Part shown: in pieces, positions 1-59,663 of the stretch | Numbering within the stretch: the first letter of the stretch is position 1 | How the letters are laid out: every line of letters starts with the position of its first letter | Source: Eubacteriales bacterium | GTDB lineage: Bacteria > Bacillota > Clostridia > Oscillospirales > Oscillospiraceae | DNA length: 59,663 nucleotides | NCBI GenBank assembly: GCA_030539285.1 | Contig: JAUNSH010000011.1 | Span: 1-59,663 of the forward strand | Reading direction: 5' to 3' | Translations under genes and position numbers: made by a program | Notes under the pieces: generated by a model | Databases searched by the model: none | What the model saw: the letters and a program-made list of their open reading frames with translations, nothing else | Told to the model about the DNA's origin: nothing

Positions 1-55
1 CATATAGAAAACTTCAATTTGTTCCAAATTAAAGTTTTCTATTGAATATCAGTAT
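1..55. repeat. Right end of a MITE-like foldback element (copy cut by the window edge)
   Basis: These 55 bases are identical to 12370-12424, the right end of the foldback element at 12256-12424. They hold an 11-bp inverted repeat (ATAGAAAACTT/AAGTTTTCTAT) and end in ATATCAGTAT, which resembles the termini of the other elements here. The rest of this copy lies left of the window. It abuts the broken Fic gene. Confidence 0.8.
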
Positions 56-218
56 CATTGGCTGCCCAGCCAGCCGAGGATTGGGCAAGGGCATTATAAT
101 AGTAAGCCTTGCAGTTGTTGATCTGTTCCTCGAAGGAGACATACTTGCCTGCATCGTAGCCGTTCTTATACAGAAGCAGTAGAGAGAGAAGATGGGACAT
201 TCGACCATTTCCGTCCTA
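39..218 (-). pseudogene. Fic-family protein remnant
   Basis: Read on the minus strand, this frame gives DGNGRMSHLLSLLLLYKNGY, then DAGKYVSFEEQI and a YYYNAL segment. That matches the Fic (AMP-transferase) active-site loop HPFxDGNGRxxR and the helix after it. The expected HPFx before DGNGR reads VQF followed by an in-frame TAG at 216-218, so the catalytic His and everything upstream are lost. Downstream, the frame runs into the repeat at 1-55 and stops at TAG within it. Only about 50 residues of a Fic protein remain. Loss of the catalytic His makes it non-functional. Family assignment is firm; how it was disrupted is inferred. Confidence 0.8.
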
Positions 219-250
219 AAACTGGACAAAAGTCAAATACATTTTTCAAG

Positions 251-469
251 TCAATCTACTTTAAGGGATGAATACTCCCCGTCTTGGGCACATTCGCTCA
301 ATTCGATAATATCTTCTTCAGGGGAGTTCTTAAAACAGCGTCGTAAGTATTCGTGTCCACCATCAACGGCGCACGATTCACAAGAACAGTATTTGAAATC
401 GTGGACGGAATAGGATTCAATCACATCACCACAATGTTTGCACTGAATGGCATTTCTGGTAATTCTCAT
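251..469 (-). CDS. Small zinc-ribbon-like conserved protein (72 aa)
   Basis: A 72-residue protein with a CKHCG pair near residue 10 and a CSCESC cluster near residue 28, a likely one-metal knuckle, followed by an acidic C-terminal half. It resembles small Clostridia hypothetical proteins that begin MRITRNAIQCKHCGD. No function is known to me. It shares the strand of the Fic remnant just downstream, as toxin-antitoxin-like accessory genes often do, but I see no proof of a partnership. The start is the first ATG of the frame. The alternative plus-strand ORFs across it have no recognisable content. Confidence 0.7.
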   Translation of the reverse strand: MRITRNAIQCKHCGDVIESYSVHDFKYCSCESCAVDGGHEYLRRCFKNSPEEDIIELSECAQDGEYSSLKVD

Positions 470-544
470 AAAATCACTCCGTCGTTATTATACATCAGCG
501 TTTTAATTTTTGATAGAGCTGGATTCAAGTTTGGAAGGGTATTT

Positions 545-748
545 CTAACCAAAAAGTTTGCCGGCATAGGATTTCCAATAGCCAGAAAAGTTCTGGCAAG
601 AAATGCGCTGGTTGGTTCCACCAAAGTTGAAGAACTTTTCGGCGATATCGTCTACGTTGCACATTTTGTTTTTCTTGTTGGAAGCCACCACCTGATCCGC
701 GGCTTTCCGGATCCCCGGCAATGCGTTGTCACAGCAATTGACAGGAAA
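545..748 (-). pseudogene. Unrecognised coding remnant without a usable start
   Basis: Between a TGA (749-751) and a TAG (545-547) the minus strand encodes about 67 residues of protein-like composition, including VDDIAEKFFNFGGTNQRI. There is no start codon with a ribosome binding site at its 5' end, and the only internal Met is about 27 codons in. It looks like the C-terminal scrap of a lost gene. I do not recognise the family. Confidence 0.4.
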
Positions 749-824
749 TCAAAAAATCAGTAAAATACAATTTGATAAAACGAAGAAATGAAACAGATCA
801 GCTCTTTCGTTCTGGAGGTATTTT

Positions 825-1664
825 ATGAAGACTGGTGTTGTGGATGTAGGCGGCGGCCTTCGGGGCATCTATGCCGCGGGCGTACTGGACTACTGCATGG
901 ATCATGGGATCCAATTTGATTTGGGCATCGGCGTGTCGGCGGGCAGCGCGAACCTCACTTCTTACTGTGCCCGCCAGAGGGGGCGGAACTATCAGTTTTA
1001 TACGGAGTACGCGTTCCGCAAGGAATACATGAGTCTGGAAAACTTTCTCTCCCAGAGATCCTATGTGGATCTGGACTATGTTTACAGCACGCTGAGCTGT
1101 ACCGATGGAGAGAATCCGCTGGATTACGCCGCTTTTCAGGAGAATCCTATGGAATTCTATGTGGTCGCCACGGAGGCGGAAACAGGACATCCCAAATACT
1201 TTGACAAGTCCGACATTCATCAGGATGATTACAATATTATGAAGGCGTCCTCCGCGATCCCCTTCGTATGTAAGCCCTATTCCATTGATGGGACCGCATA
1301 CTATGACGGCGCGCTGTCCGATCCCGTACCCGTGGAAAAGGCGTTCCAGCTTGGCTGTGACCGGGTGGTCCTCCTTTTAACAAAGCCGGAACATTATCTG
1401 CGCAATCCCCGAAAGGATGAAAAGCTTGCCGCCTGCATCCGTCACGCCTATCCCGCTGCCGCCCACAGCCTGTGTCAGCGGGCACGACGGTACAATGACA
1501 GTGTGGCGCTGGCCCGAATGAAAGCCCGGCAGGGCAAGGTACTGGTCGTCGCTCCGGAGGACACCTTCGGTGTGGATACGCTGACCAGGGACAGGGAATC
1601 CCTGGATAAGCTGTATCGTCTGGGATATGCCGATGGAGAAAAAATCGAAGCATTTCTAAAATGA
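825..1664 (+). CDS. Patatin-like phospholipase
   Basis: A 279-aa cytosolic patatin-family acyl hydrolase, expected to cleave phospholipid or other acyl esters with a Ser-Asp dyad. The sequence shows the oxyanion-hole motif GGGLRG at residues 9-14, the nucleophile elbow GVSAGS near residue 37, and the dyad Asp in YYDGALSDP near residue 165. Length and motif order match the bacterial YjjU-like patatins. There is no signal peptide or membrane segment. TGGAGG sits 7 bases before the ATG. It is a single-gene unit ending at the strong terminator 1756-1797. The substrate cannot be told from sequence. Confidence 0.9.
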   Translation: MKTGVVDVGGGLRGIYAAGVLDYCMDHGIQFDLGIGVSAGSANLTSYCARQRGRNYQFYTEYAFRKEYMSLENFLSQRSYVDLDYVYSTLSCTDGENPLDYAAFQENPMEFYVVATEAETGHPKYFDKSDIHQDDYNIMKASSAIPFVCKPYSIDGTAYYDGALSDPVPVEKAFQLGCDRVVLLLTKPEHYLRNPRKDEKLAACIRHAYPAAAHSLCQRARRYNDSVALARMKARQGKVLVVAPEDTFGVDTLTRDRESLDKLYRLGYADGEKIEAFLK

Positions 1665-1755
1665 CAGCACCCGATGGCGGAACCGCCGCCCCGGCGTGCG
1701 GATTGTACGATTGATTACAAAAGCTTCATCCAGCTTTGTATATAGGAACAGCAAT

Positions 1756-1797
1756 GCATTCCCGTTGAGGATCTCTCAGCGGGAATGCGTTTTCTTT
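1756..1797 (+). terminator. Rho-independent terminator of the patatin gene
   Basis: A 14-bp stem (GCATTCCCG core with one T-G wobble, 5-nt loop GATCT) followed by GTTTTCTTT. It also insulates the recombinase gene that starts at 1874. Confidence 0.85.
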
Positions 1798-1873
1798 ATC
1801 TGCCTTTTTTTATTAAGATAATGGGTACAATAATCCTGCAAACAACAACCCCATCATTCAGGAGGAAACAAAA

Positions 1874-2713
1874 ATGAGAGAACGGGTGCTGACGGAAGAG
1901 CGAATCGGCGCATTTCACGAATATCTGATATTAGAAGAAAAAAGCGGGGCGACTGTGGAGAAATATCTCCGGGATGTCCGCGCTTTTTCTGCCTTTGCGG
2001 GCGGGCAAGGCGTGACGAAGGAGGTGGTCATGGCCTACAAGCAAGATCTTCTGGAAAAGGGTTATGCCATCCGCTCCATCAACTCCATGCTGGCCAGTAT
2101 CCACAGCTTCCTGGATCATCAGGGCTGGCAGGACTGCAAGGTCAAGAGCCTGAAGCTTCAAACTCCGGCTTACTGCGCGGAGGAAAAGGAACTGACCAAG
2201 GCTGAGTATCTTCGCCTGCTGGCGGCGGCAAAGAGCCAACCTCAGCTCAGGCTGATTTTAGAAACCATCTGCGGAACGGGGATACGGGTGTCAGAGCTTC
2301 GCTTTTTCACCGTGGAGAGCGTCAGCCGCGGCGAGATTTCCGTCCGCTGCAAGGGCAAGATCAGAACCATTCTGCTGCCCGGCAAGCTGCGCGGTCTTCT
2401 GCTGGCCTACGCAAAGAAAAGCGGCATCCGCTCCGGTGCGATTTTTGTCACCAGAAGCGGAAAGCCGCTGAATCGAAGCAATATCTGGGCGCAGATGAAA
2501 GCCCTTTGTGAAAAAGCCCGGGTAAAGGCCAGTAAAGTATTCCCTCACAACCTACGCAAACTGTTCGCCCGCACGTTCTACAGCATTGAGAAAGACATTG
2601 CCAAGCTGGCGGACATTCTGGGCCACAGCAGCATCAACACCACCAGAATTTATATCATGACCACCGGGGTGGAGCACCGCCGAAAAATAGAAGGATTGGG
2701 GCTTGTTCTTTAG
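1874..2713 (+). CDS. Tyrosine recombinase, probable inversion recombinase
   Basis: A 279-aa Xer-like tyrosine recombinase. The N-terminal SAM-like DNA-binding domain covers about residues 10-95 and the catalytic domain about 110-275. Catalytic residues are visible: Arg in GTGIRVSEL, Lys in CKGKIR, HNLRK (His-x-x-Arg), LGHSS (His) and the nucleophile Tyr in TTRIYI. AGGAGG lies 7 bases before the ATG. The stop codon is only 5 bases from a 20-bp element repeated in inverse orientation at 2961-2980. That arrangement is typical of recombinases that flip an adjacent promoter segment. Full length and intact. Its role in inversion is inferred from position and site architecture. Plain integrase debris is the main alternative. 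Confidence 0.92.
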   Translation: MRERVLTEERIGAFHEYLILEEKSGATVEKYLRDVRAFSAFAGGQGVTKEVVMAYKQDLLEKGYAIRSINSMLASIHSFLDHQGWQDCKVKSLKLQTPAYCAEEKELTKAEYLRLLAAAKSQPQLRLILETICGTGIRVSELRFFTVESVSRGEISVRCKGKIRTILLPGKLRGLLLAYAKKSGIRSGAIFVTRSGKPLNRSNIWAQMKALCEKARVKASKVFPHNLRKLFARTFYSIEKDIAKLADILGHSSINTTRIYIMTTGVEHRRKIEGLGLVL

Positions 2714-2718
2714 AAACC

Positions 2719-2738
2719 ACATAATCCGCATTATGTTG
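2719..2738 (+). repeat. Left inverted repeat / recombination site
   Basis: ACATAATCCGCATTATGTTG. Internally it has 7-bp arms ACATAAT/ATTATGT around an asymmetric CCGC, the layout of a tyrosine-recombinase core site with two protomer arms and a short crossover region. The asymmetric centre sets the direction, so the two copies are in inverse orientation. Confidence 0.88.
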
Positions 2739-2789
2739 TAGAAAAAGGGAAACGGATGACCACAGATCATCCGAAAGAGCACGCGAGCA

Positions 2790-2840
2790 AAGCCCTTCCG
2801 CTTATTTTTCTTCAAAATGGCGGCAGAAGGGCTTCTTTGT
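2790..2840. terminator. Terminator hairpin inside the invertible segment
   Basis: AAGCCCTTC and GAAGGGCTT pair across a 27-base loop, followed by CTTTGTGTT. It probably ends the recombinase transcript before it reaches the helicase. A weaker GGATGA/TCATCC hairpin precedes it near 2755. Confidence 0.55.
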
Positions 2841-2896
2841 GTTGCTGTTTTACGAAACGGTCGGGGCTTTACCGGATTTTTGGTTACATTTCGGAG

Positions 2897-2925
2897 TTGA
2901 ATACAGCAATGAGGTGTGATAGAAT
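2897..2925 (+). promoter_or_regulatory. Promoter within the invertible segment, facing the helicase
   Basis: TTGAAT (2897-2902), a 17-bp spacer, then TAGAAT (2920-2925). It lies inside the inverted repeats and points right, about 80 bases upstream of the helicase start. I see no comparably good promoter on the other strand of the segment. Confidence 0.78.
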
Positions 2926-2960
2926 GAGTAGTCGTATTGTGGTGAATTTTGGATGTACTG

Positions 2961-2980
2961 CAACATAATGCGGATTATGT
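2961..2980 (-). repeat. Right inverted repeat / recombination site
   Basis: This is the exact reverse complement of 2719-2738. Flanking similarity extends only 2-3 bases further (TTGTAG against TTGCAG), so the repeat is short and precise as expected for a recombinase site rather than a duplicated gene fragment. Confidence 0.88.
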
Positions 2981-3005
2981 TGCGGCAAAGAAAGGAGCGG
3001 CGGGG

Positions 3006-5096
3006 TTGGAGCTTTACGAACACAACCGGGCAGCCTATGAAGCGCTGGTCCCCATGCTGGAACAGCACCGCCGTGCCGCCGTGATCCATCCCACCGGCAC
3101 CGGGAAGAGTTTTGTTGCCTTTCAGCTGATTGAAAATCACCCAGATACCCGGTTCCTGTGGCTGTCTCCCAACGACTATATCTTCGAAAACCAGCGCCAA
3201 AACGCGGGCAGCGAATTTCCCAACGTGGCGTTCATGACCTACACCCGGCTCCTGCGGCTTTCGGAAGCCGAACTGGGGGAGCTTTGGCCGGAGTACATCA
3301 TTCTGGACGAATTTCACCGCTGCGGGGCCTACTGCTGGGGCACCGGGGTGGAGCGGCTGCTGAACCGGTATCCCAAGGCGAAGATCCTTGGCTTGTCGGC
3401 GACTCCTATCCGATACTTAGACAACTGCCGAAATATGGCAGAGGAGCTGTTCACCGTGGACGGGCAGCTCTGCGTTGCCAGCGAAATGACCCTGGGTGAG
3501 GCCATCGTCCGGGGGATCCTGCCCGCACCCCTGTATGTGACCACGGTGTTCCAATACCAGCAGGAGCTGCACCGCTACCAGAAACGCATTGATACGTTGG
3601 TGCCTCAGGGCATGAAGGAACCCAGCCAGCGGTATCTGGACGCTCTGCGCCGGGCGCTGGAGCAGGCCGACGGCTTGGAGAAGGTCTTTGCCCGCTATCT
3701 GAAAAAGGGTGAAAAGTACATTCTTTTCTGCGCCGACTGGGCCCATTTGCAGCAGGTAAAGGAAAAAGTCCCGGAATGGTTCGGAGCAATTGACAGCGCT
3801 CCCCGGTGCTACTGCCTGTATGCGGGCAAACCAGAGACAGAGGAAGAGTACGCGGCATTTTTGGCGGATCAGAGCGAGCACCTGAAGTTGCTGCTGTGCA
3901 TCAACCGGCTCAACGAGGGCGTCCACGTTGCGGATGTCAGCGGCGTGATCCTGTTCCGGCCCACCTCCTCGCCCATTCTGTACAAACAGCAGATCGGCAG
4001 GGCCTTGACCACGGGCACTGCGCAAACACCTTTGATTTTGGACGTGGTCAACAACTTTGACAGCCTGACCAGCATCGGCACCATCCGGGAGGAAATGTCG
4101 GACACCGTCCGCAGGCTGCGCCGGGAGGGTCAGGAACACCTGATCCGGGTAGAGCGGTTTCAAATCGAGGAGCAGGTGGAGGACAGCGCCCGGCTGGTTC
4201 GGGAACTGGAAAACACCTTAAACAACACCTGGGATCTGTGGTACGGCGAAGCCTGCGCCTACTATCTGAAACACGGTGATCTGAAAGTTCCCAAGCGCTA
4301 TGTCACAGAAACCGGGATGCAGCTGGGCATCTGGATCCAGACCCAGCGGGCGGTCTACAACGGCAGCGGCAAAGGGGAACTGTCCCCGGAGCGGGTGGAA
4401 GCCCTGAACGCCATCGGCATGGTGTGGGGGAATCTGGCAGACCAGGCATGGAACGATGCCTGGGAACTGGCTAAGGAATATTATCAGACCAACGGAGATC
4501 TGCTTGTGCCGGACAGCTGCATCATCAGCGGCTTTGACTTGGGCAAGTGGATCACCTACCAACGAAAGCGGAAAAAGGACGGCAAGCTTCCGTCAGACCG
4601 GGCGGCAAAGCTGGAAGAGATCGGTATGGTCTGGGACGCGGCGGATGCTAAATGGAACCGGCGGTATGCGCAGGCAAAGGCATATTTTGAAGAAAACGAA
4701 AACTTGAACATCCCCAGCACCTACCGTACAGAAGACGGCTTCCTGCTGGGGATGTGGGTCATGGGGCTGCGCAAGGCCCGCACCGGCGAGGGAAAAGGCA
4801 AGCAGCTGACACAGAACCAAATCGACAAGCTCACCGCCATTGGCATGGTGTGGGACGGTGCCTTTGATACCCAGTGGCAAAGCGCGTACGCCAAGGCAGA
4901 GGAATATTACCAAGCCAATGGAAACCTGAATATTCCCTATGTCTACTGTACGGAAGACGGCTACAGGCTGGGCCAGTGGCTGGCCCGGCAGAAGAGCGCG
5001 AAAAAGGCCCCGGGGAAAAACAGCAACTGCGTCATGACCCCGGAACGGATCGCGAAATTAGAGAAAATTGGAGTTGTGTGGGACAGCCTGGATTGA
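3006..5096 (+). CDS. DEAD/DEAH-box helicase with four helicase-associated (HA) repeats
   Basis: A 696-aa SF2 helicase. Walker A is PTGTGKS at residues 29-35, Walker B is DEFH at about 101-104, motif III is SATP near 131, and motif VI is QQIGRAL near 328. Residues about 409-694 hold four helicase-associated repeats of about 70 aa, each ending in IGMVW or a close variant (PF03457 type). I start at TTG 3006, because AAAGGAG at 2991-2997 is 8 bases upstream. A TTG at 2949 would place the right inverted repeat inside the protein and has no binding site. The promoter in the adjacent invertible segment should control it. The licD gene follows by 39 bases. Its biological role is unknown; regulation, mobile-element biology or defence are all possible. 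Confidence 0.9.
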   Translation: MELYEHNRAAYEALVPMLEQHRRAAVIHPTGTGKSFVAFQLIENHPDTRFLWLSPNDYIFENQRQNAGSEFPNVAFMTYTRLLRLSEAELGELWPEYIILDEFHRCGAYCWGTGVERLLNRYPKAKILGLSATPIRYLDNCRNMAEELFTVDGQLCVASEMTLGEAIVRGILPAPLYVTTVFQYQQELHRYQKRIDTLVPQGMKEPSQRYLDALRRALEQADGLEKVFARYLKKGEKYILFCADWAHLQQVKEKVPEWFGAIDSAPRCYCLYAGKPETEEEYAAFLADQSEHLKLLLCINRLNEGVHVADVSGVILFRPTSSPILYKQQIGRALTTGTAQTPLILDVVNNFDSLTSIGTIREEMSDTVRRLRREGQEHLIRVERFQIEEQVEDSARLVRELENTLNNTWDLWYGEACAYYLKHGDLKVPKRYVTETGMQLGIWIQTQRAVYNGSGKGELSPERVEALNAIGMVWGNLADQAWNDAWELAKEYYQTNGDLLVPDSCIISGFDLGKWITYQRKRKKDGKLPSDRAAKLEEIGMVWDAADAKWNRRYAQAKAYFEENENLNIPSTYRTEDGFLLGMWVMGLRKARTGEGKGKQLTQNQIDKLTAIGMVWDGAFDTQWQSAYAKAEEYYQANGNLNIPYVYCTEDGYRLGQWLARQKSAKKAPGKNSNCVMTPERIAKLEKIGVVWDSLD

Positions 5097-5135
5097 GACT
5101 GGGACGGCTGGTTCCTTTGGAAAAAGGAGTGGGTT

Positions 5136-6311
5136 ATGCTTCACTTATCTACCATGGATGCGTTTAAAAATCTCAAATCCGGGGATTTGACGGTCGTGGA
5201 CGATGAAATGCTCAAAAATATCCAGCGGGTACTGCTGGGGATCCTGGACGATATCGTCGCGGTCTGTGAAAAATATGGGATCGTGTATACCCTGGGCGGC
5301 GGCTCGGTGCTGGGCGCGGTCCGGCATCGGGGCTTTATTCCCTGGGACGACGACATTGACATCAATTTTTCCCGACGGGAGTATGAGCGGTTTATCCCCG
5401 CCTTTCAGGAGGAATTCGGGGAGAAATACTGGATCCACACGCCGGAGAATACGGACAACTATGGGCTGCTGTTTGCCCGGGTGCGGCTGAAGGGGACTGT
5501 GCTCAAAACACGGGACGACTTCTGGACGGAGGAATGCGGCGCGTTTATCGACCTGTTCATTCTGGAAAACACTTTTGACAATGCCGCCCTGCGGTGGCTC
5601 CACGGGATGGGGTGCCAGGTGCTGGGACTTCTGCTGTCCTGCCGGAAATTCTACCGGGACAGAAAGTATATGATGGCGCTGGCCCGGAACAACCCGGCGC
5701 TGATGCCCGCCTTCCGTGTCAAGATCGCCCTGGGCTTTTTCACCGCCCTGGGAAGCGTGAATTTCTGGACACGTTTGGCCAACCGGTGGAGTGCCCTGTG
5801 TAAGGATGACAACTCCGTGCTGGTGGCAACCCCGGCGGGCAGAAAGAAATTCTGGGGTGAGCTGTACCGCAGGAGCGATATGCTGGAAGCCGTAAAAATG
5901 GAATTTGAGGGCCGCAAAGTGAACTGCCCCCGAAATTATGAAATGTATCTGACGCATATGTATGGTGATTACATGACGATTCCGCCGGAAGAAGACCGGG
6001 AGCGGCATCCCTTTTTTGGGGAAATATTGTTGCGTAAGGATTCTCCTCCAGCGAGGTTTATGGCCGCAGGGAGACCCCCGGCGCGTTCCGGGAAACGGAC
6101 TACGGCGCGGTGGATATCCTCAACCCCAGAGCCTGCTATCCCAGCGCCAAGCGGGCCGCCGAGACCCTATGCGTATCCTACGGCGCGGAATTTGGGCTGG
6201 ATACGGTCATCGTCCGTCCGGGTCATATCTATGGCCCCACCATCACTGCGGGTGACGACCGGGCATCCGCCCAGTTTACCAGAAACGCGGCGGCCGGTCA
6301 GGACATCGTGA
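5136..6311 (+). CDS. licD: LicD-family nucleotidyltransferase-like protein with an aberrant C-terminus
   Basis: LicD proteins transfer phosphocholine or similar groups to teichoic acids and surface glycans. Residues about 25-300 match the family: GGGSVLGAVRHRGFIPWDDD carries the nucleotidyltransferase GS and metal-binding DDD residues, followed by DIDINFSR and later YEMYLTHMYGDYM. Normal members end soon after a segment like RERHPFFGEI (near residue 300). Here the frame continues about 90 residues in low-complexity Pro/Arg/Ser sequence because it reads the following epimerase remnant out of frame. The catalytic domain is complete, so activity is possible. AGGAG precedes the ATG, and the gene is 39 bases behind the helicase in an apparent operon. 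Confidence 0.82.
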   Translation: MLHLSTMDAFKNLKSGDLTVVDDEMLKNIQRVLLGILDDIVAVCEKYGIVYTLGGGSVLGAVRHRGFIPWDDDIDINFSRREYERFIPAFQEEFGEKYWIHTPENTDNYGLLFARVRLKGTVLKTRDDFWTEECGAFIDLFILENTFDNAALRWLHGMGCQVLGLLLSCRKFYRDRKYMMALARNNPALMPAFRVKIALGFFTALGSVNFWTRLANRWSALCKDDNSVLVATPAGRKKFWGELYRRSDMLEAVKMEFEGRKVNCPRNYEMYLTHMYGDYMTIPPEEDRERHPFFGEILLRKDSPPARFMAAGRPPARSGKRTTARWISSTPEPAIPAPSGPPRPYAYPTARNLGWIRSSSVRVISMAPPSLRVTTGHPPSLPETRRPVRTS

Positions 6312-6649
6312 TGAAGAGCGCCGGTACCCAGCTGCGCTCCTACTGCTATACCCTGGACTGCGCCAGCGCCATTCTGGCCGTCCTGACATCGGGTGAAGCA
6401 GGGCACGCGTACAACATTTCCAACCGGGACAGCGTAGTCTCCATCCGGGACATCGCCGAGGCGCTGGCGGAGCAGGCAGGCACGAAGGTGCTGTTTGAGA
6501 ATCCTTCCGATGTGGAGCGCAGGGGCTACAACCTGATGGACAACTCCAGTCTGGATGCCGCGGAACTGGAAAAGCTGGGCTGGCGCGCCTGCTTTGACCT
6601 GAAGGAAGGCACCGAGAGAACCATACGGTATTTTCGAGGAGCGCTGTAA
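6038..6649 (+). pseudogene. NAD-dependent epimerase/dehydratase remnant, 5' end deleted
   Basis: Directly after a TAA at 6035-6037, the frame opens with FSSSEVYG. It continues with YPSAKRAAETLC (the YxxxK catalytic pair of extended SDRs), then VIVRPGHIYGP, and ends in a typical C-terminal domain at 6649. The Rossmann GxxGxxG nucleotide-binding half (about 110 residues) is missing. The remnant overlaps the licD frame, so a deletion has fused the end of licD to the middle of this gene. A short product from GTG 6110 would lack NAD binding. It was probably a nucleotide-sugar enzyme of the same glycan pathway. Confidence 0.85.
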
Positions 6650-6679
6650 ACAGCTTCGGATCATTGAGGAGTGAGGGAA

Positions 6680-6748
6680 ATGCGCAAGGTTGGTAAGAAG
6701 ATCAAAATGCCTTTGGAGCCTAAAAATGAAATAACTGCGTTAGTTTGA
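6680..6748 (+). CDS. Possible 22-residue ORF or 5' gene remnant
   Basis: GAGGAGTGAGGGA precedes an ATG that opens MRKVGKKIKMPLEPKNEI and stops after 22 codons. The good ribosome binding site suggests the start of a former gene cut short, in the same debris zone as the broken epimerase. No homology is recognised. Confidence 0.3.
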   Translation: MRKVGKKIKMPLEPKNEITALV

Positions 6749-6846
6749 AAATGCGCAGCCCAATTTTCGGCCACTGCCACGTAAATGAAAGGTGAGACGG
6801 AAGTTCAGTTTTACTGAAATTACTCCAATTTTAGGAATTGAGATTT

Positions 6847-7635
6847 ATGAAAAAACTTTTTGGTAAGCAAATCAATAAAATTCGAAAGCAATCTTTTCTG
6901 CTCTCGGAGCTTGTAAAGCGGGACTTTAAGCAGAAGTATAAGGGTACCGTAATTGGCATGGGCTGGAGCATACTGTCCCCGCTGCTGACTCTGCTGGTGA
7001 TGCGGCTGGTCTTTACTGAGTTTTTTGGACGTAATACGCCCCATTATACGACATATCTGTTTTGCGGCACCCTCATTTTCTCATACTACAAGGAGTCTAC
7101 TAAGTCGGGAATGAGTTCTTTGCTGGCAAACCAAAGAATCCTCGGAAAGATCAATATTCCCAAATATTTGTTCCTGCTTTCGAGGAATATCTCTTCGCTG
7201 ATCAATTTTGGCCTGACATTGTGCGTTTTCTTTGTTTTTGCCCTCATTGACAATATCACTTTCGGCGTACACTTTTTCGCCCTTTTGTACCCTGTCATCT
7301 GTCTGGTCATATTCAATGTCGGCGTGGGATTGATTTTGTCGGCGCTGCACGTATTCTTCCGGGATATCAATTATTTGTATGACATTTTTACCCTTTTGCT
7401 GCACTACCTTTCCGCGATTTTTTACCGGGTGGACAATTATCCTGAAACAATACAAAGAATATTCCTGCTGAACCCGGTCTATTGCTACATCAAGTATTTC
7501 CGCGTTGTGACCATTGACGGAAATATACCCAGTCTTTTTTATCATCTTCTTTGCGCGTTCTATCCGTTGGCCGCGTTTTCAATTGGAATGTGGATCAACA
7601 AGAAGAATAACAACAAATTTCTGTACTATATGTAA
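6847..7635 (+). CDS. ABC-2 polysaccharide exporter permease (TagG/Wzm type)
   Basis: A 262-aa integral membrane protein with about six hydrophobic segments and the ABC2-type N-terminal region VKRDFKQKYKGTVIGMGWSI. This is typical of TagG, RfbA and Wzm permeases that export teichoic acid or O-antigen-like polymers. I start at ATG 6847 (MKKLFGKQ), since an upstream TTG at 6838 has no spacing for a binding site. The ATPase follows 12 bases later. Together with LicD and the broken epimerase this indicates a surface glycan export locus. The polymer cannot be identified. Confidence 0.88.
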   Translation: MKKLFGKQINKIRKQSFLLSELVKRDFKQKYKGTVIGMGWSILSPLLTLLVMRLVFTEFFGRNTPHYTTYLFCGTLIFSYYKESTKSGMSSLLANQRILGKINIPKYLFLLSRNISSLINFGLTLCVFFVFALIDNITFGVHFFALLYPVICLVIFNVGVGLILSALHVFFRDINYLYDIFTLLLHYLSAIFYRVDNYPETIQRIFLLNPVYCYIKYFRVVTIDGNIPSLFYHLLCAFYPLAAFSIGMWINKKNNNKFLYYM

Positions 7636-7647
7636 GGAGGCAGCAAA

Positions 7648-8607
7648 ATGGCAATTATCAAAGTCAATGATGCCGCGATCCGTTACATTACCGGCGATTT
7701 TAAGGACATTGGTATCAAAGAATATGTCATTCGCCATCTGCAGGGAAAGTACAATGTGACCGAATTTTGGGCAGACCGCCACATCACCTTTGAGTTGGAC
7801 AAGGGCGATATGCTGGGCATCATCGGCAGCAACGGCGCGGGAAAGTCCACCCTGCTGAAGGCCATCAGCGGCATTATGGTGCCCATCGAAGGCTCCATTA
7901 CCGTAAAGGGTCAGATCGCCGCTCTGCTGGAACTGACCGCCGGGTTTGACAACGATCTGACCGTCCGGGAGAATACCTACCTCCGGGGCGCCATGCTGGG
8001 CTATACCCGTCAGTTTATGGACGAAAAATACGAGGAGATCATCACATTCGCGGAGCTTCAGAATTTTCAGGACCGGCCTTTTAAGCAGCTGTCTTCCGGC
8101 ATGAAATCCCGTCTGGCCTTCTCCATTGCCTGTCTGGTCAACCCGGACATCCTGATCCTGGACGAGGTTCTGTCCGTAGGCGACGGCGCTTTCCGCAAAA
8201 AGAGCGGTGACAAAATGCGTCAGATCCTGTCCGGCGGTGTCACTGGAATTTTGGTCTCCCATTCCATCAGTCAGGTTCGGGAGATGTGCAACAAGATCCT
8301 CTGGCTGGATCACGGCAGGCAGATCTATTTCGGAGACGAGACCGAAACCGTCTGCAATGCCTACGAGGAGTTCCTCATCACAAAGCGGCTGCCCGACAAT
8401 TGGGATGACATGGAACGGATGTCCGCCGCCTATTTGGAACGGAAGGAACAGGAGCGGCAGGAAAAGAAGCGGCTGGAAGCCCAGAAGCTGCAAGATCTGA
8501 TAGAATCCGGCAACTCCGATGCGGCGCTGGAGGCGGCACTGTCCGTCATCCGCAGGCAGAAGCCGGAATTGCTGAAAAACTGCGGCGATGAAATGGCGGT
8601 TGTGTAG
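7648..8607 (+). CDS. Polysaccharide ABC exporter ATPase (TagH/Wzt type)
   Basis: The 319-aa cytosolic partner of the preceding permease. Walker A GSNGAGKST lies near residue 65, the signature LSSGMKSRL near 150, Walker B LILDEVLSVGD near 170, and the switch His in VSHS near 207. As in TagH and RfbB, a C-terminal extension follows the nucleotide-binding domain. Here it is a charged, Glu/Arg/Lys-rich probable coiled coil (about residues 255-300). AAGGAGG precedes the ATG by 8 bases. It is the last clearly glycan-related gene of the operon. Confidence 0.9.
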   Translation: MAIIKVNDAAIRYITGDFKDIGIKEYVIRHLQGKYNVTEFWADRHITFELDKGDMLGIIGSNGAGKSTLLKAISGIMVPIEGSITVKGQIAALLELTAGFDNDLTVRENTYLRGAMLGYTRQFMDEKYEEIITFAELQNFQDRPFKQLSSGMKSRLAFSIACLVNPDILILDEVLSVGDGAFRKKSGDKMRQILSGGVTGILVSHSISQVREMCNKILWLDHGRQIYFGDETETVCNAYEEFLITKRLPDNWDDMERMSAAYLERKEQERQEKKRLEAQKLQDLIESGNSDAALEAALSVIRRQKPELLKNCGDEMAVV

Positions 8608-8714
8608 GACCTTCCTGATCATTGGTGTCGGCATATACAGCACTGTGTCATGGTCCACTGAGTTAACTGAAGTATTTCCTGTCAGTTTTGGGCGAACGAA
8701 CAGGGAGAGTGAAT

Positions 8715-9050
8715 ATGGATGTAGAACGCGAAGTGTGCGAACTTCTGCGCCCGTTTGGGATCACGGAAAAGTATATCGGCGTTTCCCAATTAGCGATTGC
8801 CCTTCAGCTCCTGCTGGAAAACCCGGAGAACATCCACGCTGTGCAAAAACGGATATATATGGTGATCGCGGAGCGGTTCTGTGTGGGATGGAAAACCATT
8901 GAGCGGAATATCCGGACGCTGTCTGCCGCGGCATGGAGGGCAGACCCGCAACAGCTGGAATCTCTTGCCCAATATACGCTGACAAAACGCCCCACGGCAG
9001 TCCAGTTTATGGAGATCCTGCTGCGGTGTATCCGCAAGAAACTGGTGTGA
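8715..9050 (+). CDS. Stand-alone Spo0A C-terminal-like DNA-binding domain protein
   Basis: A 111-aa protein similar in layout to the Spo0A effector domain. A first helix-rich segment around YIGVSQLAIALQLLLENPE is followed by a recognition region with CVGWKTIERNIR, matching the Spo0A pattern of a TTxxxVERxIRHAI helix, then W. There is no receiver domain. AGGGAGAG lies before ATG 8715, which I choose over an upstream ATG at 8688. It probably binds DNA as a regulator of something nearby, but no 0A-box was confirmed. It follows the exporter genes on the same strand by about 100 bases. Confidence 0.7.
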   Translation: MDVEREVCELLRPFGITEKYIGVSQLAIALQLLLENPENIHAVQKRIYMVIAERFCVGWKTIERNIRTLSAAAWRADPQQLESLAQYTLTKRPTAVQFMEILLRCIRKKLV

Positions 9051-9118
9051 GTCGCGCCCGAATATATCTCGTGGCCGGAGGACCGTTTGTGAGAATCAAA
9101 AGCATCTGAGGGAGACTG

Positions 9119-9276
9119 ATACTAAAACCTGATTAAAAACTTTAAATCTTTCCGGTCTGAATTGCGTCAGAACGCGTTATCTTCCTTGATGGGCGTCAGC
9201 CCATCTGCGTCATCTGCCTTTTTTGACACAATTCATCCTCGGAAATCTTTTAAAGCTTTCAATCAGGTTTTAGTAT
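9119..9276. mobile_element. MITE-like foldback element, copy A (158 bp)
   Basis: It begins ATACTAAAACCTGATT and ends with the reverse complement. The terminal inverted repeats continue with few mismatches for about 28 bp. An inner GATGGGC/GCCCATC hairpin and a TGAATTG/CAATTCA arm make the whole unit foldable. It has no coding capacity. It differs from copy B (11819-11976) at two positions. Such elements are moved in trans by a transposase not present in the window. Confidence 0.88.
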
Positions 9277-9356
9277 GAGCTGGTTCACGGTGGATTCTGA
9301 CATGGAATTCTGTGGATATTGCTCTATTGAGCGAATCTGTATACCTGACAACGACA

Positions 9357-9378
9357 CCCCGGTCCTTTGGAACCGGGA
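9357..9378 (-). terminator. Weak stem-loop beyond citC
   Basis: CCCGGTCC and GGAACCGGG pair with one bulge around a 3-nt loop, about 45 bases after the citC stop. There is no T-run on the minus strand, so termination is doubtful. The rest of 9277-9419 shows nothing else. Confidence 0.35.
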
Positions 9379-9419
9379 TGTTTCCTGTCTCCGCGTTGCC
9401 GCGTACCATTTATGGATCG

Positions 9420-10463
9420 TCAATAGTGCACCACATTGCCTGCCTTTCGGATGCGCGCCAGAACAGGAGCGGCTTCCGGGCTGGTGAAGTAGTCAAATGT
9501 GGTCCGGGGCACCAGCGTTTTTAATGTCTCCCAGTCGCCGTTTTGCAGGGCCACCCGGACGGTGGAGGCGCTGATGGCTTTGCTGCCGGCTTCCTTTCGG
9601 GGAATGATGTGGCACTGGATGCCCGCTTTGGGCAGCTCCTCCGCCATAATTTTGTTGTACAGACCTGTCACCTGACTGGTAGGCTCCTCGCCTACAAAAC
9701 GGTGGGTCACATTGAGGGCCTGTGCGATTTTTGTGAACACCGCCAGATCCAGCCGGGCGTGGCCGTCGATGACTGCCGCCTCGTCCTTGAGAAAATAGCT
9801 GGGGAAGGTAGCGCTGCTGATGATGTAGGGGCCGGAATCGTGGAGCACCACGTTGGGGATGTGGGCCACACCCGCCTGCACCAACTTCTTTCGCACGGCG
9901 AAGGGAACCAGAGAAGCATCCTCACTGAGGACGAACAGGTGCAGGGTGTCGCACTGGGCAGCGGCAGTTTCCACCAAGTATTGATGGCCCAAAGTGAAGG
10001 GGTTGGCGTTCATAACAAGCGCGGCGGAAACGCCCTGTTTTTTTGTTTTTTCCAGATTTTTCAGGTAGTTGGGGAAGCCGCTTTTCCGGTTCTCCATGAA
10101 CACCAGCGTACCATCCACCCGGGCGATCTCGTGAAAACCGAGATCCCCGAAGAATTTGGCAGATTTTACCTTGGTGTACAGAAAAAGGTGGAGGTTTCCT
10201 CTTGCCTGCTGCACCTCCATCAGGTGGGAAATGATCTCGTTCAGCAGGCCCTCGCCCTGATGCTCGGAGCTGACGGCGAAGCACCGCAGGGTACAGCCAA
10301 AGCAGCTGCCCGTGGCGATAATTTCATCGTCATCATCCCGCATGGCGCAGATGTAGTCCAGATTGCCGTCCCGGGTGATGCCCTCTTTTTGGAGCAATGC
10401 GTCGATTTGGGCCAAACTGCGCTTGTCCGAGGGGTAGACTTGGGAAATGGCGTAATCACTCAT
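9420..10463 (-). CDS. citC: [Citrate (pro-3S)-lyase] ligase
   Basis: CitC acetylates the prosthetic-group thiol of the citrate lyase acyl carrier protein, using acetate and ATP, to activate the enzyme. The 347-aa protein has an N-terminal GNAT-like domain (about residues 20-130, including SSEHQGEGLLN) and a C-terminal nucleotidyltransferase-like domain with NANPFTLGHQYLVE, a T/HxGH-type ATP motif near 155, and ISASTVRVAL near 305. Length and domain order are normal. The start overlaps the end of citXG by 8 bases, so the two are co-translated. The lyase subunits citD, citE and citF are absent here. Confidence 0.93.
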   Translation of the reverse strand: MSDYAISQVYPSDKRSLAQIDALLQKEGITRDGNLDYICAMRDDDDEIIATGSCFGCTLRCFAVSSEHQGEGLLNEIISHLMEVQQARGNLHLFLYTKVKSAKFFGDLGFHEIARVDGTLVFMENRKSGFPNYLKNLEKTKKQGVSAALVMNANPFTLGHQYLVETAAAQCDTLHLFVLSEDASLVPFAVRKKLVQAGVAHIPNVVLHDSGPYIISSATFPSYFLKDEAAVIDGHARLDLAVFTKIAQALNVTHRFVGEEPTSQVTGLYNKIMAEELPKAGIQCHIIPRKEAGSKAISASTVRVALQNGDWETLKTLVPRTTFDYFTSPEAAPVLARIRKAGNVVHY

Positions 10464-11805
10464 GGGGTTCCTCCTTCAAAAAATGCAGCAGATAGGTAAG
10501 GGCCAGCAGGTCTGCCGTGCCGCCGGGGGAGAGATTCTGCTCGATAAATTCCGCATCCAACGCTTCCAGTGAGCTTTGGGACGGAAATGGCTCTTTTTCA
10601 AGCAAAGCCTTCAGTTTTTCTGAGGTTTCCTTTGCCAGTTCATAGCCGCCCCGATGGATCATGTTGGTGTCCACGGTATCCGCCAGCATGGCAAGGAGCG
10701 CGGCACAGCCCGCCTCATTGATGGATTTCCCGGAGGCAAGGGCGGCTTCCAGCTTGGGAAGGCCCACATTCAGCACGGCGGGGAAGCCCCCTTCCGCCTG
10801 CCCGCGAACCCCGGTGATGCCGTATTGCAGATACAGCTTCTGTCCGGCGGTCTTAGCCGTTTCTGAGGTTAAGTTTACATAATCTTCGCTAACAAGCCCT
10901 TTTGTCATGGCGGCGCATTCCGACAGAACCGCATTGGGGTCGCTCCACTGTTCCCGTTCCAACCGTCCCAGTGCCCCGCAAAGGATGCCCATGGAGAAAA
11001 TGGCCCCCTTGTGGGTGTTGACTCCGTTAGTCGCGCGAAGCATTTCCCCCTCGGCAAGCTTCCCCGGCAGGCGCAGACGGCGGAAGGTCTCCCGCGGGTC
11101 TTCGGTTTCTCTACCGACCTTCACACATTGCGAAAAATAGGGATAGAGGGCGGCGGCGCTGGCCTGAAAGGTGAAGAAATCCATATCCCGGTGACTGCCG
11201 CTGTTTTCCCGGTCTACCAGCCCCGGCTTGGGAGTGGTGGCCACCTCATACAGCAGGGCCTGAGTGGCAAGTCTTGCGGCGGTTTGGCAGTCCTCCTGTA
11301 AAACGGCATCCCCCAAAATCTGCCGGGTCTTCTCCTGCAATTCCGGCACACTGTGGGTGCGGCTCCGGGCACAGGCCTGTGCCATTCCGCCGCAGATCAG
11401 GCACTTCCGCCCCTCCCGACCCAACTCCTGCCGGTCAACTTTCCGTCCATCGGGGCAGAGAACGTCCATATCAAACAGTCGCCCGATGGGGGCGTGGTCT
11501 TCAATTTCCACTGTTACATTTTTCACCGCGAGAGGGCCGTCATCCAGCAGAAAAATGGCCTCATTTCCCGCTTTTTCCTGAATTTCCTCGAAATACACCA
11601 CAGGGATCCCAGCCACCGCCAGCTGCTCCCGCAGCAGACGCTTTCCCAGCGCGTAGCCCCGGCGGATGAGGGCGTTATTCTTCACTGGCCCCGCGATGTT
11701 CATGGTAAAGCAGACCATGGTCTTTCCGTGGGCGTTCAGCAGCACCCGCTGCCGGTTCGCCCGGCGCTCCCGGGCTTCCAGCATTTCCAGCAATGTCACT
11801 TCCAT
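10456..11805 (-). CDS. citXG: CitX-CitG fusion for citrate lyase prosthetic group synthesis
   Basis: A 449-aa bifunctional protein. The N-terminal CitX part (about residues 1-175) attaches the phosphoribosyl-dephospho-CoA group to the acyl carrier subunit; RQRVLLNAHGKTMVCFTMNIAG is family-typical and CLICGGMAQACARSRTHS closes it. The C-terminal CitG part (about 180-449) makes that precursor from dephospho-CoA and ATP; TKPGLVDRENSGSHRDMDF and GVNTHKGAIFSMG are hallmark motifs. Fusion is known in other bacteria. AAAGGAG lies 7 bases before the ATG. MITE copy B begins 13 bases upstream of the start, so the original promoter may have been displaced. Confidence 0.93.
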   Translation of the reverse strand: MEVTLLEMLEARERRANRQRVLLNAHGKTMVCFTMNIAGPVKNNALIRRGYALGKRLLREQLAVAGIPVVYFEEIQEKAGNEAIFLLDDGPLAVKNVTVEIEDHAPIGRLFDMDVLCPDGRKVDRQELGREGRKCLICGGMAQACARSRTHSVPELQEKTRQILGDAVLQEDCQTAARLATQALLYEVATTPKPGLVDRENSGSHRDMDFFTFQASAAALYPYFSQCVKVGRETEDPRETFRRLRLPGKLAEGEMLRATNGVNTHKGAIFSMGILCGALGRLEREQWSDPNAVLSECAAMTKGLVSEDYVNLTSETAKTAGQKLYLQYGITGVRGQAEGGFPAVLNVGLPKLEAALASGKSINEAGCAALLAMLADTVDTNMIHRGGYELAKETSEKLKALLEKEPFPSQSSLEALDAEFIEQNLSPGGTADLLALTYLLHFLKEEPHE

Positions 11806-11818
11806 AGATTTCTCCTTT

Positions 11819-11976
11819 ATACTAAAACCTGATTAAAAACTTTAAATCTTTCCGATCTGAATTGCGTCAGAACGCGTTATCTTCCTTGATGGGCGTCAGC
11901 CCATCTGCGTCATCTGCCTTTTTTGACACAATTCATCCTCGGAAATCTTTTAGAGCTTTCAATCAGGTTTTAGTAT
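11819..11976. mobile_element. MITE-like foldback element, copy B (158 bp)
   Basis: Same length, orientation and ends as copy A, with two base differences seen. It sits between the citXG start and the broken LysR gene. Two nearly identical copies suggest recent transposition, or duplication of the interval between them. Confidence 0.88.
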
Positions 11977-12018
11977 TACCGATGTTTTTCGGCAGCGCCA
12001 TGATTTCCTTCTGACAGA

Positions 12019-12170
12019 TCAGGCGGGTTTTCCGAACAAGATGCTCCAGCCCTGCTCCCGCTCAATGGCTTTGACCCGCTCGGACAGGGCGGATTGGGTG
12101 ATGAACAGTTTGTCCGCCTTCTTGATGATGTTCCTGCTTTCTCCGAGGTCCTCCGGCAGATCCATTCCGT
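12019..12170 (-). pseudogene. LysR-family regulator remnant (N-terminal HTH only)
   Basis: The minus strand reads KKADKLFITQSALSERVKAI, the LysR winged-helix consensus, then degrades and stops at TCA 12019-12021. The first helix is altered and no effector domain follows. LysR regulators commonly sit beside citrate lyase genes, so this was probably their activator, now destroyed next to MITE copy B. Confidence 0.75.
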
Positions 12171-12255
12171 ATCATCATAATACACCCAATATGACTCTTT
12201 GTGAAGCCCCCTTGCTATGAAGATTTTGCCCATTATTCCATTCCGATAAGGACTA

Positions 12256-12424
12256 ATACTAATACCTGATAAAACCATTTGGTTTTATCAGGTAGACACC
12301 GCCTTTGGCGTTGTCGTATTCATGATTTTCGAAATAGAAAATCATGAATACCCGTCTCATTATGATCTTCATATAGAAAACTTCAATTTGTTCCAAATTA
12401 AAGTTTTCTATTGAATATCAGTAT
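12256..12424. mobile_element. Second MITE-like family member, three-hairpin element (169 bp)
   Basis: Ends are ATACTAATACCTGAT on the left and ATATCAGTAT on the right, imperfect inverted termini close to those of copies A and B. Inside are three clean inverted repeats: 12264-12293 (13-bp arms), 12316-12351 (15-bp arms) and 12373-12411 (11-bp arms). The last 55 bases recur at 1-55. No coding capacity. Confidence 0.8.
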
Positions 12425-12456
12425 AAAAATGCACCATGCACGATCAATATGATATT

Positions 12457-12489
12457 CAAAAACCCCGGCAAACCGCATGGTTTGCCGGG
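12457..12489 (-). terminator. Terminator of the aminotransferase gene
   Basis: CCCGGCAAACC pairs perfectly with GGTTTGCCGGG around a 4-nt loop. On the minus strand it is followed by GTTTTTG, giving a classic terminator for the gene at 12559-13746. Confidence 0.85.
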
Positions 12490-12558
12490 ACTTTCTATGA
12501 TGTGACGGGCAATTGGACAAAGGAGGTATTGATGCCGTTCTGGCTTTCTGCCCGCACC

Positions 12559-13746
12559 TTATCCACACGGTAAAACTGCACGATTTGCGGGGATCTTTTT
12601 CCGCAGCGATTCCAGACGGTTCAGTGCTTCCAGCAGCGTTTCGTCCTTTTTGGCGAAATGCATTCGGATCAGGTGGTTCACCGGCTCCCGGAAGAAGCTG
12701 GAGCCGGGAACGGCACCCACGCCCACCTCCCGGGCCAGGGCTTCGCAGAAGGTCACGTCGCTGTCATAGCCGAACTCGGAGATGTCCAGAAGGACGTAAT
12801 AGGCTCCCTCCGGGTCGTTGTGTACAATGCCCAGACTGTCCAGCCCCCGCAGAAACAGCTCCTTTTTGTGGGTATACTTATCCAGCAGACTGTCGTAGTA
12901 GTCCTGTCCGAACCGCAGGCCGGGGATCACCGCCTCCTGCAGCGGCGCCGCCGCGCCCACGGTGAGAAAGTCGTGAACCTTCTTTGCCCGTTCGATGATC
13001 TCACCTGGGGCGATGATGTAGCCCAGCCGCCAGCCGGTGATGGAGTAGGTCTTGGACAGGGAGGAGCAGGACAGCGTCCGCTCCCACATTCCCGGCAGGG
13101 TGGCAAAGTAGGTGTGGCGGTGGGGCGCGTAGACGATGTGCTCATACACCTCGTCGGTAATGACATAGGTGTCATATTTGCGGGCGAGAGAGGCGATGAT
13201 TTCCAGTTCCTCCCGGGTAAAGACCTTGCCGCAGGGATTGGAGGGGTTGCACAGCACCAGCGCTTTGGGATGCTGGCGGAAGGCATCCTCCAGCACCTCC
13301 GGGTCAAAATGAAAATCCGGCGGTACAAGGGGCACATAAATCGGCTGGGCCCCGGACAGGATGGTGTCCGCGCCGTAGTTTTCGTAAAAGGGTGAGAAAA
13401 TGATCACCTTGTCTCCCGGATCGGTGACGGTCATCATGGCCGCCATCATGGCCTCGGTGCTTCCGCAGGTGGTGACGATCTCACTGTTGGGATCGATGGC
13501 CCGGCCCATATAGCGGGTTTGCTTGGCAGCCAGCGCCTCCCGGAAGTTCTGCGCGCCCCAGGTGATGGAATACTGATGGAAGTCCTCGTGGGCCACCTGT
13601 GCCAGCCGCTCTACAATGGCCTGGGGCGGGTCAAAGTCCGGGAAGCCCTGAGATAGATTCACGGCACCATACTGCATGGATACCCGGGTCATGCGGCGGA
13701 TCACGGAATCCGTAAATCCCGCGGTGCGTTCAGACAGGTTCTGCAT
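12559..13746 (-). CDS. PLP-dependent class I/II aminotransferase
   Basis: A 395-aa fold-type I aminotransferase, cytosolic. Family marks are NLSQGFPDFDPP near the N-terminus, CNPSNPCGKVF (substrate and PLP binding), ITDEVYEHIVY with the PLP-contacting Asp, SSLSKTYSITGWRLGY with the Schiff-base Lys, and a C-terminal IRMHFAKKD with the carboxylate-binding Arg. It resembles the KAT/aspartate-like subgroup, and its exact amino donor is unknown. I use ATG 13746 (MQNLSERT), preceded by GGGGGAA, rather than the upstream in-frame ATG at 13800. It has its own promoter and terminator. Confidence 0.9.
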   Translation of the reverse strand: MQNLSERTAGFTDSVIRRMTRVSMQYGAVNLSQGFPDFDPPQAIVERLAQVAHEDFHQYSITWGAQNFREALAAKQTRYMGRAIDPNSEIVTTCGSTEAMMAAMMTVTDPGDKVIIFSPFYENYGADTILSGAQPIYVPLVPPDFHFDPEVLEDAFRQHPKALVLCNPSNPCGKVFTREELEIIASLARKYDTYVITDEVYEHIVYAPHRHTYFATLPGMWERTLSCSSLSKTYSITGWRLGYIIAPGEIIERAKKVHDFLTVGAAAPLQEAVIPGLRFGQDYYDSLLDKYTHKKELFLRGLDSLGIVHNDPEGAYYVLLDISEFGYDSDVTFCEALAREVGVGAVPGSSFFREPVNHLIRMHFAKKDETLLEALNRLESLRKKIPANRAVLPCG

Positions 13747-13800
13747 ATTCTCTATTCCCCCTATTGCTCTCTGATTTCGAGACTGAAAAACCATGATCAC

Positions 13801-13829
13801 AGCTTAGCAATTTGGGCGTTCATTGTCAA
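13801..13829 (-). promoter_or_regulatory. Promoter of the aminotransferase gene
   Basis: On the minus strand, TTGACA (13824-13829), 17 bp, then TAAGCT (13801-13806), about 55 bases before the start codon. Confidence 0.7.
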
Positions 13830-13888
13830 TAGGGTAATTGAGGACGGGCAGAAGTTTGCCGACCATATTGGTATTCCAGATTGGCAGA

Positions 13889-13917
13889 TTGACAAGCGGA
13901 TGTGCGTAGGATATAAT
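13889..13917 (+). promoter_or_regulatory. Promoter of csoR
   Basis: TTGACA (13889-13894), a 17-bp spacer and TATAAT (13912-13917), a perfect consensus pair 32 bases before the csoR ATG. No CsoR-like palindrome overlaps it, so csoR itself may be constitutive. Confidence 0.85.
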
Positions 13918-13949
13918 AACACATATCCCAGCAGTATGGAGGCACAGCC

Positions 13950-14225
13950 ATGAGACAGTGTATGGATTCTGAGAATCTGCATCGCAGACTGAAAAAAATA
14001 ATTGGACAGATACAGGCCATTGACCGCATGATCGACGAAGACATTCCCTGCGAGGATATCTTGACCCAGATCAACGCGGCAAAGTCGGCCCTCCATGGGT
14101 GCGGGAAGGTCGTGCTGGAGGGCCATATCAAGCACTGTGTTCGCGATGGGATCGAGCATGGTGACGCGGATAAGACCATCGAGAGCTTTACAAAAGCCGT
14201 TGAGCGGTTCTCTAACATGGGATAA
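13950..14225 (+). CDS. csoR: CsoR/FrmR-family metal-sensing repressor
   Basis: A 91-aa all-helical DUF156 repressor that leaves its operator when it binds metal. The Cu(I) ligand triad is in place: Cys34 (in IPCED), His59 (in EGHIKHC) and Cys63, with the usual x-C-H-C spacing. LHRRLKKIIGQIQAIDRMI is the family's first helix. GGAGG precedes the ATG. A P1B-type ATPase follows, and two CsoR-like palindromes lie in its promoter. Sensing of Cu(I) is therefore the most likely role, inferred from ligands and context. Confidence 0.92.
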   Translation: MRQCMDSENLHRRLKKIIGQIQAIDRMIDEDIPCEDILTQINAAKSALHGCGKVVLEGHIKHCVRDGIEHGDADKTIESFTKAVERFSNMG

Positions 14226-14240
14226 TACGACTACCGAAAA

Positions 14241-14266
14241 AAGCAGCCATAGGGCTGCTTTCCTTC
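14241..14266 (+). terminator. Terminator between csoR and the ATPase
   Basis: AAGCAGCC pairs with GGCTGCTT around a 4-nt loop, then TCCTT. It separates csoR from the independently regulated ATPase gene. Confidence 0.65.
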
Positions 14267-14315
14267 TTGACAAAATATACCATAGGGGGTATAGTATATA
14301 TACCCTATGGGGTAT
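14267..14315 (+). promoter_or_regulatory. ATPase promoter with two CsoR-like operators
   Basis: TTGACA (14267-14272), 17 bp, TATAGT (14290-14295). Two palindromic boxes lie on it: ATACCATAGGGGGTAT (14277-14292) in the spacer and -10, and ATACCCTATGGGGTAT (14300-14315) just after the -10. Both follow the TACCcnntanGGGGTA style of CsoR operators. Binding would block polymerase until metal is sensed. Confidence 0.85.
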
Positions 14316-14331
14316 CAAAAGGAGGGGCGTT

Positions 14332-16233
14332 ATGAATCGTTTTGTACAGAGAGTATCCCAAATTTTAGAGACAGGAGGGCTGTGGAAGGACATGGTCCTC
14401 CTCGGGTTGTCCGGGATCGCGATTGTATGCAGTTTGGCTGGGATCCAGCCGTTTCCGTTTGATATTATGTGGATATCCATCCTTCTGTGCGGACTCCCGA
14501 TCATTCTTGAGGCGGTCATTGGCTTGATCACAGCCTTTGATATCAAGGCGGATGTACTTGTTTCCCTGGCGCTGATCGCTTCCGTCAGCATTGGAGAATA
14601 CTTTGCTGCCGGAGAAGTGGCGTTCATCATGCAGCTGGGCGCCTTACTGGAGGAGCTGACAGTATCGAAGGCCCGTGATGGGATCGAAAAGCTGGTCCAC
14701 CTGACACCGCAGACGGCAAGGCTTCTGAAAGGCGGGAAGGAAATGGTGATCCCTGCCGAACAGGTTCAGATCGGCGATGTGCTTCGTGTACTTCCCGGGG
14801 AAAGTATCCCGGTGGACGGCGTGATCATTTCGGGCCATACTTCCATCAATCAGGCGGTCATGACAGGAGAATCCCTTCCTGTGGATAAATCCGTGGGCGA
14901 CAATGTGGCCAGCGGAACGGTAAACCAGTTTGGTGTCTTCGAGATGAAGGCTTCCAAAGTGGGAGAGGACAGCTCCGTCCAGCGAATGATCCGGCTGGTG
15001 CAGTCCGCGGACGCGGGCAAGGCCAAAATTGTGGGGATCGCGGACCGGTGGGCGACATGGATCGTCGTGATCGCGCTCAGTGCCGCGCTGCTGACATGGC
15101 TGGTCACAGGGCAGATCATTCGCGCCGTAACCATTCTTGTTGTGTTCTGCCCTTGTGCGCTGGTGCTTGCGACGCCGACAGCCATCATGGCGGCAATCGG
15201 AAACGCGACAAAACATGGTTTCCTTGTCCGGGAAGGAGACGCGTTGGAGCGCCTGTCCAAAATCAAGGTGGTGGCCTTTGATAAGACCGGAACATTGACC
15301 TACGGAACGCCGGAAGTCGTTTCGGCAGTGAGCGTTTCCGATTCCGTTACGAGTTTGGAGCTTTACCGGCTGATTGCGTCTGCCGAGCAGCTGTCTGAGC
15401 ATCCCCTGGGAAAGGCGATCGTGAACAGCTACCAAAAAGAAAATGGAAGCCAGCTTGTACCGGCTCGTGATTTTCAAATGATCCCGGGACGTGGTATCTG
15501 TGCCTGTGTGGGAGAGAAGTGTGTCCTTGCCGGCAATGCGGAACTGCTTCATAATAACGGTATCGATTTTGTGCAGCCTGACACGGCGGATACCTGCCTG
15601 AGACAGGGGTGTACTGTCATTTATGCTGCAGTGGATGGTGAATTTTCCGGGTATATTGCCCTATCGGACACATTGCGCCAGGAAAGCGCTGATATGATCG
15701 CGGCACTTTCTGACTTGGGCGTGTCGCCTGTTCTGCTGACCGGTGACCATGAAAACGCGGCGCGTACCATTGCGTCCAGGCTGAATATTCAGCAGGTGCG
15801 GGCAAATTGCCTGCCGGAGGACAAGCTGGAAGCGATTGAGGGCTATCAGCGTGACGGCAGATTTGTGTGTATGATCGGCGACGGGATCAACGACGCGCCG
15901 GCATTGAAAAAGGCGAGTGTCGGTATCGCAATGGGGGGCATTGGAAGTGACATTGCTGTTGACGCGGCCGACATTGCCCTGGTTGATGATGAAGTAAAAG
16001 AATTACCGCACCTGATCGCGTTATCGAAACGCATGATGGTAACGATTCAATGCAACATGGCCTTTTCCATGGCGCTGAATTTCCTTGCGATCGTTCTGGC
16101 GATCACGGGAATTCTAAATCCGGTCGTTGGCGCGCTGGTGCATAACGCAGGTTCCGTGCTGGTCATTTCCAGTTCGGCATTGTTACTGAAATGGAGGAAA
16201 AGGGAGCAATCATCAAAATTGAGCATGGCATAA
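14332..16233 (+). CDS. Heavy-metal P1B-type ATPase without N-terminal metal-binding domain
   Basis: A 633-aa membrane pump. The actuator motif MTGES, the membrane metal site CPCAL followed by VLATPTA, the phosphorylation site DKTGTLT, an HP dipeptide (SEHPLG), and GDGINDAPAL are all seen. It starts at ATG 14332 behind AAAGGAGGGG; the longer frame upstream overlaps csoR and is not coding. There is no HMA domain at the N-terminus. The last two membrane helices carry NMAFSMALNFLA and VHNAGSVLVISSS rather than the usual CopA YN/MxxSS residues, so the metal may not be Cu(I) even though the regulator is CsoR-like. Export from the cytosol is expected. Confidence 0.9.
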   Translation: MNRFVQRVSQILETGGLWKDMVLLGLSGIAIVCSLAGIQPFPFDIMWISILLCGLPIILEAVIGLITAFDIKADVLVSLALIASVSIGEYFAAGEVAFIMQLGALLEELTVSKARDGIEKLVHLTPQTARLLKGGKEMVIPAEQVQIGDVLRVLPGESIPVDGVIISGHTSINQAVMTGESLPVDKSVGDNVASGTVNQFGVFEMKASKVGEDSSVQRMIRLVQSADAGKAKIVGIADRWATWIVVIALSAALLTWLVTGQIIRAVTILVVFCPCALVLATPTAIMAAIGNATKHGFLVREGDALERLSKIKVVAFDKTGTLTYGTPEVVSAVSVSDSVTSLELYRLIASAEQLSEHPLGKAIVNSYQKENGSQLVPARDFQMIPGRGICACVGEKCVLAGNAELLHNNGIDFVQPDTADTCLRQGCTVIYAAVDGEFSGYIALSDTLRQESADMIAALSDLGVSPVLLTGDHENAARTIASRLNIQQVRANCLPEDKLEAIEGYQRDGRFVCMIGDGINDAPALKKASVGIAMGGIGSDIAVDAADIALVDDEVKELPHLIALSKRMMVTIQCNMAFSMALNFLAIVLAITGILNPVVGALVHNAGSVLVISSSALLLKWRKREQSSKLSMA

Positions 16234-16300
16234 CAAGCGGCTGCCGGCAGAGGTATGTATTCCAGGGGATAAAATTGGATTGTACGCCGTACAAAAACAA

Positions 16301-16329
16301 TTGACATTCAGTGGCGAATGCCGTCGAAT
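16301..16329 (+). promoter_or_regulatory. Promoter of the lysine-riboswitch operon
   Basis: TTGACA (16301-16306), 17 bp, TCGAAT (16324-16329). Transcription would begin just before the aptamer. Confidence 0.55.
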
Positions 16330-16337
16330 GTAGGGAA

Positions 16338-16493
16338 CGTATCTCAGAGGCGCGAAACGCAAGAACGCTTCGATAGCATCGTCGAAGAGGGAGGGCAATT
16401 CGCCGAAGGCAGAGCCATTCTGCCTGGGCTCATGCTGAACAAGCATGAGACTGTTCCCACCGCGGGCCAGGCGGTGGGAGAGCGCTGGATACG
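16338..16493 (+). ncRNA. Lysine riboswitch (L box) aptamer
   Basis: Conserved L-box segments appear in order: AGAGGCGCGAA and CAAGAACG near the 5' side, GGGAGGGC with TTCGCCGAAGG, CCTGGGCTCATGCTG, GAGACTGTTCCC, then GGTGGGAGAGCGC. The P1 stem pairs CGTATC (16338-16343) with GATACG (16488-16493). The 5' P1 strand TATCTCAGAGGCG is also nearly complementary to the 5' arm of the terminator at 16529. This gives the usual antiterminator/terminator switch in which lysine turns expression off. Confidence 0.88.
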
Positions 16494-16528
16494 CGCGGCA
16501 AAGCTGACCACATTGCCGCGCCATTTCC

Positions 16529-16557
16529 GCCTGAGAGATATCTCTCAGGCATTTTTT
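16529..16557 (+). terminator. Riboswitch-controlled terminator
   Basis: GCCTGAGAGA and TCTCTCAGGC form a perfect 10-bp stem followed by ATTTTTTATT, 16 bases before the GGAGG of the first gene. A separate GCGCGGCAA/TTGCCGCGC hairpin lies between aptamer and terminator (16493-16521). Confidence 0.88.
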
Positions 16558-16577
16558 ATTATTTGGAGGAAAAGAGA

Positions 16578-17756
16578 ATGGTATTTGGTGTGTTGAAGGA
16601 CATCAAAAACGGCGAGTATCGCACCATCGTCACCCCATCCGAGGCGGCAACGCTGAAAGCTGACGGTCATGAGGTCCTGATCCAGAAGGGAGCCGGTGAG
16701 AAAGCCGGATTTGAAGACAGCGCCTATGCCGCTGCCGGTGCGGAAATAGTGGAAACCGCAGAGGAGATGTATGCCCGCTGTAACTTCCTGACCAAGGTGA
16801 AGGAATTTGAGCCTTGCGAGTTCGGTATGCTCCGGGAGGTCCAGATCGTGTTCACCTGCATCCACCCCGCTGCCCACCCCGAGGAGGTGCAGGCGCTGCT
16901 GGACAGCAAGTGCATCGCGTTCACCGCGGAGGATTCCCACCGCTATGGCTCCCCCAACTGTGAAGCCGCCGGCAAGCAGGGCGCTCTGATGGGCCTGTAT
17001 GCCATGCTGTCCATCAACGGCGGCAAGGGCAAATTCGTCAGCGGCCTGGGCGGAGCCCCCGGTATGAAGGTCCTGATCCTGGGCGGCGGCACCGTTGGAC
17101 AGGCGGCCCTGTCCGTTCTGCACGCGCTGGGCGCCTGGTGCACCGTGATGGATGTGAACATCGGCGCCATGCGCAGCCTCAGCCGGCAGTACAACGAGCG
17201 GGTGAACACCATGTTCTCCACCCGGGAGAACATTGCCAAGCTCCTGCCGGAGACCGACCTGGTGATCAACTGCGTCAAGTGGCCCAAGGGCAATATGGAT
17301 TATCTGATCACCCGTCAGATGGTCGCTACCATGGAAAAAGGCTCTGTCATCGTGGATATCAGCTGTGATGACGGCGTGATCGAGACCTTCCACGAGACCA
17401 CCCACGAAAATCCCACCTATGTGGAGGAGGGCGTTGTCCACTACTGCGTCAGCAACATTCCCGGTGCCATCGCCCAGTCCACCTCCATTTCCTATGCCGG
17501 CAGCGTGCTGCCCCACTTCCGCAGCATTCTGAATGAGGGCGTTGCCGCAGCCTGCGCGAAGGACGGATTCCTGCGCAGAAGCCTGACCACCTACCGGGGC
17601 TACCTGACCCACGAGGAGACCAGTGCCCTGCAGAACCGTCCCTGGGTCCGTCCAGAAGACATTCTGGGCATCGCGGATCAGCGACTGGACCCGGCGCCCC
17701 CCGCTACCGTCTCCCGTTCCGAAAATTTCCTGCCGCTGGATCAGGTGAAATTCTAA
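16578..17756 (+). CDS. Alanine dehydrogenase / lysine-type saccharopine dehydrogenase-like enzyme
   Basis: A 392-aa AlaDH/PNT-superfamily oxidoreductase. The N-terminal substrate domain opens with GVLKDIKNGEYR, and KVKEFEPCEF and CIHPAAHPEE occupy places where alanine dehydrogenase has its Lys and His. The Rossmann motif VLILGGGTVGQAA lies near residue 165, and VDISCDDGV and HYCVSNIPGAIA close the fold. Fungal LYS1-type saccharopine dehydrogenases share this fold. The lysine riboswitch upstream argues for a lysine-linked reaction repressed by lysine, and 28 bases downstream sits an NhaC-type transporter. Substrate and direction are not known. GGAGG stands 9 bases before the ATG. Confidence 0.8.
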   Translation: MVFGVLKDIKNGEYRTIVTPSEAATLKADGHEVLIQKGAGEKAGFEDSAYAAAGAEIVETAEEMYARCNFLTKVKEFEPCEFGMLREVQIVFTCIHPAAHPEEVQALLDSKCIAFTAEDSHRYGSPNCEAAGKQGALMGLYAMLSINGGKGKFVSGLGGAPGMKVLILGGGTVGQAALSVLHALGAWCTVMDVNIGAMRSLSRQYNERVNTMFSTRENIAKLLPETDLVINCVKWPKGNMDYLITRQMVATMEKGSVIVDISCDDGVIETFHETTHENPTYVEEGVVHYCVSNIPGAIAQSTSISYAGSVLPHFRSILNEGVAAACAKDGFLRRSLTTYRGYLTHEETSALQNRPWVRPEDILGIADQRLDPAPPATVSRSENFLPLDQVKF

Positions 17757-17784
17757 AAATTAAATTACATAGGGAGTAGAGATC

Positions 17785-19191
17785 ATGGAAGAAGTCGTCA
17801 ACATGGGATTCCTCTCATTGATTCCCGCAATCCTCGCAATCGCGCTGTGCTTTATCACCCGCAACACGGTTATCTCCATTGCTATCGCCTGTATTATCGG
17901 CACTCTGCTGGCCGGCCAGGGCGTGTTCGGCTTCCCTGCGCTGCTGCGCACCGCGGTGGGCACCACGGATTTTGCCGGTGTTATGCTGCTGAACATTTTT
18001 GTCGGCATTCTGGTGGCGTATTTCCAGAAGACCGGCGCTATCCAGGGCTTTTCCCAGAAGCTCAATGACCGCCGTCTGAGCCGCAGAGGTGCGCAGCTCA
18101 TCGCCTGGTTCCTGGGTATGTTCGTGTATTTCAGCGATTCCTTCAGCCCCCTGTTCGTTGGCAGCACCATGCGTTCCGTCACGGACAAGGCCCGCATTTC
18201 CCGGGAGAAGCTGGCCTATATCGCGGACTCCACTTCCGCACCTGTCAGCGTGCTGGTTCCCATCACCGGCTGGGCCGCTTATTTGAGCGGACTGGCAGTG
18301 GGTGTGGGTTGCATCGCCACCGCGGAGCAGGGCGCGGCGCTGTTCCTGAAGGCGATCCCCCTGAACCTGTACGCCCTGACGGCGGTTCTCTTTGTGGGCC
18401 TGATCGGCAGCGGCATCATCAAGGACTTCGGCCCCATGGCAAAGGCTGAAAAACGGGCCATGGAGGAGGGCAAAGTCCTGCGTGACGGCGCGGTACCTTT
18501 GGCCTCCAACGAGCTGACCGGTATGGCAGCCAAGGAGGGCTTCACCCCCCGCGTTTTCCTGAACTTCATTCTGCCCGTCATCGGCATCATCTGCATCGCC
18601 CTGGGGACCTTCTTTGCCAACCATTCCGCCAACACCAGAGCCGCCTTTATGACAGTGATCGTTCTCATGAGCATCAGCATGATGATCCAGGGCTTTACCC
18701 TCCAGGAGATTGCCGACACCATGATGCAGGGCATCAAGGGCGCGACTCCCGCCGTTGTTTTGCTGGCACTGGCCTACTGCGTCAATCAGCTCAGCAAGGA
18801 TATGGGCACCGCCAACTACATCATTTCCCTGTGTGAGGGCTTCCTGACCCCCCGTCTGCTGCCCGCCATTATCTTTGTGGTGTCTGCCATCATGGCTTTT
18901 GCCACCGGCTCCTCCTGGGGCACCTTTGCGATCTGTATGCCCCTGGCCCTGCCCCTGGCTTTCGCCTTTACCGGCAATGAGGTGACCATCCTGGTGGTGG
19001 CTGTGTTCGCGGCGGTTGCCGGCGGCGGCGTGTTCGGTGACCACTGCTCTCCTCTGTCCGATACCACCATTCTCTCCTCTACAGGTGCTGCCTGTGACCA
19101 TCTGGATCATGTCAAGACCCAGCTGCCCTACGCGCTGGTATGCGGCGCTATTGCGCTGGTAGGATACCTGCTGGTTGGACTTGCTGTTTGA
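17785..19191 (+). CDS. NhaC-family Na+/H+ antiporter-like transporter, lysine uptake candidate
   Basis: A 468-aa polytopic membrane protein with about 11-12 hydrophobic segments. NhaC-family features include YFSDSFSPLFVG and TSAPVSVLVPITGWAAY in the middle, and FATGSSWGTFAI and GDHCSPLSDTTILSS toward the C-terminus. Lysine-riboswitch-controlled NhaC-like proteins have been proposed as lysine transporters (LysW type), and this gene shares the operon with the riboswitch. Sodium-driven lysine import is my inference. Simple cation antiport remains possible. Confidence 0.82.
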   Translation: MEEVVNMGFLSLIPAILAIALCFITRNTVISIAIACIIGTLLAGQGVFGFPALLRTAVGTTDFAGVMLLNIFVGILVAYFQKTGAIQGFSQKLNDRRLSRRGAQLIAWFLGMFVYFSDSFSPLFVGSTMRSVTDKARISREKLAYIADSTSAPVSVLVPITGWAAYLSGLAVGVGCIATAEQGAALFLKAIPLNLYALTAVLFVGLIGSGIIKDFGPMAKAEKRAMEEGKVLRDGAVPLASNELTGMAAKEGFTPRVFLNFILPVIGIICIALGTFFANHSANTRAAFMTVIVLMSISMMIQGFTLQEIADTMMQGIKGATPAVVLLALAYCVNQLSKDMGTANYIISLCEGFLTPRLLPAIIFVVSAIMAFATGSSWGTFAICMPLALPLAFAFTGNEVTILVVAVFAAVAGGGVFGDHCSPLSDTTILSSTGAACDHLDHVKTQLPYALVCGAIALVGYLLVGLAV

Positions 19192-19219
19192 GACAGCCCA
19201 TATACATTTATGAAAAGGG

Positions 19220-19263
19220 TCAGGCAGACCAGTGGCGTTACCACCGGTCTGCCTGATTTCGTA
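19220..19263. terminator. Bidirectional terminator between convergent genes
   Basis: TCAGGCAGACC pairs with GGTCTGCCTGA around a 15-nt loop, followed by TTTCGT. It serves the lysine operon and the EamA gene, which converge here. Confidence 0.75.
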
Positions 19264-19283
19264 TTACATTGGACAACAAGCCA

Positions 19284-20144
19284 TCACAACAGCATTAACA
19301 AGGTTCCAGTTACGATCAGCGTTAGACCCAAACCGGACCGGCGATTCAGCTTTTCGTGGAAAACGAAGTAAGAGAAAGCTACGGTAACCAAAATGCTCAG
19401 CTTGTCAATGGGCACGACAACGCTTGCGGGGCCATCCTGCAGCGCCCGGTAATAGCACAGCCAGGAGGCTCCTGTGGCGATGCCGGACAGGCAGATGAAC
19501 CCCAATTCTTTTTTCGGAATCTCCCGGATCATGTGCTGCTTTCCGGTGGCAAACACCATGACCCATGCCATCACCAGCACCACACCTGTCCGAATGGCGG
19601 TACCCAGGTTGGATTCTACGCCGGATATGCCTGCTTTTCCGAGAATGGACGTCAGGCTTGCGAAAACTGCGGACCCCACCGCGTAAAGCAGCCAGCGGTT
19701 TCCCGCTGTTTCTTTCCGCTCCACATCCTTCTTTTCAATCATCAGAAAAGTGCCCACCGCAATTACCACCACGCCCGCGGCCTTCGGCAGGCTGACGGAT
19801 TCATGCAGAAAAAGGAACGCCAGAAGGATCGTCAGGATCGTGCTGGACTTGTCAATGGGGACCACTTTGTTGATGTTGCCCAGCTGAAGGGCTTTGAAAT
19901 AGCACAGCCAGGAAGCTCCCGTGGCCAGACCGGACAGAATTAAAAACAAAAGCGTTTTCCCTTCGATGGCGCTGACCAGATTCTGCGAGCCTGCGACAAA
20001 AACCATCAGCCAGGAAAAAGCCAATACCACAATGGTACGGATCGCTGTCGCTGCTGTAGAATCCGTTTTCCGAATGCCGCACTTTGCCAAAATGGAAGTA
20101 ATGCCCGCAAAAAGAGCGGAGCCAAAGGCAAACAGGATCCACAT
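19284..20144 (-). CDS. EamA/DMT-superfamily transporter
   Basis: A 286-aa protein with ten predicted membrane helices in two homologous EamA halves. The duplication is obvious: GLATGASWLCYFKALQLG in the first half mirrors GIATGASWLCYYRALQDG in the second, and each is followed by VVPIDK. AGGAGG lies 8 bases before the ATG. DMT proteins export or import metabolites, and the substrate is unknown. Monocistronic. Confidence 0.88.
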   Translation of the reverse strand: MWILFAFGSALFAGITSILAKCGIRKTDSTAATAIRTIVVLAFSWLMVFVAGSQNLVSAIEGKTLLFLILSGLATGASWLCYFKALQLGNINKVVPIDKSSTILTILLAFLFLHESVSLPKAAGVVVIAVGTFLMIEKKDVERKETAGNRWLLYAVGSAVFASLTSILGKAGISGVESNLGTAIRTGVVLVMAWVMVFATGKQHMIREIPKKELGFICLSGIATGASWLCYYRALQDGPASVVVPIDKLSILVTVAFSYFVFHEKLNRRSGLGLTLIVTGTLLMLL

Positions 20145-20523
20145 TTTCTTTCCCTCCTGAATCGATAACCGGCCCCCCGGACTGCTTTCACGCAGCGGGG
20201 CTTCGCCGGATTTTTTACTGTTTTGGCGTACGGTACCGCCTTGTTGTCACCCATGGCATCCTGACTCGGACGGCTGCGGAAGTCGAGTCCTCCTTCTCTG
20301 ATGCTGATTCTACCATATTTTCCCGGAAGAAAAAAGGGGGGAGAATAAAAAGAGCTGCCGATTTTGAATTTTGGAAGTTTACATTTCGTTTACAAGGGAA
20401 CTGCCATTTTTTCAGCCCACTTTCAGTTAGACGTGGTATGCTCTTTGCGAAAACAGGGACCACCCAACAGCGCTGGTGTGCTGATAAAACATTTGCGCGC
20501 GGTTCATCAAGGAGGAATTATAT
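20145..20523. other. Non-coding interval between divergent EamA and HtrA genes
   Basis: It holds two divergent leaders. On the minus strand, a GACTCG/CGAGTC hairpin (20263-20289) and a CGGTACCG palindrome (about 20231-20238) lie in the EamA leader, with a TAGAAT-like -10 farther upstream. I could not match these to a known riboswitch. On the plus strand, TATGCT near 20437 may be the -10 for htrA, and AAGGAGG precedes its ATG. The short minus-strand ORF ending GAGYRFRRE looks incidental. Confidence 0.5.
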
Positions 20524-21885
20524 ATGGATGAGTTTACACAGCTGGATAATCAGGAGAGCGGCTGCAATTACTACGATCCCCAGCACTCAGGTGCGGCAGA
20601 GCACCAGAGCGAGTTCAGCCCGCTCCATCAGGAATCCGGGCATGACGCAAAAAAGCGGAAGAAGGGGAACGGAGGTGTTCGGCTGGTAGCTACTGCCCTG
20701 TGCTGCTCCCTGCTGGGCGGCATTGCCGGCGCGGGCGGAACCATTTGGTATAACCAATATCGGAATTCTCAGGCTCCTGAGGATACACAGCAGCTGACCG
20801 TCATGGTGGAGGGCCTGCGGGAAACCTCCAAAATCGAGGTGGTGCAGGTTGACACGAGCCAGCAGCTGACTTCCGCCGAGGTCTATGCCGCCAATGTCAA
20901 TTCCACGGTAGGCATCACCACCTCCACTTCTACCACCAACTTCTGGGGCTACACCACCACCTCTGCCGCCTCCGGATCCGGCTTCATCATTTCTACGGAC
21001 GGGTACATCCTGACCAATTACCACGTCATTGAGGATGCCGACAGCGTTACCGTGGCCCTCTACAGCGGCGATACCTACGACGCTTCGCTGGTGGGGTATG
21101 ACGAGAGCAACGATATCGCGGTCCTGAAAATCGATGCCGAGGACCTGTCCCCGGTGATTCTGGGGGATTCGGACACTTTGCACATTGGCGACAGCGTGGT
21201 TGCCATCGGAAACCCGCTGGGAGAGCTGACCTTCTCCCTGACCGCGGGAACCATCAGTGCCAAGGATCGGGAAGTGACCCTGTCCAGCAATATCACTATG
21301 AACCTGCTTCAGACGGACTGTGCCATCAATTCCGGCAACTCCGGCGGCGCGCTGTTTAATCTGTACGGCGAAGTCGTGGGCATTACCAACGCCAAGTATT
21401 CTAGCTCTTCCAGCAGCTCCGCTTCCATTGACAACATCGGCTTTGCTATTCCCATCAATTCCGTCATGCCCATCGTGGAAAGCATCATCGAAAAGGGCTA
21501 TATTTCCAAACCCTATATCGGCATCACCGTGATGGACGTTTCGGAGGAATCCCAGCTGTATGGCGTTCCCGCCGGTATCGCGGTCCAATCCGTAACGGAA
21601 GGCTCTCCCGCTGAGGAGGGCGGCCTGACCGCGGGGGATGTGATCACCGGGGTCAATGGTGATGCCATGGATAGCGATGATCTGGTAAGTTATGTAAAAA
21701 GCGCCAGTGTTGGAGATACATTGACCCTTTCCATCTACCGCCAGGGAGAAACGCTGGAGATCACCGTTTCCATTGGTGAGCAAATTCAGTCCGCTCTGGC
21801 CAATGAAGAAGCGGCCCAACAGGAAGCGGCAAACAGTACACCGCAAAGCGGGATGCCCTTCGGCGGTTACAGAGGACGGCCCTGA
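20524..21885 (+). CDS. htrA: HtrA/DegP-family membrane-anchored serine protease
   Basis: A 453-aa surface quality-control protease. A hydrophilic N-terminus of about 50 residues leads to one membrane anchor (VRLVATALCCSLLGGIAGAGG), then a trypsin-like domain and one PDZ domain (about residues 335-425). The catalytic triad is His in TNYHVIE, Asp in NDIAVL and Ser in GNSGGAL. The anchored, cytosol-N-terminal layout is standard for Gram-positive HtrA. The tail ends in a Gln/Gly-rich stretch. AAGGAGG is 10 bases before the ATG. Single gene, closed by a strong terminator. Confidence 0.93.
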   Translation: MDEFTQLDNQESGCNYYDPQHSGAAEHQSEFSPLHQESGHDAKKRKKGNGGVRLVATALCCSLLGGIAGAGGTIWYNQYRNSQAPEDTQQLTVMVEGLRETSKIEVVQVDTSQQLTSAEVYAANVNSTVGITTSTSTTNFWGYTTTSAASGSGFIISTDGYILTNYHVIEDADSVTVALYSGDTYDASLVGYDESNDIAVLKIDAEDLSPVILGDSDTLHIGDSVVAIGNPLGELTFSLTAGTISAKDREVTLSSNITMNLLQTDCAINSGNSGGALFNLYGEVVGITNAKYSSSSSSSASIDNIGFAIPINSVMPIVESIIEKGYISKPYIGITVMDVSEESQLYGVPAGIAVQSVTEGSPAEEGGLTAGDVITGVNGDAMDSDDLVSYVKSASVGDTLTLSIYRQGETLEITVSIGEQIQSALANEEAAQQEAANSTPQSGMPFGGYRGRP

Positions 21886-21896
21886 TCCTGATACGC

Positions 21897-21934
21897 AAAC
21901 CCCCGGCAGGCCATGTGGCCTGCCGGGGGTTTCT
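21897..21934 (+). terminator. Terminator of htrA
   Basis: CCCCGGCAGGCC and GGCCTGCCGGGG pair around ATGT, flanked by AAAC on the 5' side and GTTTCT on the 3' side. Confidence 0.9.
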
Positions 21935-22093
21935 GTGATACGGTTTCCTGATTAAAATGTTTCATTTTCATCGAGAAGGCACCGACTGACAGCTCTGCGC
22001 CCGGGTTCCTCCGGCCAGGAGATACCGCCGGGAAAATCTGGCCCGGCAGTCTGGCGATGACATTCTTTTACGTGGATTTTTCTGTTTTGGACT

Positions 22094-22121
22094 TTTGAAC
22101 TTTACATTGGATTGGTAGAAT
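22094..22121 (+). promoter_or_regulatory. Probable promoter of the alkaline phosphatase gene
   Basis: TTTGAA (22094-22099), 16 bp, TAGAAT (22116-22121), about 50 bases before the ATG. No convincing PhoB-type direct repeats were seen. The rest of 21935-22093 shows no gene. Confidence 0.5.
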
Positions 22122-22171
22122 CACTGCGGAACCAAAATCCAATCTGAATTCGAAAAGGAGAAAACAAGAGA

Positions 22172-23743
22172 ATGAAGAAAATACTTTGCGGCGTGCTGTG
22201 CCTGATTTTGGTACTGTCCATGGCCGCCTGCGGCAGCACCCCCGCCGCCGTTACCGAAGCAGCCGCCGTCCCCGAAACCGTGGCGGTCCCCCTTGCGGCG
22301 GGAGAAGCGCAGACTGTGACCGCACCCAAGTACGTCTTCCTGTTCATCGGCGACGGCATGAGCTATCCCCAGTTCCAGGCCGCCTCCGACTATCTGGGCG
22401 CTCTAAGTGACGATGACTACGAAAAGGCCCTGCCCAGCACCGCTTATGATACCCGCGATGGCGCGGTGCTGGATGGCCCTGTGGAGCTGAGCTTCATGAA
22501 GTTCTCCGTTGCCGGCTCTGCCGTGACCTACGACTCCTGCTCCTTTGCCCCCGACTCCGCTTCCACCGCCACCTCCATTGCCACCGGTAAGAAGACCTAC
22601 TCCGGTATGATCAACGTGGATGAAAGCGGCGCCACTCCCTACGAAACCATCGCGGAGAAGCTCCACGCCCAGAAGGGCTGGAAGGTGGGCATCATCAGCT
22701 CCGTGAACCTGAACCACGCCACCCCCGCCGCTTTCTACGCCCATCAGGCCAGCCGGAACAACTACTATGAGATCGGCGAGGAGCTGGTAAACTCCGGTTT
22801 TGAGTACTTCGCCGGCGGCGGCCTGAAGAAAGTCACCGGCAACGACAAGGACAAGACCAGCCTGTATGATCTGGCAGAAGCCGCTGGCTACAAGGTCACC
22901 TACACCCAGGCGGACGCGGAAGCCGTTACCGCCGCTGACCAGAAGGTCATCCTGATCGATGAGCATCTGGCGGACTCCGATTCCATGGACTACGACATGG
23001 ACCGCGGAAGCGGCGAGTGGGCGCTGGCTGACTACGTCGCCAAGGGCATTGAAGTCCTGAACAACGACACCGGCTTCTTCATGATGTGCGAGGGCGGCAA
23101 GATCGACTGGGCCTGCCACGCCAATGACGCGGGCGCTACCGTCACCGATACCCTGGCCCTGGCAGATGCCGTGCAGGTGGCCGTGGACTTCGCCAAGGAG
23201 CATCCGGACGAGACCCTGATCCTGGTCACCGGCGACCATGAGACCGGCGGTCTGACCATCGGCTTCGCCGGTACGGACTACGACACCTATCTGGATGCCC
23301 TGGCAAACCAGACCATTTCCTACGCCCAGTTTGATGAGCAGTATGTCAGCAAGTATAAGGAGAATGGCACCTCCTTCGAGGACGCCATGAAGGACGTGGA
23401 GAACCTGTTCGGCCTGAAGCTCACCGGAGACGAGGACGACCGGCTGGTGCTGACCGAGTATGAGACCCAGCGCCTGCGCACCGCCTATGACCTGATCATG
23501 AGCGACTACAGCGCTTCGGACTTTACCCAGGAGCAGTACGTGCTCTACGGCACCTACAATCCCTTCTCCGTCACCGTCACCCACATTCTGAACAACAAGG
23601 CCGGTGTGGACTTCACCAGCTACTCCCACACGGGACTGCCTGTTGCGGTCTTTGCCGACGGCAACGGCGCGGAGGAATTCGGCGGCTACTACGATAACAC
23701 CGATATCTACAATAAGCTTGCCAATCTGCTGGGAGTCAAGTAA
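22172..23743 (+). CDS. phoA: Alkaline phosphatase lipoprotein
   Basis: A 523-aa phosphomonoesterase on the cell surface. The N-terminus is a lipoprotein signal with lipobox LSMAAC (Cys near residue 20), followed by an Ala/Val/Pro-rich linker. PhoA-type residues are present: FLFIGDGM (metal Asp), PDSASTATSIATGKK (nucleophile Ser), MMCEGGKIDWACHAND (metal Glu and His) and TGDHETGG (metal Asp-His). The C-terminal SYSHTG supplies the last metal His. It may work with the polyphosphate genes 4 kb downstream, though it has its own promoter. Confidence 0.92.
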   Translation: MKKILCGVLCLILVLSMAACGSTPAAVTEAAAVPETVAVPLAAGEAQTVTAPKYVFLFIGDGMSYPQFQAASDYLGALSDDDYEKALPSTAYDTRDGAVLDGPVELSFMKFSVAGSAVTYDSCSFAPDSASTATSIATGKKTYSGMINVDESGATPYETIAEKLHAQKGWKVGIISSVNLNHATPAAFYAHQASRNNYYEIGEELVNSGFEYFAGGGLKKVTGNDKDKTSLYDLAEAAGYKVTYTQADAEAVTAADQKVILIDEHLADSDSMDYDMDRGSGEWALADYVAKGIEVLNNDTGFFMMCEGGKIDWACHANDAGATVTDTLALADAVQVAVDFAKEHPDETLILVTGDHETGGLTIGFAGTDYDTYLDALANQTISYAQFDEQYVSKYKENGTSFEDAMKDVENLFGLKLTGDEDDRLVLTEYETQRLRTAYDLIMSDYSASDFTQEQYVLYGTYNPFSVTVTHILNNKAGVDFTSYSHTGLPVAVFADGNGAEEFGGYYDNTDIYNKLANLLGVK

Positions 23744-23758
23744 AGAACGTCAAAAAAG

Positions 23759-23789
23759 ATACAGGGGGCGTGAAACGCGCTCCCTGTAT
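23759..23789 (+). terminator. Stem-loop between phosphatase and YibE/F gene
   Basis: ATACAGGG/CCCTGTAT with inner GCG pairing, without a T-run. More likely a partial terminator or RNA-stability element than a full stop. Confidence 0.4.
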
Positions 23790-23808
23790 TGCCTATGGAG
23801 AAGAAAAT

Positions 23809-24942
23809 ATGCTTCAAAAGTTCAAAGAAAGCAAAACCCTTGGTCCGGTTTTGCTGTGGCTTTGCCTTCTGGCGGTGCTGCTGGTGCTGCCCACGGGCTT
23901 TGAAAGCGCCCTGTCCTACCGCAACGCTGACCGGGTAGACGCGCTGGTGCTCTCCACCGACGAAAGCGACATCGTGGACACCGGGCTGGTGCGCAGCGGC
24001 GAGCAACGGTGCCAAGTACGGATCCTGGCGGGCCAGTTCGAGGGCACAGAGTGCACCGCCGTCAACCGTCTCAACGGCTCTTTGGCGGAGGACAAGCTGT
24101 TTGCCCCGGGAGACCGGGCTTTCGTGGTGGTCAGCCATTCCGGCGGAGAGATCACCACGGTGTATATGACCGACCACTTCCGGCTGGACAAGGAAGCGTG
24201 GCTTGCGGGGCTGTTTCTCCTGCTGCTTCTGCTGTTTGCCAGAGGGACGGGCCTGCGGGCGATTCTGTCCTTTGTGGATACGGTGCTGCTGTTGTGGAAG
24301 GTGCTCATTCCAAGCCTTTTGAAGGGATGGAATCCCATCTGGGTCAGTATGGGGCTGGTGCTGCTGCTGACCTTCCTGGTGCTGAGCCTGATCTACGGCT
24401 GGGACCGGCGGTGCCTTGCGGCGACTGCCGGTGCGGCGCTGGGCATTCTGGTGACGGCGGTGCTGGGCTATGTCTTCACCGACCTGTTCCAGATCCACGG
24501 GGCGGTGATGGAATCCAGCGAAAGCCTGCTGTACGCCGGGTATCAGCACCTGGATCTGACAAAAATCTTTGTGGCTTCCATCTTCCTCGGCTCCTCCGGG
24601 GCTGTGATGGATCTGTCCGTGGATATCTGCTCCGCCGTGTATGAGGTGGTGGAGAAGAAACCGGGCATCACTGCGAGGGAAGCCATCTCCTCCGGCTTCG
24701 CCGTGGGCCGTGCTGCCTGCGGGTCTACCACCACAACATTGCTGCTGGCCTATTCCGGAAGCTACATCGCCCTTTTAATGGTGTTCATGGCCCAGGGAAC
24801 CCCGGTGGCGCTGATGCTCAACTACAAATATGTGGCGGCGGAGATCGTCCACACCATTGTCGGCTCCTTCGGTCTTGTGACCGTAGCGCCGCTGACCGCC
24901 ATTACCAGCGGATTGCTGCTGACCCGGCGAAAAACCAAATAG
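23809..24942 (+). CDS. YibE/F-family membrane protein
   Basis: A 377-aa polytopic membrane protein. One N-terminal helix (about residues 12-30) is followed by an extracellular domain of about 95 residues and then seven or so helices, ending in the conserved YibE/F core (GSSGAVMDLSVDICSAVYEV, then GRAACGSTTTTLLLAYSG). It starts at ATG 23809 behind TGGAG; an upstream ATG at 23770 overlaps the hairpin. The family function is unknown. It follows the phosphatase by 65 bases. Confidence 0.85.
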   Translation: MLQKFKESKTLGPVLLWLCLLAVLLVLPTGFESALSYRNADRVDALVLSTDESDIVDTGLVRSGEQRCQVRILAGQFEGTECTAVNRLNGSLAEDKLFAPGDRAFVVVSHSGGEITTVYMTDHFRLDKEAWLAGLFLLLLLLFARGTGLRAILSFVDTVLLLWKVLIPSLLKGWNPIWVSMGLVLLLTFLVLSLIYGWDRRCLAATAGAALGILVTAVLGYVFTDLFQIHGAVMESSESLLYAGYQHLDLTKIFVASIFLGSSGAVMDLSVDICSAVYEVVEKKPGITAREAISSGFAVGRAACGSTTTTLLLAYSGSYIALLMVFMAQGTPVALMLNYKYVAAEIVHTIVGSFGLVTVAPLTAITSGLLLTRRKTK

Positions 24943-24946
24943 AAAT

Positions 24947-24981
24947 GCGGAGCGGCAGAATACCGCTCCGCGTTCTTTATT
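24947..24981. terminator. Bidirectional terminator
   Basis: GCGGAGCGG and CCGCTCCGC around a 7-nt loop, then GTTCTTTATTT. It lies between two convergent genes and overlaps the last codons of the beta-helix gene. Confidence 0.8.
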
Positions 24982-26845
24982 TAGCGGTAACGGTCTGCGC
25001 AGAACCGCCCACATTCAACGTGTAGCTTCCGCCGGACTGAATCTCCGGGGAGCTGAAGATCACGATTTCATAGCCAAGGGCCGGTGTGCAGGAAAAGAGC
25101 ACCGTGCCGCTGCTGTCGGTCAGGGTAATTTCCGTGCCGCCGCTCTGGGTGCCGACTTTCACGGAGATCACGCCCTGTGTGCCGCCGGAGAAGGTCTGGG
25201 CCATGGAGGAACCGCCGGTGCCGATAAAGGTGCCGCCGGAAATGGTGCCGCTCTGGTCATAGTCCAGAACGGAGGTGTCGCCGTAGGTGGGGCCGCTGAC
25301 AGTCACGGTGCCGCCGGTGATCTCCAGCGTGCCGTTGGCATCGATCCCGTCGCCGGAAGCAGTGACATACACAGTTCCGCCGGAGATCACGATGCTGGAG
25401 GTATCCCCAGACTGGGTGAAGCTGTCGCCGCGCATCCCAAAGCCGCTGCCGTCTCTGCCGCCGGCGGCGTTCAGACCGTCGTCAGTGGCAGTCAGGGTGA
25501 TCTCGCCGCCCTGGATCTCCACGTGCTGGCCCTCGATGCCCTCGTAGCTTTCGGTGATGCTGACAGTACCAGAGACGGTCGTCACGGTTTCATCGGCGTG
25601 GATGCCATCGTCCCCGGATGCGATTTCCAATGTCCCGCCCCAAAGGGTCAGATCTCCATTGGCGTGCAGGCCGTCGTCGGCAGAGTCGATGGTGAAGCTG
25701 CCGCCCGCGATGGTCAGGCTCCCGGCCTTGATGCCCTTGGCGCTGACGGTTTCGGTTTCCTCAGCGGGAGGAGCAAAGTCCTGCCCATTTGCCGGTTCCT
25801 TCGCAGGATTCATACGGTCCATACCTTTTCCGCCGCCCATGCCGCCTTTTTTGTCGCCGCCCCACTCCGGGAAGCTTTGACCATTCTGCTGCATGGCATC
25901 ATCGGGCCGGTTTCCGCCCCGCTGGCCGCCGGCAAAGCCCTGATTGGAGGAAGAGTGCTGGGCGTTTTCGCTGCCGCCGCCTGCGGTAATGGCATAGTCG
26001 CCGTCCACGATCCGGCAGCTGCCCGAAGCGCTGATGCCGTCTCCCTCAGCGGTGATCCGGTAAGTGCCGTTTTCCAGATAGACGGTCCCGGCATCGGCGT
26101 CGTCGCTGTTTTCTGCGTGGATGCCGTCCTTTCCCGCAGCGATGGTAAAGCTGCCGGCGGCGATGCTGATTTCATCCTTGCCGCTCAGGCCGTGGGAGGC
26201 TGCGTCAATGGTATAGGTCCCGCCGGTAAGGCGCAGAGAATCCTTGGATACGATTCCGTGGCCGCCGGGGCTGGTGATGGACAGGGTGCCATTACCGTTC
26301 AGGGTCAGATCGTCTTTGGAGAAGATCACGGCGTCAATGTTGGTATCGCCGTCCGCTTCGAAGGTGCCGCTATTCGACAGGCTGTTTTGGGTGCCGTCCG
26401 CAAGGGTCACGAACACTTTGTCCGCCTGCCGGACATAAATTGCAGCGGATGCTTCACTGTAGATGGACACACCACCCAGAATCAGCTGAATTTTATCGGC
26501 TTTTTCCGCATCTACCACGATGGAGCCATTCTCCAGTGTGCCGCTGAGAAGATAGGTGCCCGCCTTTTGGATCGTGGCGGTGGTTCCCGAGACCGCAACA
26601 GAACTGCTGTCACTGGAAATGGAGCTTCCATTCAGCGTGATGGCGATGCTCCCGGATTCTGAATAGGAAGCGTTCAGGTCACGGTCGCTGAATACGTCGG
26701 TTTCCTCCGCTTGAGCCGTTTCTTCCACAGAAACGACGGTGGGCGCTGTTTCCCCAACGGTCACAGTCGCCACAGCGGCCTCGCTGCCGGATGCGCAGCC
26801 GGACAGGAGCAGCGCAGCGCAGAGGATCAGACTGAGGATCTTCAT
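24977..26845 (-). CDS. Secreted carbohydrate-binding/beta-helix lipoprotein (DUF4353-like)
   Basis: A 622-aa lipoprotein with lipobox LLLSGC (Cys near residue 17). Most of the chain consists of short beta-helix-like rungs such as GGTYTIDAASHGLS, DDGLHANGDLTLWGG and DDGIHADETVT. These are typical of carbohydrate-binding-domain proteins that accompany CotH or VTC genes. A Gly/Asn/Gln/Met-rich spacer (about residues 285-370, GGQRGGNRPDD onward) divides two rung blocks. It is the last gene of the VTC-DUF4956 operon, 12 bases after DUF4956. Surface or spore-coat-like adhesion is possible; the ligand is unknown. Confidence 0.82.
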   Translation of the reverse strand: MKILSLILCAALLLSGCASGSEAAVATVTVGETAPTVVSVEETAQAEETDVFSDRDLNASYSESGSIAITLNGSSISSDSSSVAVSGTTATIQKAGTYLLSGTLENGSIVVDAEKADKIQLILGGVSIYSEASAAIYVRQADKVFVTLADGTQNSLSNSGTFEADGDTNIDAVIFSKDDLTLNGNGTLSITSPGGHGIVSKDSLRLTGGTYTIDAASHGLSGKDEISIAAGSFTIAAGKDGIHAENSDDADAGTVYLENGTYRITAEGDGISASGSCRIVDGDYAITAGGGSENAQHSSSNQGFAGGQRGGNRPDDAMQQNGQSFPEWGGDKKGGMGGGKGMDRMNPAKEPANGQDFAPPAEETETVSAKGIKAGSLTIAGGSFTIDSADDGLHANGDLTLWGGTLEIASGDDGIHADETVTTVSGTVSITESYEGIEGQHVEIQGGEITLTATDDGLNAAGGRDGSGFGMRGDSFTQSGDTSSIVISGGTVYVTASGDGIDANGTLEITGGTVTVSGPTYGDTSVLDYDQSGTISGGTFIGTGGSSMAQTFSGGTQGVISVKVGTQSGGTEITLTDSSGTVLFSCTPALGYEIVIFSSPEIQSGGSYTLNVGGSAQTVTAK

Positions 26846-26857
26846 TTACTTGCCTCC

Positions 26858-27553
26858 TTACAGCTCTGCCGGGGACGTTTCCTGGCAGGACAGCATGATC
26901 TCCAGATTCCCGTTCCGGCAGCGCAGCTGGTCGATCAGTTCCTTTTCGCTGATGCCCTCCCGCAGGGTCAGGTCATAGATCAGGCGGAACATGCTTCCCA
27001 TGTTGGTGGTCTTTACCCGGGTCAGGGTGTAGTCCGTGGTGTAATGGCGCAGCACCTCATCAAAGACCCCGCTGTAGTCAAGGCTTTCCGGGATCATGAT
27101 GGACAGCGTCCGGTAGCGTTCGCTGTTTCGCTTTTCGCCGAAGTCCAAATGATTGTATACCACATTCATCACGGACATGAGAAGGGTGAACAGCAATGCG
27201 AAGGCCAGATAGCCCATGCCCGCGATCAGTCCAGCGCCCATAGCCAGGAACAGCATGGTGATCTCCCGACCGGTCCCCGGCGCGGAGCGGAACCGTACCA
27301 GACTGAAGGCCCCTGCCACCGCGACGCCTGCCCCCACGCTGCCGTTGACCATCATAATGATGATGCAGACCACGGCAGGCAGGAGCATCAGCGTCACCAG
27401 AAAGCTCTTGGTGTACCGCCCCTGATAGCGGCAGCTGAAAGCCAAAATCAGGCCGATGAGCAGGGAACAGCCCATGCACAGCAGAAAATCTCCGAAGGAG
27501 ATCACGCCGGAAATGTCCGTATTAAACAGTCCCTGAAAGAAAAAGTCAAGCAT
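26858..27553 (-). CDS. DUF4956 membrane protein
   Basis: A 231-aa protein with four membrane helices in its first 130 residues (GDFLLCMGCSLLIGLILAFS onward), then a soluble domain. The segment AFSLVRFRSAPGTGREI is the DUF4956 signature. I use ATG 27553 (MLDFFF), which overlaps the end of the VTC gene by 8 bases. DUF4956 proteins are regular partners of bacterial VTC-domain proteins, suggesting a role in polyphosphate membrane handling. That role is inferred from linkage only. Confidence 0.87.
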   Translation of the reverse strand: MLDFFFQGLFNTDISGVISFGDFLLCMGCSLLIGLILAFSCRYQGRYTKSFLVTLMLLPAVVCIIIMMVNGSVGAGVAVAGAFSLVRFRSAPGTGREITMLFLAMGAGLIAGMGYLAFALLFTLLMSVMNVVYNHLDFGEKRNSERYRTLSIMIPESLDYSGVFDEVLRHYTTDYTLTRVKTTNMGSMFRLIYDLTLREGISEKELIDQLRCRNGNLEIMLSCQETSPAEL

Positions 27554-28268
27554 ATTTGCGTCCTCCCTGTAGATATGGGTAAACCATGGTTTGATAGGCG
27601 GTGCCATATTTGGAATAGGATGCTTTGTAGATCTTCTGCTCAGACAGCACAGCAGTCATCCACAGGGGGATGCCGCCGGAACACTTGATCTCCATGAGGG
27701 TCTGGCCCGGCTTCAGCAGGGGCGTGCCCCACACGCCGCTGCACAGGGACAGGTCCCGCTGGCGGCTGAGGATGGATTCATCAAAAGTCACCCGGAAGTC
27801 CGAGCCATCCAGCGCGAAATAGGCTTCCCGTTCGTAAGACAGGAACACCTTCGGCTCCAAACCGGTGTAAAAGTCCCGGAAATAGTCGATTTCCCGGACA
27901 ATTTGTTCGTCCCGCAGGCAGGGCATGGAGCCGCTGATCCACGCCATGGCCTCCTTTTCCGGCAGACCGATGCGGCGCTTGTACACCACGCCGTCGTACT
28001 TCTTTTTCAGCTCCACATACACCGGGCTGAAGGGGTCTGCCTGGCAGTAGCTGCGGATGCGCAGCTTCTCCTTGTAGGCGGGCCGTTCCAGAGACTGCCG
28101 CACCAGGCGGTAGCTGGGGGTGTCGTAATAAATGTTGCGAATGGTGGTCCGTCCGTAGTCATCCAGCTTCATATGGGGCTGCATGGCATCGAGGACCTGT
28201 TTCTTCTGTGCCGGGTTCAGCAAATATTTCAGCTCGTACCGGCTGAAAACCGATTGATAAGACATCAT
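27546..28268 (-). CDS. VTC-domain polyphosphate polymerase
   Basis: A 240-aa protein with the VTC tunnel-fold core. Basic residues expected to bind ATP and polyphosphate are in place: SRYELKYLL, EKLRIRSY, VELKKKYDGVVYKRR and VFLSYEREAYF, with the metal-binding acidic residue in LMEIKCSG. It should make polyphosphate from ATP. AAGGAGG stands 6 bases before the ATG. First gene of a three-gene operon, divergent from a two-component system. Confidence 0.9.
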   Translation of the reverse strand: MMSYQSVFSRYELKYLLNPAQKKQVLDAMQPHMKLDDYGRTTIRNIYYDTPSYRLVRQSLERPAYKEKLRIRSYCQADPFSPVYVELKKKYDGVVYKRRIGLPEKEAMAWISGSMPCLRDEQIVREIDYFRDFYTGLEPKVFLSYEREAYFALDGSDFRVTFDESILSRQRDLSLCSGVWGTPLLKPGQTLMEIKCSGGIPLWMTAVLSEQKIYKASYSKYGTAYQTMVYPYLQGGRKYA

Positions 28269-28290
28269 GGATTCCTCCTTTGATGGAGTA

Positions 28291-28323
28291 AGCTTAGCAC
28301 ACCAACCCTAAGCGAACCTTAAG
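28291..28323 (-). promoter_or_regulatory. VTC operon control region with 11-bp direct repeats
   Basis: CCAACCCTAAG (28302-28312) and CGAACCTTAAG (28313-28323) are adjacent 11-bp direct repeats, the spacing used by OmpR/PhoB-family regulators. On the minus strand they lie just upstream of an extended -10 (TGCTAAGCT, 28291-28299), where an activator replaces a -35. Confidence 0.65.
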
Positions 28324-28350
28324 GACATAAATAATTCAAAACTCCCTCGC

Positions 28351-28379
28351 TTTACTTACCCGCAAATTTAAGCTATAGT
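28351..28379 (+). promoter_or_regulatory. Promoter of the two-component system
   Basis: TTTACT (28351-28356), 17 bp, TATAGT (28374-28379), about 43 bases before the response regulator start. It faces away from the VTC promoter. Confidence 0.7.
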
Positions 28380-28421
28380 TAATGTTAACATTGTAAAATG
28401 GGGCAAAAGGAGGAATGGACG

Positions 28422-29093
28422 ATGAAACTGCTGTTCGCTGAGGATGAACGCTCCCTGTCCCGGGCCATCACCCATATTCTGGAGAAAAACTGCTACAGCG
28501 TGGATGCCGTGTACGATGGGAAGACCGCGCTGGAATATCTGGAAAACGGGGACTATGACGGGGTTATTTTAGATATTATGATGCCGAAGCTGGATGGGAT
28601 CTCCGTTCTGAAAACGCTGCGCGCCAACGGGAATACCGTCCCGGTGCTGATGCTCACCGCCAGGGCGGAAATTGACGACAAGGTGCTGGGGCTGGACCTG
28701 GGGGCCAATGATTATCTGACCAAGCCCTTCGACACCAAGGAGCTGCTGGCCCGGATCCGGGCCATGACCAGAACCCACAAGGCCGTGGACGCCTCCCTGA
28801 GCATGGGCAATATTACGCTGAACCGGACCAATTTTGAATTGAGTTCCCCCTTCGGCAGCTTCCGGCTGGCCAATAAGGAGTATCAGATGATGGAGCTGCT
28901 GCTGGCAAATCCAAAGCAGCTGATCTCCTCGGACCGGTTTCTGGAAAAGATCTGGGGACTTGACTCCAATGTGGAGTCAAGCGTGGTCTGGGTCTACATT
29001 TCCTATCTTCGCAAAAAGCTGACCGCTTTAAACGCCAATGTTGTCATCAAAGCGGTGCGCAACGGCGGCTACCTTCTGGAGGAGCAGCCATGA
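28422..29093 (+). CDS. OmpR/PhoB-family response regulator
   Basis: A 223-aa DNA-binding regulator. The receiver domain covers residues 1-115 with acidic pocket AEDE, phosphoacceptor Asp in GVILDIMMPKLDG near 51, Thr in LMLTARAE and Lys in LTKPFDTKEL. The winged-helix effector follows (about 125-220), ending VIKAVRNGGYLLEE. AGGAGG precedes ATG 28422, which I prefer over an upstream ATG at 28398. It overlaps the kinase gene by 4 bases. The direct repeats at 28302-28323 are its likely site. Confidence 0.93.
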   Translation: MKLLFAEDERSLSRAITHILEKNCYSVDAVYDGKTALEYLENGDYDGVILDIMMPKLDGISVLKTLRANGNTVPVLMLTARAEIDDKVLGLDLGANDYLTKPFDTKELLARIRAMTRTHKAVDASLSMGNITLNRTNFELSSPFGSFRLANKEYQMMELLLANPKQLISSDRFLEKIWGLDSNVESSVVWVYISYLRKKLTALNANVVIKAVRNGGYLLEEQP

Positions 29094-30346
29094 TTCAGAA
29101 ATTACGCGTCCGCTTTATCATTTTAGCCATGTCAACGCTGCTGACCGTGCTGGTTGTGCTGGTGGGCGGCATCGATCTTGCCAGCTACCGGGGCATCGTG
29201 GCGGAGGCGGACAGGGTGCTGAGCGGGGAAAACCTCGGCCGCGTGGACAAAAAACTGAACAATCCGGGAAAAGAGGCCAACGGGCTGTTCAGCCAGTTTT
29301 CCCCGGATGAGCACAACTACGTCCGCTTCTTTTCTGTGATCATGTCCCAGGATGGCCAGGTGCTGGATACCCAGATCCCCCTCGGGGCCATCATGGCCAG
29401 TGACGAGGTCAGCGCTCTTGCCGCCAAGGTCTTCACTAAGGAAGCGGATACCGGCTTTCAGAGCATCTATCGGTACAGCAGGCTGTCTGACGGGGATACC
29501 GTCCGCATCCGGTTTCTGGACTGCGGCCGGGAGATCAGCTCCTTCCGGCAGTTTCTGCTGACCAGTGTGTTGCTTTCCGCCGTGGGCCTGCTGCTGATTT
29601 TTGCCGTTGTGGTCTATTTTTCCGGCAGGATCGTCCGTCCCTTCGCGGAAAGCTATGAAAAGCAGAAGCAGTTCATCACCGACGCCGGGCACGAGATCAA
29701 GACACCTCTGACCATCATTCAGGCGGACGCCGACGTGCTGGAAATGGAGCTGGGGGAAAACGAATGGCTGGCGGATATCCAGAGCAACGTCCGCAGGCTG
29801 ACGAACCTGACCAGCGACCTGGTGAGCCTTGCCCGGATGGAGGAGGGCGGAACACCGATGGAGCTGCTGGAGATCCCGGTCTCCGATGTGGTTGCGGAGA
29901 CGGCCCAGTCCTTCCATACTCTGGCCCAGGCACAGAGGAAGGAGCTGCAGATCACCGTCCAGCCCATGCTCTCTATGGAAGCGGATGAAAAAGCCATCGC
30001 CAAGCTCGTCGGCATTCTGCTGGACAACGCCCTGAAATACTCCCCGGAGGGGACCGCCATTGGGCTTTCTCTGTGCAAACACGCGAAGCAGCTGAAGCTG
30101 ACGGTCCGCAATGTTTCCGCCGTCCCTCTGCCGGAGGGAGATCTGGACCGCCTGTTTGAGCGCTTCTACCGCGCGGACCCTTCACGGAATTCCCAAACCG
30201 GCGGGCACGGCATCGGGCTGTCTATTGCCGCCGCCATTGCCGCCGCCCACAACGGTCAAATCCATGCTTCCCAGCCGGAAAATGGCAGTCTGCAAATCAC
30301 CGTGACCCTTCCTCAGCGGCAGAGACAGACCCGGAAAGCACAATGA
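29090..30346 (+). CDS. Sensor histidine kinase
   Basis: A 418-aa membrane kinase. Helix 1 (about residues 8-30) and helix 2 (about 160-180) bracket an extracellular sensor domain of about 130 residues. HAMP-like and dimerisation segments follow, with the phosphoacceptor His in DAGHEIKTPL and a catalytic domain with DNALKYS (N box) and GGHGIGLSIA (G box). The start overlaps the regulator stop (ATGA). The stimulus is unknown; phosphate or cell-envelope state would fit the neighbouring polyphosphate genes. Confidence 0.92.
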   Translation: MIQKLRVRFIILAMSTLLTVLVVLVGGIDLASYRGIVAEADRVLSGENLGRVDKKLNNPGKEANGLFSQFSPDEHNYVRFFSVIMSQDGQVLDTQIPLGAIMASDEVSALAAKVFTKEADTGFQSIYRYSRLSDGDTVRIRFLDCGREISSFRQFLLTSVLLSAVGLLLIFAVVVYFSGRIVRPFAESYEKQKQFITDAGHEIKTPLTIIQADADVLEMELGENEWLADIQSNVRRLTNLTSDLVSLARMEEGGTPMELLEIPVSDVVAETAQSFHTLAQAQRKELQITVQPMLSMEADEKAIAKLVGILLDNALKYSPEGTAIGLSLCKHAKQLKLTVRNVSAVPLPEGDLDRLFERFYRADPSRNSQTGGHGIGLSIAAAIAAAHNGQIHASQPENGSLQITVTLPQRQRQTRKAQ

Positions 30347-30350
30347 ATCC

Positions 30351-30397
30351 AAAAGGCTCCTGACGCTTGCGCATTCGTACGTCAGGAGCTTTTGCCT
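30351..30397 (+). terminator. Terminator of the two-component operon
   Basis: GCTCCTGACG and CGTCAGGAGC form the stem, preceded by AAAAG and followed by TTTTGCCTTT. Confidence 0.85.
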
Positions 30398-30421
30398 TTG
30401 CGTGGCTTTCGAAAAAAACAG

Positions 30422-30450
30422 TTTACGGGAGACAAAATGAGAACTATAAT
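30422..30450 (+). promoter_or_regulatory. Promoter of the enoate-reductase/aconitase-X operon
   Basis: TTTACG (30422-30427), 17 bp, TATAAT (30445-30450), about 60 bases before the first ATG. Confidence 0.8.
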
Positions 30451-30513
30451 AAAGGGGAGTCAGGGCGCATAGGCTGAAGCTGAGACAATAAAGACAATCA
30501 GGAGGATTTGTTT

Positions 30514-32568
30514 ATGGATGAAAGACTAAACCCCTTGTTTACCCCCTGGAAAATTGGCAATGTGGAGATCAAGAACCGAATCGTCATGACCTCCATGGGC
30601 GGAACAGACCTGTTCGGCTGGATGGAAGTGAACCACTTTGACAAGGCCGGCGCGAAATTTCTGATGGAGGTGGCGAAAAACAATGTGGGTCTTGTGCTGC
30701 CCGGCTGCCAGCCGGTGTACAACCCCATGTTCGGCCAGTGGCTCCACAAGAACAAAAAAATGTATGACGATCTGGCAAGATGGATGCCGGAATTCCACAA
30801 GACCGGGGCCAAGCTGTTCGTTCAGCTCACCGCCGGCTTCGGACGCTCCTTCACCGTCAGCGAAATGATGGAGACGCTGTACAATAATAAGGCCCTGCGG
30901 GTGCTGTCCAAGCCCATTATGGATTTGGACAAGATCACCGCCTCCGCCAGCCCTTCGGAAAACCGCTGGTCGGATAAGCTGCCCTCCCGGGAGATGACGA
31001 AGGCGGAGATCCAGGAGATCATCGATTCCTTCGCCAAAAGCGCGGCCCTTCTCAAAAAAGCCGGGGTGGACGGCGTGGAAGTCCACGCGGTGCACGAAGG
31101 ATATCTTCTTGACCAGTTCACCCTGAAATATGTCAACCAGCGTACCGACGAATATGGCGGCTCTTTGGAAAACCGCTACCGCTTCGCGGCGGAGATCGTC
31201 AAGGCCATCAAGGCGGAATGCGGTCAGGATTTCCCCGTGTCCCTGCGCTACAGTGTGGTGTCCAAGACCAAGGGAATGCGGCAGGGCGCTCTGCCCGGCG
31301 AGGATTATGTGGAAGCGGGCCGGGATATGGCGGAGTCCGAAATCGCGGCGAAATTCTTACAGGACGCGGGCTACGATATGCTGAGTTGCGACAACGGCAC
31401 CTACGACGCCTGGTACTGGGCCCACCCGCCTATCTATATGCCGGAAAACTGCAATCTGGAGGATGTGAAGCACATCAAGAAGTTTGTGGATATCCCGGTG
31501 GTCTGCGCGGGACGCATGGTGCCGGAGGTTGCTGCCGATGCCATTGCCGCCGGGGAGATCGACGGTGCGGGCTTTGCCCGGAACTTCCTGGCCGATCAGG
31601 CCTGGATCACCAAGCTGATGGAAGGGCGTCCCGAGGACATCCGTCCCTGCATCCTGTGCCACAACGGCTGCTTCAATATGTGCCACTACAAGGGCGTGCC
31701 CAACGATCAGAATCTGATGGACTCTTTGCATCTGGCCCGCTGCGCCGTCAACGCGGAGACCATGCAGTGGGACAAGCACTACATCAAGGAAACGGAAAAT
31801 CCCCAGACCGTCCATATCATCGGCGGCGGCATCGGCGGTATGGAATCGGCCCGGGTACTGGCTCTGCGGGGCCACAAGCCGATCATCCACGAAAAGAGCG
31901 ATCAGCTGGGCGGCACCTTCATCGCCGCCAGCGCGGAGAGCTACAAGAGAAAGCTTCGTGACCTGCTGGCATGGTACATCCGGCAGATGGAACAGCTCCA
32001 TGTGGAAATCCACTTCGGCGAGGAAGTATCTGATCTGTCCGCCTTTGCGGGTCAGCAGGTCATTGTCGCCACCGGCTCCACCCCCAGAGTTTTGCGGGGC
32101 GTACCGGGCCATGAAAAAATGGTCGAAGCCTGCGAATACCTCACGGGCACCCCGGTGGGACAAAAAGTCGCGGTCATCGGCGGCGGCCTGACCGGGTCGG
32201 AAATTGCCTACGAATTGGCATTGCAGGGCAAAGAAGTGACCATCGTGGAAATGAAGGACGATCTGGTATCCCAGAAGGGCGTGTGCCTTGCCAACAGCTC
32301 CTACCTGCGGGAGTGGTTCGCCCTGCACGAGGTGCCGGTGTATCTGGAAACCACTTTGAAGGAAGTGAAGGACGGAAGCATCCTCTGCACCGGCAAGGAC
32401 GGCGAGGTGGAGATCCCCTGCGACAGCGTGATCTGCTCGGCAGGCTATCTGCCCGCGCCCATTGCCAAGGAGGGCGGCAAGGTCCATCTGGTGGGCGACT
32501 GCCGGAAGGTGGGCAATCTGAAGAGCGTGATCTGGCGGGCCTATGAGGTCGCTATGGCCATCAAATAA
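30514..32568 (+). CDS. Old-yellow-enzyme-type NADH:flavin oxidoreductase with Fe-S cluster (2-enoate reductase-like)
   Basis: A 684-aa enzyme of the 2-enoate reductase / dienoyl-CoA reductase type. An N-terminal FMN-binding TIM barrel (about residues 1-365, with EVHAVHEGYLLDQF) leads into a 4Fe-4S cysteine set (CILCHNGCFNMC, then RCAVN), and a C-terminal FAD/NADH part follows (GGGIGGMES near 435 and GGGLTGSE near 555). It should reduce an activated C=C bond. AGGAGG is 8 bases before the ATG. Aconitase-X genes follow after 11 bases, so a dehydrate-then-reduce pair is plausible. Confidence 0.88.
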   Translation: MDERLNPLFTPWKIGNVEIKNRIVMTSMGGTDLFGWMEVNHFDKAGAKFLMEVAKNNVGLVLPGCQPVYNPMFGQWLHKNKKMYDDLARWMPEFHKTGAKLFVQLTAGFGRSFTVSEMMETLYNNKALRVLSKPIMDLDKITASASPSENRWSDKLPSREMTKAEIQEIIDSFAKSAALLKKAGVDGVEVHAVHEGYLLDQFTLKYVNQRTDEYGGSLENRYRFAAEIVKAIKAECGQDFPVSLRYSVVSKTKGMRQGALPGEDYVEAGRDMAESEIAAKFLQDAGYDMLSCDNGTYDAWYWAHPPIYMPENCNLEDVKHIKKFVDIPVVCAGRMVPEVAADAIAAGEIDGAGFARNFLADQAWITKLMEGRPEDIRPCILCHNGCFNMCHYKGVPNDQNLMDSLHLARCAVNAETMQWDKHYIKETENPQTVHIIGGGIGGMESARVLALRGHKPIIHEKSDQLGGTFIAASAESYKRKLRDLLAWYIRQMEQLHVEIHFGEEVSDLSAFAGQQVIVATGSTPRVLRGVPGHEKMVEACEYLTGTPVGQKVAVIGGGLTGSEIAYELALQGKEVTIVEMKDDLVSQKGVCLANSSYLREWFALHEVPVYLETTLKEVKDGSILCTGKDGEVEIPCDSVICSAGYLPAPIAKEGGKVHLVGDCRKVGNLKSVIWRAYEVAMAIK

Positions 32569-32579
32569 GGAGGAAAACA

Positions 32580-33851
32580 ATGCTTTTGACACAGGAACAA
32601 CAGGAAATACTGAATGGCAGCCGGGGCGAAACCATGGCGAAGGTTATGGAGACGCTGGTGCGCTACGGCGAGCTTTACGATGCCGATGCCATGATCCCCG
32701 TGACGGGGAAATATAACCATCTGGTCACGTCCTTCGGCCTGAAGGCTCTGACCCCGGTGTACGAGCTGATGGATCAGCTCATCGCGGAGGGCGCCGTCTC
32801 CGGCACCAAATTCTCCGCCGATCCCCGGCCTTTGGACAAAAACGTGCCCAGCAGCTTCCTGCAGAACATCATTTTCAACCACTTTATGTACAGCAAGCAG
32901 GATTTTTATGAAGATCAGCTGCAAAAGCTGGGCCTGATGGAGAAGGACGCTTTCACCTGCACCTGCTATATGGACGAGGTGGGCAACACCCCGGGTAAGG
33001 GCGACATCCTCTCATGGTCTGAATCCTCCGCCGTGGTCTATGCCAACTCCGTGCTGGCGGCCCGGTGCAACCGGAATTCCGGCATCATCGACCTGATGGG
33101 TGCCATCTGCGGCTTTGTGCCCCGGTTCGGCCTGCTGACCGACGAGGGCCGGAAGGCCAAGTGGATCGTGGAGGTCCGCACCACCAAGAAGCCGGAAGCC
33201 CAGCTTCTTGGCTCCGCCATCGGCATGAAGGTCATGGAGGACGTGCCCTACATCAAGGGTCTGGACAAGTGGCTGGGGTCCCTGGACGACGACGCCAAAG
33301 CGTATCTGAAAGACATGGGCGCGGCTACCGCTTCCAACGGCGCGGTGGGCCTGTACCACGTGGCGGGCATCACCCCGGAAGCTGTTGAGCAGGGCGAAGA
33401 CCTGATCCTCCCCGACGCGCAGGTCTACGTCATCGACGACGCGGAACTGAAGCGGGTGTACGATTCCTACCCTGTGATCTGGAAGAACAAGGAGGCCACC
33501 CCCAAGCTGTGCTTCATGGGCTGCCCCCACATGAGTCTGCACCAGCTCATCGACTGGACGGAGCGGGTGGAGCAGGGTCTGAAAGCTGCCGGGAACAAGA
33601 AGGTGGTCATTCCCACAGTGTTCACCGCCGCCCCCGCTGTCATCGAAAAGTTCAACGCCACCCCCTATGCCGCCCGGCTGAAGGAGACCGGCGTTATCCT
33701 GTCCTACATCTGCCCGCTGATGTACATGAATAACCCCCTGAGCGCCAAGATGCCCGTCATCACCTCCAGCAACAAGCTGCGCACCTACACCAGCGCCCGC
33801 TATTACACCGATGACGAAATTCTGGCCCAGATCACGAAGGGAGGCAACTGA
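32580..33851 (+). CDS. Aconitase X, large (catalytic) subunit
   Basis: A 423-aa DUF521/aconitase-X catalytic protein, a Fe-S hydro-lyase. Conserved pieces include LTQEQQEILNG at the N-terminus, the cluster-related Cys positions in CTCYMDEVGN and CFMGCPHMSL, and WSESSAVVYANSVLAARCNRNSG. Known members dehydrate mevalonate 5-phosphate (archaea) or cis-3-hydroxy-L-proline (bacteria). Which substrate applies here is open. The small subunit follows with 1 base between stop and start. AAGGAGG precedes the ATG. Confidence 0.9.
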   Translation: MLLTQEQQEILNGSRGETMAKVMETLVRYGELYDADAMIPVTGKYNHLVTSFGLKALTPVYELMDQLIAEGAVSGTKFSADPRPLDKNVPSSFLQNIIFNHFMYSKQDFYEDQLQKLGLMEKDAFTCTCYMDEVGNTPGKGDILSWSESSAVVYANSVLAARCNRNSGIIDLMGAICGFVPRFGLLTDEGRKAKWIVEVRTTKKPEAQLLGSAIGMKVMEDVPYIKGLDKWLGSLDDDAKAYLKDMGAATASNGAVGLYHVAGITPEAVEQGEDLILPDAQVYVIDDAELKRVYDSYPVIWKNKEATPKLCFMGCPHMSLHQLIDWTERVEQGLKAAGNKKVVIPTVFTAAPAVIEKFNATPYAARLKETGVILSYICPLMYMNNPLSAKMPVITSSNKLRTYTSARYYTDDEILAQITKGGN

Positions 33852-33852
33852 T

Positions 33853-34296
33853 ATGAAGCAATTTACCGGACGGGTCGTGGCAAAGGGAACCGTCAGCGCC
33901 CCCGCGCTGGTGTCCCACGGCGGCCTCAACACCCTGGCCTCTTTCCAGAAGGCCCTGCAGTTCGGCGACAAAAAGGCCACCTGCGGCGACCAGAATAACC
34001 CCGATCTCTACGGCAAGCAGATGGCGGGAAAGGCCCTGTGCCTGCCCAGAACCATCGGCTCCACCACCGGCGGACTGGTGCTGTACTGCGCCTGCTCCAT
34101 GCACCGGCAGCCGGCCTGTATGCTGTTTTCCGAGCCGATAGACTCGCTGGCGGCGGCAGGTGCCATTTTGCAGGACGTGTGGCTGAGCGATGTGTCCATG
34201 CCCGTCATCGACTGCCTTGGCGAGGAGTTCCTGAATTACGTTCAGGACGGAATGACCGTGACCGTGAAGGAAAATGGCGTAGTGGAAGTAGATTAA
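33853..34296 (+). CDS. Aconitase X, small (swivel, DUF126) subunit
   Basis: A 147-aa DUF126 swivel domain that pairs with the large subunit. GRVVAKGTVSAPALVSHGGLN at the N-terminus and PRTIGSTTGGLVLYC in the middle are family-typical; the latter contains the substrate-contacting Ser. I start at ATG 33853 behind GGGAGGC, not at the frame's earlier Met inside the large subunit gene. The two-gene split form is common in bacteria and archaea. Confidence 0.9.
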   Translation: MKQFTGRVVAKGTVSAPALVSHGGLNTLASFQKALQFGDKKATCGDQNNPDLYGKQMAGKALCLPRTIGSTTGGLVLYCACSMHRQPACMLFSEPIDSLAAAGAILQDVWLSDVSMPVIDCLGEEFLNYVQDGMTVTVKENGVVEVD

Positions 34297-34307
34297 CAAA
34301 AAAGCGA

Positions 34308-34344
34308 AAGGGAGATGCCGGTTTTGCCGACATCTCCCTTTTTT
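34308..34344. terminator. Bidirectional terminator
   Basis: AGGGAGATGCCGG and CCGACATCTCCCT form a 13-pair stem with one mismatch, loop TTTTG, then TTTTTT. It ends the aconitase-X operon and, from the other side, the GntP transcript. Confidence 0.85.
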
Positions 34345-34349
34345 ATCCG

Positions 34350-34497
34350 TCCACAGCGCCACCGCCATGTCGTTGACGTTGGTGCCCGTGGGTCCGGTGA
34401 TGATCAGACTGCCGACCTGCGCAAGCGCGTGGTAGGCGTTGTTTTCTTTCAGTACTTCAAATACGGACAGTTCCTTGGAACGCAGTTCGGCGAATAG
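34350..34497 (-). pseudogene. Glycerate kinase (MOFRL family) C-terminal remnant
   Basis: Directly after the GntP stop, the minus strand reads NNAYHALAQVGSLIITGPTG then TNVNDMAVALW. This is the conserved C-terminus of type-2 glycerate kinases. About 360 upstream residues are gone, and no start is present. It implies an original gntP-glycerate kinase unit for uptake and phosphorylation of a sugar acid, since collapsed by deletion. Confidence 0.85.
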
Positions 34498-34499
34498 TA

Positions 34500-35858
34500 T
34501 CAGAAAATCAGATTCAGCAGGAAGATGCCCACAATGGCGGACAGGCCTAGGACCAGCGTCATCATGGTCTGGGTCTTGTAGCCCTGCTCCGGTGTCATCT
34601 GGCCGAAGTTGGTCACCACCCAGAAGTAGGAGTCGTTGGCGTGGGACACGGTCATGGAGCCTGCGCCGATGGCCATGACGGTCAGCGCGGCCTTGGCAGG
34701 GGTGTCCAGCCCCATGGCACCCAGCAGGGGAGCCACGATGCCGGCAGTGGTGGTGATGGCAACGGTGGAGGAACCCTGGGCGGATTTCAGAATGGCCGCC
34801 AGCAGGAAGGGGAAGAAAATGCCCACGGAGCCAAGGACGGCGGCGTGGCCGGTGATGTAATTTACCATGTCGCTGGAAGCGATGACCTTGCCCAGCACGC
34901 CCCCGGCGGCGGTGACGAACAGGATGGGGCCGGTGACCTTGAGTGTGTTGTTCGTCAATTCGTAGAAGGTATCCATTTTCTTGGCGGTCGCCAGCTGAAT
35001 GACGGCGCAGATGGTGCCGACAGTCAGGGCAATGACGGGCTTGCCAAGGAAGTCGAACAGGTCGAAGGCAATGCCGGTCCAACCAGCCATGGAGGCGATG
35101 GAGCCAAGAGCCATCAGCACGATGGGGACGATGATGGGGGCCAGGGCGTTGAAACCGCCGGGAAGCTTTCCAAATCCGGCTACCAGCTCTTCATAAGTCT
35201 TGGCGGTCTGGGCGGAGTCACCCATCTCGTCGGCGCTTTTGACCTTTTTGCCGATGTACTTGGCGAAGAACAGTCCCGCGATCAGGGGCAGAATGGAGGC
35301 GGCAGCGCCCATGCCCATGACCAGCAGCAGATTATTGCCGATGCCCAGGGTATTGGCGGCGGCAATGGGGCCGGGAGTGGGGGGAATGAGCACATGGGAG
35401 ATATACAGGCCGGCGGACAGGGCCACGGTCATGGTGACGCTGGATACCTGAGTGCGGCGGACCATGGCACGGCGGATGGGATCCAGAATGACGAAGCCGC
35501 TGTCACAGAACACGGGGATGGATACCACCCAGCCCATCAGCTCAATGGCCAGCTCCGGGTTTTTCTGTCCCACCAGCTTGACGACCATATCCGCCAGCTT
35601 CAGGGCGGCGCCGGTCTGCTCCAGAATGGAGCCGATGAGGGCGCCCAGAATGATAACGATGCCGATGGAACTGAAGGTACCGGAGAAGCCGGCACCGATG
35701 ACCCCCGCGATATCCCCCAGCGGGATGCCCGCCAGCAGTGCCAGAATCAGGGAGACGCTCATGATGGACAGGAAGGGATGGACCTTGTACCGGGAGATTG
35801 CGACGATCATTGCCACGATTGCCAGAATAAACACGATGATTAGGGGTAGACCGGTCAT
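34500..35858 (-). CDS. GntP-family gluconate/sugar-acid permease
   Basis: A 452-aa membrane protein with about 12 hydrophobic segments. GntP-family motifs are IPVFCDSGFVIL, LIPPTPGPIAAANTLG, KSAQGSSTVAITTTAGI and SHANDSYFWVV. I start at ATG 35858 behind AGGAGG. It should import gluconate, glycerate or a related acid with protons. The glycerate kinase remnant right downstream suggests glycerate as a former substrate. A TATAAT-like -10 lies near 35940 on the minus strand. Confidence 0.9.
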   Translation of the reverse strand: MTGLPLIIVFILAIVAMIVAISRYKVHPFLSIMSVSLILALLAGIPLGDIAGVIGAGFSGTFSSIGIVIILGALIGSILEQTGAALKLADMVVKLVGQKNPELAIELMGWVVSIPVFCDSGFVILDPIRRAMVRRTQVSSVTMTVALSAGLYISHVLIPPTPGPIAAANTLGIGNNLLLVMGMGAAASILPLIAGLFFAKYIGKKVKSADEMGDSAQTAKTYEELVAGFGKLPGGFNALAPIIVPIVLMALGSIASMAGWTGIAFDLFDFLGKPVIALTVGTICAVIQLATAKKMDTFYELTNNTLKVTGPILFVTAAGGVLGKVIASSDMVNYITGHAAVLGSVGIFFPFLLAAILKSAQGSSTVAITTTAGIVAPLLGAMGLDTPAKAALTVMAIGAGSMTVSHANDSYFWVVTNFGQMTPEQGYKTQTMMTLVLGLSAIVGIFLLNLIF

Positions 35859-36013
35859 AATGGATTCCTCCTCACAAAATACTGAGCAGAATGCACAGAT
35901 ATCTGCGGGTTTCACTCTGCTCCTTTGGCTATTATATTATAATATATGGGCCAAAAGCACAGCCTTTTGCGAAACGCAAAAAATGCCATTTTTGTTTCGG
36001 AGGACAAAAAAGT

Positions 36014-37120
36014 TTATTTTTCCCAGTCAAAGCCCTGGAATACGGGGGTACCTGTGTAGCGGTTCGCCTGCCGCTGTCCACAGAGGACTTCCAGAACCGC
36101 GTGCGCCATGGCTTCCTGCTCGCATTCGCCGGGGTAGGAGGTGATGGGAGCGATCCAACCGCAGCGTGATTCCACGCCCACCAGAATGTCGTCATAACGC
36201 ATCAGGCCGCCGGTGAGCAGAATACCGTCAACCTTGCCCTCCAGCACCGCGGCCATACCGCCGATGGATTTGCACAGCTGGTAGATCATGGCGTTCCAGA
36301 CGGTTTTTGCCTTCTCGTCCCCGGCCTCCACCAGCGCGTGGATCTTCGATGCGTCGGAGGTGCCGAAGTGACTGACGAAGCCGCCGGAGCGGGACAGCAT
36401 GGCCCGCATTTCAGACGTGGTGTGGCCCTCGTCCAGATATTGCAGCACCTCCATCACCGGGATGGAGCCAAGACGGGTGGGGGTGAAGGGACCGTCGCCG
36501 CCGGCACCTTCGGTGCTGTCGATCATGCGGCCCTGTTTGTGGGCGGTGATGGTGATGCCGCCGTCCACGTGGCAGACGATCAGGTTCAGGTCTTCATAGC
36601 GCCGCCCCAGCTTTTTCGCGTGGATGGCGGCGATGCCCTTCTGGTTCAGCACATGGGTCTGGGCACGGCGGTACAGCCCCGCGATGCCGGTGAGCCGGGC
36701 GCAGCCGCACAGCTCGTCCACATTGGTGGGATTCACGGTATACATGGGCTTTCCGTATTCGGTGCCCAGCTCGTAGGCCAGCATGACGCCCAGCTTCGCC
36801 GGGTGGTCGCTGCCGCCCTTATCGTCGGCGGTGTCGGCAACCAGCCGCCCATCAATCTCCATCACGCCGGATTTTTGCGAATAAGCGCAGCCGCCCCGGC
36901 CCACAAATACGTCGATATCGGCGGGGGTCATGCCGTGCTTTTGCAGAAAGTCCAGGATCACCTGCTTGCGCATAGGCATCTGGCCGTTGGTGGTGGGGTA
37001 TTTCAGAAGCTCCGGGGCGTCGTGAAAGATGCTTTCGGTGTATACGTTGGTTTCGTCTTCAAAGTAGCTTACCTTGGTGGAGGTGGAGCCGGGGTTTATG
37101 ACCAGCAGTTTGGTTTTCAT
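36014..37120 (-). CDS. buk: Butyrate kinase
   Basis: A 368-aa ASKHA-fold kinase that interconverts butyrate plus ATP and butyryl phosphate, or the branched-chain analogues. Motifs: VINPGSTSTKVSYF at the N-terminus (phosphate 1), FVGRGGC, CHVDGGITITAH (phosphate 2), GAGGDGPFTPTRLG, and ILLTGGLMRYD (adenosine). No phosphotransbutyrylase gene is next to it, and the neighbours are transport and hydrolase genes, so it may serve another acyl phosphate. The start codon is the first ATG; a TATGAT-like -10 lies near 37160 on the minus strand. Confidence 0.92.
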   Translation of the reverse strand: MKTKLLVINPGSTSTKVSYFEDETNVYTESIFHDAPELLKYPTTNGQMPMRKQVILDFLQKHGMTPADIDVFVGRGGCAYSQKSGVMEIDGRLVADTADDKGGSDHPAKLGVMLAYELGTEYGKPMYTVNPTNVDELCGCARLTGIAGLYRRAQTHVLNQKGIAAIHAKKLGRRYEDLNLIVCHVDGGITITAHKQGRMIDSTEGAGGDGPFTPTRLGSIPVMEVLQYLDEGHTTSEMRAMLSRSGGFVSHFGTSDASKIHALVEAGDEKAKTVWNAMIYQLCKSIGGMAAVLEGKVDGILLTGGLMRYDDILVGVESRCGWIAPITSYPGECEQEAMAHAVLEVLCGQRQANRYTGTPVFQGFDWEK

Positions 37121-37280
37121 AGTGATGACCTTCTTTGCTTTCTGTCGATTTTTCGCCCCTTATCATACCACCGTTTGCGCTAAAAAGAAAGGGGGCTGTC
37201 AAAAAAGGAACCTGCGGAGGAATGAAAAGAAGCGTTGGAGGTGAGGAGCGTTTCCTTTATGGTACGCTCCATATATCAGG

Positions 37281-39236
37281 TCACTCCAATACCGCCAAAC
37301 CCCACGGGGCGATGTCCAGCGTCTCGCCCCGGCGGACTTTTCGGTCCGTGAGCAGTTCCCGGCAGTTTTCAGGAGCACGGTACTGGTTTTCCTTTGCGGA
37401 GTAGTTCAAAACATACCGCACCTTCTTTTGCTGGCCGTTGGTTCCCTCCTTGATGATCAAAGGCCAACGGTATTCCGGGACCCCGATCCCCATTTTCGGC
37501 AGGAGTTCGGTCAGCAGGCGTTCCAGTTCCCTGTCTTCCAGCATTGTACCAATGTAGGCGGCGCTGCCCTTTCCAAAGCGGTGATGGGTCACGCAGGCAT
37601 AGTCCTGATAGGCCGGGTGCGCATAATGCCGAAGGGTCTGGGCATTTTCCGGGCGGAGCAGCTCCATCCACTCCCTGGCCCCCGGTACCTCCACAGGAAC
37701 CGTGAAATTGTCATAGGTCATACCGAAGACATCCGTCAATCCTCCCGGCTGGCAGGATGTGCGGATCTTTACATTTTCGTCGCAGAAAAAGCTGCGGAAG
37801 GAGGACAGCAGGTGACCGCCTTTTTTTACGTATTCTCTCAGCGCTTCCAGAAGGGAATCTTCGGTGCAGTACAGCCCCGGCGTGACCACCAGCTTGTAAG
37901 CGGAAAAGTCCCGAACGCTGTCGTCCACAATGTCCACGGAGATGTTCAGCCGGAAAAACGCGTCGTACAGCCAGCGAAGAATATCTCCGTAATTCGGGCC
38001 GGCAAAGGCATAGCTGTGCTTCAAACCAGTGAGACTGCGGTTGGAAACAACGAACGCCACCTCGCTGTGCCGTTTGAGATTCACCAGATGGGAACCGATC
38101 CGGGCAAAGTCCGCGCCGATGGTCTTTACCTCCTGATAGACCGCGCCGGGGGTGAAATCGTGGCTGAGAACGCCCTTCCAGTGGGATTCGATGGCGTTGT
38201 GGATGGAATGCCAATGCCAGTATTCCACCATATTCGCGCCGTTTGCCAGGTGGGCAAAGGCCTGCAGGCGCAGCTGGCCCGGCCAGGGCAGGCGGCCCAC
38301 AGGCCCCTGGGCCTGGGTTTCCAGCACGAAGAAATTCTGTCCGTGTTTTAAACCCCGGGCCAGATCGCCGCCGAAGCTGATCTCCGCGCCCGTGAGATAG
38401 GCGGCGGTGGGGTGGTAAATGTCGCAGCCCGCCACTGTGACAGCTTCCGCCGCCTGGAACTGATCCGCGTCGGGCTGGAGGGCGTGGGAATAGTCCCGCC
38501 ACTCGTAGTCAAAATTGTGGGTCACGAACTGTTCCGGGCGGCGGTATTCGTCCACGATGGCGCGCTGCCAGAGCAGAAATTCCGTCACCAGATTCCGCTG
38601 AAAGGCTTCAAATTCCGCCGCCAGTGAATTGTTGATGGTGCCCCGGACATCCGGCAGGTCGTCCCAGCAGCCCAGGCAATTGCTCCAATAAGCAAGGCCG
38701 AAGGCCTGATTCAGGTTTTCCACGCTGCCGAATTTGTCCATCAGCCATTTTTTGAACAACGCTTGTGCCCGTGGGCCGCAGGTGTCATAGGGCTTGGTCT
38801 CGTTGTCCAGCTGGAAGCCGATGACGTTGTCATATTCCTGCACCTGCTCAAGCAGCGCCCGGATGATGCGCTCACAGTGGAAGCGGTAGCCGGGGTGGGT
38901 GATATCCATATTCTGCCGGTGGCCGTATTTCGATGGCCCGGCGTGGGTGTCCGCCAGAATGTCCGGATATTTTCGTGCCAGCCATGGGGGGATGGCGTAG
39001 GTGGGCGTGCCCACGATCACATCGATGCCGTATTTTTTTGCGCCCCGGAGCATTCGGTGCAGGCTGGAAAAGTCAAATTCTCCGTCCCGCGGCTCCCAGG
39101 TGCTCCAGGTGGACTCCGCGACGCGGATGACGTTCATGCCCGCTTCCTTCATCAGGCGCATATCCTCCTCCACACGGGATACGGGCATATATTCATCATA
39201 ATAGGCCGCGCCAAAATAGATTTTTTCAGTTTTCAT
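37281..39236 (-). CDS. ganA: GH42 beta-galactosidase
   Basis: A 651-aa cytosolic glycoside hydrolase family 42 enzyme that removes terminal galactose from galacto-oligosaccharides. The barrel begins FGAAYYDEYMP. The acid/base Glu is in GFQLDNETKPY near residue 150 and the nucleophile Glu is in FFVLETQAQGPVGR near residue 310. The trimerisation and C-terminal beta domains follow at normal length. No signal peptide. It lies downstream of the GH53 gene of the galactan locus on the same strand, with a repeat-bearing gap of 274 bases and TraX between. Confidence 0.92.
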   Translation of the reverse strand: MKTEKIYFGAAYYDEYMPVSRVEEDMRLMKEAGMNVIRVAESTWSTWEPRDGEFDFSSLHRMLRGAKKYGIDVIVGTPTYAIPPWLARKYPDILADTHAGPSKYGHRQNMDITHPGYRFHCERIIRALLEQVQEYDNVIGFQLDNETKPYDTCGPRAQALFKKWLMDKFGSVENLNQAFGLAYWSNCLGCWDDLPDVRGTINNSLAAEFEAFQRNLVTEFLLWQRAIVDEYRRPEQFVTHNFDYEWRDYSHALQPDADQFQAAEAVTVAGCDIYHPTAAYLTGAEISFGGDLARGLKHGQNFFVLETQAQGPVGRLPWPGQLRLQAFAHLANGANMVEYWHWHSIHNAIESHWKGVLSHDFTPGAVYQEVKTIGADFARIGSHLVNLKRHSEVAFVVSNRSLTGLKHSYAFAGPNYGDILRWLYDAFFRLNISVDIVDDSVRDFSAYKLVVTPGLYCTEDSLLEALREYVKKGGHLLSSFRSFFCDENVKIRTSCQPGGLTDVFGMTYDNFTVPVEVPGAREWMELLRPENAQTLRHYAHPAYQDYACVTHHRFGKGSAAYIGTMLEDRELERLLTELLPKMGIGVPEYRWPLIIKEGTNGQQKKVRYVLNYSAKENQYRAPENCRELLTDRKVRRGETLDIAPWGLAVLE

Positions 39237-39354
39237 AACATTTCTCCGTAAGAAAATCGCGGCAGACCCGGCTGCTGAACGGATCTGCCGCTTTTTAGGA
39301 AGGAAATCAGCAAAGCTGATTCAGTGTATCGAGAAAGGTATGTTTCTTCTCACC

Positions 39355-39461
39355 GTAGGGGCCGGTGCCTACATCGGCCCGCGGTACAATTTTGCAACAC
39401 CTGCCGCACTTTGGCGAATACGGAACATCCGCAAAGGGGCGATGTGGGCATCGCCCCCTAC
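39355..39461. repeat. Intergenic GTAGGGGC-type repeat pair
   Basis: Two hairpin-forming units, GTAGGGGCCGGTGCC...GGCCC and GGGGCGATG...CATCGCCCCCTAC, face each other in the gap between ganA and the TraX gene. Units of this style are often dispersed between genes of gut Clostridia. The gap 39237-39510 holds nothing else I can name. Confidence 0.55.
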
Positions 39462-39510
39462 GTATTTCGCCTGTTTGGCAGTCTGAATTGCAAAGCTGAC
39501 ACTGACGGTT

Positions 39511-40263
39511 TCAGGCGATCACGTATGTGATCAGGCCAAGGAGCAAAAGATGGGCAGGGTATAGGATATAAAACAGATACTTGCCCGGATAGTTTCCCAG
39601 CTGATGATCATACCGCTTCAGAACGAAATTGGACACCGGGCCGGTGACGTATATCAGGCTGATGATGCCGCCGATCCACAGCTTGGCCTGATTGTCCTTC
39701 AGCAGATAGTACACCGCGATGAGCAAAATCATGCAGACCCCGAACTGGGTCTTCATCAGCATACTCCACAGCACCGCTGCAAAGACGATCAGAAGTTTCA
39801 TGCCCTTCCCAGCGTCGAACAGTTTTAGCCCATAGAGCATGACCAGCCCGATGGTCAGGGTAAAGAGCAGATTCTGGCCCGTCCAGTCGAATACCCTGCC
39901 GGACATGGCAAGGTCGAAGGGAATTTCGCTGATCAGCGCGAAGGCCGCCATGCGAAGCAGGTAGTTTTTGCAGCTGCGGGTGTGCAGGAAGCCCTCCACC
40001 ATAAGGAAGGCGAACACCGGAATGGCCAGTCCCCCCAGCAGCTGGAATACCGCCGCCCAGGAGGACAGCACCATCCGCTCCGGGTCTGCCAGCATCAACT
40101 CCCGCAGTTCCAAACTGGTATATTGATTCACATGGAGCAGCCCGTTCTGGATCACCGACATACTGATGGAATAGAACAGCATGGTGGCGCAGCCGTACCA
40201 TTTGAGTGTGGCGGCGTTTACCTCAATATGGGGAAGCTTTCTTCTGTCCCGCAGATCACTCAT
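39511..40263 (-). CDS. TraX-family membrane protein (acyltransferase-like)
   Basis: A 250-aa protein with about seven membrane helices. TraX-type features are RMAAFALISEIPFDLAM and YPAHLLLLGLITY at the C-terminus. The prototype acetylates F pilin; chromosomal homologues are uncharacterised. The start overlaps the GH53 stop region by 4 bases (ATGA), so it is translated with the galactan operon. Why a TraX protein belongs there is unclear; acetyl-group handling on glycans is one guess. Confidence 0.85.
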   Translation of the reverse strand: MSDLRDRRKLPHIEVNAATLKWYGCATMLFYSISMSVIQNGLLHVNQYTSLELRELMLADPERMVLSSWAAVFQLLGGLAIPVFAFLMVEGFLHTRSCKNYLLRMAAFALISEIPFDLAMSGRVFDWTGQNLLFTLTIGLVMLYGLKLFDAGKGMKLLIVFAAVLWSMLMKTQFGVCMILLIAVYYLLKDNQAKLWIGGIISLIYVTGPVSNFVLKRYDHQLGNYPGKYLFYILYPAHLLLLGLITYVIA

Positions 40264-41381
40264 AGCGTTCCTCCCGGAAAGTCGCGGATGGTCTTCAGGG
40301 CGGACAGGGCATTGCCGTCGTAGTCAAACAGCGCCTGATTGGCCCACTCGTTGCCGCCGGGGCCTTTTTCGCCGGTATAGGCCAGCGCCGCGTCGTTGGC
40401 CCAGCCGCAGCCGGGTACGGGGATCCAGGCCGGCTCCCAGTAGACAAAGCCCTTGCCCTTACCGCCGGGAACGCCCCGGATGGTTTCCATAATATCCCGC
40501 ATAAAGACGCTCTGCCCCTCAGGGCTCATGTCGTAGGGCACCTTTTCCGTCAGTGCGGGTTTTGTGGCCATGCCCTTGCGCATGGATGGCTCCAGCTGTT
40601 CATATTGGGCGTAGTCTTCCAGCGTAAAGCCCGTGGAGACCTCGGCGATGATCAGGTCCTTGCCATATCGGCAGGCCAGATCGTGCATATTATTTTTTAA
40701 ATCGTCCATGCTCCCGTGCCAGAAGGGATAGTAGCTCAGGCCAATATAGTCAAAGTCCATGCCACCATGTGCAAAGTAGCTGTCAAACCAGCTGCGGTAT
40801 AATTCGTTGTTGCCGCCGTTGTCCAGATGGATCATGGTCTTTGCACCGGGGACTGCGTTGTGGACTGCCCGGATGCCCGCGTTCAGAAACAGGGTGATAT
40901 TCTCAAAATTGGGCACTCTTCCATGGGGCCACAGCAGTCCATTGGTCAGCTCGTTGCCCACCGCCACGATGGACGGCAGCACCCCTTCGGCGGAAAGCCT
41001 GTTGAGCGTGGAAACCGTGAAATCATAAACCGCCCGGGCCAGATCCTCCGGCTGCAAACCCTTCCACGCCTTGGGAATGGTCTGCTTGCCGGGGTCCGCC
41101 CAGAAATCGCTGTAGTGGAGATCCAACATCCAGTCGATGCCGGCAGAGCGCAGGCGCTTTGCCATGGCGATGGTCCGGGGCAGATCGTTGGTGCCCGCGC
41201 CGTAGGGAACGCCATCTTCACTGTAGGGATCGTTCCACAGCCGCAGGCGGACCAGATTCATCCCGTAGTTTTTCAGGATCTCCACCGCGTCCATTTGCTG
41301 CCCAGCGTCATAGAATTTGCCGCCGCACGCTTCCACTTCCATCAGGGTGGACAAGTCCATGCCCTTGATCAATTGCTCCAT
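40260..41381 (-). CDS. ganB: GH53 endo-beta-1,4-galactanase, apparently intracellular
   Basis: A 373-aa glycoside hydrolase family 53 enzyme that cuts beta-1,4-galactan. GMDLSTL at the N-terminus, MNLVRLRLWNDPY, IVAVGNELTNGLLWP (acid/base Glu) and LIIAEVSTGFT (nucleophile Glu) are present, and FVYWEPAWIPVPGCGWA closes the barrel. No signal peptide or anchor is visible (it starts MEQLIKG), whereas characterised GanB proteins are secreted. It may act on imported galacto-oligosaccharides. It sits 14 bases behind the small zinc-ribbon gene. Confidence 0.9.
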   Translation of the reverse strand: MEQLIKGMDLSTLMEVEACGGKFYDAGQQMDAVEILKNYGMNLVRLRLWNDPYSEDGVPYGAGTNDLPRTIAMAKRLRSAGIDWMLDLHYSDFWADPGKQTIPKAWKGLQPEDLARAVYDFTVSTLNRLSAEGVLPSIVAVGNELTNGLLWPHGRVPNFENITLFLNAGIRAVHNAVPGAKTMIHLDNGGNNELYRSWFDSYFAHGGMDFDYIGLSYYPFWHGSMDDLKNNMHDLACRYGKDLIIAEVSTGFTLEDYAQYEQLEPSMRKGMATKPALTEKVPYDMSPEGQSVFMRDIMETIRGVPGGKGKGFVYWEPAWIPVPGCGWANDAALAYTGEKGPGGNEWANQALFDYDGNALSALKTIRDFPGGTL

Positions 41382-41395
41382 AGCGTACCTCTGGA

Positions 41396-41620
41396 TTATT
41401 CGGAGAAATCCTCAAAATCGTGAAAGCGCTTCATCATGTCCTTATAGCGGACACGTACCATCTCGTTCATTTTCAGCACCTGTTCCTCAGAGCCAACGAA
41501 CTGGCAGCGCATACAATAGAATTCTTCCTTCTCGGCGTCGTAAAACATATCGATGTCCAGATCCCGCATGAAGCAGGAGGGGCAGCGGTAGTTCAGTCTG
41601 CCTTTTGCAGCTTGAGCCAT
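41396..41620 (-). CDS. Small zinc-ribbon protein in the galactan operon (74 aa)
   Basis: A 74-residue protein with CPSC (near residue 13) and CMRC (near residue 36), a two-knuckle zinc site, followed by a charged helix. Its first 28 bases overlap the end of the 608-aa gene in another frame, so the two are translationally coupled. No family name is known to me. The conserved Cys pairs argue that it is real. Confidence 0.75.
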   Translation of the reverse strand: MAQAAKGRLNYRCPSCFMRDLDIDMFYDAEKEEFYCMRCQFVGSEEQVLKMNEMVRVRYKDMMKRFHDFEDFSE

Positions 41621-43419
41621 GTGGTGAAGACCTCCTTTTCCTTGATGGTGCCGGTGTAGCCCAGGGTGAACATGGGGCTGAAAGCGTAGCCCTCCTTGAT
41701 GTAGCCGCTGCTGTCCCGGCCCTGGCAGGTCATGGATACCCGTGTCTCAATGGGCGGCAGCTTGCACCAGACCTCTCCCGCATTTTTCGCGGAAAGCTCA
41801 CGGCACTTATATTCATAGGCGATCGTCTCGCCGTCCACGCCCAGAGTCAGGCTGGTCATGTCCTCAGAGTACTCGGTGGTGCCGTAGCAGCCCACCATGT
41901 ATTCGTTGATGGTCACATTCGCGTTGGGGTCGGACATTTCCAGAATGTTCCTGTCAATGCGGATGCTGCTGTCCCCCTCGGCAAAGGTGATGACGGTCTG
42001 AATTTTTACCGTCAGGTCGGAGAACACGATCTCCACGGGGTCCAGGGTCAGGATGCGGTTCTTGCCCTCCTGAGAGAAGTGGGCCTTGGTGCGGCACAGG
42101 CACAGATCCACTTCCTCACCACCCCGGCAGACCTTGGCGCTGCGGATGGTGCCCTCGCCGGCGTAGTGGGTGAAGTAGCCCGCCCGGTACTTTTCCTGCA
42201 TCAGGAAGGGATAGCTGGCATCCTGCACATGGGGGGTGCCGATGCCCACAGGCCATTCCAGTTTAGCAACGTAAGGCCGCAGGTCGAAGATCGCGCCGCC
42301 CTGATCCATGTTGACACCTGCCCGCATGAAGGGGTCGCAGTACCAGAACAGCTGCTTATTGCTGCCGTAGAGGATGTCCCGCCACAGGGCGCACTCCGGC
42401 TCGGTGTAGGTCTTCTTCTGCCGGTAGAAGTCGGCAAACTCAGACATGGTCATATCGATGAGCTTGCCCTCTTTTTTCAGCTGGCCGTAGTAGGCGCAGC
42501 CGTCCCGGTAGGACTTTTTCAGCAGCTCGTAGGGAGCTTCCCAGCGTCCCATCTTGTTCATCCAGCCGGGGCCGACGAACATCATGTTGTAGGCGTAGCC
42601 GTTGTTGAACTTAGCCAGGCTGCGGTACTGGTCGATGAGGTTATACAGGTAGGGGTACTCCCAGGTCTGGGTGTCGTAGATCATGCCCCGGAGCACGTTC
42701 TGGGGATGGGTGCCGAAGTTGGAGCCGTTGCCGTCATAGCAGGCCAGCAGATCCCGGGACAGGTGGGGGATGGCAACGATGCCGGAATCCTCCTCCTCAT
42801 TGGCAGCGGGGGCGTGGGTATTGGCCTTGGAGGGGATCCAGGGGGCCCAGGGGCCGCCGTCCATGAAGGTATACCAGGAATTGTTGCAGGTGTGGTAGGC
42901 CTTGGGGCCTTCCTCCCAGCAGGTGGCCACGGCGCACTTGACGGACGGATACTCGGCCTTGATGAAGTTAATGAGGTCAGCGTCCATATAGTAGGAGCCG
43001 GTGGACTCGGGATAGAAGCCGAAGCGCTCATAGAATTTTCCGAACACATCCCGGACGATGGCCTTCTTGTCCTCCATGGAGAACATCCAGATGCAGAAAT
43101 CCTTGGTCTTGTACTTTTCCCGGAACTGCTCGCAGGGCAGGCCCAGCAGGCTCAGGGCGATCTCGTCACCGTAGACGGCGTGGTGTTCCTTGGCAAGCGC
43201 CACGGCCTCGTCGTTGAACAGGCTGGCGTAGGTCATCTGGATGGTGGTTTTCAGGCCGTTTTCGTGGGCGCACTGCTGCTGAAGCTTGAAAATATCCAGA
43301 CTTTCCGTCAGCAGCGCCTTGCGGCCGATGTCCTCCGCTTTGCCCTGGCCGGTGACCTTTTCCGCGTACTCCGGCACCATCTCCGGGCGGTGGATAATAT
43401 TGACAACAAATTGATCCAT
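41593..43419 (-). CDS. Uncharacterised 608-aa protein of the galactan operon, candidate carbohydrate-active enzyme
   Basis: A long cytosolic protein without a signal peptide. The N-terminal half looks like a polysaccharide-deacetylase or GH57-like barrel: MDQFVVNIIHRPEM at the start, FGFYPESTGSYYMDADLINF and CAVATCWEEGPKAYH, then aromatic-rich WYTFMDGGPWAPW. The C-terminal 200 residues are beta-rich. I could not assign it to a family. It stands between the GanQ permease (38 bases) and the overlapping zinc-ribbon gene, so it should process the imported glycan. A new hydrolase, phosphorylase accessory or deacetylase is possible. Confidence 0.65.
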   Translation of the reverse strand: MDQFVVNIIHRPEMVPEYAEKVTGQGKAEDIGRKALLTESLDIFKLQQQCAHENGLKTTIQMTYASLFNDEAVALAKEHHAVYGDEIALSLLGLPCEQFREKYKTKDFCIWMFSMEDKKAIVRDVFGKFYERFGFYPESTGSYYMDADLINFIKAEYPSVKCAVATCWEEGPKAYHTCNNSWYTFMDGGPWAPWIPSKANTHAPAANEEEDSGIVAIPHLSRDLLACYDGNGSNFGTHPQNVLRGMIYDTQTWEYPYLYNLIDQYRSLAKFNNGYAYNMMFVGPGWMNKMGRWEAPYELLKKSYRDGCAYYGQLKKEGKLIDMTMSEFADFYRQKKTYTEPECALWRDILYGSNKQLFWYCDPFMRAGVNMDQGGAIFDLRPYVAKLEWPVGIGTPHVQDASYPFLMQEKYRAGYFTHYAGEGTIRSAKVCRGGEEVDLCLCRTKAHFSQEGKNRILTLDPVEIVFSDLTVKIQTVITFAEGDSSIRIDRNILEMSDPNANVTINEYMVGCYGTTEYSEDMTSLTLGVDGETIAYEYKCRELSAKNAGEVWCKLPPIETRVSMTCQGRDSSGYIKEGYAFSPMFTLGYTGTIKEKEVFTTWLKLQKAD

Positions 43420-43457
43420 ATGTAGTAAAACCTTTCGATAAGGAATGGTAATCAGGG

Positions 43458-44360
43458 TCAGCCCTTCACAGCGCCGTTGGTGACGCCTTCCACATAGAAC
43501 TTCTGCATGATGAAGAACAGAATGGAAATGGGGATGGACACCAATACGCCGCCGCAGCAGAACTGGGTGAAGTAGGTATTGATCAGACTCTTATCCAGCA
43601 TCCGGTACAGGCCCACTGCCACGGTGTAGTTGGCGGAAATACCGGCGTTCAGGATCATTTTCGCGTAGACGAAATCCATCCAGGGCACCAGGAAGCTGCT
43701 GATAACGGTGTAGACGATGATGGGCTTGGAGGTGGGCAGTACGATTTTAAAGAAGATCATGGCCTCGTTGCAGCCGTCCAGCCGGGCGGCCTCGCAGAGA
43801 GAGCGGGGCACCGTGTCAAAGAAGCCCTTGGCGATCAGATATCCCAGGCCTGAGGAAGCGGAGTAGACCAGGATCAGGCCGATGTGGCTGTTGGTCAGGC
43901 CGAAGGTCTTCAGGGTGAAGTACACCGCGATCATGGACAGCATACCGGGGAACAGATTCAGCAGCACACCGAAGTTCATCAGACCCTTCCGGGACTTAAA
44001 GCGCATGACGGACATGGCGTAGGCCACCATCAGCACGAACAGGGTGGAGATGACGCAGGTCCAGCAGGCGATCTTGAAGGTGTTCATGAACCAGGCAGGA
44101 AACTGGTTGACGGTATCGGGAGTCAGCAGCTTCACATAATGGATGGCGCTCCACTGTCTGGGGAAGAAGGTGGAGGTGTTCATGCCGGAATAGGCGCTGA
44201 AGGAGGTGAGGACCAGCCACACGATGGGGATCAGCCAGATGACACACAGCAGACAGATCAGGGCGTTATGGAAAAAGATCCTGAGATTTTTCTTTTTTCT
44301 GCCGGCAAGAATGGCCTTTTCATTCAGATCCATGTTCATTTCCGTATTCCGATTTGTCAT
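43458..44360 (-). CDS. ganQ: Sugar ABC transporter permease, MalG/GanQ type
   Basis: A 300-aa permease with six membrane helices and the EAA loop EAARLDGCNEAMIFFKIVLP. It pairs with the GanP-type subunit, whose stop it overlaps by 4 bases. The C-terminus (FYVEGVTNGAVKG) is typical of MalG-like maltodextrin or galactan importers. No ATPase gene is in the locus; such importers usually share an MsmX-like ATPase coded elsewhere. Confidence 0.92.
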   Translation of the reverse strand: MTNRNTEMNMDLNEKAILAGRKKKNLRIFFHNALICLLCVIWLIPIVWLVLTSFSAYSGMNTSTFFPRQWSAIHYVKLLTPDTVNQFPAWFMNTFKIACWTCVISTLFVLMVAYAMSVMRFKSRKGLMNFGVLLNLFPGMLSMIAVYFTLKTFGLTNSHIGLILVYSASSGLGYLIAKGFFDTVPRSLCEAARLDGCNEAMIFFKIVLPTSKPIIVYTVISSFLVPWMDFVYAKMILNAGISANYTVAVGLYRMLDKSLINTYFTQFCCGGVLVSIPISILFFIMQKFYVEGVTNGAVKG

Positions 44361-45820
44361 TGATAAGTCCCCTCCTTATCTCCGCTGATCATGAAGTTGA
44401 AGCCGATCAGAGTAAAGACCGCGCAGACGATGAAGACCATGATACCGATGACGGATGCCATTTTATAGTTGTAGTAATCCTGGGTCAGGGTAAACAGCCA
44501 GGTGACCAGCAGATCCACTTCCTTGGCCTGAGAGTTTGCCATCAGCTGATTGGTGGTCACGAACACGTCCTGCGTCAGCAGGTAGATGACGTTGAAGTTA
44601 TTGAAGTTCTTCACAAAATCCGTCACCAGAGCCGGGCCGGTGACCTGGAGCATATAGGGCATGGTGATGGACTTGAAGATCTGGAAGGGGCTGGCACCGT
44701 CGATCCGGGCGCTTTCCAGCTGATCGGTGGGCAGGTTCATCAGGACGCCCGTGGCAATGAGCATCTGATAGGGGATGCCCACCCAGATGTTGATGAGAAT
44801 GATCATCACATGGGCCCAGATGGGAGCCGACAGGAAGGGAATGTAGCTGGTGGAGATCAGGCCGATGCTCCGCAGGAAGCCTGTCAGGCCGATCTTCGCG
44901 CAGATCGTATTCATAATGCCGGTGTTGGCAAAGAAATTGCGCATCAGAAGCAGAGATACGAACTGGGGTACCGCAATGGTGACCACCAGCATGGTGCGCC
45001 AGATCTTGGTGCCCCGGGTCAGCTTGCTGTTGAGCAGCAGGGACATGAGGATGCCGCCAAAGTAGGTGGTCAGGGTGGCGAAGAAGGACCAGACAATGGT
45101 CCAGCCCAGCACCCGCACAAAGGCATAGCCAAAGGTGGAGGTGATATTGCCGCCGAACAGGGCCACAAAGTTGCTCAGGCCCACCCAGGTAAACAGGTTG
45201 GTAGGCGGCATATGCTGCTGGTCATAGTTGGTGAAGGCTACCAGGATCAACAGCAGCATGGGGATCAGGGTAAAGACGATGATGCCCAGCGCGGGCAGGG
45301 TCAGCAGGGTGATGTGGAACTTCCGGTCGAAGTATTCCTTCACATCCTCAATAAAAGTATTGATGTGTTTCCCGCACTGAGCCTGCTTCTGCAGCTCGTA
45401 AGCATTTACCACATTGCGCAGGCACACCACTGCCGCCGCGAACCAGACCACAAAGCTGAACAGGGAGAACAGCAGGATCATGAAGGAGTTGTCATAATCG
45501 TTCCATTCCGACTGCATGGTCTGGATATTGAAGACCTGCTCGGCCTGCACGGTGCCCAGGGTGCCGAACTTCGGCACATAGGCCATGGCGAAATTGAGCG
45601 TAAAGGCAATGACCGCGATCTCCAGCAGCGTCATCAAGACAGCTTTGACATACTGCTTTCTGCGGAAATAACCGGCGCCCCAGAGAATCAGCGACAGCTT
45701 GACAAAGAGATCACCCTTTGCCATGGCTGTGCCGAATTCCGCAAAGAACCGGCCGATGACCGCTAAGAAGCCGGATATGGCGCTGCCGAGCCTGCTTAGT
45801 CCGCTGATCTTAGCTTCCAT
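44357..45820 (-). CDS. ganP: Sugar ABC transporter permease, MalF/GanP type
   Basis: A 487-aa permease. An N-terminal extension of about 170 residues with three helices precedes the six-helix core, as in GanP- and MalF-like proteins. The EAA loop is ESARIDGASPFQIFKSITMP. It takes up beta-galacto-oligosaccharides if the locus reading is right. A hairpin (45861-45890) separates it from the binding-protein gene. Confidence 0.9.
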   Translation of the reverse strand: MEAKISGLSRLGSAISGFLAVIGRFFAEFGTAMAKGDLFVKLSLILWGAGYFRRKQYVKAVLMTLLEIAVIAFTLNFAMAYVPKFGTLGTVQAEQVFNIQTMQSEWNDYDNSFMILLFSLFSFVVWFAAAVVCLRNVVNAYELQKQAQCGKHINTFIEDVKEYFDRKFHITLLTLPALGIIVFTLIPMLLLILVAFTNYDQQHMPPTNLFTWVGLSNFVALFGGNITSTFGYAFVRVLGWTIVWSFFATLTTYFGGILMSLLLNSKLTRGTKIWRTMLVVTIAVPQFVSLLLMRNFFANTGIMNTICAKIGLTGFLRSIGLISTSYIPFLSAPIWAHVMIILINIWVGIPYQMLIATGVLMNLPTDQLESARIDGASPFQIFKSITMPYMLQVTGPALVTDFVKNFNNFNVIYLLTQDVFVTTNQLMANSQAKEVDLLVTWLFTLTQDYYNYKMASVIGIMVFIVCAVFTLIGFNFMISGDKEGTYQ

Positions 45821-45860
45821 AGAGAGCTTCCTTTCTCATTATTATCGGCTTACTTTTGAA

Positions 45861-45890
45861 CTGCCCCATATGCTTTCACATATGGGGCAG
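45861..45890 (-). terminator. Intercistronic hairpin between ganS and ganP
   Basis: CTGCCCCATATG and CATATGGGGCAG pair perfectly around CTTTCA. On the minus strand it is followed by TTCAAAAG, not a full T-run. Such hairpins after a binding-protein gene usually reduce, but do not stop, permease expression. Confidence 0.65.
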
Positions 45891-45917
45891 CATTTCATGG
45901 ATTATTGTTTTATGGGA

Positions 45918-47237
45918 TCATTCCACGGGAGCGGTGACGCCTTCCACCAGGGTGTCCAGAGCGGCCTGGATCGCCGCGTCATCGGCGGAAGCCAGCTCGC
46001 CGTTCGCGATCATCTGGCCAAAGGTGGCAGTGGGATCCCAGAACTTACCGCCCACGTTCTGTACGGAGCCGTAAACATCCTGAGCGGCGGAAGCGGCAAT
46101 GGCGACGTTGGAGGTGACGGCATCGTTTTCAGCGGCCTTCAGGTTGGTGGGGGCCAGCTGGCGGGCCTCAAAGCGGGAAGCCTGAGATTCCTCGTTGGTC
46201 AGGAACTCAGCCAGCAGCACGGCCCAGCCGGAGTTCTTGGAGTAGGCGTTGACACCCATGAGCTTGAAGCCGGAGTAGCAGGACATCTGGACCTGCTGGT
46301 CGGCACAGGTGAAGGTAGGCAGCTTGGTGGCGGCGTAGCCCTCACCGAAAGCGGTCTCGGCAGCGCCAGCGTCCCAGGTGCCGGAAACCACGGCGCAGAC
46401 AGCGCCGGAGGCGATCTGATTGGAGATGTCGCCGTCAGCGATGGCCAGGAAGCCGGGATGGGCGGCAATGGCGCTCATGCCCTTGACCACGTCGATACCG
46501 GTAAAGCCGTCGGGAGAGGTGCCGTTCCAGTCCATAACGGTGGTACCGTCAGCGTTCATATCCGTGACGAAGCCGGCGCCCAGGAAGAAGGAGGCGTTGT
46601 ACCAGCCGGAGGCGAAGGTCATGCCGACCTTGGAGCCGGCGGCCTCAGCGGCGGCCAGCAGGCCGTCCCAGGACTGGGCCTGTTCCGCGGTGACCTTGGT
46701 GGAATCGTAGTACAGGAAGTAGTTGTTGCCGCCGCCCATGGGGAAGGCGTACAGCGTGCCGTCCTTGGAAGCCGCGGCTACAGCGCCCTCGCCGTTGGCG
46801 GCCTTCACATCATCGATGGTCTTATCCGCGTAAGCGGGCAGGACCTGAGCAATGTCGCCGTCCAGAGCCAGCAGCGCGCCGGCGGCGATCAGGTCATTGA
46901 GCTGGTCGTTGGCGAAGGCAAAGACATCGGCGGCAGCCTCCACGTCGGTCAGGACGGTGTCCTTGGCGGTGGACTCGGATTCCACGCCGATCTGGATATC
47001 AAAGGTCTGGTCAGGATACTGGGCCTCGAACCTTCCGACCAGTTCGGCCAGCAGCGCCTGATCCTCTTCCGCGCCCCACAGGGTCAGAGCGATAGGCTCC
47101 GCCGCGGCGGGAGCGGCAGCAGGGGCAGTGGTTTCAGCGGCAGGGGCCTGGGTCGCGGCAGTCGTACCGCTTCCGCCGCAGGCGGCGAGAGACAGCACCA
47201 TGACCGCGGCAAGCAGCAGGGCGATCAGCTTTTTCAT
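45918..47237 (-). CDS. ganS: Extracellular sugar-binding lipoprotein of the ABC importer
   Basis: A 439-aa family-1 solute-binding protein. Lipobox LSLAAC places Cys near residue 20, followed by an Ala/Thr/Pro linker and then the binding domain (IALTLWGAEEDQALLAELV). It starts at ATG 47237 behind GAGGAGG; the upstream in-frame ATG at 47279 lies in the operator. First gene of the ganSPQ-like operon, directly under a LacI-type operator. Confidence 0.92.
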   Translation of the reverse strand: MKKLIALLLAAVMVLSLAACGGSGTTAATQAPAAETTAPAAAPAAAEPIALTLWGAEEDQALLAELVGRFEAQYPDQTFDIQIGVESESTAKDTVLTDVEAAADVFAFANDQLNDLIAAGALLALDGDIAQVLPAYADKTIDDVKAANGEGAVAAASKDGTLYAFPMGGGNNYFLYYDSTKVTAEQAQSWDGLLAAAEAAGSKVGMTFASGWYNASFFLGAGFVTDMNADGTTVMDWNGTSPDGFTGIDVVKGMSAIAAHPGFLAIADGDISNQIASGAVCAVVSGTWDAGAAETAFGEGYAATKLPTFTCADQQVQMSCYSGFKLMGVNAYSKNSGWAVLLAEFLTNEESQASRFEARQLAPTNLKAAENDAVTSNVAIAASAAQDVYGSVQNVGGKFWDPTATFGQMIANGELASADDAAIQAALDTLVEGVTAPVE

Positions 47238-47264
47238 ATGATTTCCTCCTCGAATTGTTTCATT

Positions 47265-47288
47265 GCAGCCGGTTGGCAACCGGTTGCC
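47265..47288. promoter_or_regulatory. LacI-type operator(s) of the galactan operon
   Basis: GGCAACCGGTTGCC (47275-47288) is a perfect palindrome with the CG centre of LacI-family sites, and GCAGCCGGTTGG (47265-47276) is an overlapping, degenerate copy. They lie between the -10 box and the ganS start, where a repressor blocks elongation or initiation. The LacI gene at 47461 is the obvious partner. Confidence 0.82.
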
Positions 47289-47298
47289 TTATGATTTC

Positions 47299-47327
47299 AG
47301 TATATACCTGAGAACTTTATCTGTCAA
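47299..47327 (-). promoter_or_regulatory. Main promoter of the galactan operon
   Basis: On the minus strand, TTGACA (47322-47327), 17 bp, TATACT (47299-47304). The operator begins about 10 bases past the -10. Confidence 0.87.
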
Positions 47328-47426
47328 TTCGGGATTAGTCACAAGATTGCGGTTCATGTTTTATTCACAATCCACAAAGTATTTTTATCACACGTTATTC
47401 TGGCGGCAGCCGCTTTCCTGCCGGGT

Positions 47427-47457
47427 AAAAAAGCGAGGCTGCAAGCTTGCAGCCCCG
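47427..47457 (-). terminator. Terminator of the LacI gene
   Basis: CGAGGCTGCAA and TTGCAGCCCCG pair with one mismatch. On the minus strand the stem is followed by CTTTTTTAC. It separates the regulator from the ganS promoter. Confidence 0.8.
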
Positions 47458-47460
47458 ATG

Positions 47461-48468
47461 CTATTTTGTGGATCCCCGCAGAAGGATCTGGTAGCCGGGG
47501 ACACAGAAGTTCTCCTCCGACTTGCCATCAAGCCTGTCGATCAGCTTTTGGCAGGCGTTCCGGCCCAGCTCCACCGCGTCAAAGTGCAGACTGGTCACCG
47601 GCGGGATATTGTGTTCCAAAAGGATGCTGTCGTAAAAGCTGGCCACCTTTACTTCCTGGGGCACGCGGATCCCGTTGGTCCGCAGGTGCACCATTACCAG
47701 ATTGCAGATGTAGTCGTCCATACAGACAACGCAGTTTATATTCCGCTCCCGGGCAATGTCAAGCGCTTCCCCGATCTGGTTTTCCCTGACGGCGTTGAGA
47801 ACGACCATTTGCTCATCCCGGTTTAGCCCGGCCTGGTCACAGGCTTCCTGAAAGCCATGCAGACGGCTGTGGGTGACACAGTTGTTTTCGTCCCCTCCAA
47901 GCAGCGCCATTTTCCGCGCTCCCTGCCGGATCAGCAGGGCAGTCAGTTCCCGGCAGGCCCCGTGATTGTCGTTATCGACCCGAAGCACAGTTTTGTCGGA
48001 GCTTGGGCCGATGAGCACAAAGGGCACCTGTTTTTTCTTCAGAAAACCTACAATGGGGGACTTGGTAAGTGAACGCATGGCAATGACGCCGTCGATCTTG
48101 CGGTTATCAATGAGCCGGGCGATATTTTGGGTGGTGCGTTCGTTGTCCATCGCCATCAGAACATCGTAATGATTGGCGGACGCCACCTTGCACACGCCGT
48201 TCAGACAGTCCCGGAAGAACGCGTTGTCGAAGACGCCGGCCTGATCCGGCATCATCAGCCCGATGTTGTAGGTCCGGTTTCTGGCAAGACTTTGCGCCAC
48301 CGCGTTGGGCTTATAGCCGCACTGGTCAATGAATTCCAGAATGCGGCTCCGGGTCTCCGCGCTCAGATTCCCCTTGCCGGAGATCGCCTTGGATACCGTG
48401 GCTTTGTTTACCCCCAATTCCTTGGCAATGTCGCTCAACGTATACATTTTTTTCCCGCTGCTTTCCAC
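47461..48468 (-). CDS. LacI-family transcriptional repressor (GanR/GalR-like)
   Basis: A 335-aa regulator. The N-terminal HTH is MYTLSDIAKELGVNKATVSK (recognition helix in VNKATVSKAISG), followed by the hinge NAVAQSLARNRTYNIG and a periplasmic-binding-like sensor domain. I annotate from GTG 48468, which has TGGAG 8 bases upstream. ATG 48447 (MYTLSD) is an alternative with a weaker site. It should bind 47265-47288 and be released by a galactan breakdown product. Confidence 0.9.
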   Translation of the reverse strand: MESSGKKMYTLSDIAKELGVNKATVSKAISGKGNLSAETRSRILEFIDQCGYKPNAVAQSLARNRTYNIGLMMPDQAGVFDNAFFRDCLNGVCKVASANHYDVLMAMDNERTTQNIARLIDNRKIDGVIAMRSLTKSPIVGFLKKKQVPFVLIGPSSDKTVLRVDNDNHGACRELTALLIRQGARKMALLGGDENNCVTHSRLHGFQEACDQAGLNRDEQMVVLNAVRENQIGEALDIARERNINCVVCMDDYICNLVMVHLRTNGIRVPQEVKVASFYDSILLEHNIPPVTSLHFDAVELGRNACQKLIDRLDGKSEENFCVPGYQILLRGSTK

Positions 48469-48532
48469 AGAATCGACTCCATTTGCTCAATCATTGTCAC
48501 ACCGTAAGGCGGATATCTATGCTTCATTTAGT

Positions 48533-48562
48533 ATAATAGCAAGAGTGCTTTGGCCTTGTCAA
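48533..48562 (-). promoter_or_regulatory. Promoter of the LacI gene
   Basis: On the minus strand, TTGACA (48557-48562), 18 bp, TATTAT (48533-48538). The stretch 48563-48760 between this and the ATPase promoter shows no gene; a TGTCC/GGACA hairpin lies at about 48728-48745. Confidence 0.7.
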
Positions 48563-48760
48563 GGGAAATTCAGTGAGATTTGCGGAATGCGGGACAGAAG
48601 GAGGATCCCGTGTCAAATGCCGGGTCCTGAGATGGGAAACTGTTCCCCAAAAAGAAAGCTGTGGTGCTTCGCGGCGGTATTGCGAAGGCCCCGGTGCGCA
48701 GGAGCGCCCTCCATGCTTCCTCCATCCTGTCCCGAACAGAGGACAGTTTTTGATCCAGAC

Positions 48761-48789
48761 TTGCAAATTACGCCTGTATATGGTACTAT
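48761..48789 (+). promoter_or_regulatory. Promoter of the CtpE-like ATPase
   Basis: TTGCAA (48761-48766), 17 bp, TACTAT (48784-48789). It implies a 5' leader of about 210 bases before the ATPase start, in which I could not identify a known riboswitch. Confidence 0.55.
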
Positions 48790-48803
48790 TTTACTGATAA
48801 AAT

Positions 48804-48983
48804 ATGAGGGAATTGTTTATCCAGAGAATTGTGGATCTGATCCTCACCGGCCGGGATCTGTCGGAGGAAATGAAGGTCAGCAAAAAAGCCGCGCAGCTTT
48901 TTCGGGGCGGCATTGAGGACTATGGTAAAAATGGATCGTGGGCATTTTCCGGAAGTGATCGCCGCGGACGGATCCCCGGATGA
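48804..48983 (+). CDS. Possible 59-residue leader ORF
   Basis: An ORF opening MRELFIQRIVDLILTGRDLS lies in the ATPase leader. It has coding-like composition for its first 45 codons but no ribosome binding site. It could be a leader peptide or a remnant of a lost gene. No family recognised. Confidence 0.3.
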   Translation: MRELFIQRIVDLILTGRDLSEEMKVSKKAAQLFRGGIEDYGKNGSWAFSGSDRRGRIPG

Positions 48984-49008
48984 CGGAAACTGGGTTGTGA
49001 GACTGCTT

Positions 49009-51444
49009 ATGAAACAGAGAAAAACAGAACTGATCGATCAGGAAACAAATTATGAGCCGCCTGTGCGCTATCAGGCGGATATCGCCGCCGGTCTTTCTCA
49101 GGAGCAGGTGCAGGAGCGGATCGACGGCGAATGGAAAAACGATTCTGTCGCGGCAGAATCGAAGACTGTGAAACAGATCGTAAAAGACAACCTGTTTACC
49201 TACTTTAACCTGATTTTTGCCATACTTGCCATTCTGGTCATTGCGGCGGGGTCACCGCGAAGCCTGACCTTCCTGCCGGTGGTCGTTGCGAATCTTTTCA
49301 TCGGCATCATTCAGGAGGTGCGGGCTAAGAAAACGCTGGACAAGCTCACCATGCTGAATGCCCCAAAGGCGGAGGTCGTGCGCTCTGGGAAGATCGCGGA
49401 GATCCCGGCGGAGGAGCTGGTGCTGGACGATATTGTGATCTTCCGTGCCGGTGACCAGATCTGTGCCGATGCCATCCTTCTGGAAGGAAGCGTGCTGGTC
49501 AACGAATCCCTGCTGACCGGCGAATCCGACGAACTGCGAAAGGAGCTGGGGGACTTTCTGATGTCCGGCAGCTTTGTGGTCTCCGGGGAATGCTATGCCC
49601 GGCTGGAACGGGTCGGGGCCAATTCCTACATCTCCCAGCTGACGCTGGAAGCCAAGGCTGTGGATAAAAAGGAACGCTCGGAGATGCTCCGAACGCTGGA
49701 TAAGCTGGTCGGAATGGTGGGCATTCTCATCGTTCCCATCGGCGTTTTCCTGTTTGTGCAGCAATTTGTCCTCTCCGGCACCTCTTTCCAAAACAGCATC
49801 CTGTCCATGGTGGCAGCGGTGATCGGCATGATCCCGGAGGGGCTGTACCTGCTGGCCAGTGTGGCGCTGGTAGTCAGCGTCATGCGTCTGGCCTCCCGGA
49901 AGGTGCTGGTGCATGATATGAAGTGCATCGAAGCCCTTGCCAGAGTGGATGTGCTGTGCGTGGACAAAACCGGCACCATCACAGAAAACCAGATGCAGGT
50001 CACCAGCGTGATCCCTATGGAGGGCTTTGACCCCACCCAAGGGGCCGGTCTGAAAGCCCAGATCAGCGCTCTGGTGAACGCTATGCCGGAGGGCAATCTG
50101 ACCATGCAGGCGATGAAGCGCTTTTTCAAAACACCATCCCCAAAAGAAGCGGAAGCGGTTTTTCCTTTTTCCTCGACATATAAGTATTGCGGGGCGGCGT
50201 TTTCCGACGGGGCCTACGTCCTCGGCGCGCCGGAATTTCTGCTGCGGGAGGACTATGAAGCCTTCCGTCCCCTGATCGAAAGTTATAGCGCCGATGGCTA
50301 CCGGGCTGTCCTGTTTGGGGAGTACACCGGAACGCTGGATGGGCAGGCTCTGACAGACCCCGTGGTCCCCATGGGACTGATCCTGCTGACCAACCCCATC
50401 CGCCGGGACGCAGCCGAAACCTTCCAGTATTTTGCCCAACAGGGGGTTGCCATTAAGGTCATCTCCGGCGATAACCCCTTGACGGTGTCCCAGATCGCCT
50501 TGGAAACGGGAATTCCGGGGGCGGAGAACTACATTGACGCTTCCACGCTGGATTCGGAGGAAGCGGTTTCCGAGGCCGCGGCCCAATACACCGTGTTTGG
50601 CCGCGTCACGCCGGAACAGAAGCGGCAGCTTGTCCGGGCGCTGCAAAGCCAGGGCCATACCGTCGGTATGACCGGAGACGGCGTCAATGATGTGCTGGCC
50701 CTGAAGGACGCGGACTGCTCCGTTGCCATGGCATCGGGCTGCGACGCGGCGGCTCAGGTTTCCCAGCTGGTGCTGCTGGAATCGGACTTTTCCGCCATGC
50801 CTTCTGTGGTGGCGGAGGGGCGGCGGGTAGTCAACAACATCCAGCGCTCCGCCAGCCTGTTCCTGGTCAAGAATATTTTCTCCTTCCTCATGGCGGTGTT
50901 CTCCGCCTGCTTCATGCTGAGCTACCCGCTGGAACCCTCGCAGGTGTCCCTGATCAGTATGTTCACCATCGGCATCCCCGGCTTTTTCCTGGCCCTTCAG
51001 CCCAACGAGGATGCCATTCACGGACGGTTCCTGTCCAATGTTTTGATGAAGGCCCTGCCCGCGGGACTGACGGATTTTCTCGTGGTGGGAGCGCTGGTGA
51101 TCTTTGGCAGAGTGTTCGGGGTCAATGAAGCGGATATTTCCACCGCCTGCACCATGCTGCTGGCTATCGTTGGCTTTATGATCCTCCACAATATCAGCAG
51201 ACCAATGAATCTGCTGCGCTGGGTCGTCTGGGTCGGCTGCATTGCGGGGCTTCTGATTTGCAGCATCTGGCTGGGAGATATTTTTGGCATGGAACATATG
51301 TCCATGGAGTGCGTTATGCTGTTTGTGGTATTCGCGATCGCCACGGAGCCGATTTTGCGGTATGGCATTCGGATCGTAGAAGCCGTCAGCCATTGGACCC
51401 AGAGAAGGCGTGCCGCGCGGAAGCAGAAGAAAACCGTCGCCTGA
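49009..51444 (+). CDS. Cation-translocating P-type ATPase (CtpE/Ca2+-type)
   Basis: An 811-aa pump. LTGESD in the actuator domain, IPEGLYLLASVAL in helix 4, VDKTGTITENQ (phosphorylation) and GMTGDGVNDVLALKDAD are present, with ten membrane helices. IPEG rather than CPC excludes a P1B heavy-metal pump and matches the CtpE group linked to Ca2+. I start at ATG 49009 (MKQRKTEL), where family similarity begins; the ribosome binding site is weak (GTGAGA), and a longer frame opens at 48913. Single gene closed by the terminator at 51508. Confidence 0.88.
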   Translation: MKQRKTELIDQETNYEPPVRYQADIAAGLSQEQVQERIDGEWKNDSVAAESKTVKQIVKDNLFTYFNLIFAILAILVIAAGSPRSLTFLPVVVANLFIGIIQEVRAKKTLDKLTMLNAPKAEVVRSGKIAEIPAEELVLDDIVIFRAGDQICADAILLEGSVLVNESLLTGESDELRKELGDFLMSGSFVVSGECYARLERVGANSYISQLTLEAKAVDKKERSEMLRTLDKLVGMVGILIVPIGVFLFVQQFVLSGTSFQNSILSMVAAVIGMIPEGLYLLASVALVVSVMRLASRKVLVHDMKCIEALARVDVLCVDKTGTITENQMQVTSVIPMEGFDPTQGAGLKAQISALVNAMPEGNLTMQAMKRFFKTPSPKEAEAVFPFSSTYKYCGAAFSDGAYVLGAPEFLLREDYEAFRPLIESYSADGYRAVLFGEYTGTLDGQALTDPVVPMGLILLTNPIRRDAAETFQYFAQQGVAIKVISGDNPLTVSQIALETGIPGAENYIDASTLDSEEAVSEAAAQYTVFGRVTPEQKRQLVRALQSQGHTVGMTGDGVNDVLALKDADCSVAMASGCDAAAQVSQLVLLESDFSAMPSVVAEGRRVVNNIQRSASLFLVKNIFSFLMAVFSACFMLSYPLEPSQVSLISMFTIGIPGFFLALQPNEDAIHGRFLSNVLMKALPAGLTDFLVVGALVIFGRVFGVNEADISTACTMLLAIVGFMILHNISRPMNLLRWVVWVGCIAGLLICSIWLGDIFGMEHMSMECVMLFVVFAIATEPILRYGIRIVEAVSHWTQRRRAARKQKKTVA

Positions 51445-51507
51445 TGATTCTGACGAATACTGAGACTCGCTGACAGGCTGCATAGATTTCAAACAAGCCT
51501 ATCAGGA

Positions 51508-51556
51508 AAACCCCAGAGCTTTCTCTCCTTCCAGGATGAAGCTCTGGGGTTTCTGC
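51508..51556 (+). terminator. Terminator of the CtpE-like ATPase
   Basis: ACCCCAGAGCTT and AAGCTCTGGGGT form a long stem, flanked by AA and TTTCT. It begins a run of unusually dense inverted repeats that continues to 52088. Confidence 0.8.
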
Positions 51557-51563
51557 ATTCCGT

Positions 51564-51621
51564 CGTTTTGAAAGGAATGCCCACAAACCATTTTCCCTTT
51601 GTGGGTATTCCTTTCAAAACG
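51564..51621. repeat. 24-bp inverted repeat with 10-nt loop
   Basis: Arms begin CGTTTTGAAAGGAAT and end ATTCCTTTCAAAACG. The whole 24-bp stem has a single G-T wobble. It has no T-run on either side, so it is not a standard terminator. Confidence 0.9.
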
Positions 51622-51631
51622 GGCTGGGATT

Positions 51632-51829
51632 CCAAAGGGACGGCAGTTCCTTTGGCCTTGGGTCATCCAATAGGGGCGGGGAGCGCCCTGTTGGCAGGGG
51701 AATCCAAAGGGGACGGCGTTCCCTTGGCAGTGGTTTCCAAAGGCAGCAGCGCTGCCTTGGCGGGTGGAATCCAAAGGAGGGCAGAGCACTCCGTGGCCGG
51801 AAGAATCCAAAGAAACCGGGGTTTCATGG
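51632..51829. repeat. Array of six tandem CCAAAG hairpins, about 35-nt period
   Basis: Hairpins lie at 51632-51655, 51667-51694, 51704-51727, 51737-51760, 51771-51796 and 51807-51829, with start-to-start distances of 35, 37, 33, 34 and 36. Each opens with CCAA (five with TCCAAAG) and closes with TTGG, GTGG or ATGG. Inner stems differ (GGCAGC/GCTGCC, GAAACC/GGTTTC, GGAG/CTCC, AGGG/CCCT, GGG/CCC) yet stay complementary. Linkers are 9-11 bases. No ORF explains this. The conservation of pairing suggests a structured RNA or DNA hairpin function. Confidence 0.85.
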
Positions 51830-51859
51830 CACACGACTTTGCGCGCAAAGTCTAGTGTG
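51830..51859. repeat. Palindromic hairpin after the array
   Basis: CACAC and GTGTG enclose the perfect 16-bp palindrome ACTTTGCGCGCAAAGT. It directly follows the sixth CCAAAG hairpin. Confidence 0.85.
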
Positions 51860-52088
51860 TTATACCTTTGGCGACCGTGGGTGGCTGAAAGGGGTTGTTC
51901 GGGGCGGGAACAAGCGCTTTCAGCCACCCACAGAACAGGCGGATTTTGCGTCCCTCCGGGCGCGAAATTGGGGATTTTCTTTCAGCAAAATCCGCCTGTT
52001 CGGGTGTAGGTGGTGTGGCGGAGCGGAGAGAATTTCAGCAGAAATTCTTGGAGCGCAGCTGCATCACCGGGGGAGCCAAAGGTATAAC
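51859..52088. repeat. Nested three-arm inverted-repeat structure
   Basis: An outer 14-bp inverted repeat (GTTATACCTTTGGC at 51859-51872 with its complement at 52075-52088) encloses three stems. These are 51877-51891 with 51917-51931 (15 bp, plus an inner TTGTTC/GAACAA), 51933-51949 with 51985-52001 (17 bp), and an imperfect hairpin 52009-52068 centred on GAATTTC/GAAATTC. It reads as a closed multibranch fold and holds no gene. It lies between convergent genes, so the strand of any transcript is unknown. Confidence 0.82.
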
Positions 52089-52115
52089 AAACCAGCCGCA
52101 GCGACGCGTCCTTCG

Positions 52116-53093
52116 TCACTTTGGAAACGCGATTGTTTTTTGCTTCGGAAGATCACTCAGGTCGCAGCTGAGAATTTCTTCAATGGCTTTGGCCGCATAT
52201 CTGTGCGAGCGCGTGGTGTCCAATTCTGCAATGTACAGAATTTTTCCTGTGTGCGTTTCAAAATCAATTTCAATCTCACCCCACTCGCCGTCGTAGTCTG
52301 CCTGGTATTCGTAGACTGCGGCGGCGATTTTCTTTTTCCTCCGAATGACCTGTTTCTTCTTTATCGTCACGGCACCGATGGCGTTATCCTCCACCAGCAG
52401 CCGTGCCAGATGATCCACAGCCTTGCGGTATGCTTTCTCCGCGCCGTTGGCGGTGGTGAGTTCAAAGTGTGCACCAAGATCATCGAAACTTTCGGCGTTG
52501 GAAATATGCCGGGCACAGCCGCATTCCATGCACATGGCGTTTCTTCTTTGCAGGTACTCTTTTTCGTCCGAGGTCAAACGGTCAAAAGCTCTTCGGACAG
52601 CATTCGCATGAATCCCGTTCCAGAAGATTTCGAACATATCGTCCTCTTCTTCCCCGGCAAGCTCTGGCAGTATATCCCGTTCTTCCTCCTCGTCATCCAG
52701 GAGGATCGTCTCCTTCCGGCGGTGCAGACAGTTGGCTTCCTGAAAAAATCGTTCTGCGGTTTTTCGCCTGCACTTGAATTTCTCCATGAAGGCTCCCACA
52801 GCGTTTTCCAAATTGTTCTGCATCCATGCGGCAGTGCGGATTTTTTTGTAGGTGGTCAGGGAGGACAGTGACCAGCTTTCCTTTCCTATCTGATAATTCC
52901 GAATGGAATCGAAAATGAAGTTGTGCGCGTAGGTCATGAACTCCGCGTCCTTACCCGGTTCATACTTCGGCAGAAGCTGAAGCAGACACATCATGCAGCA
53001 CAGCTTGATTTCCAGGAACCCCTCCGGGTCATAACGAAAATTGGATTCTGAGGTCAGGGTGCGGCGGATGTAACGGTTCAGACGCTTTTCAAT
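52116..53093 (-). pseudogene. Sigma-70-like regulator of a mobile element, 5' truncated
   Basis: About 325 residues remain. Sigma region-2-like sequence is seen in LPKYEPGKDAEFMTYAHNFI and SLSSLTTYKKIR, followed by an acidic linker, a Cys-containing middle (MCMECGCARH) and a region-4-like C-terminal half. Sigma-like proteins of this kind occur on Clostridia integrative elements. The frame extends to 53276, but the first 60 or so residues are only the antisense of the primase fragment, so the true 5' end is lost at about 53090. A product from an internal start is possible. Confidence 0.65.
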
Positions 53094-53636
53094 TTTGTGC
53101 AGGAAGAAAGAGAATGGCTGGATGACAAGGGGAAGATCATCGAGCACCGATACTGCCAGTGCTTTCTGGAACAGCACCCCCTGCTCAGTAAGGGGGAGGA
53201 CTTCTTCACCACGGAGGGCATCGTCACCGATAAGGACCGGCTCCTGCGGGATGTATTCGATGATATCAAGGAACACCTTACCGGCGGGCTGGTGACAAAA
53301 GCTAAAAACCTGCTGGAAGCAATCCGTATGGAATGCTACGACCGGGGCGAGTTGGAAAAGTATCAGGATCGTATCTTCCTCGCCAACGGAACCCTGTTTC
53401 TGGATGGCAGGTTTGCGGAGGAAAAGGACTTCTGCCTGAACCGCCTGCCTATCTCCTACAATCCCGACGCACCCCGGCCGGAGGTCTGGCTGCGGTTTTT
53501 GTCTGAACTTTTGGAGCCGGAGGACATTCTGACCTTGCAGGAATATATGGGCTACTGCCTGATTCCATCTACCCGGGGACAGGTGATTCCTCTACTGTGG
53601 ATTTCTGAACATTTCGCATGGAGATTCTTGCCATAA
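53094..53636 (+). pseudogene. Phage/plasmid primase (D5/P4-like) fragment
   Basis: About 180 codons resemble the D5-type N-terminal region of phage and ICE primases: GIVTDKDRLLRDVFDDIKEH, then DRIFLANGTLFLDGRF, NRLPISYNPDAP and EDILTLQEYMGYCLIPSTRG. The helicase half that should follow (starting with the GxxxxGKS loop) is replaced by unrelated codons and a stop. The 5' end is also missing. It meets the sigma-like remnant head to head near 53093, a rearrangement junction. Confidence 0.8.
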
Positions 53637-53712
53637 CTACACCTCTTGAATGCTTCAAATTTGAGCGAAATTCAAGCGGTCTAAAAATCCCTCAAAAAGT
53701 TCGGATAAAAAG

Positions 53713-53748
53713 AAAAAAGTGTTGAAAACCAATGGTTTTCAACACTTT
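53713..53748 (-). terminator. Terminator downstream of tRNA-Ala
   Basis: AAAGTGTTGAAAACC and GGTTTTCAACACTTT pair perfectly around AAT. On the minus strand it follows the tRNA CCA end and runs into TTTTTTC. Confidence 0.85.
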
Positions 53749-53824
<76 letters not shown>

Positions 53825-53965
53825 ATATTCTGTTTTTGCTGGTCTCATCTCAATCGGAAGTGCACTCACACGACCGCAGGCTACCGTATATATCCACAGC
53901 GAAAATGTCTACACCCCTTGGCCATGACGCAGCGCACCAAGCTAGATCCGTCGAGAACGAAGGAA

Positions 53966-53994
53966 TTATAACACGTATGTCGGATTTTGTCAAG
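53966..53994 (-). promoter_or_regulatory. Promoter of tRNA-Ala
   Basis: On the minus strand, TTGACA (53989-53994), 17 bp, TATAAT (53966-53971). A perfect consensus. The remaining bases of 53825-54188 show no gene. Confidence 0.85.
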
Positions 53995-54188
53995 CAATTT
54001 TTGAGCTTCGCCTATTGGAATATGAGCAATACTTACTGTTTTCGGGCACGGACGGGGCGTTCTCTAAATGAAAAAGAAAGGCGTTTTCTCGTTGAAAGCG
54101 CCCGTATGATATGGTACAATATCGGTACTTATATGAGGTTTCACGACGCTGGGGACCTGATTGACAGGAAGGAGTTGAAAACAGCAAT

Positions 54189-54719
54189 ATGAATGACCAA
54201 TACTTATCCAAAAAAGTTGTTTCAAAAGAAGCTAGGAAATACCGTTTTCGTGTTGTGATCGGTGGAATTGTGAGCGTATTCTTCCTTTTGGGGATTTTGC
54301 TGGGTATCACAGATGAGGATTTGAGACAGTATTTTTTTACTTATGTGCTGTGCCTGATCCCTTTCGCACTGCTGTGGTTCAGCGGGTACAGGGGAAAGCG
54401 GCTGACGGAAACCGCGAACCGCTACAATGCCATCTTTGCGTGCGACCGTGATGGCTATGTTACCATTGCCGAGATGGCAAAACAGACGGGGAAGGATCCT
54501 GATACCATTGTTTCTGAACTGGAGCGTTTGCTTGACAAGGGGTATCTGTGCGGATGTACGCTGTTGAAAGAGGGCCAGCCCTGCGTGGTTCTTTCTGACG
54601 GAAAAGGGAACGAAACAGGGTTCATCCAGGTGCAATGCGCTTCCTGCGGTGGGACTACCCGTCTTCGGGTGGGCAGCAGCGGCAGATGTGAATATTGCGG
54701 CAGAGAGCTGAAGACGTGA
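54189..54719 (+). CDS. Two-helix membrane protein with HTH-like and zinc-ribbon regions (176 aa)
   Basis: Residues about 21-43 and 50-66 form two membrane helices. A soluble part follows with a winged-helix look (FACDRDGYVTIAEMAKQTGK, SELERLLDKGYL), then a C-terminal zinc ribbon with CASCG and CEYCG. Similar proteins in Clostridia are unnamed. GACAGGAAGG lies upstream of the ATG. The MmcQ-like gene follows by 24 bases, so they are probably co-transcribed. Confidence 0.72.
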   Translation: MNDQYLSKKVVSKEARKYRFRVVIGGIVSVFFLLGILLGITDEDLRQYFFTYVLCLIPFALLWFSGYRGKRLTETANRYNAIFACDRDGYVTIAEMAKQTGKDPDTIVSELERLLDKGYLCGCTLLKEGQPCVVLSDGKGNETGFIQVQCASCGGTTRLRVGSSGRCEYCGRELKT

Positions 54720-54743
54720 AAGTGGAATGAAGTACAGTCTGAG

Positions 54744-55097
54744 ATGAACAGAACCGAATTGGAAGCTTACATCACCGAAACCTACAGCGTATCCGGGGAG
54801 CAGCTGTGGATGAGTACCCCCACCAACACCGTGTTCCGCCACAGCAGGAATCAGAAGTGGTTTGCTGTCATTCTGGACATTCCCAGAGAAAAACTGGGCC
54901 TTTCCGGCGGCGGGACCCTTTCGGTGGTGAATGTGAAATGTGACCCACGGCTCATCGGTTCCTTCCGGGAGGAACCGGGCATTTTCCCGGCGTATCACAT
55001 GAACAAAGCCCATTGGCTGACCCTCGCGCTGGACGGCAGCGTGGAGGATGGGAAACTGAAATTCCTGCTGGATATGAGCTATGCGCTGACGAAATGA
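54744..55097 (+). CDS. MmcQ/YjbR-family protein
   Basis: A 117-aa protein of the MmcQ/YjbR double-wing fold. TNTVFRHSRNQKWFAVI, NVKCDPRLIGSFREEPGI and MNKAHWLTLALDG are the family's landmark segments. Often described as DNA-binding, though its role is unproved. It ends 12 bases before a CTGGAT/ATCCAG stem-loop. Confidence 0.88.
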   Translation: MNRTELEAYITETYSVSGEQLWMSTPTNTVFRHSRNQKWFAVILDIPREKLGLSGGGTLSVVNVKCDPRLIGSFREEPGIFPAYHMNKAHWLTLALDGSVEDGKLKFLLDMSYALTK

Positions 55098-55108
55098 TAT
55101 GGCAAGGA

Positions 55109-55137
55109 CTGGATCGCACCTTGAAGGTGAAATCCAG
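55109..55137 (+). terminator. Possible terminator after the MmcQ gene
   Basis: CTGGAT...CACCTT/AAGGTG...ATCCAG forms a two-tier stem but lacks a good T-run. A minus-strand frame just beyond (55130-55230) shows about 30 protein-like residues without a start, possibly gene debris. Confidence 0.4.
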
Positions 55138-55243
55138 CCCTTAGATTCCGTGGATATTGGAAATGGATATGCCCTGCATCGCCATGTCAACGGACTGACA
55201 CGCGGCATCCACCGCCCCGGCGTCCAGGGCTATGGCGGAATGG

Positions 55244-56413
55244 CTACAGGCTGTCCACAGCTTCTTTCAGCTGCGCCATGGCTTTTTCCAGGGTGGAGCG
55301 GGGGCAGGCGGCGTTCAGGCGCATAAATCCACTGAGGCTGCGGCCGAAGGTATGGCCCTCGTTCAGGCCCAGCTTTGCCTTGTGGATGAAGAAGTCCCGA
55401 AGCTCCTCGTTGTTCATGCCCAGTTCCCGGCAGTCCAGCCACATCAGGTAGGTGGCATCGGGACAGTTGGGCTTGATCTGGGGAATGTTTTTGGCGCAGA
55501 AGTCGCAGACGTAGTCAAAGTTTCCGGAGATGTATTCCAGCAGCTGTTCCAGCCACTCCTCGCCCTCCCGGTAGGCGGCTTCCATGGCAACGCTGCTGAA
55601 GGCGTTGTTGCGGTGGATGTCCATACCGCTCCAGAACTTATCGAAGACGGCCTTCCTTTCAGCGTTGGGGAAGATGGTGGTGCTGGCCTGCAAACCAGCA
55701 AGGTTGAAGGTCTTGGTGGCGGAAACGCAGGTGATGGTGTGCCCGGCGATCTCCGGGGAGAGGGACGCCGTGGGTGTGTGGTGCTTGCCATGGAAGATCA
55801 GGTCGGAGTGAATTTCGTCGGAAACCAGCAGGGTGTTATTCTCAACGCACAGCTCTGCCATTTTCTTCAGGTCGGCGGGGTCCCAAACAATGCCCAGCGG
55901 GTTATGGGGATTGCACAGCAGGAAGATGCTGCACTGCTTGACCTTGGCGGCGAAATCCTCAAAGTCCACGTGCCAGTGTCCGTCTTCCTCCACCAGCTGG
56001 TTTTCCACCACGGTGCGGTCCCAGGCTTCCACCACGTCGTAGAACTCGGAGTAGACCGGGGTCTGGATCAGCACCTTGTCGCCGTCCTTGCTGAACAGCT
56101 TGACAATGGCGGACAGGGCGGGCACAACGCCAAGGCTCCAACTCATGAGGGAAACATCTGGCTTCCAGTTGTTGCGCCTGACTTCCCATTCCTGAACAGC
56201 TTCAAAGTAGCTGGCGGGACGGGAGGTGTAGCCCCAGATGCCCTCCTCGGCTTTGGCCTTGCAGGCCTCGATGATGGGCTGGGCCGTGCGGAAATCCATA
56301 TCCGCCACCCACAGGGGGATCACATCGGCAGTGCCGAATTTTTTGGCGCGCTCATCGTATTTGGCGGAACGGTTGGCGCTGCGGTCGATCACCTCATTGA
56401 AATTGTATTTCAT
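55244..56413 (-). CDS. patB: PatB/MalY-family PLP-dependent C-S lyase
   Basis: A 389-aa cystathionine beta-lyase-like enzyme. Family marks: the N-terminal IPLWVADMDFRTAQPI, CNPHNPLGIVW, SDEIHSDLIFHG, and the Schiff-base Lys in SATKTFNLAGLQ. The C-terminal GFMRLNAACPRS carries the carboxylate-binding Arg. It should split C-S bonds in cystathionine or cysteine conjugates; MalY-type regulatory side functions are also known. I start at ATG 56413 behind AGAAGGAG. Single gene. Confidence 0.92.
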   Translation of the reverse strand: MKYNFNEVIDRSANRSAKYDERAKKFGTADVIPLWVADMDFRTAQPIIEACKAKAEEGIWGYTSRPASYFEAVQEWEVRRNNWKPDVSLMSWSLGVVPALSAIVKLFSKDGDKVLIQTPVYSEFYDVVEAWDRTVVENQLVEEDGHWHVDFEDFAAKVKQCSIFLLCNPHNPLGIVWDPADLKKMAELCVENNTLLVSDEIHSDLIFHGKHHTPTASLSPEIAGHTITCVSATKTFNLAGLQASTTIFPNAERKAVFDKFWSGMDIHRNNAFSSVAMEAAYREGEEWLEQLLEYISGNFDYVCDFCAKNIPQIKPNCPDATYLMWLDCRELGMNNEELRDFFIHKAKLGLNEGHTFGRSLSGFMRLNAACPRSTLEKAMAQLKEAVDSL

Positions 56414-56552
56414 ACACGGCTCCTTCTTATTTGTCAGTTTATTGAGAACAGTATACCACAACTTTTAAAATTGTCCAGCAGGCCGAGTCTCCTGCGGTGA
56501 AGGGTTAAGGCAGATCACGCATGAGATATTCCGCTTCCTCAAAATCGCAGCT

Positions 56553-56759
56553 TCAGACATAAATTCGGTAGGTATACAGATAGTCCCGATTCAGCCCAAA
56601 GGTGCCTGAATAGGTGCTTACATTATGGCTGGTGCACCGAAAATCCACGGTTTTCACCATGGATTCAATGCCATGATCGGACAAAATATTCCGGATTTCA
56701 GCCATCCGTGCCGGATCCCAAGTCACGGTCAATTCTCTGCGGTTAAAGAAAGTGATCAT
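56553..56759 (-). CDS. Small conserved protein (68 aa)
   Basis: Starts MITFFNRRELTVTWDP at 56759, overlapping the ogt stop by 4 bases. RNILSDHGIESMVKTVDF suggests a compact alpha/beta fold. Function unknown. Coupling to ogt supports expression. Confidence 0.6.
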   Translation of the reverse strand: MITFFNRRELTVTWDPARMAEIRNILSDHGIESMVKTVDFRCTSHNVSTYSGTFGLNRDYLYTYRIYV

Positions 56760-57232
56760 AGTCTGTCCTCCTGTCTCAGCCAGCCCTCGTGGCGCAGGAG
56801 CCATTCCTTTTTGTCAAGGCCCTCTGCGTAGCCTGTCAGTTTGCCGTTCGCACCAACGACCCGGTGGCAGGGGATGAGAATGTCGATGGGGTTTGCGCCC
56901 ACCGCCTGTCCTACGGCCTGGGCCGACATTTTTTCCTTGCCCATCCGCACCGCCATTTCCCGGGCAATGGCACCGTAGGTGGTGGTCTGCCCGTAGGGAA
57001 TGGTCAGAAGAATGTCCCACACCTGCTGCTGAAAGGCGGTGCCGTGGGGATTCAAGGGAAACGAACATCCCACCGGATTCCCGGAAAAATAGGAATCCAG
57101 CCAGAGCTTTGCCTGAACCAAAACGGGATGATCTTCTGTTTTTTTGGGGTGCATCCAGATGCCCGTCAGCCCGCCTGCGTCGGCGGTCAGGTACAGCGTC
57201 CCCACCGGGGAAGGGTACTCGCAGTAGTCCAT
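56756..57232 (-). CDS. ogt: Methylated-DNA-protein-cysteine methyltransferase
   Basis: A 158-aa suicide repair protein that takes alkyl groups from O6-alkylguanine. The acceptor Cys is in IPCHRVVG, and FQQQVWDILLTIPYGQTTTYG carries the DNA-binding helix with the Tyr. GKLTGYAEGLDKKEWLL closes the active site. Normal length for Ogt. It starts behind AGGAGG and is followed, with 4-base overlap, by the 68-aa gene. Confidence 0.95.
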   Translation of the reverse strand: MDYCEYPSPVGTLYLTADAGGLTGIWMHPKKTEDHPVLVQAKLWLDSYFSGNPVGCSFPLNPHGTAFQQQVWDILLTIPYGQTTTYGAIAREMAVRMGKEKMSAQAVGQAVGANPIDILIPCHRVVGANGKLTGYAEGLDKKEWLLRHEGWLRQEDRL

Positions 57233-57245
57233 ATGTCCTCCTATG

Positions 57246-57276
57246 AAAAAAGGCCCCGAAATTGCTTCGGGGCCTT
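57246..57276 (-). terminator. Terminator of the 220-aa membrane protein gene
   Basis: AAGGCCCCGAA and TTCGGGGCCTT pair perfectly around ATTGC, with a TTTTTTC run on the minus strand. Confidence 0.88.
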
Positions 57277-57281
57277 ATGTG

Positions 57282-57944
57282 TTACAGCTCGTCTTCCTGC
57301 ACGTCCACCCAATCGCTGCTGTTGGGGGTATCCACCACCGGCTGCTTTCTGGGGGGCATTCCGTCGTCTTTGTCCCGGCTGAAGAACAGGAAGAAAGGCT
57401 CGGTAATGCCGAACAGGATGTTTAAGACAAGGAACAGCACGCAGTTGGCAGGATCGAGGGACTTATAGATATCATACAGTGCCATATAGCGTAACACCGC
57501 GTAGGCGATGGAAATGCCGATCAGCGGCAGGCACAAACACAGCAGATTGGCGGCCTGATGCATAATGCTGGGCAGCGAGGCATCCAGCGTGGGCCCCCAC
57601 ATAATGCTGCCCACGGCGTGCACGCACAGGGAAACCAGCAGGCCCACCAGAGAGAACCACATAACAGCCGTCAGAATGCGGAAGAACAGCAGAAGCTTCC
57701 GCTTGGACTTGTGCTGACCATTCACCACATATTGGTACTGGTCAGACAGAGAGCCTATCAGCCAGCAGTCCGCAATGGGGATCCATGCCAGCCACGGATT
57801 TTTCAGGCCCCGGCGCTTGGCAATGGTATACAGGGCCAGCGCGGTCAGCACATAAGTCGCGATGGACAATAGCATGGGCATTCCGAACAGGGTCTTCACG
57901 ATCATCCACAGGCTGTCCGCCAGATAATTCACGGTATGAGACAT
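57282..57944 (-). CDS. Uncharacterised membrane protein (220 aa)
   Basis: Five or so hydrophobic helices separated by short loops. The motif LYTIAKRRGLKNPWLAWIPI and later YMALYDIYKSLDPAN recur in related unnamed proteins of Clostridia, where the cytosolic tail is acidic, as here (ends DVQEDEL). No catalytic residue pattern is visible. It has a good terminator and stands alone. Confidence 0.75.
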   Translation of the reverse strand: MSHTVNYLADSLWMIVKTLFGMPMLLSIATYVLTALALYTIAKRRGLKNPWLAWIPIADCWLIGSLSDQYQYVVNGQHKSKRKLLLFFRILTAVMWFSLVGLLVSLCVHAVGSIMWGPTLDASLPSIMHQAANLLCLCLPLIGISIAYAVLRYMALYDIYKSLDPANCVLFLVLNILFGITEPFFLFFSRDKDDGMPPRKQPVVDTPNSSDWVDVQEDEL

Positions 57945-58001
57945 ATTAACACCTTCCTCTATTTCTCACAGTGTATCACAATGGATACGGAAAGGCAATG
58001 G

Positions 58002-58036
58002 AAAAATAAGGCAGGGCGGACTGCTCAGTCCGCCCT
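58002..58036 (-). terminator. Terminator of htpG
   Basis: AGGGCGGACT and AGTCCGCCCT pair around GCTC, with TTATTTTTC following on the minus strand. Its GGGCGGAC core resembles the dispersed GTAGGG repeats seen at 39355. Confidence 0.8.
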
Positions 58037-58050
58037 ACCCAAAATAAATG

Positions 58051-59663
58051 TTACTTCATCAGCTTGCACACCAGCTCGGTGTAGGCGTAGGGGTCGTCCA
58101 GCGGCAGCTCTGCCATGAGCTGAGCCTGATAGCACAGAAGCTGGGCGTAGTCCTTGGCCTTCACGGGATCCTCGGTCATGGCTGCCTGCAAAGCCTTCAC
58201 TGCCTCGTGCTCCGGGTTCAGCTCCAGAATACGGCCTACGGGGAAGGCAAACTCGGGGTTGGCCCGCTTCATGTACTTCTCCATTTCGAAGCTCATGCCG
58301 GAATCGGGGGTCATGCACACGGGATGGCTGCCAAGGTCAGCAGACAGCGTCACTTCCTTGACCTGCTCGCCCAGAGACTCCTTGACGAAGGTCAGAAGGC
58401 CCTTCATCTCCTCGGCCTTCTCCTCGGCTTCCTTCTTTTCCTCCTCGGTCTTCAGGCCCAGGTCCTCGGTGGAGACATTGCAGAACTGCTTCTCCATGTA
58501 GGTCATCAGGGTCTGGGGGACGAACTCATCCACATCCTCGGCGAACAGCAGCACATCGTAGCCCTTCTTAGCCAGCGTCTCGACTTGCGGCAGCTTGGCC
58601 AGCCGCTCCCGGTTCTCGCCGGGGGCGAAGTAGATCTTTTCCTGACCCTCGGCCATGGAATCCACGTACTCTTTCAGGGAAATCAGCTTGCCTTGCTTGT
58701 TGCTGTAGAACAGCAGCAGATCCTGGCAGGCATCCTTGTGAGCGCCGTAGTCAGACACGGTGCCGTATTTCAGCTGGCGGCCGAAGGCGGCGTAGAATTC
58801 CTCGTACTTCTCCCGGTCGTTTTCCAGCATGGACTTGAGTTCGGACTTGATCTTCTTCTCGATGTTCCGGGCGATGATGGTCAGCTGGCGGTTGTGCTGC
58901 AGCATTTCCCGGCTGATGTTCAGAGACAGATCCTGACTGTCCACAACGCCCCGGACGAAGCGGAAGTGCTCGGGCAGCAGATCCTCGCAGTTCTCCATGA
59001 TCAAAACGCCGGAGGAGTACAGCTGCAGGCCCCGCTTAAAGTCCTTGGAGTAGAAGTCGTAGGGAGCCTTAGAGGGAATGTACAGCAGGGCCTTGAAGCT
59101 GACGCTACCCTCGGCGCTGGAATGGATGATGCGCAGGGGCTTGTTGTAATCGAAGAACTTCTCCCGGTAGAAGGCCTCGTACTCCTCGTCAGTGACATCC
59201 TTCTTGGCCCGCTGCCAGATGGGCACCATGGAGTTCAGGGTCTCCATCTCGGTGTATTCCTCGTACTTGGGAGCCTTGTATTCCTTCTCTTCGCCCTCGA
59301 CCTCGATGGCTTCTTCCTCTTCCGGCTCCTCCACCTGACGGGACTTGGTGACTTCCATCTTGATGGGGTAGCGGATATAGTCGGAATACTTGCGGATCAG
59401 GGAGCGGATCTCGTACTCTTCCAGATACTCGGAGTATTTGTCGTCGTCGGTGTCGGCTTTCAGGGTCATAATGACTTCGGTGCCGGGGGCATCCTTGGAA
59501 GTCTCCTCGATGGTGTAGCCGTCAGCGCCGTCGGAGACCCACTTCCATGCCTTGTCCTCGCCGTACTTCTTGGAGATCACGGTGACGGAGGAGGCGACCA
59601 TAAAGGCAGAGTAGAAGCCCACGCCGAACTGGCCGATGATGTCGATGTCCTCATTTTTCTCCA
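58051..59663 (-). CDS. htpG: Chaperone HtpG (Hsp90), 5' end outside the window
   Basis: About 537 C-terminal residues of the bacterial Hsp90 ATPase chaperone. The frame runs off the right edge while reading IDIIGQFGVGFYSAFMV, the ATP-lid motif of the N-terminal domain. The middle domain has GVVDSQDLSLNISREMLQ with the catalytic-loop Arg, and the C-terminal dimerisation domain ends ELVCKLMK. A Glu/Lys-rich linker near EVEGEEKEYKAPKYEE separates the N and middle domains. Confidence 0.96.
   Translation of the reverse strand, partial: EKNEDIDIIGQFGVGFYSAFMVASSVTVISKKYGEDKAWKWVSDGADGYTIEETSKDAPGTEVIMTLKADTDDDKYSEYLEEYEIRSLIRKYSDYIRYPIKMEVTKSRQVEEPEEEEAIEVEGEEKEYKAPKYEEYTEMETLNSMVPIWQRAKKDVTDEEYEAFYREKFFDYNKPLRIIHSSAEGSVSFKALLYIPSKAPYDFYSKDFKRGLQLYSSGVLIMENCEDLLPEHFRFVRGVVDSQDLSLNISREMLQHNRQLTIIARNIEKKIKSELKSMLENDREKYEEFYAAFGRQLKYGTVSDYGAHKDACQDLLLFYSNKQGKLISLKEYVDSMAEGQEKIYFAPGENRERLAKLPQVETLAKKGYDVLLFAEDVDEFVPQTLMTYMEKQFCNVSTEDLGLKTEEEKKEAEEKAEEMKGLLTFVKESLGEQVKEVTLSADLGSHPVCMTPDSGMSFEMEKYMKRANPEFAFPVGRILELNPEHEAVKALQAAMTEDPVKAKDYAQLLCYQAQLMAELPLDDPYAYTELVCKLMK

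Follow-up and report, generated by a model that had tools for sequence, protein, structure and literature searches.

What is the purpose of a short DNA segment that lies, flanked by inverted repeats, between a recombinase gene and a helicase gene on a contig from a gut-type Clostridia bacterium (Oscillospiraceae)? The contig, of which positions 1–59,663 are analysed here (the window), belongs to a draft genome of 98 contigs that is 84% complete. Judging from its sequence, we consider it highly probable that the locus works as a phase-variation switch in the way set out below: the neighbouring recombinase can very probably flip the segment and so turn expression of a surface-sugar operon, headed by the helicase gene, on or off.

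An earlier note on this DNA had described an intact tyrosine recombinase, inverted 20-bp repeats 222 bp apart next to it, 7-bp arms around a 4-bp centre in each repeat, and a promoter facing the helicase; all of these features are borne out. The recombinase gene (279 residues) occupies positions 1874–2713 of the plus strand. The 20-bp repeat ACATAATCCGCATTATGTTG lies at 2719–2738 and its exact inverse at 2961–2980, with 222 bp between them. Within them, two exact inverted copies of the pattern ACATAAT-N4-ATTATGT, site 1 (ACATAAT-CCGC-ATTATGT, 2719–2736, plus strand) and site 2 (2963–2980, minus strand), enclose a 226-bp cassette at a site-to-site distance of 244 bp. The pattern can also be read as ACATAA-TNNNNA-TTATGT, that is, as two TTATGT half-sites, which we take to resemble the half-sites of dif. 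With up to two mismatches, it had zero matches in 100 shuffles of the window. When the 500-bp region was shuffled base by base 2000 times, a separated inverted repeat of as little as 12 bp arose in just 8 cases. The rest of the window genome holds no further match within one mismatch.

Between the sites, a promoter scan places TTGAAT-17-TAGAAT, with TG ahead of the −10 element, at 2897–2925 on the plus strand, facing the helicase gene and ending 37 bp from site 2. By itself this promoter is within chance expectation (one found versus 0.5 ± 0.9 in shuffles); it is credible because it is conserved in relatives, not from its own score. A clearly oriented promoter above the 95% shuffle score is present in 83 of 88 family elements, as scored by a model trained on those same elements; for orientation and promoter distance, independent evidence comes only from the further set introduced below. 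Hairpin searching found two terminator-like structures: one at 2753–2773 on the minus strand, followed on that strand by TTTCCCTTTT, and a second at 2790–2834 with arms AAGCCCTTC and GAAGGGCTT, listed with no strand. Such hairpins stand upstream of the promoter in 48 (plus) and 55 (minus) of 85 elements, versus 13–14% of block shuffles. Once inverted, the hairpin at 2753–2773 would be oriented against transcription running on from the recombinase gene. The window thus contains the arrangement that defines an inverton, inverted sites around a promoter adjoining a gene. The listed helicase reading frame begins at 2949, within the element; on sequence grounds the best start is TTG 3006, near the beginning of homology to relatives and 8 nt after a ribosome binding site, AGGAG (2993–2997, plus strand). 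With this start, just the promoter and the 5′ leader would flip.

The recombinase matches Pfam Phage_integrase (1.9e-23) and a SAM-like N domain. Residues R138, K160, K162, H225, R228, H251 and Y260, which we take to be catalytic, are invariant in an alignment of 15 sequences, and the integrase catalytic domain carries the R-K-HxxR-H-Y set expected of a tyrosine recombinase. Its scores lie below the NCBIfam equivalog cut-offs for XerA (134 versus 220), XerD (109 versus 330) and XerC (100 versus 335), which rules out XerC/D, and below that of the FimB/FimE-type DNA-invertase model NF007370 (19.6 versus 221). The window genome has no second locus of this recombinase, five other matches being just 24–36% identical; the clade was found in 98 of 340 sampled genomes of the order and 63 of 391 of the class.

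The site motif recurs after most recombinases of this clade. A site pair adjoins 88 of 123 recombinase places, with 170–417 bp between sites; 14 contigs end too soon (less than 500 bp left beside the recombinase) and 21 places lack the pair. Three of 18 inspected among these 21 turned out to have a shorter pair, its sites separated by 131 bp, leaving 18 of the 109 places with enough sequence in this first set without any such pair. The count of 123 leaves out duplicates (L112 and L113), short versions of refetched loci and control recombinases; it includes one broken copy counted as three pieces (L063), three recombinases only 38–40% identical to the queries and all lacking the pair (L218–L220), and two entries for one locus (L140 and L151), both of which also enter the promoter, pair and orientation tallies. 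A further set of 60 regions was picked by hand from order-wide matches, leaving aside regions used before and most of those close to a contig end; here the pair is present at 59 of 85 places, 11 being too short and 15 having none (15 of 74 with enough sequence). Control recombinases had the pair in none of 14 cases. These counts support the view that the clade travels with the site pair.

Membership of the integrase family, and relatives below 60% identity in 3 phage and 20 plasmid records, could also suggest a mobile-element integrase whose repeats serve as attachment sites or transposon ends and have no bearing on expression. Four of the plasmid relatives (46.6–54.4% identity) were examined; three have the site pair, and that of Pusillibacter does not. 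We give this reading next to no probability, and the model cut-offs and cassette content rule it out for the window recombinase: promoter and hairpins are conserved between the sites, both orientations occur, and the short distance between sites leaves little room for cargo.

The earlier note had suggested comparing the orientation of the segment across related genomes, and both orientations do occur. Among elements whose recombinases are at least 70% identical, 42 of 45 pairs with opposed promoters align better when one member is flipped, 32 of them by more than 20, and three do not favour the flipped alignment; none of 69 pairs with the same promoter direction aligns better flipped. The closest relative, L038, has a recombinase 84% identical to that of the window and colinear flanks. 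Its promoter points in the OFF direction and that of the window in the ON direction, and the two elements align with a score of 132 flipped and 47 unflipped, the best of 300 shuffles reaching 74. The flipped alignment also shows an arm pair similar to the hairpin at 2790–2834. OFF elements outnumber ON elements by 60 to 23 in the first set and by 42 to 17 in the further set; across assemblies, the promoter faces the recombinase gene in 103 cases and away from it in 41. The claim that flipping switches the helicase promoter gains support from these opposed orientations in relatives and from the clade-linked site pair. Both orientations are seen between species; we infer that inversion takes place in the window strain, presumably catalysed by the window recombinase.

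Behind the helicase gene, a LicD-family gene follows after 39 nt (5136–6311, plus strand; Pfam LicD 3e-38, residues 44–277 of 391). Its domain ends near 5966, and the remaining reading frame overlaps, out of frame, a nucleotide-sugar epimerase gene of which only the C-terminal half is present (6110–6649, plus strand; Pfam Epimerase, profile 136–239 of 240). These are followed on the plus strand by an ABC-2 type, polysaccharide-export-like permease (6838–7635; Pfam ABC2_membrane 4.9e-11; 61.7 bits with the NCBIfam Wzm-like model, whose cut-off is 380) and a TagH/Wzt-like ABC ATPase (7648–8607; Pfam ABC_tran 1.1e-24; 172 bits with the NCBIfam TagH model, whose cut-off is 320). The suggestion that the LicD and exporter genes are switched along with the helicase fares well in part: the plus strand has no promoter-like site from 5096 to 7648 and no terminator-like site in the intergenic gaps, but a 13-pair hairpin lies within licD (5303–5331). 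Coupling of these genes to the switch is plausible, the extent of the operon being an estimate.

We propose the following course of events. The recombinase would bind the two inverted dif-like sites, joined by looping of the 244 bp, and flip the cassette. In the ON state, as found here, the promoter at 2897–2925 would transcribe the helicase gene, with transcription probably continuing into the LicD and exporter genes. In the OFF state, it would point into the 3′ end of the recombinase gene, presumably producing RNA antisense to that gene, and the cassette hairpins would block read-through from the recombinase gene into the operon. The operon would make or export a surface polymer, and the switch would yield cells with and without it. 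The helicase would be a regular member of such operons, switched together with the sugar genes.

If inversion requires helically phased looping, spacings should be stepped by about 10.8 bp. Indeed, pooled site-to-site distances are periodic at 10.82 bp (R = 0.50, n = 140). The periodicity is seen in the first set, where it vanishes once each 65% cluster is represented by a single element (n = 19, p = 0.38), and, at preset period and phase, in the further set (mean cosine 0.555, z = 5.98, n = 58), three of whose spacings (L223–L225) had been inspected before this held-out test. Spacings of 350 bp or more were excluded from the pooled and most other period tests; the first-set figure (n = 88) includes them. 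Promoter-to-site distances likewise step by about 10.8 bp. On these sequence comparisons, the window switch is a member of a large family whose parts stand at intervals of full helical turns. No report of helical phasing in invertons was found in the open-licence literature, and as far as we have searched the stepped distances in inversion cassettes are new. In natural elements, this quantisation resembles an imprint, at genome scale, of DNA looping as the segment inverts. It predicts that insertions of 5 bp should cut inversion and that insertions of 10–11 bp should not. At 244 bp, the window itself misses the helical series of the family by 3.4 bp, and 15% of elements miss it by at least as much. 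This off-phase spacing and the truncated epimerase would suit a fossil, an element that no longer flips in the window species and is fixed ON. Such a state is very improbable in our estimation, given that the 20-bp arms and 4-bp centres match perfectly, the recombinase is intact, and the cassette is oppositely directed in L038.

The helicase gene (3006–5096, plus strand) encodes 696 residues, with an SF2 core followed by four PF03457 repeats (HA; about 4221–5096), which makes the product an HA-repeat SF2 helicase/translocase. Pfam reports HA (2.2e-76), ResIII, DEAD and Helicase_C, and PTGTGKS, DEFHR, SAT and QQIGRAL, which we take to be its helicase motifs, are conserved. Its AlphaFold2 model (pLDDT 83.5, pTM 0.56) gives Foldseek top matches including RadD, FANCM and DHX36; structure searches and sequence searches of the PDB showed SF2 similarity of a general kind, plus 2kta, a short entry titled "putative helicase". 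The score against the RadD model NF053632 is 31, with a cut-off of 720.

A helicase as first gene of such a switch had been called unusual; this does not hold, as the arrangement recurs in a dozen or more genomes from several families, which rules out a one-off. Counting relatives at least 41% identical with more than 1 kb upstream, and repeats of at least 14 bp ending no more than 260 bp from the start, 14 of 17 helicases, window included, have an inverted repeat just upstream. One gene intervenes at L096; L099 and L103 have no upstream inverted repeat; and among distant relatives (29–36% identity) one of four has it. Under a stricter rule (at least 18 bp, 1.8 kb upstream) the repeat is found at 11 of 16 helicases versus 4 of 157 other reading frames of the same loci, these four adjoining elements already counted. 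Most close relatives lead polysaccharide genes, with differing recombinases and sites. The 17 genes scanned after the helicase include Bac_transf eight times, DegT four times, and LicD, UDP-sugar dehydrogenase, GT2 and Polysacc_synt_2 once each, that of L101 having no family; in L148, L156, L158 and L159 the helicase is followed twice by a nucleotidyltransferase-like gene and twice by a short-chain dehydrogenase with cytidylyltransferase. The contig of L107 stops within the helicase, and L105 retains HA repeats only. The helicase is not invariably first, as L096 and Ruminococcus albus, where helicases stand last in a polysaccharide operon, show. The open-licence literature yielded no report of a helicase–inverton association.

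We considered three roles for the helicase. In the first, a restriction- or defence-type helicase is co-switched incidentally with the capsule, so that a cell's surface and its intracellular phage defence change state together. ResIII is matched by the core, weak matches confined to the helicase part exist to the PADLOC models PbeA and type IV restriction enzyme, and Foldseek matches include SauUSI and EcoR124I HsdR. Pfam, however, shows no nuclease or methylase domain, the NCBIfam EcoAI score is 41 against a cut-off of 550, and sugar genes follow the helicase in most scanned loci, so that we find this role rather unlikely. In the second, which we judge quite improbable, the target of the helicase is the switch: the enzyme would govern the rate of inversion or bias its direction after the operon has turned ON. 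DNA translocases can influence site-specific recombination, and the sole promoter found for the helicase faces it in the ON state only; yet the helicase also follows switches whose sites differ and whose recombinases are only distantly related, and most clade recombinases work without it, HA helicases being 6 of 76 first genes scanned behind clade switches.

The third, our preferred role, is the conjecture that the helicase is a DNA translocase helping expression of its own operon. Jointly, it is possible, though doubtful, that HA-repeat helicases are co-switched expression factors and that inversion cassettes are selected for helical phasing. In Clostridia, the helicases would then play the part of UpxY as dedicated factors for polysaccharide operons that undergo phase variation; they would have a DNA translocase as their basis, carry 3 to 9 modular HA repeats and have been recruited behind several different inversion systems. 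Selection on site-to-site and promoter-to-site distances would place RNA polymerase and the loop formed by the bound recombinase on the same side of the double helix. The comparisons link the clade to one defined site and to a cassette of standard make-up, with promoter and hairpins, which allows ON and OFF states to be read directly from assemblies. The recurrence of the helicase suggests that an as yet unexplained factor takes part in the surface-polysaccharide operons of gut Clostridia.

In the Bacteroides capsule loci (UpxY/UpxZ), an invertible promoter precedes a long surface-polysaccharide operon whose first gene encodes a regulatory factor, not a sugar enzyme. The window resembles them in having such a promoter ahead of a polysaccharide operon, an analogy of position only: phylum and site differ, and the factor there is NusG-like and here an HA-repeat SF2 helicase, among whose Pfam hits a NusG-like domain (UpxY/LoaP) is absent. 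The FimB/FimE fimS switch combines a tyrosine recombinase, short inverted repeats and a promoter within the element; the window shares this plan, with a recombinase scoring below the cut-off of that DNA-invertase subfamily. RecV of Clostridioides difficile acts at sites distant from its own gene. RecV switches are alike in that a recombinase inverts a regulatory segment in a Clostridia genome, and differ in sites and targets. That Clostridia invertons are linked to tyrosine recombinases is already published (PMC11892184, main text). There, inverton group 139, with invertase group 35, comprises 33 invertons, 32 from the class Clostridia, nearly all close to a tyrosine-type recombinase; orientation ratios change in reads from in vitro cultures, and two examples have repeats 241 and 231 bp apart, start to start. 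The terms "helicase", "helical" and "phasing" are absent from that main text. Class, spacing and recombinase adjacency agree with those of the window family, and the family described here is likely the published group 139.

The tyrosine recombinase (1874-2713), inverted repeats (2719-2738 and 2961-2980), promoter (2897-2925) and helicase gene from which an earlier note had assembled an invertible switch are all present at these coordinates in the window sequence, and the 20-bp inverted copies match exactly over 20 bp with a separation of 222 bp. Shuffling the window yielded zero chance matches to the site pattern. The promoter, which has a TG before its -10 element, is the sole scan match in 2600-3100, but one match is no more than chance (0.5 +/- 0.9 in shuffles); its support comes from conservation among relatives. 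The helicase start is best placed at TTG 3006, with AGGAG upstream, and the helicase coding region therefore lies entirely outside the invertible segment, which also contains two terminator-like hairpins. The note's finding on the switch is sound. The window recombinase was also considered as an Xer housekeeping enzyme and as a FimB/E-type invertase, and both assignments were rejected at scores below the model cut-offs.

In a search of 60 related genomes, full-length relatives of the recombinase are 49-70% identical to it, and the next matches reach at most 34%. Behind most recombinases of this clade with downstream sequence lies an inverted ACATAAT-N4-ATTATGT pair, the centres being reverse complements; the pair is absent behind control recombinases (0/14). 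The clade is common: with membership taken at E-values up to 1e-70, the recombinase occurs in 63 of 391 genomes of the class and 98 of 340 of the order. Under a fixed rule, 88 of the 123 recombinase places in the main set have an element, 14 have less than 500 bp of sequence left and 21 have none; of these 21, 18 were re-inspected and three hold a shorter pair with 131 bp between the sites. The contigs of the 14 short places end at most 275 bp from the recombinase, as would fit an assembler meeting a two-orientation segment or repeated copies. Seven matches to the clade lie at or near contig ends in genome G042 (L048, L050, L051, L053, L060-L062), and genome G072 also holds seven (L210, L212, L214-L217). 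Three sites occur within one element at L046 and at L224, giving two possible invertible lengths each (249/312 and 229/284 bp).

The note had inferred that the cassette flips, and comparison of orientations among relatives supports this for the family: the nearest relative, L038, carries the cassette reversed between colinear flanks. Cassettes of related elements align better when flipped in 42 of 45 pairs with opposed promoters, and in 0 of 69 with promoters in the same direction. The window promoter faces the helicase; the OFF orientation, with the promoter towards the recombinase, is commoner in assemblies (103 versus 41 over both sets, one locus being included twice). Cassette promoters resemble TTGACA-17-TATAAT, many of them with TG, and occupy similar positions between elements. 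Upstream of the promoter, 48/85 cassettes have a terminator-like hairpin on one strand and 55/85 on the other, against 13-14% of block-shuffled cassettes; whichever way the cassette lies, such hairpins would keep the recombinase transcript from running into the operon.

Site-to-site distances pile up near 219, 230, 241, 251, 262, 273 and 284 bp. In the first set (n=88) the periodicity has R=0.44 at 11.05 bp. It was kept with one element per recombinase cluster at 80% (0/1000 jitter sets), 75% (p=0.001) and 70% identity (p=0.005; p=0.02 on the called-promoter subset), and was gone at 65%, with 19 elements remaining (p=0.38). For a held-out test, period and phase were fixed first and then applied to 58 other elements (59 minus one with spacing of at least 350 bp), 3 of whose spacings had already been seen. 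The mean cosine was 0.555 (z 5.98), with z 4.92 for the 46 elements whose recombinase is less than 75% identical to any earlier one, and a free scan of periods from 6 to 18 bp peaked at 10.5. Pooling gave R=0.50 at 10.82 bp (n=140), the favoured half-turn holding 79% of elements. The distance from promoter to downstream site is also phased: values cluster around 27, 37-38 and 47-48 (R=0.63 at 10.7 bp when pooled; z 6.03 in the further set). Read most simply, the phasing would mean that two sites this close together can synapse only when both lie on the same helix face. At 244 bp, the window's own site spacing misses the helical series by 3.4 bp; its promoter-to-site distance, 37, is on it.

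The helicase belongs to SF2; its motifs are conserved, and it carries four HA repeats, a number that ranges from 3 to 9 among relatives. Its structure model (pLDDT 83.5, pTM 0.56) matches SF2 cores, among them RadD, FANCM and XPB, with low TM-scores, which points to a translocase-like protein but not to its purpose. Relatives, some distant or partial, occur in 17/345 genomes of the order, and in 8/391 of the class, the window's own included in both counts. Seventeen relatives, counting the window, have at least 41% identity and more than 1 kb of upstream sequence. In 14 of them an inverted repeat of at least 14 bp has its right arm ending no more than 260 bp from the helicase start; L096 has a site pair with one gene intervening, and L099 and L103 have no inverted repeat before the helicase. 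Distant relatives (29-36% identity) have one in 1/4 (L159). A stricter rule was satisfied by 11/16 helicases versus 4/157 other ORFs of the same loci, and these four adjoin elements already counted.

The repeats differ in kind between loci. The dif-like ACATAAT-N4-ATTATGT site, or a variant of it, accompanies this clade's recombinase in the window, L038, L054, L098, L100, L151 and L096. At L152, L154, L155 and L159, TTAAGT-type palindromes surround a different integrase within the segment, a second switch design with 18-26-bp inverted repeats about 1.3-1.5 kb apart and the tyrosine integrase inside. Another repeat flanks an integrase of this second kind at L095; other repeats lie upstream at L101, L107, L148 and L156, where no recombinase was identified. 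The second kind is a tyrosine recombinase with a different N-terminal domain (five scanned), and the one compared is 28% identical to the window recombinase over 124 residues.

Directly after the helicase stands a polysaccharide-family gene in up to 16 of 17 loci scanned, assuming no gene is counted under two families; at L101 that gene matches no family. At L105 the same kind of switch precedes HA repeats alone, set between an HD-domain gene on one side and Wzz, a ParA-like ATPase and CpsB on the other; it may therefore be the repeats that are essential. Two HA helicases of Ruminococcus albus 7 stand at the end, not the start, of a polysaccharide operon, which argues against a strict need for the helicase first. 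Other first genes behind the switch encode TetR regulators (7/76), BspA leucine-rich repeat proteins and type IV pilin-like N_methyl proteins (5/76 each), SPFH/Band_7 proteins (5/76) and YpsA-like SLOG proteins (4/76).

In the window operon, helicase, LicD, half epimerase and ABC exporter pair follow one another; upstream of 7648 the + strand shows no promoter-like site, and the intergenic gaps hold no terminator-like site on that strand, though one strong hairpin lies within licD. The switch is therefore likely to control a polymer of the cell surface, perhaps one modified with phosphocholine or resembling teichoic acid, in view of LicD and the TagH/Wzt similarity. At 5136-6649, the LicD ORF overlaps, out of frame, the C-terminal half of the epimerase gene, which is truncated and lacks its N-terminal half. 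Elsewhere in the same genome (3300-3860 of L109, on contig C8), a 561-bp copy, 99.6% identical, of the helicase 3' end (window 4523-5083) has a transposase-like ORF, recognized by eye, in front and a glycosyltransferase-like ORF behind, the latter resembling the post-helicase ORF of L038. Polysaccharide operons may be swapped with the HA-repeat end as their anchor, or the draft genome may mix strains.

The window switch would work like known invertible promoters, having those features of the kind that were tested. PMC11892184 already describes group 139 Clostridia invertons with read evidence of inversion, and the window switch probably belongs among them. The two examples printed there, whose repeats start 241 and 231 bp apart, would fit the helical series and were excluded from our counts, as arm limits differ from site centres. 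Searches of an open-licence library listed no report of the helicase association or of helical phasing in invertons. The switch adds a new member to a type already known; what makes this family worth study is its phased cassette and its recurrent HA-helicase.
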